Notes under the pieces: generated by a model
Seen by the model: only the letters and a program-made list of their open reading frames with translations
Told to the model about the DNA's origin: nothing
Databases searched by the model: none
Made by a program: the position numbers and the translations under genes
Part shown: positions 1-26,961 of the stretch, piece by piece
Layout of the letters: each line of letters opens with the position of its first letter
Position numbering within the stretch: the first letter of the stretch is position 1
Source: a virus
Strand: one strand, 5' to 3'
Virus record (IMG/VR): IMGVR_UViG_3300030406_002726
Location: 1-26,961 of that record
DNA: 26,961 nt

Positions 1-695
1 GCAAATTGAAACCCACGAGTGCCGACAAAATCGTTACTGGTTCTGTTTTCGTCTTGCGAAGCAACAAACTCAAAGGTAATAGGAATCAGTGGCGTCTTAG
101 GACAAGCAGTAATGAAGTCCGCCTCATTCAGCAAGTTTTCGTCTGACGTTAGATCCGCAGGGTCGCCATGAATCTGTGAGCCTACACTGTATGCTCTGTA
201 CGCATTTATCTTTCTAGGCTCATTAACACCATCCGTAAAGTATATGATGGCGTCTTTCTCAAAGTCAACACCTAAACCTTCAAACGTCCTAACAGCATTG
301 GTGTACACCACGTCTCCCTTGACGAATCCGTTTTGCGGGAAGTTGAATACAGGGCTTTTGTAAACCACGCTAAGCTGGTGGGGCTCAGAATCTGGAAGGG
401 CTCCTGCCGCATCGTACACCCACACGCCTTGCTCGGCGGCATCTTCGCTGTAAACAAAGAAGTAAACCAGCCCAGTCCTTACGTCCTCTACCTTGCCTAT
501 AATCCTAGCGTCATCTGGCAAAGTTTCAGAACCAGACACTTCTTTGTTACCCTTGATGTTTTTTAAAACACCCTGATTGCCTTCTTCGTAATCTCCAGAG
601 TAGATGTTTAGAGCATCCAGGAATGAAGTTTTACGTACAAGTTTGCTATCAGCATCGGGGGTAAGCTGTCGAGGGATTAGTTTATCTATCGGCAT
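1..695 (-). CDS. Large structural protein, N-terminal part (cut by window edge)
   Basis: An open frame runs from the ATG at 693-695 to the left edge without a stop, giving about 231 residues beginning MPIDKLIPRQLTPDAD. The ATG overlaps the TGA of the upstream gene (ATGA), as in a translationally coupled operon. The opening (MPIDKLIPR, followed by a segment mentioning LDALNIYSGD and GVLKNIKGN) resembles the N-termini of large tail-stabilisation or muzzle-like proteins that follow the ring or connector genes in crAss-like and related marine phages. That resemblance is from memory and not a search. Position directly after two connector-like genes supports a role at the portal-distal end of the tail. 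The C-terminus and total length are unknown. Confidence 0.75.
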   Translation of the reverse strand, partial: MPIDKLIPRQLTPDADSKLVRKTSFLDALNIYSGDYEEGNQGVLKNIKGNKEVSGSETLPDDARIIGKVEDVRTGLVYFFVYSEDAAEQGVWVYDAAGALPDSEPHQLSVVYKSPVFNFPQNGFVKGDVVYTNAVRTFEGLGVDFEKDAIIYFTDGVNEPRKINAYRAYSVGSQIHGDPADLTSDENLLNEADFITACPKTPLIPITFEFVASQDENRTSNDFVGTRGFQF

Positions 696-1546
696 CAGTA
701 CTTAGGTGCTTGCATGAAGTTCTTGCGAATCGTCTTGAGAGCTTCTTCTTTAGAGAAGTTGCTAAGTCTTGCGTTCGCTTTTCTTCTTTCATTATAGTAT
801 TCAGCTCTAGCTCTAGATTTTTCGTTGGCAGGCACAGAAGATTTACGCTCAATAATTTTATAGTATATGTAACAACGCAAAGCCTCCTCTGCGTAAACGT
901 GGACTTCAGGGTCAGTTGATCTAGCCTCATCAGCCACATACTCTATTACAACTTCAGAGAATCCGCTATTGGTTTCTATCTCAATCCTGTCCTCGTCTAG
1001 ATTTAGTCTGTACTCTCCAGCCAGGTGCCCCCCTCCAGTGCCATATAGCCTGCCCACGCCGCCTTGGTATAGGTAGTTTTCAAAGACGTAAAAGTCCATA
1101 TCGTCATCAGCGCTGCCTACACCAGCAGTTGGGGTCTTATCAGCGTCTCTGTCAAGAATTAAATTATCAGAGATGTTTAAAGGATCTTTGTCACTATCCG
1201 TTGTAGATGTCGTGTCAGTGGTGCCGTCAGCCTGCTTCTTTATTTTTCTGCTGTAGTTGATGTGTTTGTTTTGTCCGAAGACACGAACCAAACCCTCCTC
1301 GTCTACAACGCCTATTTTTAGCAAGTCAACAAAGTCATCAGGCAAGGCAACAGTATCATTAGAGCTGTTAACAGAAAGCTTTAGGGACTTAATTTTTTTA
1401 CCTAAATCAAAGCCTATCTCTCTGATGCCACGAAGCGCAAAGTTTCGGATAGCATAATCTGATGCGTTGTTAGCATAGTCATCGCCATCAAGAGTGATGA
1501 TGAAGTCTCTGATTATATCGCTGAGTTTTATCTTGTTATGAGCCAT
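695..1546 (-). CDS. Putative connector/ring (head-tail adaptor) protein
   Basis: 283 residues. The N-terminal part is helical (KIKLSDIIRDFI, then IRNFALRGIREIGFDLGKK) followed by a beta segment ending in LPDDFVDLLKIGVV, a block I associate with conserved connector-type proteins of marine and crAss-like phages. A variable Asp/Thr-rich loop (about residues 105-145) and a Gly-rich stretch (residues 165-177) follow, then a helical C-terminus with many Lys/Arg. Start ATG overlaps the TAA of the upstream gene (TAATG) and its TGA overlaps the next ATG, so three genes form one coupled unit. Function as ring or adaptor is inferred from this context; no catalytic motif is visible. Confidence 0.8.
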   Translation of the reverse strand: MAHNKIKLSDIIRDFIITLDGDDYANNASDYAIRNFALRGIREIGFDLGKKIKSLKLSVNSSNDTVALPDDFVDLLKIGVVDEEGLVRVFGQNKHINYSRKIKKQADGTTDTTSTTDSDKDPLNISDNLILDRDADKTPTAGVGSADDDMDFYVFENYLYQGGVGRLYGTGGGHLAGEYRLNLDEDRIEIETNSGFSEVVIEYVADEARSTDPEVHVYAEEALRCYIYYKIIERKSSVPANEKSRARAEYYNERRKANARLSNFSKEEALKTIRKNFMQAPKY

Positions 1547-2307
1547 TATTCAGATGCTTCTTCTTGTGTTGCAAAAGCAGCCACACTACCGTCACGTAAC
1601 CTAACGCCAATCAGCTTAAGTATCTCAGAGATGATCTCATTAAGATAATGAGTAGGCAACATAAAGTCTCTGCATGACGAGATGTCTGGGAGCTCAACGA
1701 CCTCACCTCCAGGAGACGTGATGTTCAAAACAGTATAGAAAGGGGGCTGATCACTTATGCCTCCGCCGCTAACAAACGAAGTGGGCTTCGCATAGTAATT
1801 TAAAACTGCGCTGCTGAGGTCATTGGGTATAATCTCTATGTCGTTGGTTCCTATTAAGGCTACTGGAAAGTTTGCTGTAGGGGAAGACAAAAGACTGTTT
1901 ACAATCCTGTCTAGCTTCTCTGGGTCATAAACTAACTCACAGTTTATTCTTTCCTCGACACTGCCAGTCATCTCAGAAATAGCCGCACCAACAGTTATTG
2001 AAATAATTTTAGAAAGATCATCTGGCTTTTGAAACAGAAGACCATCGTTTGTAAGCTCCATCGTAGATCTTCTTTTGTAAAAAGCAAGGTCCTCTAGCTT
2101 TTGCTTTCTAACAGACTTGTCTCTACCTGGATCAAAGTTCTGACGGCTAATTCTTTTCGCGTCTACGAGCTCTAAGAACATCTCATTGTAGATGCTCATC
2201 TGAGCTATTGCAGCGAAAGAGTTGAATATAGCTGGGGTGATAAACCCCTTCTGCTCCTTGTTAGCTATGTTCTTTACTGCGTTATATACTTGTACTACGC
2301 TTACCAT
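1546..2307 (-). CDS. Putative connector/ring protein
   Basis: 253 residues beginning MVSVVQVYNAVKNIANKEQKG. The pattern V..VY..V..IANKEQ.G.ITP..FN.FA..AQ is typical of a conserved structural protein in uncultured marine phages, usually next to other connector genes; I give this from recognition, not a search. The remaining sequence is mixed alpha/beta with a Gly/Pro-rich loop (VSGGGISDQPPFY) and a helical C-terminus. The ATG lies only 4 nt after a TATATTTG box (2312-2319), so its mRNA may be leaderless. Its stop overlaps the next start (TAATG). Likely part of the head-tail connector. Confidence 0.8.
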   Translation of the reverse strand: MVSVVQVYNAVKNIANKEQKGFITPAIFNSFAAIAQMSIYNEMFLELVDAKRISRQNFDPGRDKSVRKQKLEDLAFYKRRSTMELTNDGLLFQKPDDLSKIISITVGAAISEMTGSVEERINCELVYDPEKLDRIVNSLLSSPTANFPVALIGTNDIEIIPNDLSSAVLNYYAKPTSFVSGGGISDQPPFYTVLNITSPGGEVVELPDISSCRDFMLPTHYLNEIISEILKLIGVRLRDGSVAAFATQEEASE

Positions 2308-2311
2308 AATA

Positions 2312-2319
2312 CAAATATA
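2312..2319 (-). promoter_or_regulatory. Bacteroidetes -7 promoter box TATATTTG
   Basis: On the minus strand this reads TATATTTG, an exact match to TAnnTTTG. The start codon at 2307 follows after 4 nt (TATT), placing the predicted +1 at or next to the ATG. No TTG is seen at the usual -33 distance, so strength is uncertain. Confidence 0.5.
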
Positions 2320-2337
2320 CGAAAAACAAATAGGCTG

Positions 2338-3738
2338 TTATGAGTAGCCGATCCCTGTGGAGGTAGCCGCCCTCGTAGCAGATGTAGTTGATGTGCCTGT
2401 GAGCTTGCTTCTCTTGCCGCCGTACAAAGAGTATAGCTGAGCAGCTAAGTTTGCAGCCTCACTAGCCCCTATGTCTGACTCTATCACCCCAAACCTGTAA
2501 AGCTGGATTCGCTGTGTGCTGCTTACTGTTCCAACCTCTCCTATCGAACCTAAAATTAAATCACCATCCGTTCTAAAGTCAGAGCTGTTTGTGAGGCTAG
2601 GGTCTAACTCAAGGGTTTTTGCGGGCAGTTTGCCAACAATATCTCCGTTCCTATTGTGCAAAAACATGTTACCAACTCTATCTCTGCGAATAATGAAGAC
2701 GTGGTTTGCATCATAATCTTTAGCGTCGGGATCAGGGTCTGGGAAAGCAAAAGACTTAGTTCCATCTTCTGTAGATGTGGTGTCTACAAAGGCTGGATAT
2801 CCCGTTAAAATAGTAGCGTTACCAAGGGCAGCAGAGTCTGTTTTGCTGTGTCTCACAGCAAATATATTTCTGCTTTGACGCATAGTATTGGTCGAATCAA
2901 ACTTGCCATTGTCAGTAGGGACACCACCAAAACCAAATCCGCCACCACCAAGATCCCCGTACAAAGCTCCGATGCCATAAGTAGCGCTACCAGCAAGGCC
3001 ATTTAGATTTAAGGCTACGTAAATAGTGTAATCTTCTCTTATGGTAAGAGCGGTGTCCAGCAGAAAAGAGTTGGTGGTCCCAACTATAACAGCCGTCTTG
3101 ATTAATGTGTCATCTGAAGCGCTAGTTATAGTATCGGTATCCCCAAGATCGTTCGTAAGGTTGTGAGCAAAGCCCCCCGTACCTGAGTTCAACCAGGAAC
3201 CATTGGCATTCCCATTTGTTTGATCTAACGTTTCGTGATTGTAATCAACAACAGGCAGATCATTAAAGAAAATACCAGCTATTGAGTTCTGGAAAGTCTT
3301 TGCATCTCCTCCAACAGAAGGCTGTTTACTTGTCGTTCTTACAGGAGCAGAAGAAATAGAAGGGAGAATGTCGTTGACGTCCTCAACAACAGCCTCTCTA
3401 AAGGTAGACTCACTAGATACCACATCAAACTTCATGATGTTCTTAGGCGTGTTTCTAGATATGAAGTTTACGATGCTCTCTATTAGGCTCGCTTCTTCAC
3501 CTTGTTTACAAGAGACCGTTATGGTTGTCTTGAGTAATGACTCTCCCTGCTCCAAAGAAGACTCGTCAAAACCATTACAGTCCTTGAAGGTGAACTTAAC
3601 TCTTCCGAGCTCAGAAGTAATAAACGTCAGATTTTCAGAAGGTATCGCTATAGTGCTTACCCCAACACCCGTGTCAGAAAATGAGGCACTGCTTGGAGAC
3701 TCTGCCTCTCTACGAAAAAAGAAAAACTTTCTCATCAA
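2338..3738 (-). CDS. Virion protein with C-terminal LamG/concanavalin-like domain
   Basis: 466 residues. About residues 1-130 look like a small beta/alpha virion-attachment domain with Lys/Glu-rich strands. From about residue 145 there is a lectin-type jelly-roll pattern: YTIYVALNLNG strand, FAVRHSK, a HVFIIRRDRVGNMFLHNRNG strand pair, then DLILGSIGEV and the closing segment IQLYRFGVIESDIGASEAANLAAQLYSLYG. The last segment is the classic end of LamG/pentraxin-like modules. A Gly-rich insert (GGGGFGFGG) sits in a loop. Probably a glycan-binding fibre, spike or capsid-decoration protein. Its start overlaps the stop of the upstream 105-residue gene by 4 nt (ATGA). Exact location on the virion is not shown by the sequence. 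Confidence 0.8.
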   Translation of the reverse strand: MMRKFFFFRREAESPSSASFSDTGVGVSTIAIPSENLTFITSELGRVKFTFKDCNGFDESSLEQGESLLKTTITVSCKQGEEASLIESIVNFISRNTPKNIMKFDVVSSESTFREAVVEDVNDILPSISSAPVRTTSKQPSVGGDAKTFQNSIAGIFFNDLPVVDYNHETLDQTNGNANGSWLNSGTGGFAHNLTNDLGDTDTITSASDDTLIKTAVIVGTTNSFLLDTALTIREDYTIYVALNLNGLAGSATYGIGALYGDLGGGGFGFGGVPTDNGKFDSTNTMRQSRNIFAVRHSKTDSAALGNATILTGYPAFVDTTSTEDGTKSFAFPDPDPDAKDYDANHVFIIRRDRVGNMFLHNRNGDIVGKLPAKTLELDPSLTNSSDFRTDGDLILGSIGEVGTVSSTQRIQLYRFGVIESDIGASEAANLAAQLYSLYGGKRSKLTGTSTTSATRAATSTGIGYS

Positions 3739-4052
3739 GCGTCAAGTATTATTTCACAACCCGTAACATCAGGAGTCAAACCCGTTCCAGTTACATCGTC
3801 TCGAAAAAGGATAACTGGTGTATTCCCTAAAGATATCTCATCGCCAAAGGCTGTCATTATTTCTTTTTCTTTGCCTGCCGTAATAGCAATCCTGGCAATA
3901 TCGACGCTGCCCGCTTGACCGTCGCCCAAAGATCCTGGAGAAAACTTAATAAGAATCTGTCCGCTGGTTGCGCATGTCATAGACTGAAGTCTTGAGACTG
4001 GAAAGATAGCAGCGTCATTAGCGGCGTCCACAAATAGTAAGAATTTTTCCAT
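3735..4052 (-). CDS. Small conserved-type phage structural protein
   Basis: 105 residues, beta-rich, beginning MEKFLLFVDAANDAAIFPVSRL. Short proteins with an N-terminal MEKFLxF and a pattern of alternating strands are common in marine phage structural blocks; no function is known to me. A near-consensus -7 box (TATATTTA, 4068-4075) lies 15 nt upstream of the ATG, directly after the terminator that closes the upstream gene, so this gene probably begins a new leftward transcript. It overlaps the LamG-like gene by 4 nt, suggesting the two products act together. Confidence 0.75.
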   Translation of the reverse strand: MEKFLLFVDAANDAAIFPVSRLQSMTCATSGQILIKFSPGSLGDGQAGSVDIARIAITAGKEKEIMTAFGDEISLGNTPVILFRDDVTGTGLTPDVTGCEIILDA

Positions 4053-4067
4053 GATCTTTTACGACAG

Positions 4068-4075
4068 TAAATATA
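4068..4075 (-). promoter_or_regulatory. Near-consensus -7 box TATATTTA
   Basis: Minus strand TATATTTA, one base off TAnnTTTG, 15 nt before the ATG at 4052 and 12 nt after the hairpin of the upstream terminator. Position between a terminator and a start supports a promoter, but the mismatch and the lack of a -33 TTG keep confidence low. Confidence 0.35.
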
Positions 4076-4087
4076 CGAAAGAAAAAA

Positions 4088-4103
4088 GCCACCCGAAGGT
4101 GGC
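4088..4103 (-). terminator. Rho-independent terminator, UUCG loop
   Basis: Minus strand GCCACC-TTCG-GGTGGC followed by TTTTTTC: a 6-bp G/C stem with a stable UUCG tetraloop and a T tract. It starts a few bases after the TAA (4110-4112) of the 294-residue gene. Confidence 0.85.
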
Positions 4104-4109
4104 CTTTTC

Positions 4110-4994
4110 TTACGCTAGCTTTGCTAGCTGTTGTTCTATCGAGAAGACAACCGATGAGCCCCGCTCCGTTAAGCAGAAGCGCTGCATCACATCCATGGGG
4201 TCTTGCCCCACAGGGACAGATACAATGAGGCTGTTGCTGTCGAACCAGTAAACACCGTCCTCTTTGATGTTGATAATCTGGTAGTCCTTGGCCTGAACGA
4301 TAGCAGAGCGCACAGCTACTTGCGGTGAATCAAACGCTTCAATAAAAGCTTTAGGATTCTTCTTAGCGATACGCAATAAGTTGTATCTGATATCAGATAC
4401 AGACGAGTCGATATTAATGTTAAAGAACAAGGCGATCGGAAGCAGGTCCTGGATATCCTTGTCTCTTACCATCGCAACGGCGTCGGTCTGCAAGAACTCC
4501 TTCTTAAGTTCCTCTTCTGCATCTTTCTTTTTATTCACCTCCCTAAAAAGGTTTCCCCCATTCGCTACATTTCCAGGGTGCCTTTCCATAAACTCACGTA
4601 GGTTTGGCTTGTCCTTAGCTACAAAAAGACGGCCCTCTCGAAAAATAACAGATTCTCGAACGGCTCTATCTCCCTGCTGATCAGTCCAAACTGATGGCTC
4701 ATTAGGGCAGTATCGGATCTCTCTTACCGTATTATTTTTTTCGTCGTAGACTGTAACTCCTTTTTGCGGGAGCATAAAGACAATACCTCCGCCCTTGACA
4801 ACCTCATATTCTTTATTGTGTTCTTCGCGCTCTTTTCTCTTAATAAACTTTTTTTTGATAGGAGCGTCGTCAAGTCCACCTCGAATGCTTGTGCCTTTAA
4901 ACTTCTCTAGCCTTTCTGGTTGGACCTCAACCTGCTTGGGCTTCTCCTGGGTTTTTTTAGGTCGCCCAGGCGACTTTTTAGTTTGTGTAGTCAT
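4110..4994 (-). CDS. AT-hook-bearing conserved phage protein
   Basis: 294 residues. The N-terminus is a basic tail with an AT-hook-like core, KSPGRPKK (residues 7-14), which in other proteins binds the minor groove of A/T-rich DNA. About residues 65-140 are a beta-rich domain (GGIVFMLPQKGVTVY, RESVIFREGRLFV), and residues 160-294 alternate helices and strands (VRDKDIQDLLPIALFF; ending FSIEQQLAKL). This domain order, GRPKK tail then a strand-rich domain with a conserved helical end, recurs in marine phages between capsid and connector genes; I know no assigned function. It has its own box upstream (5015-5022) and its own terminator, so it looks like a separately dosed late gene. A DNA-contacting virion role is inference from the AT-hook only. 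Confidence 0.8.
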   Translation of the reverse strand: MTTQTKKSPGRPKKTQEKPKQVEVQPERLEKFKGTSIRGGLDDAPIKKKFIKRKEREEHNKEYEVVKGGGIVFMLPQKGVTVYDEKNNTVREIRYCPNEPSVWTDQQGDRAVRESVIFREGRLFVAKDKPNLREFMERHPGNVANGGNLFREVNKKKDAEEELKKEFLQTDAVAMVRDKDIQDLLPIALFFNINIDSSVSDIRYNLLRIAKKNPKAFIEAFDSPQVAVRSAIVQAKDYQIINIKEDGVYWFDSNSLIVSVPVGQDPMDVMQRFCLTERGSSVVFSIEQQLAKLA

Positions 4995-5014
4995 ATTAAA
5001 TTGAATTAGTGATA

Positions 5015-5022
5015 CAAATATA
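5015..5022 (-). promoter_or_regulatory. Bacteroidetes -7 promoter box TATATTTG
   Basis: Minus strand TATATTTG, exact TAnnTTTG, 20 nt before the ATG at 4994 and immediately after the T tract of the terminator at 5034-5053. No -33 TTG is evident because that space is the terminator hairpin. Confidence 0.5.
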
Positions 5023-5033
5023 GTAAAAAAGAA

Positions 5034-5053
5034 AAAGGCCCCGAAGGGCCTTT
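5034..5053 (-). terminator. Rho-independent terminator, UUCG loop
   Basis: Minus strand AAAGGCCC-TTCG-GGGCCTTT followed by TTCTTTTTT: an 8-bp stem, UUCG loop and T-rich tail. It lies between the stop at 5075 and the next promoter box. Confidence 0.88.
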
Positions 5054-5074
5054 CTCATTGGGTTACTGTAATTA

Positions 5075-5677
5075 TCATACAGTGCTGCCCTCAAATGTTG
5101 CATTTAAAGCGCCCGAACCTAGTTCAGATCCTTTAAAGGCGAGTCTCCAAAAGCCTTCCTTTTGACAGTAGAAGGTGAGCTCAGCGCCAACGTTGGTCTG
5201 ATTGTTGGTTGCAGTAGCAGCAATAGTGAAGGTGTTATGAGCAGCTGTAATAGCTACGATAGCACCCGCGTGTGTTGCAACAGTCTGTGTGAAATCAGTT
5301 CCGATAACTCTACGGCAAGAATTAGCCGCTGCGTCACCAATATTTGTCACATCAGTATTAAGAGTTTGAGCAGCATAAAAGTCTCCAGAAGCAGTAGTGA
5401 AAACGATGTTTGATCCACCGTCAGCCTGACCTGTAAATCTAAAAACAACAATGTTACCCAATCCTGCTTTTGGAAGCGTTACTGCGCATCCCGCACCACC
5501 GTCCCAAGCAACTTCATTGAAGCTGTTGTTGGTGAGCGTCAGACCAGCGTCAGCATTAGCATCGCTGTATGTGTTCAGCTCTAACCCAAAATAATCCCCA
5601 GTCAAAAATTTCACGTAGTTGCAATCAATATTGCTTGCAATGACATCTCCGACTACGAGTTCATCAATATGTCCCAT
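5075..5677 (-). CDS. Beta-rich structural protein (decoration or tail)
   Basis: 200 residues from the ATG at 5675-5677 (MGHIDELVVGDVIAS). An in-frame upstream ATG at 5749 is rejected because it would place the first 24 residues across the terminator hairpin of the upstream gene. The protein is Ala/Thr/Gly/Asn-rich with alternating strands (VAWDGGAGCAVTLPKAG, NIVVFRFTGQADGGSNIVFT), ending FYCQKEGFWRLAFKGSELG. This is typical of repetitive beta-sandwich virion decoration proteins; no named family is recognised. It is flanked by terminators on both sides, and I see no TAnnTTTG box in the 5678-5719 leader, so it may depend on read-through of the upstream terminator. Confidence 0.78.
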   Translation of the reverse strand: MGHIDELVVGDVIASNIDCNYVKFLTGDYFGLELNTYSDANADAGLTLTNNSFNEVAWDGGAGCAVTLPKAGLGNIVVFRFTGQADGGSNIVFTTASGDFYAAQTLNTDVTNIGDAAANSCRRVIGTDFTQTVATHAGAIVAITAAHNTFTIAATATNNQTNVGAELTFYCQKEGFWRLAFKGSELGSGALNATFEGSTV

Positions 5678-5719
5678 TTTATAAAAAGTTTTTTTGTTTA
5701 ATAATAAAAGAAAGCAAAG

Positions 5720-5741
5720 GGGCGGGGCCGAAGCCCCACCC
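5720..5741 (-). terminator. Rho-independent terminator, UUCG loop
   Basis: Minus strand GGGTGGGGC-TTCG-GCCCCGCCC then CTTTGCTTTCTTTT. The stem is 9 bp; the one non-Watson-Crick pair is G-U in the minus-strand RNA but C-A in the plus-strand RNA, which shows the hairpin works for leftward transcription. It closes the capsid operon. Confidence 0.88.
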
Positions 5742-5755
5742 ATTCGCATTAGTGA

Positions 5756-6223
5756 TTAAAACTGTCTAAAAGTAACGTGAACTTCTACTTCGTTTTTACC
5801 AGCCCCAGTCGTAACGTCTGCGGCACCAGTGACGAATCTTCCAAACAATTTTCTTGCGCTCGTTGTAACAGCAGCTGCATTTCCATAACTACCAATAGCA
5901 TCAGAATTTACACCGTCAACAATAGTGCAGGTCTTAACAACCCCAGCGTTTACGGTCTGATTTTCGCTGCCATCAAGATATGCTACTGATGCAACAACTT
6001 GTCCGCCTGTATGATCGCTATCTGTTCCAAGGTTAAAGTCAATGTCTTGAGCGGCGCTAAGAGTAATATCGCCTACCGCTCTAATCAACACTGATTCAAT
6101 AATACTATTAGCAGGCTGTTCAATAGCAAAACTTGTAGTTGCACCATTAGAAAAAGCATCTGCAATGCGTACTTGACTTGAAACAGTAATCGATCCAGGT
6201 ACTTCGTGTCTTACGTTTGCCAT
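5756..6223 (-). CDS. Beta-rich virion protein next to the capsid gene
   Basis: 155 residues: MANVRHEVPGSITVSSQ, then Ser/Thr/Ala-rich strands and a C-terminal TGAGKNEVEVHVTFRQF. The pattern (ANSIIESVLIRAVGDITLSAAQDIDFNLG) matches small structural proteins that follow the major capsid gene in marine phages, often head decoration proteins; no specific family is claimed. It is the last gene before the terminator at 5720-5741 and lies 35 nt after the capsid gene's stop, so it is probably co-transcribed with it. Confidence 0.78.
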   Translation of the reverse strand: MANVRHEVPGSITVSSQVRIADAFSNGATTSFAIEQPANSIIESVLIRAVGDITLSAAQDIDFNLGTDSDHTGGQVVASVAYLDGSENQTVNAGVVKTCTIVDGVNSDAIGSYGNAAAVTTSARKLFGRFVTGAADVTTGAGKNEVEVHVTFRQF

Positions 6224-6258
6224 GTTTTCTTAAGTTTTAATAGTTAAACAATTAACGA

Positions 6259-7707
6259 TTAACCCTTAATCAACACGTGCTGGTTTGCAGCGCGAACGCA
6301 AAGAGCAATCTCAGATCTGTAGTGGAATACAGCCTGGTCAGTTCCAGCATCGCCGTTATTGTTGTGACCCAATACACCGCCACCAGTTACCCAGTGCTCC
6401 ATCTCACGAGAGTATCCGTTTGCCTCCTTGTAGTACATAGACAAAGCAGGTACAGATGCACCGCTTCTTGCGTCAGCTACAGTTGACATTGGCACCATCG
6501 CCGCTTGAATGAAGTTCTTTGATATTCCAGCACCCAACATGGTTGGATCGTTCAACAATCTCCAGTCGTGCTTGTGGAAAGTGTAACCACCACGAGTGAA
6601 GCTCTTGAATCCGAGCTGTACTGCCATGTCTGGGCTGTTCTGGAATGCACCGAACTGAGCTGGCAAACCAGCAGTAACGCCAGTAGCAATACCAGCTGCG
6701 AGCATGTCGTCGATAGCCAAGTCTTGCTTTCTGTTTACGTACATAGCGTACTCAGAAGGAGCGCCTTGCTTGTCAAGCTCAACGATGATATCATCAAATT
6801 CAGCAAAGCTATCAAGAGCGTTTGTTCCAGCGCTAGAAACATTGATGCCTCTGTTTTCAATAGCAGAGAAATAACCTTCAGATCCTGGAAGAGCATTATC
6901 TAACGCCAATCCAGCACTGCCAGTTCTTTTCTCCCCCAACAGCATCATGAGCTCACGCTTATCTTCGAAACGCTTACGTGCTTCAGCCTCACCGTACATG
7001 AACCATCTGAAGTCGCCGTTACCCATGTTTACGTAACCGATGTTTGTCGCTTGAGAACCATTTACTTCGTAGCGATCCTTAACAATCATGTATGGGTTTA
7101 CGTAACGAACCAAACCTGGATCAACAAACCCAGTTGGTTGATTGGTTCCTTGAGCGTAAATATTTCCTAATACAATCAAGTTAGCCGTGCTAGTATAATC
7201 AGCAGCAACGATTGATGTATTGTCCATCTTTACCAAAACAGCAGCAGAAGGAGAAGACGTAGAAGTAGTCGCTCCACCAGCCTGAACGATAAATCTCGTG
7301 CCAGTGTCTGCATCCATAACCACATCATTCTTCTGAACGTTAGCAGAGAAAGCGTGGCTTGAGCTTACAGAAATGCTTGCTCCAGTTCCGCTTAGAGATA
7401 CGTTCTCATAGACTCTGTGACGACGACCCTCTTCCCACCATTCGATTTGGTCGGAAGATCCACCGTTGTTTAAAGCTCCAGTGAGCTTCAAAAATCCTGT
7501 CAATCCTTGATCACCATACGTCTTCACCAGGTCGGGCATAATGTCCTCCTTGGTTACTTTAATAAGCTCGTCAATAGTTGTGTAACTGTCAGGGGTGAGC
7601 TTAAACCCTCTTGACAGTTTGGTTGCCTTTACCTGCTTATCCGATACACTCAGGGTGTTATCGATATTCGGGATATCGGTACCTCTAGTTGCTCCAATAG
7701 TAGCCAT
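6259..7707 (-). CDS. Major capsid protein (HK97-type, probable)
   Basis: 482 residues. It lies directly downstream of an acidic scaffold-like gene and among decoration-type genes, the usual place of the major capsid protein. The N-terminal arm (about residues 1-60) is followed by TKEDIMPDLVKTYGDQGLTGFLKLTG and IEWWEEGRRHRVYENV, then an Ala/Ser-rich beta region, a long helical spine-like segment (GEAEARKRFEDKRELMMLLGEKRTG, near residues 240-265), and a C-terminal part with FTRGGYTFHKHDWRLL. Length of about 480 residues fits capsid proteins of crAss-like phages, which carry an HK97 fold. The fold call is inference from context, length and composition; mass spectrometry or structure prediction would settle it. 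Confidence 0.8.
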   Translation of the reverse strand: MATIGATRGTDIPNIDNTLSVSDKQVKATKLSRGFKLTPDSYTTIDELIKVTKEDIMPDLVKTYGDQGLTGFLKLTGALNNGGSSDQIEWWEEGRRHRVYENVSLSGTGASISVSSSHAFSANVQKNDVVMDADTGTRFIVQAGGATTSTSSPSAAVLVKMDNTSIVAADYTSTANLIVLGNIYAQGTNQPTGFVDPGLVRYVNPYMIVKDRYEVNGSQATNIGYVNMGNGDFRWFMYGEAEARKRFEDKRELMMLLGEKRTGSAGLALDNALPGSEGYFSAIENRGINVSSAGTNALDSFAEFDDIIVELDKQGAPSEYAMYVNRKQDLAIDDMLAAGIATGVTAGLPAQFGAFQNSPDMAVQLGFKSFTRGGYTFHKHDWRLLNDPTMLGAGISKNFIQAAMVPMSTVADARSGASVPALSMYYKEANGYSREMEHWVTGGGVLGHNNNGDAGTDQAVFHYRSEIALCVRAANQHVLIKG

Positions 7708-7719
7708 AATTATCTAATG

Positions 7720-8799
7720 TTAAATGTTAAATGTAAGCCCTCCGCGTTGTCTTAATAGTTGTTTGACTTGGTTCGCAAGAGGGTTCTCTTGTTGGTTTTG
7801 ATTCCCAGTAGGAACGGTGTCCGTTGAGACATTAGACGCTGTGTCCACAAGTGTTCTTTGTCCGTCACCCAATCCTCTGGTGTAAGCAGACTTAACAATT
7901 CTGTCAATGTTGTCAATGACAGCCATGTGAGACGAGAGCAGGTCGTAGTCCCAGCTTCCATCCTCCCTGATGTAGGGATCAAAGTACTCGTCGAGACGAG
8001 CTTGTTTGTCCTTGAGTTGATTTCTGTAGTTGTCATCCAGATTAAACTCCAAGAGGTTGTTATCACCGAGGTCAAACTCTAGACCTTCAAGGGTGTCAAC
8101 TTCTTGAGCCATGTCTGCAATCCACTGCTCATCAATCACGGACTCAATAGCTTCACTTTCGTACTCAGGAGCGGCATACCCTTGTCGGATATCCTCAATG
8201 CTCTGTCGAGCCTTGTCTCCGTCCATCTTCATTTGAAGCTTGGCAAGATTAACTTCTTCCTCTGAGTAGAGGTCGCTATCAACCTTGTATTTACTGTTAA
8301 CGAGCAAGTTGAGCTCATCTAAAGAAAGGTTAGGATACTCATTCGACATCTGAATGCGAATGGCTGTCATGTCATCCATACCCTCTGGATTCAATGACTG
8401 GAACCTAAACCAATCTTCTGGTGCGCGGCCTGTTTCCTCTACAAACCGAGCGATAGCTTCGACTCTTTCGTCAACTTCATAATCTTCTTCGTACAAGTCA
8501 TCGAGCGAGGTGATCTCCTCACCAGTCATTTCGCTGAGGTACTCAAACACAGCTGACTGTAGTTGTTCTTCGCTGTATTCTTCACCATCAGACACCTGCT
8601 GATCAGGCTCATCTGACATGACTTGTTGGTCTGCCTCTGCGGCATATTCTTCTTGAAACTGAGGCTGTTCTTCAACAGCTTCTTGCGTTTCTACTTCAGG
8701 TGATTCTACCTGTTCTGTTCCTTCGGTTGCAGAAGCAGCAAGGTCCTCAACATTGTTGAAGACCTCAAATCCTGCAACGGTTTCGTTGTTCTCTTCCAT
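7720..8799 (-). CDS. Putative capsid scaffolding protein
   Basis: 359 residues, strongly acidic: the first 130 residues are Glu/Asp/Gln-rich (EEQPQFQEEYAAEADQQV, EEYSEEQLQSAVFEYLSEM). Long helices follow, and the C-terminus turns basic and short (NQVKQLLRQRGGLTFNI), as in scaffolds that grip the capsid protein with a C-terminal helix. It is immediately upstream of the capsid gene with a 12-nt gap. The A/T-rich leader AATTAAATAAA before the ATG, without a Shine-Dalgarno sequence, is typical of this phage. No protease signature is present in it or nearby. It could instead be an internal virion protein; position, charge and predicted helicity favour scaffold. Confidence 0.7.
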   Translation of the reverse strand: MEENNETVAGFEVFNNVEDLAASATEGTEQVESPEVETQEAVEEQPQFQEEYAAEADQQVMSDEPDQQVSDGEEYSEEQLQSAVFEYLSEMTGEEITSLDDLYEEDYEVDERVEAIARFVEETGRAPEDWFRFQSLNPEGMDDMTAIRIQMSNEYPNLSLDELNLLVNSKYKVDSDLYSEEEVNLAKLQMKMDGDKARQSIEDIRQGYAAPEYESEAIESVIDEQWIADMAQEVDTLEGLEFDLGDNNLLEFNLDDNYRNQLKDKQARLDEYFDPYIREDGSWDYDLLSSHMAVIDNIDRIVKSAYTRGLGDGQRTLVDTASNVSTDTVPTGNQNQQENPLANQVKQLLRQRGGLTFNI

Positions 8800-8823
8800 T
8801 TTATTTAATTGGTTGGTGTTCTA

Positions 8824-9192
8824 TTAAGATGTGGACACAGGCGACTTGGCTGGGCCAAAGTAAACTATGCATCCAGCAGCAGACGGAGTGAACGATGTCC
8901 ATCTTCCGTAAATCGTCAAGCCTTTTGGAAACGCCTGAGAAGCAAGAACGAGACCTCCAGTTCCCTCCTCTGCGGTTGCTGAACTTTCGTTGTGAGCAGC
9001 ACTCGCGGTGTTAAAAATCGTGTTTGGATCTTCTGCGACCAGCCCCGTGGGTGTATTGTCATCCAGGAAAGTAATTGCAACAATCACCTTTCCAAGAGGT
9101 GGGGTGAGTGCAGTTGCCGTGTCAATATAAGCGCTTCCATGCTGACCAAATGCCATTTGATTTGACACCCCTGTATTTGCTAATGTTGCCAT
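8824..9192 (-). CDS. Small beta-rich structural protein
   Basis: 122 residues, beginning MATLANTGVSNQMAFGQHGSAYIDT and ending ACIVYFGPAKSP. Composition is Ala/Thr/Gly-rich with few charges and a TIYGRWTSFTPSAAGCIVYFG closing segment that resembles small phage decoration or tail-associated proteins. It lies 24 nt upstream of the scaffold-like gene in the capsid operon. No family recognised. Confidence 0.75.
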   Translation of the reverse strand: MATLANTGVSNQMAFGQHGSAYIDTATALTPPLGKVIVAITFLDDNTPTGLVAEDPNTIFNTASAAHNESSATAEEGTGGLVLASQAFPKGLTIYGRWTSFTPSAAGCIVYFGPAKSPVSTS

Positions 9193-9202
9193 GCCTTATT
9201 TA

Positions 9203-9610
9203 TTAGGTACCTCCGTATGGAGCTGATGAATTGTCGTTACCGAACACGCCATACTCAATTAATGAGTCAACCTTAGTGGCGTATACCTCGTACTTCTTAT
9301 CCACTGCAACGGGGATAAAAGCAAACTCGCCACCTCCGATCTTGGCTACAAGACCCGTGTCGGTATCGTTATGAATGTAGATGTAGTTCTCAAGTTCTGT
9401 CTCCAGATTCTTGATGTAGAGATAGGCTCTTTCTGAACACTGATCAACGATGTAAATCGCTAGGTCATTGCTATCTGCCGCCGTGCCCTTTACCTTGGCT
9501 CTGATCAATGAACCAGAGTCACATCTAAGATTAGCTACGGTAGTTAAAGCCAACGCGCTTGTAAGCACGTCAGCACTATTCAGGCTGAGTGAAGCGCGTA
9601 CTGTTGCCAT
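9203..9610 (-). CDS. Small beta-sandwich virion protein, paralogue of its neighbour
   Basis: 135 residues. The N-terminus (MATVRASLSLNSADVLTSALAL) aligns with that of the adjacent 139-residue gene (MATTTATITLSSADLTGDALAL), and both have a YLYIKN/KLYIKA strand, an EFAFIP/DWMFIP strand and an IEYGVFG/IEYALIF end. The layout (ligand-free beta strands, a LYIKN strand, a FIP strand) recurs in small phage structural proteins thought to decorate heads or tails. Its ATG overlaps the TAA of the paralogue (TAATG), so the pair looks like a tandem duplication translated together. Confidence 0.78.
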   Translation of the reverse strand: MATVRASLSLNSADVLTSALALTTVANLRCDSGSLIRAKVKGTAADSNDLAIYIVDQCSERAYLYIKNLETELENYIYIHNDTDTGLVAKIGGGEFAFIPVAVDKKYEVYATKVDSLIEYGVFGNDNSSAPYGGT

Positions 9611-10029
9611 TATGCTTCGAAGATCAGTGCGTACTCAATAGTAAACGCTGTGCTCACACTTGGTGTGATGCAAATGTCGTTGGCCGCATCGTGCGCAGAC
9701 CAAGGGATAAACATCCAATCCCCCGCATATAGTCTTCCGATTTCTTCTGGAGTACCACCAGAATCACCAATAGAGATTGTAGCATACTCTGTAGCTACGG
9801 TGCTAGTTGCTTTGATGTAGAGCTTGTGAGCCTTTGCAGCGGTGTAGTCGCTACCGTCAAACAAGTTGTACAGTGAAGTAGAAGTAGTTGTTTTTCTACC
9901 TACGCCTGTAGTCTGGTCCAAACCAGTAAGCGTTCCCGCCTTGGTGAGTGTCGCTGTGGTTGACAGCGCAAGAGCGTCACCAGTGAGGTCAGCGCTCGAA
10001 AGTGTAATTGTTGCAGTTGTTGTAGCCAT
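9610..10029 (-). CDS. Small beta-sandwich virion protein, tandem paralogue
   Basis: 139 residues, Thr/Ala-rich (MATTTATITLSSADLTG), sharing the strand order described for the downstream 135-residue gene: KLYIKATSTV, DWMFIPWSAHD, TIEYALIFEA. First gene of a leftward group led by a TATATTTG box (10050-10057) 20 nt upstream of the ATG. That transcript could run through the scaffold and capsid genes to the terminator at 5720. Role: probable capsid or tail decoration, inferred from context and composition. Confidence 0.78.
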   Translation of the reverse strand: MATTTATITLSSADLTGDALALSTTATLTKAGTLTGLDQTTGVGRKTTTSTSLYNLFDGSDYTAAKAHKLYIKATSTVATEYATISIGDSGGTPEEIGRLYAGDWMFIPWSAHDAANDICITPSVSTAFTIEYALIFEA

Positions 10030-10049
10030 AATTATTTATTGTATGAATG

Positions 10050-10057
10050 CAAATATA
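10050..10057 (-). promoter_or_regulatory. Bacteroidetes -7 promoter box TATATTTG
   Basis: Minus strand TATATTTG, exact TAnnTTTG, 20 nt upstream of the ATG at 10029; likely head of the capsid operon. It lies just after the stop region of the basic 68-residue gene. No clear -33 TTG. Confidence 0.55.
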
Positions 10058-10061
10058 AGCA

Positions 10062-10268
10062 TTATTTTTTCTTACCCTTCTTGGCTCTAATCTTTGCTGC
10101 CTCTCGTTTTCCGAAGTCGCTCTTCACCCTAGCCATGGCCCAAGCATGTTGAGAAACTTTAGGTCTATTTCCAGAAGACATATAGGCAGCAAGACCTCGG
10201 CGATACACTTCTTTTTGTGCAGCGCTAAGGCCAGCCATCCCACCCTTTTTTAGCTTCTTGACTTTCAT
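10062..10268 (-). CDS. Small Lys-rich protein, KKGG motif
   Basis: 68 residues, MKVKKLKKGGMAGLSAAQKE then a helical core (YRRGLAAYMSSGNRPKVSQH) and a very basic end KIRAKKGKKK. Similar RGLAAYMSSGNRP-type peptides occur in other marine phages, to my recollection without assigned function. The start overlaps the TAA of the Met/Lys-rich gene upstream (TAATG). Charge and size suggest nucleic-acid contact in the virion or during packaging; this is inference. Confidence 0.72.
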   Translation of the reverse strand: MKVKKLKKGGMAGLSAAQKEVYRRGLAAYMSSGNRPKVSQHAWAMARVKSDFGKREAAKIRAKKGKKK

Positions 10269-10495
10269 TACATTCCGAGCATTTTCTTAGCTCGTGCTCT
10301 CTGCTTTGGGTCTTTCAACAAAGCTTGCATCAAGCTACCGCCATCCTTAAACGTCTTACCGCCGTACATGTACATAGGCATCTTGTGCTTGCCTCCATGC
10401 TTCATCATCATAGGCTTCTTCATCATGCCACCGCCTGGCATCTTCTTGACTTTCATCTTTCCGCCCATCATCATTTTTTTCTTACCGTGATCCAT
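10268..10495 (-). CDS. Met/Lys/Gly-rich low-complexity peptide
   Basis: 75 residues, of unusual composition: Met, Lys, Gly and His dominate the first 50 residues, with five Gly-Gly sites in contexts MMMGGKM, MPGGGMM, KHGGKHK, MYGGKTF and KDGGSLM. The C-terminal 25 residues (LMQALLKDPKQRARAKKMLGM) form a plausible basic amphipathic helix. No known family. The frame is confirmed by coupled TAATG overlap with the downstream gene. Function unknown; the repeated GG sites are shared with neighbouring basic genes and with the gene at 25722. Confidence 0.68.
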   Translation of the reverse strand: MDHGKKKMMMGGKMKVKKMPGGGMMKKPMMMKHGGKHKMPMYMYGGKTFKDGGSLMQALLKDPKQRARAKKMLGM

Positions 10496-10513
10496 AGTTA
10501 TATTTTTTAAAGG

Positions 10514-11035
10514 TTATATCTTATCTCTTTGTGCCATGAGCCTTTTAAGCCTAGCGGCTACAGCAGGAGGGAAGCCCTTCTTCTGTCTTTTAGCTTTTGT
10601 CCCTCTGTGCTTCTTGTATATCTCGCTAATCTGTTGCATTAGCTGCTTTCTCTTGCCTACGTCAGCGCTACCACGAGTATACTTCGGGTTGAACTTCATC
10701 CCCTTTTTTGCCGATGGAGCAAGACTAGAAAGAAAAAATCTAGTCCCACCTCCTGGTAGATTGTCTATCTCAAAGTTTCGTGTTTCATTAAATCCCTTTA
10801 GATCTAAAGCGTCTCGGCCAGCATCTTTATTTAAAACACGAGCAAAAGCTTTTCTTGCCTGATCTCTAGGCATATCAAAATCAACGTAATCTTTGTTGCC
10901 AAAGTCTACATTTCCACTCATTTTAATAGGCTTAATCTTTTTAGTTCTGCCTCCTTTTTCCATAGACTTAGGTTTCTTACCCGCTTTCTTCATAGCGATA
11001 GCGATCGCTGCTTGCTGTGCTGGATTCTTTGCCAT
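10514..11035 (-). CDS. Basic protein of the KKGG cluster
   Basis: 173 residues from the ATG at 11033-11035 (MAKNPAQQAAIAIAMKKAGKK). A GTG one codon earlier is possible but the ATG overlaps the upstream TGA as ATGA, which favours it. Residues 25-35 contain SMEKGGRTKK. The middle (VDFDMPRDQARKAFARVLNKDAGRDAL) looks like a folded domain with helices and acidic strands, and the C-terminus is strongly basic (KKHRGTKAKRQKKGFPPAVAARLKRLM). Likely virion or packaging-associated by location between fibre and capsid genes; no family recognised. Confidence 0.75.
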   Translation of the reverse strand: MAKNPAQQAAIAIAMKKAGKKPKSMEKGGRTKKIKPIKMSGNVDFGNKDYVDFDMPRDQARKAFARVLNKDAGRDALDLKGFNETRNFEIDNLPGGGTRFFLSSLAPSAKKGMKFNPKYTRGSADVGKRKQLMQQISEIYKKHRGTKAKRQKKGFPPAVAARLKRLMAQRDKI

Positions 11036-11229
11036 CACTTCTTCTTTGGGTGGTCAGCCATTTTGAACGTAGCCTTCTTCACAGCACCAGGATGTGGCAC
11101 GTAGTCGCCCTTCATGAGATAGTATCTGCCGCCTTCCTCCATCCAGTGAAAGCCCTTCGGAGGATCGATAGACATCTTGCGGCTTGTCACGGTGAACTTC
11201 CCGCCTTTCTTATACTTAATAGCTTTCAT
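11035..11229 (-). CDS. Small basic KKGG protein
   Basis: 64 residues from the ATG at 11227-11229: MKAIKYKKGGKFTVTSRKM, then GFHWMEEGGRYYLMKGDY. A GTG two codons earlier is in frame, but the ATG overlaps the upstream TAA (TAATG) like its neighbours. Contains two Gly-Gly sites (KKGGKF, EEGGRY). Its TGA overlaps the next ATG. Unknown function; one of five contiguous small Lys-rich genes. Confidence 0.72.
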   Translation of the reverse strand: MKAIKYKKGGKFTVTSRKMSIDPPKGFHWMEEGGRYYLMKGDYVPHPGAVKKATFKMADHPKKK

Positions 11230-11522
11230 TACCACTTAGACTTATTGGCCCAGTACGCTGCACTCATTTTGCCCTTAGCGATATTGCGTCTATGTCTAGC
11301 CTTGAAGCTGGCTCTCTTTTTCTTCATCCTGTCGCTCTCTCCAGCTTTTGGCTTACCCGCTGTCTTCGCACCTTGCTGACCGTAACGTATAAGCTTTACT
11401 TTGTTTCCTTCTTTGGCTAACACTATGTGAGACTTCTTGGGATGCTGTGGAGTTCTCTTGGGTTTGTTTACCCCAGATAACCCGTGCTTCTTAAGGAGGT
11501 TCTTAACTCTAGTATTAGACAT
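11229..11522 (-). CDS. Conserved phage basic protein (MKKKRASFKARH family)
   Basis: 97 residues with the block HIVLAKEGNKVKLIRYGQQG, then AGESDRMKKKRASFKARH and NIAKGKMSAAYWANKSKW. This block is strikingly conserved in many unrelated marine phages, where it is annotated as a domain of unknown function; I recall it as a DUF but do not assert the number. Very basic, no Gly-Gly motif. The ATG is 4 nt after a TACCTTTG box (11527-11534), predicting a leaderless or near-leaderless transcript that leads the basic-gene cluster. Confidence 0.82.
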   Translation of the reverse strand: MSNTRVKNLLKKHGLSGVNKPKRTPQHPKKSHIVLAKEGNKVKLIRYGQQGAKTAGKPKAGESDRMKKKRASFKARHRRNIAKGKMSAAYWANKSKW

Positions 11523-11526
11523 CTAG

Positions 11527-11534
11527 CAAAGGTA
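11527..11534 (-). promoter_or_regulatory. Bacteroidetes -7 promoter box TACCTTTG
   Basis: Minus strand TACCTTTG fits TAnnTTTG and lies 4 nt before the ATG at 11522. The upstream side is A/T-rich (TTTTTATTTTTAT), without a -33 TTG. Confidence 0.45.
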
Positions 11535-11548
11535 ATAAAAATAAAAAG

Positions 11549-11806
11549 TTACGGTTTGACGCCATACTCACCAGGGGGAAGCGTATAAGTAATTGTGCCT
11601 CCGTTAGAAATGTCTAAATAAGTGTAACTCCTTGGGGTAGACACTTCCATGGACTGATAAGTAGCCTGCCATGTGGTATCATTAATCTGTTCACACTCAT
11701 CTAGGGTGGCTTGATCAAAGCCAAAACCAAAGTTTGGGCAATTAGAGTCTGACCACGTTTCTTCAAGCTCAGACTGAGAAGTTACGTTTACTGTGTATTG
11801 TGCCAT
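11549..11806 (-). CDS. Small fibre-adjacent protein
   Basis: 85 residues from the ATG at 11804-11806 (MAQYTVNVTSQSELEETW). A longer frame starting at 11896 exists, but its first 30 residues would overlap the end of the propeller gene; the chosen ATG follows that gene's TAA by one base. The sequence has two Cys pairs (SNCPNFGFG, DECEQIN), a TWQATYQSMEV strand and a YTLPPGEYGVKP end. It may be a small accessory or chaperone of the propeller or fibre protein by position; no family recognised. Confidence 0.72.
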   Translation of the reverse strand: MAQYTVNVTSQSELEETWSDSNCPNFGFGFDQATLDECEQINDTTWQATYQSMEVSTPRSYTYLDISNGGTITYTLPPGEYGVKP

Positions 11807-11807
11807 A

Positions 11808-13187
11808 TTATGTTGAGTAATAAAATACAAATGCAGTTTGCCACCCCCCTCTATTTTCACCGATACCCCACAGGTCATTAGATGAAACAGTTCCACTAGA
11901 AACCACAGTAGGAGTGGTTACGTAAAAATTAGTGGTTCCTCCGATGCGCCCATAAGCTTCGTATCCTGCGTAAACCAGCTGATTATTCTTTCTTGCAATC
12001 ATACCAGTTGCAAAACTATAGCTGCTCAATATACCTAATCCCTGCCAGTCGCTGTCGGTTCCAATCCTTACGTGATTGTCATCTTGGGCATCATCTGTAG
12101 TTCCATCCAACGGCACGTAGTAATTGCCATCACCAGCAAAGTAGAGGTGACCACTAGTGTTTATCAGGTGGCTAAATCGATCAGTGATGGTTATGTCGGT
12201 CCAGTCAGTTTGTAGAGTGCCGCCTACCTTACCGATTTGAACAGGAATAGTCTGATCGCTAGTAATGTTACCACCCATATTCTCGTTGCTGTCCGATTTG
12301 CCCATTCCAAAAGCCCTTCCACTCTGAATAAAACCAACTACGTTTTGGCTTCCTTTTACTAAAGTAACGTTATTGTTTGTTGCCGAAACCATATTTGTTG
12401 CGTCTACTGCCGTCCATGTGGTTTGATTTCCAGACGTAGTTCCGTTTCCATTTATCCCCTCACTGTTTCGACCCGCTGTATACAAAACATTGCTCGAACC
12501 CTTGATTGCTTGCGAGTTGTATCGAGTCATGTTAACGCTCACCCAATCAGAATCTGAACCAATTTGCACAAAAGAGTTATAGACGTTTGAGGTGTCTCCT
12601 TTCCCAAGCTTTCCGTATTGATTCGCACCAATACCGTAAAGTTTGCCGCTATTAATACACAGAGCGGATGTATCTGAAGTTGTAACATCCGTCCAACCAG
12701 TGTCAGAGTCTCCAACCCCAGTAACCTGATTCCAGGTTCTTGGGTCAGAGTTTGTTCCTGCGCCAGAAGAATTCCCTCCATAAATGGTGCTGGTGGAAAT
12801 CCTCCAGAGTTTTCCTGCATTATCTATGATCCAAGAGCTATACCTACCATAAACGACTTTGGTGGGGGTACCCATACCTGCTGGCAAGGTGTCTGCAATC
12901 ATAACTAGCATACCGTCAACATCTGACTGTACTTGAAACTTTGTGTCCGTGCCCAGAATGTATCCAGGGAAGTTTTCGCTGTTGCTTTGTCTTCCGCTGG
13001 TAGTAGGATTAGCCGCATTGTAGGCTTGACCGCCCCTTTTAATTAATCCCGTTGAAGGGACAGTCTCTGTGTATGTACCCGTTCCAGCCACAGGATCAAA
13101 AGCCCCGCCAGAAACTGCAATGTCTTGTCCGTTTATTGATGCTATATTACCCACGTCTACTCCGTTATGTGATGCTATGTTTGGCAT
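11808..13187 (-). CDS. RCC1-like beta-propeller adsorption protein
   Basis: 459 residues. The N-terminus (MPNIASHNGVDVGNIASINGQ) is a short attachment tag of the kind seen in phage fibres. From about residue 90 there are repeated RCC1-type blades: YGRYSSWIIDNAGKLW, WTDVTTSDTSALCINSGKLYGIGANQYGKLGKGD, WVSVNMTRYNSQAIKGSSNVLYTAGRNSEG, WTDITITDRFSHLINTSGHLYFAGD and YSFATGMIARKNNQLVYAGYEAYGRIGG. Each has the WxxV...S.A....G.LY..G.N..G.LG pattern of RCC1/BNR-like propellers. In phages this fold forms receptor-binding tips. The gene lies 2 nt after the collagen-like fibre gene, so the two probably form one adsorption assembly. Confidence 0.82.
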   Translation of the reverse strand: MPNIASHNGVDVGNIASINGQDIAVSGGAFDPVAGTGTYTETVPSTGLIKRGGQAYNAANPTTSGRQSNSENFPGYILGTDTKFQVQSDVDGMLVMIADTLPAGMGTPTKVVYGRYSSWIIDNAGKLWRISTSTIYGGNSSGAGTNSDPRTWNQVTGVGDSDTGWTDVTTSDTSALCINSGKLYGIGANQYGKLGKGDTSNVYNSFVQIGSDSDWVSVNMTRYNSQAIKGSSNVLYTAGRNSEGINGNGTTSGNQTTWTAVDATNMVSATNNNVTLVKGSQNVVGFIQSGRAFGMGKSDSNENMGGNITSDQTIPVQIGKVGGTLQTDWTDITITDRFSHLINTSGHLYFAGDGNYYVPLDGTTDDAQDDNHVRIGTDSDWQGLGILSSYSFATGMIARKNNQLVYAGYEAYGRIGGTTNFYVTTPTVVSSGTVSSNDLWGIGENRGGWQTAFVFYYST

Positions 13188-13189
13188 GT

Positions 13190-15571
13190 TTATGCAAGGA
13201 CGATAAAGTCGTTAGAAGGATTAAACCAAATCTGTCCGTTAGTGCTATCTAGGCAATATCCAACAACACGAACAACATCTCCAGTACCAGATGGGGGAGT
13301 CCCCGTAATATCTCCAGCCGTAGTAGATACATATAGCTCATCGGCAATAGTCCCTGGATCGTGATCCAAAGTAAATGTGCCTCTAAGCAACATACCATCA
13401 GAGTCGGGATCTGTGCCTAGGGCTATCGCCAACAAACAAGCACCAGAAGTAGAAGCGGCATCAGCATCAGCAGCACCCCACGATCCATCAGACTTGTAAT
13501 AACAAAGCTCACCCTGAGTAGTACTGCCTGTTCCTATCTTAATAATATCACCCTGAGCGCTAAAGTCTGTGTTTGCAGTTTTAGCAAACAGGTTTTTAGT
13601 GACATTCAGCTGAGGTGCAGTTACAGTGCCTGAAGAAGGATTGTACGTTAAATCGCCATCTGCTTCTAACCCCACGTTACCGCTGCCTGCTGCTCCAGCA
13701 ACAAAGGTTATTACGTTTTCTTCGTCAGTGCTTTCATTGTCTGTTACTGTAACGGTAGTGGCAATAGCAGCCGTGCCTGAAGTGTTCTGGTTCCCTGCGC
13801 TATTTACGCCTGGCAGATCTATGCTTCCTGAGCCGTCAAAGCTAACGCCACCAATGTTTACAGCAGAAGCCAAAGCCGTCGCTGTATCAGCATTGCCCTC
13901 AAGGGCTCCATCAAACTTAGTGGCCTCTATCTCACCTGAAGCCTTCATGGTGATTCCGTCACCACCACTAACCCTGAAGATGATTTGGTTATCAGTGCTA
14001 AACTTGATCCTGTTGTCGGCATCTCTACCGATCTCTAAGCTAGAGTTTACCACAGAGGTGATGCCTGTTTGTGCGGCCTCTACATTTAGGGTTACGCTAC
14101 CCGAATCGCCACCACCAGAAAGGCCAGTGCCTGCGGTAACACCTTCAATATCTCCGCTACCACCGCCTCCACCACCTGCGGCAGCGATAGTGATGGCACC
14201 ATCGGCGTTTGTGATAGTGATGTTGCTACCAGCAGTTAGTGTTGCTACAGCTGGACCGCTACTACCACCTATCAGCAATGATCCGTCTGTAGTCATAGCG
14301 GCAGCAGCTAGCGTGTCTGTCCCACTATCCTGCGTAATGATTACAGCTTTGTCTGTAAAGGAAGTTGCGTTGGTTCCGCCCTTTGAAACTGGTACAGTAT
14401 CAGTTAGGGTAGACCCAGCAGCGGAAACCGCAGCAAAAGACAAGCTGCCACTCCCATCAGTTGTTAGTACCTGTCCGTTACTTCCGTCAGAACTAGGGTA
14501 CGTGAGTCCACTTGCAATAAACGTATCCGCGATAGTGGTTGTTGCGTTTCCGCTGGTATCAACGTCCACCTTGAATTTATCATCTCCAGCAGCGTTTTCA
14601 CAAATGATGTGGATGCGGTCATCTCGCTTGCTGCCAAGCAATGTTTTAGACGTCGGAGCGGATGTGCCTAACGCGACAGGTTGCTGAAAAAGAAATTTGT
14701 TTTGGTTGGTAAACGCCGTAAAAATGTCACCGACTGTAGTGCTATTAAATTTAATGCTATTGGTGGTTACCTTAATTGAACCAGAATTGGCGTTGTCCGT
14801 AAGGTTGATTTGATCGGCAGAAAGGTTAATATCCCCAGTTCCGTCAGGCTCAATAAGGATGTCTGCGTTTGAAGCGCTCGTAATCTTATTCCCGTTCAGG
14901 TCTAAGTCACCACCAAGCTGTGGAGACGTATCGCTAACTAAATCGGTAGTGTTCGTATCTGTGGTTTGATCAACCCAATCCAAGTTTCCACTACCGTCAG
15001 TCTTCAACACCTGATTTGCGCTACCATCAGTATTTGGAAGCGTCAACGTATAAGAAGCACCAGCAGAGTGGGGCGGTCCCTTAATTACAATGCCGTGACT
15101 GTTCTGCTCGCAGTTCAGAACAAACTGACCAGCACCTTTGTCAGAGTTGCCTTTAAATACAACCTTACCCGTGCCGTTAGGATCAAGATCTATGTCGCCG
15201 TTAGAAGTGCTAACAATATCATTTCCGTTTACATCAAGGTTGCCACCTAGCTGGGGCGATGTATCAGAAACAATGTTTGTTCCTCCATCAGCGCCTGCTG
15301 GACCTTGGATTCCTTGTGGCCCCTGAGCGCCTGTAGCACCTGTAGCACCTGTGGCGCCTGTGGCGCCTGTAGCGCCTGTGGCACCTGTAGCACCCGTAGC
15401 GCCAGTGTCACCTTTGTCGCCCTTGGTTCCTTTTTCTGTTACCGTTATGGAACTAGAGGCAGGAGAAGTAACTGTTACGGAAGTAGAAGATTCATTTACA
15501 GTAATCGTAGTGCCACCAGTTTCCGTAGTGGTGACAGAGTTTCCACCGCTAGAAGTAACTGTTACAGCCAT
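13190..15571 (-). CDS. Collagen-like tail fibre protein
   Basis: 793 residues. Residues 1-47 are a Ser/Thr/Val-rich beta start. Residues 48-97 are Gly-X-Y collagen repeats, with nine tandem Thr-Gly-Ala triplets at residues 56-82, expected to form a triple-helical shaft. Two copies of a [14 protein letters not shown] module follow (near residues 104-135 and 214-247), a motif typical of phage fibre repeats. Later parts include [20 protein letters not shown], a Gly-rich hinge ([11 protein letters not shown]), [16 protein letters not shown] and a C-terminal globular domain. No self-cleaving chaperone signature is evident. It follows the BppU-like gene by 2 nt and precedes the propeller gene by 2 nt. 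Confidence 0.85.
15326..15406 (-). repeat. Tandem 9-nt repeat encoding Thr-Gly-Ala collagen triplets
   Basis: Nine consecutive 9-nt units (ACA/T GGN GCN on the minus strand) with only synonymous differences, inside the fibre gene. Such tracts vary in copy number by slippage, which would change shaft length. Confidence 0.85.
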
Positions 15572-15572
15572 C

Positions 15573-16016
15573 TTAGAGGGTTATATCTTCGTTAACCTTA
15601 AATGAACCTCTCAATATTGTAGTCCTTACGCCGCCAACCAGCTGTTGGATATCATACGAAAACCTACCCACAGGGAAGCTCGCCATACTTGCAGCGCTAG
15701 CATTTAACACTACCGTGCCGCTATCACTAGCATCATCGAAAGTAAAAATGCCAGCTAATTTTTGAACCTGATCATCAGTTAAACGAGACGATGTAGGAGA
15801 CTTCTGAGAGGCTGTGCTGGAGGAGGCGATAACAAACCTCTCTCCAGAACTGTCTTTTTCATTTGACTTTACGTTCATAAAAAACTCGTAACCAAGAGTA
15901 GACAACTGCAAAGCTGTATCTGAAGAGTCCTTCAAAGTTAGGGTCAACGAAAACGTATCACCTCTTCTGCAAGTGATATCTAACTTTTCTGCTATGTCTA
16001 AATTTACTTTACTCAT
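15573..16016 (-). CDS. BppU N-terminal-like baseplate/fibre-attachment protein
   Basis: 147 residues. The opening [21 protein letters not shown] and the closing [29 protein letters not shown] fit the immunoglobulin-like N-terminal domain of phage upper-baseplate (BppU) proteins, which attach receptor-binding proteins to the virion. The pattern is: GDT-L-L--D, then a variable middle, then G-Y-YDI, then GxFxVxxDIT. It stands alone here without the C-terminal parts of full BppU, and directly precedes the collagen-like fibre, so it may be the fibre's docking adaptor. It follows the portal gene by 1 nt. Confidence 0.72.
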
Positions 16017-16017
16017 G

Positions 16018-18465
16018 TTAGCTTAATAACGAGTTTACAATATTATCTACACTATCGGAAGCCTCTGGAAGCTCCCCTCTTGCCCCCTGTCTTTGAGAAA
16101 TCAACTTGCTCTGCTCGGCGGATTGCTTCTTAACACGATCGTCTTTTCTGTCTTCTTTTAGAACCTCTAGCTTTTCTTTAAACTCCTGTTCATCAGTTTT
16201 AAAACCAAGTGTCGCCTGAGCTTTAATTAGCTCAATCTCTTTTCTGAACTGGTGCTTAACCTGTTCAAGCTGAGCTTCTAATTGGCTCTTGAGCTGAAGC
16301 TGTTGTGCTTCGAGCTGAGCCTCCATTTGCATCTCTTGCATCTTAGCTTGAGAAGCGGCTTGCGCTGCTTGTTGTGCAGATTGGGCTTGCATCTGAGAAT
16401 TTTGCAGAGCCATCTCTTGCATTTTAGCCATGCGCTTTTTGCGACGTATTACCAATAACCTCTCTGCCTGATTAACATCCTTCATGCTACGGATCACGAT
16501 CGCGTCCTCTATGTCTATCTCTTTTTGCTGCAAAGACATTTGTATGTTTTGCTCAAGGTAGACTCTATCCTGGTCCTCCATCTCCTTGATTACTTGCACC
16601 CCGAAGTTGTACATTGGCAAATCGCTAAACGAGGAAAGAACGCCCATGTTTTCTTTTCCTATGGCATTAGCATAGTGCTTGTACAAAACACAATCTTTAG
16701 GCAAGATCTGCATGCACTTTACGATATCCTCACATACCTTCTTGTAAAGAATCATAGAAGCATTGGTGATATCATATATGGCATTATTGCCTGCCGCTAT
16801 GGCTTGCTGCTGAACACCAACTAGTGTGTCGCCCTTCGGTGTAGACGCATCCATCATTTCGTTGATACCCGTTGTGTCACGGATCATTCGGAGATAGTGG
16901 TTGTATAAACCAATCAATTCGTTGATGTTTCGGATGCTATTACCAATCTCCCTCACAGGAGGGTTTTGGAATCCACCTTCTGGATTTTTACTCCTATAGT
17001 AGAAAACACCAGTCTGCTCGTAGATATCATGCAGGTCCAGAGGCTGCAACTCTCCACCCTTTCCGAGCTGTACATTTTCTAATCCCTCGATATCAATGAT
17101 CAAGCCATCGGGCTTTGCCTTGGCGATAGCTTGTTGAATCTTCAGGTGTGTCAGTTGCAACATATCAGCAAAACCAGTGCAGCTGTCCACCATGGATTTA
17201 GGCATCATGTTGCGAAGGTTGGTCGCAACCACAGAGTATGAAAGCCTGCACTTAGAAAGATCATGTACGTTCTTAGGTACATTTTTCATCATGCCATAAT
17301 TAAACATGATGTTAGACCCACCCATTATGTAAGAGCCCCCGTACACGGTAGATATCTCCATCTTGTGAGGCTTCCTATCAAAAACGCTACCCTGCTTTTC
17401 TTCGTAGTCAAACCCCTTCATAAAGAAGTTTGTATTGCCGAAACGATTTTCCTTCTCCTCGAAGAAGATGCAGTCAACAGAAATAAACTCAAAGTCTAAA
17501 ACGTCTACCGTGTATTCATCATAGCCATACTCCTGGCGCATCATACGATTGTTGTACGAGTGCCTGTTGTATGCGTTCGGGTCATTGCCCTCTTTGTTTC
17601 TTACTGACTTAGCTATCTGCTCAAACGTCTCTTCGTCTAGCTCGTGACCTGCAAGTCTTTTCAGCTCTTGTATGGAAATAGTTTTAACATGACCAGCATA
17701 CATCATGTCGTTAAACCCAGGATCTTCAGTGTAGCTATGAATAAACCTGGATGGGTCTATATAATCAGTCTTGATGCCCTCGTTGGGATCGTTGCTTCTT
17801 TTTACAACGGCCATGCCGAGAGCAACCAAATCGTTTACGCACCTTCTAAAAACGTTATCATTGAACGAATTCCAAGAAAGCGTCATATTGGTTCCGATCT
17901 GAGCTGCTATCTCGGCATCGGTTTTTACGTTAGTACCTACAAGTATTTCTACCTCCTCCAAAGAATCAGGTAAGCTATCAGGATCGTCTCCGATAACCAT
18001 GCCTGTATTTTCTTTCAGTTGTTGTAACTGTTTCTTTGCTTCTACCTGAAGCTCTATAGATCTTTTTTTGTTGTTTTTTTCCGAAGAGGAAAGAGGATCA
18101 ACAGCTTCAAGATTTGGGTACGGGTTTCGAGACAGTATTTTATTTGCAACCACCCTGACGAACTTCGGAAGGATTGGTACTGGGGTGTAATCAAGATTAA
18201 GAAGAGTACCGTCTCCATCATTTGGCGCAAGGGATCTTAAAAGCTTTTTGTAAATGTTAGTATCCTGTGTGCCGTTCGCGTAGTCCCTGCTTCTTTCGAA
18301 AATAACATTTCTCTTTCCGTACAATGAAGAGGCGGTTGATATTTTTCCCCACTGAGACTCTATAGCTTTTGCATACTGTAATCCATAAGCGTTGCTTTTT
18401 TTAGTCTCTGTGCTAGCAAGAGGATCAGGAAAAGAGCTTTTACGCTTGTTGTTTGTGTAATTCAT
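16018..18465 (-). CDS. Portal protein (probable)
   Basis: 815 residues, adjacent to the large terminase. The body has conserved-looking blocks: NDGDGTLLNLDYTPVPILPK and FVRVVANKILSRNP (about 82-115), FRRCVNDLVALGMAVVKR (206-223), DMLQLTHLKIQQAIAKA (434-450), and INELIGLYNHYLRMIRDTTG (514-533), the last being a helical block close to portal stem and crown sequences of crAss-like phages. Residues about 680-790 form a long Gln/Ala/Glu-rich coiled coil (for example MEAQLEAQQLQLKSQLEAQ), an unusual tail that could be internal in the capsid and act as barrel or scaffold contact. A TATATTTG box (18494-18501) lies 28 nt upstream of the ATG, so portal transcription can be separate from terminase. Confidence 0.85.
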   Translation of the reverse strand: MNYTNNKRKSSFPDPLASTETKKSNAYGLQYAKAIESQWGKISTASSLYGKRNVIFERSRDYANGTQDTNIYKKLLRSLAPNDGDGTLLNLDYTPVPILPKFVRVVANKILSRNPYPNLEAVDPLSSSEKNNKKRSIELQVEAKKQLQQLKENTGMVIGDDPDSLPDSLEEVEILVGTNVKTDAEIAAQIGTNMTLSWNSFNDNVFRRCVNDLVALGMAVVKRSNDPNEGIKTDYIDPSRFIHSYTEDPGFNDMMYAGHVKTISIQELKRLAGHELDEETFEQIAKSVRNKEGNDPNAYNRHSYNNRMMRQEYGYDEYTVDVLDFEFISVDCIFFEEKENRFGNTNFFMKGFDYEEKQGSVFDRKPHKMEISTVYGGSYIMGGSNIMFNYGMMKNVPKNVHDLSKCRLSYSVVATNLRNMMPKSMVDSCTGFADMLQLTHLKIQQAIAKAKPDGLIIDIEGLENVQLGKGGELQPLDLHDIYEQTGVFYYRSKNPEGGFQNPPVREIGNSIRNINELIGLYNHYLRMIRDTTGINEMMDASTPKGDTLVGVQQQAIAAGNNAIYDITNASMILYKKVCEDIVKCMQILPKDCVLYKHYANAIGKENMGVLSSFSDLPMYNFGVQVIKEMEDQDRVYLEQNIQMSLQQKEIDIEDAIVIRSMKDVNQAERLLVIRRKKRMAKMQEMALQNSQMQAQSAQQAAQAASQAKMQEMQMEAQLEAQQLQLKSQLEAQLEQVKHQFRKEIELIKAQATLGFKTDEQEFKEKLEVLKEDRKDDRVKKQSAEQSKLISQRQGARGELPEASDSVDNIVNSLLS

Positions 18466-18493
18466 TTGTTGATAGCGCTATAGGCGTATTTTG

Positions 18494-18501
18494 CAAATAT
18501 A
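18494..18501 (-). promoter_or_regulatory. Bacteroidetes -7 promoter box TATATTTG
   Basis: Minus strand TATATTTG, exact match, 28 nt upstream of the portal ATG at 18465, in the short spacer after the terminase stop at 18513. No -33 TTG seen. Confidence 0.55.
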
Positions 18502-18512
18502 ACAAATACGGG

Positions 18513-20621
18513 CTAGACCTTATATCTCCTGAAAAACACCTTCTCCTTGAAGTTAGATCTTTCTTTTTCTTTGGGCTTTTGAGTAGCAAGCAGGGCTAAG
18601 CCAGAGCTAATAGTCAAGTCAAACTTGGTTCTCTTGTCTATCTTAAATCCTATCCAGTCTTCTAGCGTCCTGTTGAAATACATCTTGCCAATCTCACCCG
18701 TTTCCGAGTCAACGCCGACGTGTTCGTGGATATACTTTTCTATTGACTGAGCGTGGGATTGGATGACGTCTTGAGAGTTAGACGGTATACCTTTTGTTTT
18801 AACATTCACATGTGAAGAACTACTTAGTAGGTGCTTCGGCCTATCCATTAAGTAACCGTCGTAACCTCTTGATTCAAAGTATCTTACAATACCATACTTA
18901 TTGTTTTCTACAAGCAACGGGTAGCCGTAGTAAAACGCACACATTAAAACATCTTCGTAAAATATACTGGCAAGGTCTGGACGAGAAGCATATTCTACTA
19001 CGAACATATTGGGCGGACGGTTCAAGCTGAACTTGTTGTACATGTGTAACGCACCCTTCGACCCTCTGCCGTCTACCGTGGCGTCCAAGTCGTAGGAGTC
19101 AACGCCGCCGCAACCGTACTCACCAAACGGAGCCACCCTTTTACCTCTGTCTATTTTTACAATATTTCTTTGCGTAATGTCTGGCATCCAGCAGACCCTG
19201 AACCTACCGTTAGGTGTAGGCGAGAACACTACCTCTTTGTCCTTTTCTTTCCAGGTAAAGTTTCCCTTGATCACTGGATCTGGAAATAACTCCTCGTTGT
19301 GCTCAATCTGTTGATAGATCTTTCCAATATTAAATAGACTGCCCTCGATGCTATCCCTGAATGCCTCATCCTCCGTGAAGGGGAACTGCCTGGTCACCTC
19401 GTTTAGTTCTGAAGGATTATCCTTGAATGACCTGCGTTCATTTTTTAAGTACGTCTTGCTGCCGATGGTGATGAAGTCGCCATCGATTCCCTCTACCTCT
19501 TGCTCTGGATCTTCTACAACTGGGTTTCCATACTGATCAAAAAAACCCTCTAGCGCATCGTAAGCTGGGATAAATATTCTGTACAGACCCGACCTGGTTC
19601 TACCGTTACTATTTCTTTCGTTAGGATCAGAGTCATACCACAAACCTTTGTACTCGTTGCCACCCTTGTTCATTGGGTTCACGGTGCTACCTACGATAGC
19701 CTTTCCAACCACTTTTCTACCTACGATCAAACACGTCCGCTCGATACGCCACGCCTCACGGATATCGGTAGGCTTCTCCCACTTGCCCGCCTCATCTAGG
19801 TACAGCATGTGCAGCTTCTCACCATCGTATGCGTTGTTCGTGGTGTTCTTCCAGTTGATGACTGTATTCAGTGCGTCACCCCTGTAAGATGTCTTGTTGT
19901 TTTTCGTGATTCGCTTGGAGGGCTCACGGAAAGCCAGCTCCATACGCGGGTTCGTGGTACCGTCCTGGATGGGCTTGAAAAAAAAGGGGTAGCTGCGAAA
20001 GATCGCAACCACCTTCTTCATGAAAATATTTTCCTGCGCGTCTTTACCAGTCTTTGACTGAATGCCCAACAGCTTCTCTTTAACCTGACTAGCCTCGTCC
20101 ACAAGGACAGCAGAGCATATATTAGTGTAGCCAGAACGACGACACTTAGTATAAAGCTGACCGAAACAACGGGGATCAGCTTCGCAAGCAGCCATGTGGA
20201 GAAAGATTTCCCTTTGGAAAGCGAGGTATGATGGGTATCCGATATCAATTTTAGACCATTGTAGAAACATATACTGTCTCCCTGTAATATACGTAGGGAC
20301 CCCATTGTTGTAAAACCACACACCGTCGCGCCTACGCTGAAACTCTTTCTCGACGTAAGAACGAAACTTGTTCCGAAACTCGGCAGGCTTCTCGAACCAC
20401 TCATCCATACTGCGAACCCTTTGCAGTTCTTCGGGCAAAGGAATGCGTTGCCACATCTGCAACTCCTTTGGTTTGTCATGGAAGAGTATCTCAGATCGCT
20501 TCGGTTTCTTTGGGAGAACAACGAATATCCCGTGGAGCTCAACATGCTCTCCCTCTGTACCGTTAGGGTCGATCTTAATCCCTTTAGTCTCATAACCTTC
20601 TATGTCTACTAGTACGGACAT
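18513..20621 (-). CDS. terL: Terminase large subunit
   Basis: 702 residues, the packaging ATPase and nuclease that cuts concatemeric DNA and drives it through the portal. Residues 97-130 contain RRDGVWFYNNGVPTYITGRQ and QWSKIDIGYP, a block I associate with crAss-like terminases. An atypical Walker A, CRRSGYTN (160-167), replaces GxxGxGKT; Walker B is LYLDEA (273-278); the coupling motif is GST (311-313). The RNase H-like nuclease has GVDSYDLD (506-513), VEYAS (542-546), VENN (571-574) and a late Asp in FDLTISSG (667-674). Its leader is AATTAAATTAA without a Shine-Dalgarno sequence, and it starts 10 nt after the tRNA-Arg. Location next to the portal supports the call. Confidence 0.93.
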   Translation of the reverse strand: MSVLVDIEGYETKGIKIDPNGTEGEHVELHGIFVVLPKKPKRSEILFHDKPKELQMWQRIPLPEELQRVRSMDEWFEKPAEFRNKFRSYVEKEFQRRRDGVWFYNNGVPTYITGRQYMFLQWSKIDIGYPSYLAFQREIFLHMAACEADPRCFGQLYTKCRRSGYTNICSAVLVDEASQVKEKLLGIQSKTGKDAQENIFMKKVVAIFRSYPFFFKPIQDGTTNPRMELAFREPSKRITKNNKTSYRGDALNTVINWKNTTNNAYDGEKLHMLYLDEAGKWEKPTDIREAWRIERTCLIVGRKVVGKAIVGSTVNPMNKGGNEYKGLWYDSDPNERNSNGRTRSGLYRIFIPAYDALEGFFDQYGNPVVEDPEQEVEGIDGDFITIGSKTYLKNERRSFKDNPSELNEVTRQFPFTEDEAFRDSIEGSLFNIGKIYQQIEHNEELFPDPVIKGNFTWKEKDKEVVFSPTPNGRFRVCWMPDITQRNIVKIDRGKRVAPFGEYGCGGVDSYDLDATVDGRGSKGALHMYNKFSLNRPPNMFVVEYASRPDLASIFYEDVLMCAFYYGYPLLVENNKYGIVRYFESRGYDGYLMDRPKHLLSSSSHVNVKTKGIPSNSQDVIQSHAQSIEKYIHEHVGVDSETGEIGKMYFNRTLEDWIGFKIDKRTKFDLTISSGLALLATQKPKEKERSNFKEKVFFRRYKV

Positions 20622-20631
20622 TTAATTTAAT

Positions 20632-20708
20632 TGGTACACCCGACAGGATTCGAACCTGTGACCGTCTGCTTAGAAGGCAGATGCTCTATCCAGCTGAGCT
20701 ACGGGTGC
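20632..20708 (-). tRNA. tRNA-Arg(UCU)
   Basis: 77 nt including an encoded CCA. Acceptor GCACCCG pairs with CGGGTGT (one G-U), D-arm AGCTCAGCTGGATAGAGC, anticodon loop CTTCTAA with anticodon TCT at 20672-20674, T-arm ACAGG-TTCGAAT-CCTGT. It reads AGA/AGG. It lies 3 nt after the upstream tRNA and 10 nt before terL. Confidence 0.96.
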
Positions 20709-20711
20709 ATG

Positions 20712-20784
20712 TGCTCCCTGTAGGATTTGAACCTACGACCTGCGGATTATGAGTCCGATGCTCTAACCGCTGAGCTAAGAGAGC
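20712..20784 (-). tRNA. tRNA with CAU anticodon, probably Ile2 (lysidine) rather than Met
   Basis: 73 nt to the discriminator A; CCA is not encoded (CAT follows). Acceptor GCTCTCT pairs with AGGGAGC with one wobble; anticodon loop CTCATAA, anticodon CAT; T-arm GTAGG-TTCAAAT-CCTAC. A paired G1-C72 argues against initiator tRNA. The CTTAGCTCAG start, the short D-loop (CAGCGGTTAGAGC) and ACTCATAATC resemble bacterial tRNA-Ile2 more than elongator Met, so after TilS lysidine modification it may read AUA. An elongator-Met identity cannot be excluded from sequence alone. Confidence 0.92.
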
Positions 20785-20939
20785 CGATAGTTTATCCTAA
20801 AGTTGTTGTTTAAGTGATCTGTTGTAATTGATTGATTATCAAAGTCATAGTCGTCCCAGTATATCAAACCGCTTGGGCTATTTTGAGAATCGTTCCGCGA
20901 ATCCTCCTGAGTAGTCTTTTTCTTTTTCGATTGATCCAT
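20775..20939 (-). CDS. Short unlisted reading frame upstream of the tRNAs
   Basis: 54 residues from the ATG at 20937-20939: MDQSKKKKTTQEDSRNDSQ followed by SGLIYWDDYDFDNQSITTDH and ending NFRINYRLS. It overlaps the 3' end of the 94-residue gene by 62 nt in another frame. The acidic and aromatic half (IYWDDYDFDN) reads like a real folded peptide rather than chance, and it fills an otherwise unexplained 93-nt gap. Its TAG (20775-20777) falls inside the 5' part of the tRNA. Function unknown; existence is an inference from sequence character and gap filling. Confidence 0.5.
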   Translation of the reverse strand: MDQSKKKKTTQEDSRNDSQNSPSGLIYWDDYDFDNQSITTDHLNNNFRINYRLS

Positions 20940-21162
20940 TGTCTTGTAGCTCTTTAACCATTTGTTCTAAACGCTGACGCTCTATCAGCAACTCCTTACA
21001 GTCAATAGCTGTTTGTTTAATGGATTGTAATTCTGCTTTCCTTGCGGACCCACCAGCCTCTGGGTCCACAGGTTTTTTTACTTCTTCAATCATATTATTG
21101 ATAGCAACCTCCATGCTTGCCATCAACCTTTTGGATGCGCTGATCGTAGTGAACTTAGACAT
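20878..21162 (-). CDS. Small helical protein in the small-terminase position
   Basis: 94 residues: MSKFTTISASKRLMASMEVAI, a middle with KAELQSIKQTAIDCKELLIERQRLEQMVKEL that is strongly coiled-coil-like, and a C-terminal GGFAERFSK tail. It overlaps the upstream gene by 8 nt and is the last sizeable protein gene before terL, where the small terminase subunit usually lies. Size and helicity fit TerS-type recognisers, but no helix-turn-helix is evident, so I do not assign the symbol. Similar helical proteins ending GFAEK/R occur next to terL in marine phages as far as I recall. Confidence 0.75.
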   Translation of the reverse strand: MSKFTTISASKRLMASMEVAINNMIEEVKKPVDPEAGGSARKAELQSIKQTAIDCKELLIERQRLEQMVKELQDNGSIEKEKDYSGGFAERFSK

Positions 21163-21412
21163 CTTCTTGGATATCGTAAATGTATAGGGGTGTTTTCTCT
21201 CCTACGTATGAACCAGCTATGTTGTATTCGAAATACTCAACAGCGTCTTCGTAGCTCATATCCTCCATAAGGATGTCAACTATTTTTTTCACGCTGTAAA
21301 CTGCTTTAGGCTCAAGCCCATAAACGATTCCTATCACGGCATCATTGAATCCGTCAGCGAGCAAGCACTCCTCATCTTCGAGGAGCTGCCAGGTGTCTTC
21401 TTTGCTAAACAT
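21155..21412 (-). CDS. Conserved phage protein, GFNDAVIG...MSYEDAVEY...GEKTP type
   Basis: 85 residues, acidic: LLADGFNDAVIGIVYG, YSVKKIVDILMEDMSYEDAVEYFEYN and AGSYVGEKTPLYIYD. This small protein with a YSxxKIxxxLxxxMSxEDAxEYFxxNxxGxYxGExTP pattern is widespread in marine and T4-like phages, but its role is not established to my knowledge. It is coupled to its neighbours (8-nt overlap with the next gene, 1-nt gap from the GroES-like gene). Confidence 0.82.
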   Translation of the reverse strand: MFSKEDTWQLLEDEECLLADGFNDAVIGIVYGLEPKAVYSVKKIVDILMEDMSYEDAVEYFEYNIAGSYVGEKTPLYIYDIQEDV

Positions 21413-21413
21413 G

Positions 21414-21998
21414 TTAAACCTCTTTGTAAAGTAAATCTTCGATACGGGTGCGGTAGTATTCCTTCCCGTCTATCTTGATGCGATAGTCGCGGTTCTCCTT
21501 GAAGCCTACCACGTCTCCGACCTTCAGCCCTACTTCTTCAATCCCAGAAGACGTAAATGCGACTCTACCTCTTGTTGGGAGCGTCTCATTGAGTTTAACA
21601 ACTTCGATAATTTCCGATTCTTGAACTTCCTCTTCTTCGACAGGCTCAAGTAGGCTCCAGCCTTTGAGAGGCTCGACAACGCCAGTATGCTGATCTTTAA
21701 AAGCAATAGCTTGATTATTGACAGCGTGATCATGGTTGTACTTGACAATGTAGTGATTATCGACTCCAGTAAGTGGCTGGCCTTCTTTGAGCACCACGAG
21801 GTGATGGAAGTAAAGCGTGTCACCAGGCTTGACGCCAGTTTCGTACTTGAACGGGACAGCCACGACAGGGCCTTCTGTAACTCTGTTTTCAAACTCATTG
21901 AATCTTGTGTCTATGTATAGCTCTAATCCGCTATCGGTTGTGATTGTATCGTTTATCGCTTTTTCTAACTCGACGATAAACAAATCGAATGTTCGCAT
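21414..21998 (-). CDS. GroES-like co-chaperonin
   Basis: 194 residues. A co-chaperonin caps a GroEL-type barrel during capsid protein folding. The pattern GPVVAVPFKYETGVKPGDTLYFHHLVV (43-69) matches the mobile-loop and beta-barrel core of phage GroES-like proteins; the second half repeats the fold's closing signature GLKVGDVVGFKENRDYRIKIDGKEYYRT (157-184). An acidic insert (EPVEEEEVQESE, 118-129) separates the halves. At 194 residues it is longer than GroES (about 97), as are gp31-like and other phage versions. No GroEL is in the window, so it would work with host GroEL. It sits in the operon leading to terminase, consistent with a role in head assembly. Confidence 0.75.
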   Translation of the reverse strand: MRTFDLFIVELEKAINDTITTDSGLELYIDTRFNEFENRVTEGPVVAVPFKYETGVKPGDTLYFHHLVVLKEGQPLTGVDNHYIVKYNHDHAVNNQAIAFKDQHTGVVEPLKGWSLLEPVEEEEVQESEIIEVVKLNETLPTRGRVAFTSSGIEEVGLKVGDVVGFKENRDYRIKIDGKEYYRTRIEDLLYKEV

Positions 21999-22008
21999 TA
22001 ATTAAATT

Positions 22009-22314
22009 TTAGTAGCCTCCTCCTCCGCCACCTCCTCCTCCGCTTACGGAGGGTGGAGAGGGAACAGGCTGATTGTTTAAATTGACTATTAGATTTCTTT
22101 GACGCTGTTCTCCAGTTGCTAGCTCGGCCTGAATAGATGCTACCCTTTCCTCTACAATTTCATTAACTGGAGTTAATAACTCATGATCTGATTCTACATG
22201 AGAAGGACCAACCATAGCACCCTTTGAAGAATGGATATGATAGTATCCAGTATACAGGTTTCCATTTGGAAGTGTAAACTCGTTGCCCTCGGTGATTAAG
22301 TTATTCCTGTTCAT
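22009..22314 (-). CDS. Conserved phage protein with poly-Gly tail
   Basis: 101 residues: LITEGNEFTLPNGNLYTGYYHIHSSKGAMVGPSHVESDHELLTPVN core, a helical segment, then PVPSPPSV and a run of nine Gly ending GGY. The core GNEFTLPNG..YTGYYHIH...GAMVG is one I recognise from marine phages, where it is unannotated. The Gly run is a flexible tether. No Shine-Dalgarno; its start overlaps the upstream stop (ATGA). Confidence 0.78.
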   Translation of the reverse strand: MNRNNLITEGNEFTLPNGNLYTGYYHIHSSKGAMVGPSHVESDHELLTPVNEIVEERVASIQAELATGEQRQRNLIVNLNNQPVPSPPSVSGGGGGGGGGY

Positions 22315-22550
22315 CAGAAGTTTAGATCATATTCTAAAACACAAGACATCTCGTCTATGCTTTTCCATAGCATGGTCCCGTCTTCGTTTTCAATGTAGAT
22401 AAGATATCTCTGCTTTCCAAATTTATGGAGATGCCTTTCGTCCTCTACGATGGCTGATACCTCTCCGCTCCCTGCTCGCATACCCACATAATAGGCCATG
22501 CCGTTCTTGGGGTCCTTCCCGACCACAATCTTTCTAATAAGTCCTTCCAT
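22314..22550 (-). CDS. Small conserved phage protein
   Basis: 78 residues, beta-rich: MEGLIRKIVVGKDPKNGMAYYVGM, then VSAIVEDERHLHKFGKQRYLIYIEN and a MLWKSIDEMSCVLEYD end. It has a KIVVGKDPKN.MAYYVG opening that is frequent in marine phage accessory proteins. Coupled with the upstream gene (TAATG). Role unknown. Confidence 0.75.
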   Translation of the reverse strand: MEGLIRKIVVGKDPKNGMAYYVGMRAGSGEVSAIVEDERHLHKFGKQRYLIYIENEDGTMLWKSIDEMSCVLEYDLNF

Positions 22551-22849
22551 TAGTTCAATGATATACCCAGGCTCCCAAGGAGGTCTTCGAGATCTTCATC
22601 ATCGTCAGAGTATGCATTGTCCATGATGGTCTTCATGGTGTCAAGCTCTTGCCTGCTTTGAAGGCTAAAGCTGTACATAGTCTTCATCTCTGCCTCTTCT
22701 GCGCCTGCTTCGATAGCATCTAGGTCAAGAACACCTACTACAATAGAAGCTAGCGTTCGATCTTTCATGTCGAACTCATCTATAGTCTCCTCCATCTTCT
22801 TAACAAGAGAGTACATTTCAGCAAAGAAGAGGGTGTCGTTAGGGCTCAT
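22550..22849 (-). CDS. Acidic helical protein heading the leftward operon
   Basis: 99 residues: FAEMYSLVKKMEETIDEFDM, LASIVVGVLDLDAIEAGAEEAEMKTM, and a C-terminal acidic run SDDDEDLEDLLGSLGISLN. Mostly helical and acidic. It is the first gene of a leftward operon that runs through the co-chaperonin to terminase. The ATG lies 19 nt downstream of a TATCTTTG box that is embedded in a 17-bp palindrome. Function unknown. Confidence 0.78.
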   Translation of the reverse strand: MSPNDTLFFAEMYSLVKKMEETIDEFDMKDRTLASIVVGVLDLDAIEAGAEEAEMKTMYSFSLQSRQELDTMKTIMDNAYSDDDEDLEDLLGSLGISLN

Positions 22850-22862
22850 GATGTAAATTCGT

Positions 22863-22879
22863 TTGTATCAAAGATACAA
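22863..22879. promoter_or_regulatory. 17-bp palindromic operator candidate
   Basis: TTGTATC-AAA-GATACAA: 7-bp perfect arms with a 3-bp centre, between two divergent starts (22849 minus, 22890 plus). It covers the minus-strand -7 box at 22869-22876 and lies 10 bp before the ATG of the MarR-like gene. MarR-type dimers bind such palindromes; binding here is inferred, not shown. Confidence 0.6.
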
Positions 22880-22898
22880 CATAATTGAGATGCCAAAA
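22869..22898 (-). promoter_or_regulatory. Bacteroidetes promoter with -33 and -7 elements
   Basis: Minus strand TTTTG (22894-22898), 17-nt spacer, TATCTTTG (22869-22876): both elements of the flavobacterial consensus TTG-N17-23-TAnnTTTG. It faces the gene starting at 22849. Confidence 0.65.
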
Positions 22899-23309
22899 TC
22901 GACAGTGAAAAAAACGCGCATGTTTAGAGATTTCTCTAAGATGCCATCCAGGTTTGTCAAGCACAACCACTTAAAAAACTTGCGAAGCGCTACGAACGAG
23001 TTCCTCGAAGTCAACCCAGAGCTCACCAAGTCGTACTTACACTTACTCTTGTTTGTCTACGACTTAGAGTTCTTTACTATCTCTTGGCTGGCAGAGAACT
23101 ACGGGATGAATAGAAAGAACTTAGCGGACAGGATGGTATACCCGCTGGTTCTTGCAGGGTATCTGTACAAGCACTTCGACAAGCTTACTCCCTCTCAGAG
23201 TCTAGAGGATCACTTGTTCCGTGATGAGACCAAATACAATTACAGAGTTCGGTATGCGCTGTCGCAGAAAGGTAGGCTAGCGGTACAACGTTTCTACAAC
23301 TCACTTTAG
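22890..23309 (+). CDS. MarR-like winged-helix DNA-binding protein
   Basis: 139 residues from the ATG at 22890 (MPKSTVKKTRMFRDFSKMPS); a TTG at 22863 is in frame but lies inside the operator palindrome, so ATG is preferred. It is the only plus-strand gene with good support. The core LTKSYLHLLLFVYDLEFFTISWLAEN (45-70) and NRKNLADRMVYPLVLAGYLYK (74-94) form the helix pairs of a winged-helix domain; NYRVRYALSQKGRLAVQRF (117-135) is the wing strand and closing helix. This architecture, with a KHFDKLTPS...DHLFRDETKYNYRVRYALS segment, recurs in marine phages. Likely a repressor or switch of the divergent operon. Its last 4 nt overlap the convergent fibre gene. Confidence 0.82.
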   Translation: MPKSTVKKTRMFRDFSKMPSRFVKHNHLKNLRSATNEFLEVNPELTKSYLHLLLFVYDLEFFTISWLAENYGMNRKNLADRMVYPLVLAGYLYKHFDKLTPSQSLEDHLFRDETKYNYRVRYALSQKGRLAVQRFYNSL

Positions 23310-24178
23310 AAGATAGAATAGAAAGTGTTGATGTTAGACTCTATGTTCGTGCGGCTGTTTGTGGTATCGGAACCATAAACTATAAACTCCTGCTTAGTCC
23401 CCTCAAAGGTGATACCGCCTATAAATGCGCCTATCTCCTGACTATTAGAGGATTGACTCGTCAAAGTCAAGTCGGCACTTATTTTTGTTCCGTCTCTGTA
23501 CATAGCCGCGAATCCAGCGGTACTACCAGCTATAAAGCTATAAAGGTGCTGGTTATTATCAACATCCACCCCAGTGTCTAGCGAGCTCCCATAAAAAAAT
23601 CTGTCTTTATGTACTGATCCTACACGTTGGATAAAGTGAATCCAATAAACTGCTCCAGCTGCGGCCAGAGTGTGTCCCGCATCATTGCTTGTACCGCTAG
23701 GGTTCGGTCTTGAAACGGTATGGACACTCATGTTGTTAATGTTTAACCCTGATATTGATAGATCGAAGTGATCTCCTGATCCGTCAAATTCAATGGCGGG
23801 CTTGCCGTTTTCACTTATGTGTCGCGGCCCACTTCCATCATAAATCCTTGGCTGATTTGCAGCTGTGCTTTGAGTGGCGTTATTTGAGTTACCCGATTGG
23901 TCGTACCAAGTTACTACGAAACCATCACTAGATCCGCAGTGAGTAGCCAATGCTGAAGTATCAAGTTCCCCACCAGAGAAACCTATATTTAGTTCTGCGT
24001 CATCACTAGCCCTTCTAACCAAAACACAATTACCAGAATAGGAACTGGATAGCTGCCTCAGAGAGTATGCAGCAGTAGCGCCAGAAAAAGTATCTAACAT
24101 TTTCGACCCTCCGCCTCCGCCTCCAGAAGCTGGCTGAGGGAAATCAATTGAATTTATAGAGTTTCCTAGTCCTAACAT
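23306..24178 (-). CDS. LamG/ABFB-like glycan-binding fibre protein
   Basis: 290 residues. After a short tag and a Gly linker (GGGGGG, about 19-24) the domain starts AAYSLRQLSSSYSGNCVLVRR, with DGFVVTWYDQSGNSNNATQS (85-104) and an AIEFDGSGDHFDLS strand. This opening (AYSLRxLxSxYSGxxxxVRR...WYDQSGN) is the lectin-like domain related to the catalytic jelly-roll of GH54 arabinofuranosidase B and is common on phage fibres. The catalytic residues cannot be verified here, so binding rather than hydrolysis is proposed. The end KQEFIVYGSDTTNSRTNIESNIN is LamG-like. Its TAA overlaps the TAG of the MarR-like gene. Confidence 0.82.
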   Translation of the reverse strand: MLGLGNSINSIDFPQPASGGGGGGSKMLDTFSGATAAYSLRQLSSSYSGNCVLVRRASDDAELNIGFSGGELDTSALATHCGSSDGFVVTWYDQSGNSNNATQSTAANQPRIYDGSGPRHISENGKPAIEFDGSGDHFDLSISGLNINNMSVHTVSRPNPSGTSNDAGHTLAAAGAVYWIHFIQRVGSVHKDRFFYGSSLDTGVDVDNNQHLYSFIAGSTAGFAAMYRDGTKISADLTLTSQSSNSQEIGAFIGGITFEGTKQEFIVYGSDTTNSRTNIESNINTFYSIF

Positions 24179-24399
24179 TATTGCCCTGGTTCAGGTGGTA
24201 AAAAACCGTCGGGGAGTGTATCCACCGTAGTATAGCTCACAGACTCGTCATCTTGAAAACACAAAGCAGACTGATCAGCATCTCTGTTGTCAACAATCCA
24301 ATCCCACCAGTACTTAGTGACGGGGCCACAGCCTTCTTGCGTAGCCTTGTTTTGGCTGATCTGCTCTGCATTTGCTGTAGTAGTAATATAATACTTCAT
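24178..24399 (-). CDS. Small fibre-adjacent protein
   Basis: 73 residues: MKYYITTTANAEQISQNKATQ, GCGPVTKYWWDWIVDNRDADQSALCF and a VDTLPDGFLPP end. The MKYYIxTxANAExIS...CGPVTxYWxxWIV pattern recurs next to fibre genes of marine phages without a function known to me. The ATG lies 4 nt after a TATCTTTG box, predicting a leaderless transcript; its stop overlaps the fibre start (TAATG), so it may chaperone or cap that fibre. The tip role is inference. Confidence 0.78.
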   Translation of the reverse strand: MKYYITTTANAEQISQNKATQEGCGPVTKYWWDWIVDNRDADQSALCFQDDESVSYTTVDTLPDGFLPPEPGQ

Positions 24400-24403
24400 A
24401 CAA

Positions 24404-24411
24404 CAAAGATA
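24404..24411 (-). promoter_or_regulatory. Bacteroidetes -7 promoter box TATCTTTG
   Basis: Minus strand TATCTTTG, exact TAnnTTTG, 4 nt before the ATG at 24399. No -33 TTG is apparent; it lies just past the stop of the small Cys protein. Confidence 0.5.
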
Positions 24412-24417
24412 ATGATT

Positions 24418-24555
24418 TTATCCGCTACAGTTTTCGCAGCCCTCTGGTGCGTGGATATCACACACGATCTTGCCACTCTTGACCTTCTCTTCGGTCGCTT
24501 TTACTCTTTCTGGATCTAGGAAATCTACGTTGAAGTCTTCTTCTTTTTCGCGCAT
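24418..24555 (-). CDS. Small Cys-containing protein, 45 residues
   Basis: Starts at the ATG 24553-24555: MREKEEDFNVDFLDPERVKA, then TEEKVKSGKIVCDIHAPEGC and ENCSG before TAA. Three Cys in the last 14 residues (C-x7-C-x2-C) could bind metal or form disulfides. The DFLDPERVKxTEExVxxGxIVCxIxxPExCExC pattern is one I associate with small marine-phage genes. A TAAATTTG box lies 30 nt upstream. Function unknown. Confidence 0.7.
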   Translation of the reverse strand: MREKEEDFNVDFLDPERVKATEEKVKSGKIVCDIHAPEGCENCSG

Positions 24556-24585
24556 GATAAAAAATTTTAGGAGCGCGAATATAGA

Positions 24586-24593
24586 CAAATTTA
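24586..24593 (-). promoter_or_regulatory. Bacteroidetes -7 promoter box TAAATTTG
   Basis: Minus strand TAAATTTG, exact TAnnTTTG, 30 nt upstream of the ATG at 24555; it overlaps the stop codon of the upstream 44-residue gene. Confidence 0.45.
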
Positions 24594-24725
24594 TCTTCCT
24601 TGTCCTCGGTAAGATTTCTTGTAGTTTTTGCTGACTTTGTTGCTGGACGTCTTCGTCTTAGCGTGGACCCCTGGGCGTTTTTTCTTGCTGTCGCCAGGAG
24701 CGTAGTTAAATACTTGTTTAGGCAT
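24591..24725 (-). CDS. Small basic conserved phage peptide (KKKRPGVHAKTK type)
   Basis: 44 residues from ATG 24723-24725: MPKQVFNYAPGDSKKKRPGV, HAKTKTSSNKVSKNYKKSYRG and QGR. The KKKRPGVHAKTK...SKNYKKxYRGQG block is widespread in marine phages, usually in the structural or lysis region, with no known role. The ATG is within the last codons of the endolysin gene (8-nt overlap), so it is probably translated by coupling. Strongly cationic; could bind RNA, DNA or the capsid interior. Confidence 0.82.
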   Translation of the reverse strand: MPKQVFNYAPGDSKKKRPGVHAKTKTSSNKVSKNYKKSYRGQGR

Positions 24726-25188
24726 TTTCTACTGTGTAATAAACTTTATTTTTTTCGTCTCTGCGGGCTCGCTTAATCTGTTTACGGTTATGCCCTACAG
24801 ACTTGTACGAGATGTGCACCCAGTTGGGTTCCTCGTCGTCTCCGAACTCCCAGATCATCTGGTCCCACACCAGGTTGTCTTTTACGAAGTTGAAGATATC
24901 TGCATTTGTGATGCGTCCGTATACGTCAGCATCCAGGTCGAGCGCCTCACCCACCATGTGCTGGGAGTATCTGCTCCCCCCGATGGCTTTGTTTAGCTGC
25001 TTCCCTCTGTAACCAGAGCTCACGGCGATGGGTACACCGAAGTGATCGCGGATAGGTTGGAATACATTCTCTGCTACAGCCTTGAGGTTTTCGATCTCCC
25101 AGTCTTCTGGGGTGTTATCGATCCCAAGACGGCTGGCCGTGTTCGACTTTACGACCTCTTTGAGTGATAGGTTTTTGCTTAACTGCAT
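24718..25188 (-). CDS. M15-family D,D-carboxypeptidase/endolysin
   Basis: 156 residues. A zinc peptidase that cuts peptidoglycan peptide bonds at lysis. The motifs are VSSGYRGKQLNKAIGGSRYSQH (57-77) with His77, GEALDLD (80-86) with zinc ligand Asp84, and NWVHISY (122-128) with His125; Glu114 in WEFGDD is the likely catalytic base. This is the peptidase M15_3 pattern and the length fits a single-domain endolysin; there is no signal peptide or cell-wall-binding domain. No holin or spanin is recognisable in the window. It is followed at once by the 44-residue basic gene. Confidence 0.9.
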   Translation of the reverse strand: MQLSKNLSLKEVVKSNTASRLGIDNTPEDWEIENLKAVAENVFQPIRDHFGVPIAVSSGYRGKQLNKAIGGSRYSQHMVGEALDLDADVYGRITNADIFNFVKDNLVWDQMIWEFGDDEEPNWVHISYKSVGHNRKQIKRARRDEKNKVYYTVENA

Positions 25189-25193
25189 TTTTA

Positions 25194-25254
25194 TTTGCTA
25201 CCCAGCTAGGGTTGATTCGTTTTAATTTAGGATTGAAGTAGTTTTTGCTACCCA
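25194..25254. repeat. 11-bp direct repeat in the endolysin leader
   Basis: TTTGCTACCCA occurs at 25194-25204 and 25244-25254 (starts 50 bp apart) in the 69-bp gap upstream of the endolysin start. On the coding strand this is TGGGTAGCAAA, the first copy directly after the upstream gene's stop and the second just before the endolysin ATG. No promoter box lies between. It may be a regulatory repeat or a relic of a duplication. Confidence 0.5.
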
Positions 25255-25257
25255 ATA

Positions 25258-25722
25258 TCAGCTAGCTATAAATACTTCGACCGTAACGTCATTGCTGCTA
25301 GGATCTACGATGATGCTTTCTAAGTCTGTTAGTGTAGTTACGATAGTTGCTGCGTCGTCATCCACAGCGATGCCATCGTGAACAGCCCCCATAATAAAGC
25401 TCTTCCCAGCCTCCAAGAGCACCGTGCAGGAAGAGTCAGCTGTGCCGTTCTCTGCGGTAGAGATCTGAAGCGAAAGATTCACAGAATTAGAGGCGTCGAG
25501 GTTTGTGACGCGCAAGTACTTAACGTCTTGCAGGTCCAGAGCTCCATCCTGCGTATTGGTGCCAGCCTGGAACACAGCCACAGTAGTGTCTACACTGGCG
25601 GGGCAGGTGACAACTCTCTTGAAGGACTGCGTAACAGAGGCAATGCTAACGGTGTTTACACCACCTTGTTGAGCACCATTGAGCGTGAGCTCTTCTTTGA
25701 TAGAGACTGTTAGTACTCCCAT
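25258..25722 (-). CDS. Beta-rich virion protein
   Basis: 154 residues: MGVLTVSIKEELTLNGAQQG, KYLRVTNLDASNSVNLSLQIST, LLEAGKSFIMGAVHDGIAV, and SSNDVTVEVFIAS at the end. The LRVTNLD...VNLSLQ...LEAGKSFIMG strand series resembles the small beta-sandwich proteins at 9203-10029, so it is probably a decoration or tail protein. Its ATG overlaps the upstream TAA (TAATG). Confidence 0.78.
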   Translation of the reverse strand: MGVLTVSIKEELTLNGAQQGGVNTVSIASVTQSFKRVVTCPASVDTTVAVFQAGTNTQDGALDLQDVKYLRVTNLDASNSVNLSLQISTAENGTADSSCTVLLEAGKSFIMGAVHDGIAVDDDAATIVTTLTDLESIIVDPSSNDVTVEVFIAS

Positions 25723-26525
25723 TACTTACGTCTTAGTCTGCGCTTCTTCTTAGCTGGTACAGGGATCTTAGCCGATGACTTCTTGATAGTGCCTGGCTTT
25801 ACCTTCTTAGCCAACCCAACAACATCTGGACCCCTTGGTGTGACCTTTTCCATATTGGCGCGGGCCATTCTCTCCCCTCTAATGTAGTCTTCCATTGTTG
25901 GGCCAACTGAACCTCTTCTGAAGTTACCTTCTTCAGTCATAAGTACATCGCCTTTAAAACCTTCAGACCTTCCTCTAACAAAAGGCATATCCTTTTTAGA
26001 TTTTCCTGGGCCAGCATACACCATACCCCTTAATGGCTTTTTCTTCTTACCCTCTCCTCTCAGGTTTACGTTGGCAGTTCTTTTGACCTTACCACCGTTC
26101 TCAAGCTTTCTTCGCTTCTTTCTTCGCTTCTTTTTGTTATCTACCTCAACAGCACTCTTCTTGAGCGTCTTGTCCATGGATACACCGCTGTCGATCTTCT
26201 TAGGGGCGAGAGGAGTGAGCTTCTTCAGCTTTCTTCCAAACCTACCCATGCCTGAAATATCTTTCGGCAAACCCATGCGACCGCCCTTCTTCATCTTCTT
26301 GATCTTCTTGGCCGCCTCTCTTTCTTTCTTGGTGGCTGCTCTATCCTCAGCGTCAGTCATTCTTTTTGGTAGCCCGCCAGCAAAAGGGAGAGGAGCGAAG
26401 CCCTCACGAACGTCTCTCTTGTACGACTCTCTGTCTCTAGAGGCTTTAGATGTGTGAAGTCTTGAAGGATTTTTTTTCTTCATCTCCTTCATCTTTCCTC
26501 CACCTTGGTATTTCTTTGCTTTCAT
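25722..26525 (-). CDS. Large Lys/Arg-rich protein of the KKGG group
   Basis: 267 residues, about one third Lys or Arg. Gly-Gly sites: KYQGGGKMKE near the start, KKMKKGGRMG, KLENGGKVKR and FAGGLPKR. Basic tracts include KKRRKKRRK and a C-terminal KKKRRLRRK. It has the same KKGG motif as the small basic genes at 10.06-11.24 kb, 15 kb away. Expected to be disordered and to bind nucleic acid, possibly packed in the capsid; no family known. The ATG lies 5 nt after a TATATTTG box, predicting a nearly leaderless transcript. Confidence 0.75.
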   Translation of the reverse strand: MKAKKYQGGGKMKEMKKKNPSRLHTSKASRDRESYKRDVREGFAPLPFAGGLPKRMTDAEDRAATKKEREAAKKIKKMKKGGRMGLPKDISGMGRFGRKLKKLTPLAPKKIDSGVSMDKTLKKSAVEVDNKKKRRKKRRKLENGGKVKRTANVNLRGEGKKKKPLRGMVYAGPGKSKKDMPFVRGRSEGFKGDVLMTEEGNFRRGSVGPTMEDYIRGERMARANMEKVTPRGPDVVGLAKKVKPGTIKKSSAKIPVPAKKKRRLRRK

Positions 26526-26530
26526 ACCTG

Positions 26531-26538
26531 CAAATATA
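26531..26538 (-). promoter_or_regulatory. Bacteroidetes -7 promoter box TATATTTG
   Basis: Minus strand TATATTTG, exact TAnnTTTG, 5 nt before the ATG at 26525. No -33 TTG in the A/T-rich upstream side. Confidence 0.5.
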
Positions 26539-26540
26539 AC

Positions 26541-26678
26541 TTATTTATTTTTTTTGTTCTTCTTAAAGAACTCTATCTGACCCAGCCTCTTTACAGCAGC
26601 TTTCTTAGTCAAGAACTTACCCAACAGCTTCCCTTTTTTGCTGCGGATCTCGTAAGTATTCTTCTTCTTGACAATCAT
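26541..26678 (-). CDS. Small basic phage protein
   Basis: 45 residues from the ATG at 26676-26678: MIVKKKNTYEIRSKKGKLLG then KFLTKKAAVKRLGQIEFFKK and a Lys/Asn end. An in-frame GTG at 26756 would add 26 residues but has no clear signal; the short form matches the size and the VKKGxxYxIRSxxGKKLGxFxTKKxAxKRLxQIEYFK pattern of many marine-phage peptides. The pattern suggests a small beta-alpha nucleic-acid-binding fold. It lies 138 nt downstream of the strong promoter at 26818-26848. Confidence 0.7.
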   Translation of the reverse strand: MIVKKKNTYEIRSKKGKLLGKFLTKKAAVKRLGQIEFFKKNKKNK

Positions 26679-26741
26679 AAGGACAGTTTTTGTGCCTATC
26701 ACAGCTATATTAGTTTGATTTACGCTTCTTAGAGTCTGTTT

Positions 26742-26757
26742 AGTGCGTCTACGCACT
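26742..26757. repeat. Near-start inverted repeat
   Basis: AGTGCGT-CT-ACGCACT: 7-bp perfect arms with a 2-bp centre. It lies in the leader between the promoter at 26818-26848 and the ATG at 26678 and could form a short hairpin or protein site. Only the symmetry is observed. Confidence 0.45.
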
Positions 26758-26809
26758 TGATCTTAGATAGCTTCGTAGTAAAAACAGCTTCGAAGTGTCA
26801 TCGCTAACA

Positions 26810-26961
26810 ATGCTTGGCAAAGTTACAGCTTTTTTTTTAGAAAGTCAAGCCAGAAAAACTGCTTTAAGTAGCCTTTCTAAGGCACTGATCAACAGCATCT
26901 TAAAACGCTTGGGTGAGCAGGGTGTGGAAAACTCAATTTTTACCGCGAACCGTAAAAAATG
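26810..26961 (+). CDS. Doubtful partial rightward frame at the right edge
   Basis: An ATG at 26810 opens a frame without stop to the edge (50 codons): MLGKVTAFFLESQARKTALS, then KALINSILKRLGEQGVENSI and FTANRKK. The codon choice looks ordinary and the composition is protein-like, suggesting a divergent gene that continues to the right. Against this, it begins over the core of a strong leftward promoter and includes a T9 run, and no rightward TAnnTTTG box is seen. Confidence 0.25.
   Translation, partial: MLGKVTAFFLESQARKTALSSLSKALINSILKRLGEQGVENSIFTANRKK
26818..26848 (-). promoter_or_regulatory. Strong Bacteroidetes promoter TTG-N20-TAACTTTG
   Basis: Minus strand TTG (26846-26848), 20-nt spacer containing an A9 run, then TAACTTTG (26818-26825). 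Both elements and the spacing match the flavobacterial consensus; the A tract could act as an UP-like element. It leads the leftward group starting with the gene at 26678. The leader before that gene is over 100 nt and contains an inverted repeat at 26742-26757 and a direct repeat CGAAGCT; no other gene is supported in 26679-26817. Confidence 0.7.

Follow-up and report, generated by a model that had tools for sequence, protein, structure and literature searches.

Head-entry signals are known for few phages, and T4 is the model. Enzymes of the internal virion protein type travel in the virion. T4 packages ejected proteins via a 10-residue N-terminal leader, which is drawn to the T4 core (PMC9026906). 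Crassviruses also package ejected proteins, and their cargo of approximately 5.5 MDa is stored in the head and tail (PMC10172136). In cyanophage S-SCSM1, mass spectrometry of CsCl-purified virions identified 45 proteins (PMC9602691). S-SCSM1 ORF29 (517 aa), which holds RWF-, KDACY- and DUF6321-type domains in one chain, is labelled 'virion protein' in a record that applies this label to certain structural genes but leaves it off others, for example the terminases. Its presence in virions is read from this label rather than from the protein list of the paper. ORF137 of S-CREM2, which was found in virions (PMC10665884), may by its position be a second virion-detected relative of ORF29.

The locus described here is a cluster of five genes in a viral DNA window, that is, the whole stretch of 26,961 bases that was analysed (Table 1). 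Judging by the terminase and portal, the owner of the cluster is a marine phage group that is distantly related to Flavobacterium and Cellulophaga podoviruses. Among the matches listed, TerL is 40-46% identical to Flavobacterium elemo phages and the Manatee Spring podovirus, and the portal is approximately 26-32% identical to Flavobacterium, Cellulophaga, Maribacter, and Tenacibaculum phages. In the near-complete relative G001, two proteins weakly match Crassvirus muzzle families of Pfam (PF25731, 5.7e-6, below the cut-off; PF25729, 3.8e-6, just above it). The scaffold-like gene of the elemo and Manatee phages immediately follows the portal, and in the window approximately 7 kb, including the basic cluster, separates portal from scaffold. 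Near a collagen-like fibre gene, a 459-aa protein (11808-13187) carries repeats that on visual impression resemble an RCC1-type beta-propeller. One related record of 78,121 bases (G010; L088, L176) has two capsid-protein matches and two DUF5824 places with differing identities, and it is perhaps one assembly joining two related phages.

Table 1. Positions of the window features discussed in the text.
Feature	Position	Strand	Description
Window	26,961 bases		IMG/VR virus record
Major capsid protein candidate	6259..7707	-	phrog_13704 'virion structural protein', E=9.5e-110
Acidic scaffold-like protein	7720..8799	-	Net charge -64; adjoins the major capsid protein; putative role from its position before that gene
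g68, 68-aa protein	10062..10268	-	Leader MKVKKLKKGG, DUF5824 core
g68 leader GG codons	10239..10244	-	
g75, 75-aa Met/Lys/Gly repeat protein	10268..10495	-	KMMMGGKM, MPGGGMM, HGGKH, YGGKTF, KDGGSL
g174, 173-aa protein	10514..11035	-	C-terminal KFNPKYTRGS...MAQRDKI domain, internal EKGGRT
g66, 64-aa protein	11035..11229	-	Leader MKAIKYKKGG, core FHWMEEGGRYYLMKGDY; ORF opens with GTG at 11235
g66 leader GG codons (KYKKGGKF)	11200..11205	-	
g97, 97-aa basic protein	11229..11522	-	No GG tag; phrog_7595 E=3.7e-41, phrog_220 E=3.5e-7
267-aa basic protein	25722..26525	-	Leader MKAKKYQGGG and two more GG[RK] sites

An earlier note had reported five coupled genes at 10062-11522, four of them with Gly-Gly motifs, and all five reading frames are present there on the minus strand. 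The motifs that it quoted were found both in the cluster (KKGGMA, MMGGKM, EKGGRT, and KKGGKF, with the 97-aa protein as the exception) and in the 267-aa protein (KKGGRM, QGGGKM, and NGGKVK). Gene coupling is tight, with 1-nt stop/start overlaps (TAATG, TGATG, and TAATG) at three of the four junctions and one 18-nt gap. For the 66- and 174-aa ORFs, translation probably begins not at the GTG but at an ATG codon located 6 and 3 nt further downstream, respectively, which is the start that relatives have. The five proteins are strongly basic (net charge +11 to +28, pI 10.1-11.7), and the 267-aa protein has a net charge of +58. The GG[K/R/M] motif is enriched in these six proteins: it occurs eight times in the cluster, in every protein but the 97-aa one, and three times in the 267-aa protein (11 in total), and once in all other window genes (YGGKRSK, in the 466-aa gene at 2338-3738). 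Shuffling of residues within the six proteins gave a mean of 3.25 occurrences and reached at least 11 in 3 of 20,000 trials.

The same note had placed all of these genes inside structural blocks. This stands for the cluster, which lies in the late block, with the minor correction that the 267-aa gene is located near the endolysin end of the block and not among head genes; weak homologues occupy the equivalent place in three relatives (L012, L016, and L053). A 44-aa basic protein, KRPGVHAKTKTSSNK...YRGQGR (24591-24725, phrog_17967), adjoins the endolysin gene, and pelagiphage HTVC100P has a similar gene near an M15 peptidase gene. For a 71-aa basic ORF at 26541-26756, relatives suggest a true protein of approximately 44 aa with the start MIVKKKNTYEIRSKKGKLLG.

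Comparison with relatives in viral contigs (160 with the 66-aa protein as bait and 140 with the 68-aa protein) identifies the cluster as a late-gene cassette that is conserved in marine phages and modular in make-up. Small basic domains, most of them with an N-terminal leader that ends in GG, replace one another in the slot before the scaffold and capsid genes. The contents of this slot vary among g97-type, DUF6321, 'KDACY...PSAYASG', 'LKRWF...WRT', 'SARKAQ...GGGY', KFNPKYTRGS, and DUF5824 domains. The g97 protein belongs to phrog_7595, with residues 5-97 aligned to positions 4-96 of the 96-position profile, and relatives occur in 51 phage records, including SIO1, HMO-2011, S-CBS2, and CRP-1. 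DUF6321 relatives occur in 491 phage records. The g68 protein is a member of DUF5824 (PF19141; 35.2 bits, gathering cut-off 25). The C-terminal domain of g174 is kept in relatives, most of which are only approximately 89 aa long and have no GG, and g75 has GG in all 18 distinct homologues. As far as searched, the earlier note was right that no function has been described for such a set: DUF5824, DUF6321, and phrog_7595 are uncharacterised families. In the literature search, the DUF names occurred in one paper only, on an algal virus, and neither a description of a GG tag nor virion proteomics of a phage from this group was found. By sequence, g97 and g68 have no relatives among solved structures, S-SCSM1 ORF29 has insignificant matches only, and g66 weakly matches designed TPR proteins only. 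AlphaFold models were obtained for g97 (pLDDT 86.9) and g66 (pLDDT 85.5, an all-beta fold, with the first ten residues at 65), and neither matched the fold of a solved structure (best Foldseek E 0.55 and 0.68; no Z of at least 2).

Leaders are swapped between domains at GG. The commonest form is M-K-x-x-K-Y-K-K-GG, followed for example by K. Short KKGG-type leaders precede g66 (68 sequences), DUF5824 (49), KDACY (13), g75 (12), and DUF6321 (6) bodies. Four DUF5824 sequences and one sequence with the 66-aa core (L175) have a longer leader, VRNKMGYMxxGG, and a related segment occurs in gp63 of Roseobacter phage CRP-1 and in a CRP-13 gene. A Cys-rich leader is found upstream of both DUF6321 and KDACY domains, and an EF-hand-like leader upstream of both DUF5824 and SARK domains. 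An EF-hand/dockerin-like segment, FPDLTGDGKVTxADVLKGRG, was also observed as a module between GG junctions (L003, 16486-16803; L011, 13209-13601; L118). This distribution indicates that GG is the junction where leaders are exchanged. The GG itself is conserved at the protein level. Counted within the first 40 residues, it is kept in 76 of 85 distinct g66 orthologues, with 15 codon pairs, and in 57 of 70 g68 sequences, with 14 codon pairs; the surroundings of the g66 site comprise 52 distinct 15-mers. Retention despite so many codon pairs argues for selection on the protein-level GG.

The wider distribution of the leader was analysed in ten near-complete relatives and the window, where genes were called by ORF length only. 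A basic-GG leader was defined as GG within the first 24 residues preceded by two or more K/R and no more than one D/E, and 'late' refers to the strand that carries the terminase and capsid genes, not to expression. The leader is confined to late genes when genes with a homologue in another genome are considered (24/436 late against 0/195 early). For all genes, the counts are 30/527 on the late strand and 2/288 elsewhere, and for families with a tagged member 15/163 late and 2/145 early; the p-values of 1.6e-4 and 0.002 are descriptive only, because the tag pattern was written after the motif had been seen. With the first 26 residues removed, 14 groups unrelated at E<1e-3 can be distinguished among the tagged late proteins. 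The leader is also present on virion-type lytic transglycosylases, with a Pfam SLT domain in tagged proteins of G002 (907 aa), G012 (190 aa), and G003 (200 aa). Those of G002 and G012, the two covered by the PHROG scan, match phrog_342, 'internal virion protein with endolysin domain' (3.3e-12 and 2.1e-12). By association with enzymes of this type, the tag is a candidate virion label. The same two proteins also match the endolysin family phrog_669, and the tagged SLT proteins may have an endolysin role. Of a 1,752-aa protein in the relative G008, a segment of 1,302 aa carries the large polyvalent protein domain LPD38. One survey found up to 35% of polyvalent proteins to be phage-encoded and judged these likely to be packaged (PMC5512222).

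From these data, we infer packaging, a role for the tag, DNA binding, and ejection. The chances are about even that the cluster encodes swappable, late-made virion cargo of small DNA- or nucleic acid-binding proteins, which would enter the head via the basic-GG tag and would probably be ejected with the genome. Of the roles proposed in the earlier note, DNA condensation in the head and ejected cargo have gained support from extreme basicity, the late-block position, the nearby acidic scaffold-like protein, the similar N-terminal tag on SLT transglycosylases, and the cyanophage 'virion protein' with three of the same domains, whereas its Gly-Gly-specific protease has not. Under the cargo reading, the positively charged leader would be attracted by the strongly acidic core that the scaffold forms in the procapsid. 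The proposed counter-ion of the basic tags is the scaffold-like protein, whose net charge is -40 to -52 in the ten relatives, and GG would act as a flexible joint from leader to functional domain. When the scaffold exits, the basic proteins would remain with the DNA as it enters and offset some of its charge, and they would probably be ejected along with the genome. A broader proposal can be made only tentatively: in a widespread group of marine Bacteroidota phages, a portable N-terminal basic double-glycine address tag might sort many unrelated proteins, among them small DNA-binding domains, lytic enzymes, and repeat proteins, into the head, with cargo domains exchanged by recombination at the tag boundary. 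The g97 protein and most g174 proteins lack the tag and yet lie within the cassette, which counts against a tag. A head-entry tag readable from sequence would allow the listing of proteins that marine phages pack and inject, including 'unknown' genes, and could serve to load other proteins into capsids. This reading would also offer a role for the uncharacterised DUF5824, DUF6321, and phrog_7595 families.

Among the alternatives, the best surviving one, itself unlikely, takes GG as a mere flexible hinge in low-complexity Lys/Gly-rich nucleic acid-binding proteins of the KGG/RGG kind, with no targeting or processing. The very basic character of every tagged small protein agrees with a hinge, as does the g66 model, in which GG lies with low confidence in a possible beta-turn. 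However, large proteins that are less basic have the leader as well (the SLT enzymes and proteins of 328 and 536 aa), and the N-terminal position of the leader goes beyond composition, with 17 tagged proteins among 98 basic ones against 4.8 expected from composition. The absence of the leader from conserved early genes also argues against a hinge.

Rather less probable is cleavage after GG by a phage protease that removes the basic leader during head maturation. Precedents are the proteases of adenovirus and ASFV, whose Gly-Gly cleavage sites lie in precursors of the basic core or polyprotein type. Exchange of leaders exactly at GG is consistent with such cleavage, the repeated GG units of g75 would permit multiple cuts, and the leaders of T4 are indeed cleaved. 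Against this, the Pfam and PHROG scans, which covered part of the virion blocks of G001 and G008, revealed no prohead-type protease, and some g66 orthologues have KKGA in place of KKGG. The scaffold and major capsid protein are also without a conserved basic-GG site: the scaffold has no conserved GG column, and the GG columns of the capsid protein lie outside a basic-leader context, so GG cleavage shared with either of these proteins was rejected.

It is still more doubtful that these are late non-virion proteins with a role in the dying cell, where the host nucleoid or gene expression could be a target. In favour of this explanation, lysis-like and secreted genes adjoin the cassette of several relatives, and small DUF6321/DUF5824 proteins of pelagiphages are found near lysis genes. 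In contrast, the tag is shared with the virion-type SLT enzymes, and the multi-domain homologue of S-SCSM1 is annotated as a virion protein. A movable block was also seen beside the basic genes of relatives (L091, L094, L105-L118; G001, G002, G006, and G008). It comprises a secreted-looking protein of 700-800 aa, whose G008 copy has the type IX secretion sorting domain PF18962, a protein of approximately 346 aa whose start is signal-like, and two smaller proteins, one of 94 aa and one of 112/121 aa that weakly resembles thioredoxin. Finally, although leaders and domains have evidently recombined, a motif acting at the DNA level, either as a recombination linker or as an internal ribosome-binding site (Lys-Gly-Gly codons resemble Shine-Dalgarno), is extremely improbable and was rejected on the codon and 15-mer diversity at the GG sites.

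The cargo reading can be set against four described systems. The T7-type internal virion protein with a transglycosylase (phrog_342) is matched by the tagged SLT proteins of G002 and G012, whereas the small basic cluster proteins have no transglycosylase domain. The crassvirus cargo proteins C1 and C2 (phi-crAss001 gp45 and gp46) also come from Bacteroidota phages with ejected capsid cargo. The gp45 protein (C1; L288, 30388-32916) starts with MAKKKIKRRGKMPPNIFDTGG, in which a basic stretch is followed by GG as in the tag; this is a single suggestive resemblance, and a scan for gp45 relatives returned only crAss001 itself and one fragment. The idea that the tag is a general crass-like feature was rejected, with only one to two pattern matches each in elemo, Manatee, crAss001, and phi14:2, of which only that of gp45 is on a cargo protein. 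The cargo of the isolated relatives elemo, Manatee Spring phage, and phi14:2 carries no such tag; therefore, the tag is not needed in general. Crassvirus cargo also differs in being large, and a small basic cassette of this kind is not known there. The T4-like cyanophage multi-domain basic proteins (S-SCSM1 ORF29; phrog_727 and phrog_3477) share the KDACY and DUF6321 domains, but they form one long chain rather than separate genes and lack the KKGG leader. Similar to T4 IPI-IPIII with their capsid targeting sequence, the locus has one short N-terminal leader type common to otherwise different small late proteins, as found across 14 body families and in the leader-domain matrix, and co-packaging with DNA is proposed for the cluster proteins as well. 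No gp21-type protease was found in the incomplete Pfam and PHROG scans of the G001 and G008 virion blocks. The leaders of T4 are cut by gp21 after L/I-x-E (PMC9026906), whereas that of the cluster is basic and ends in GG.
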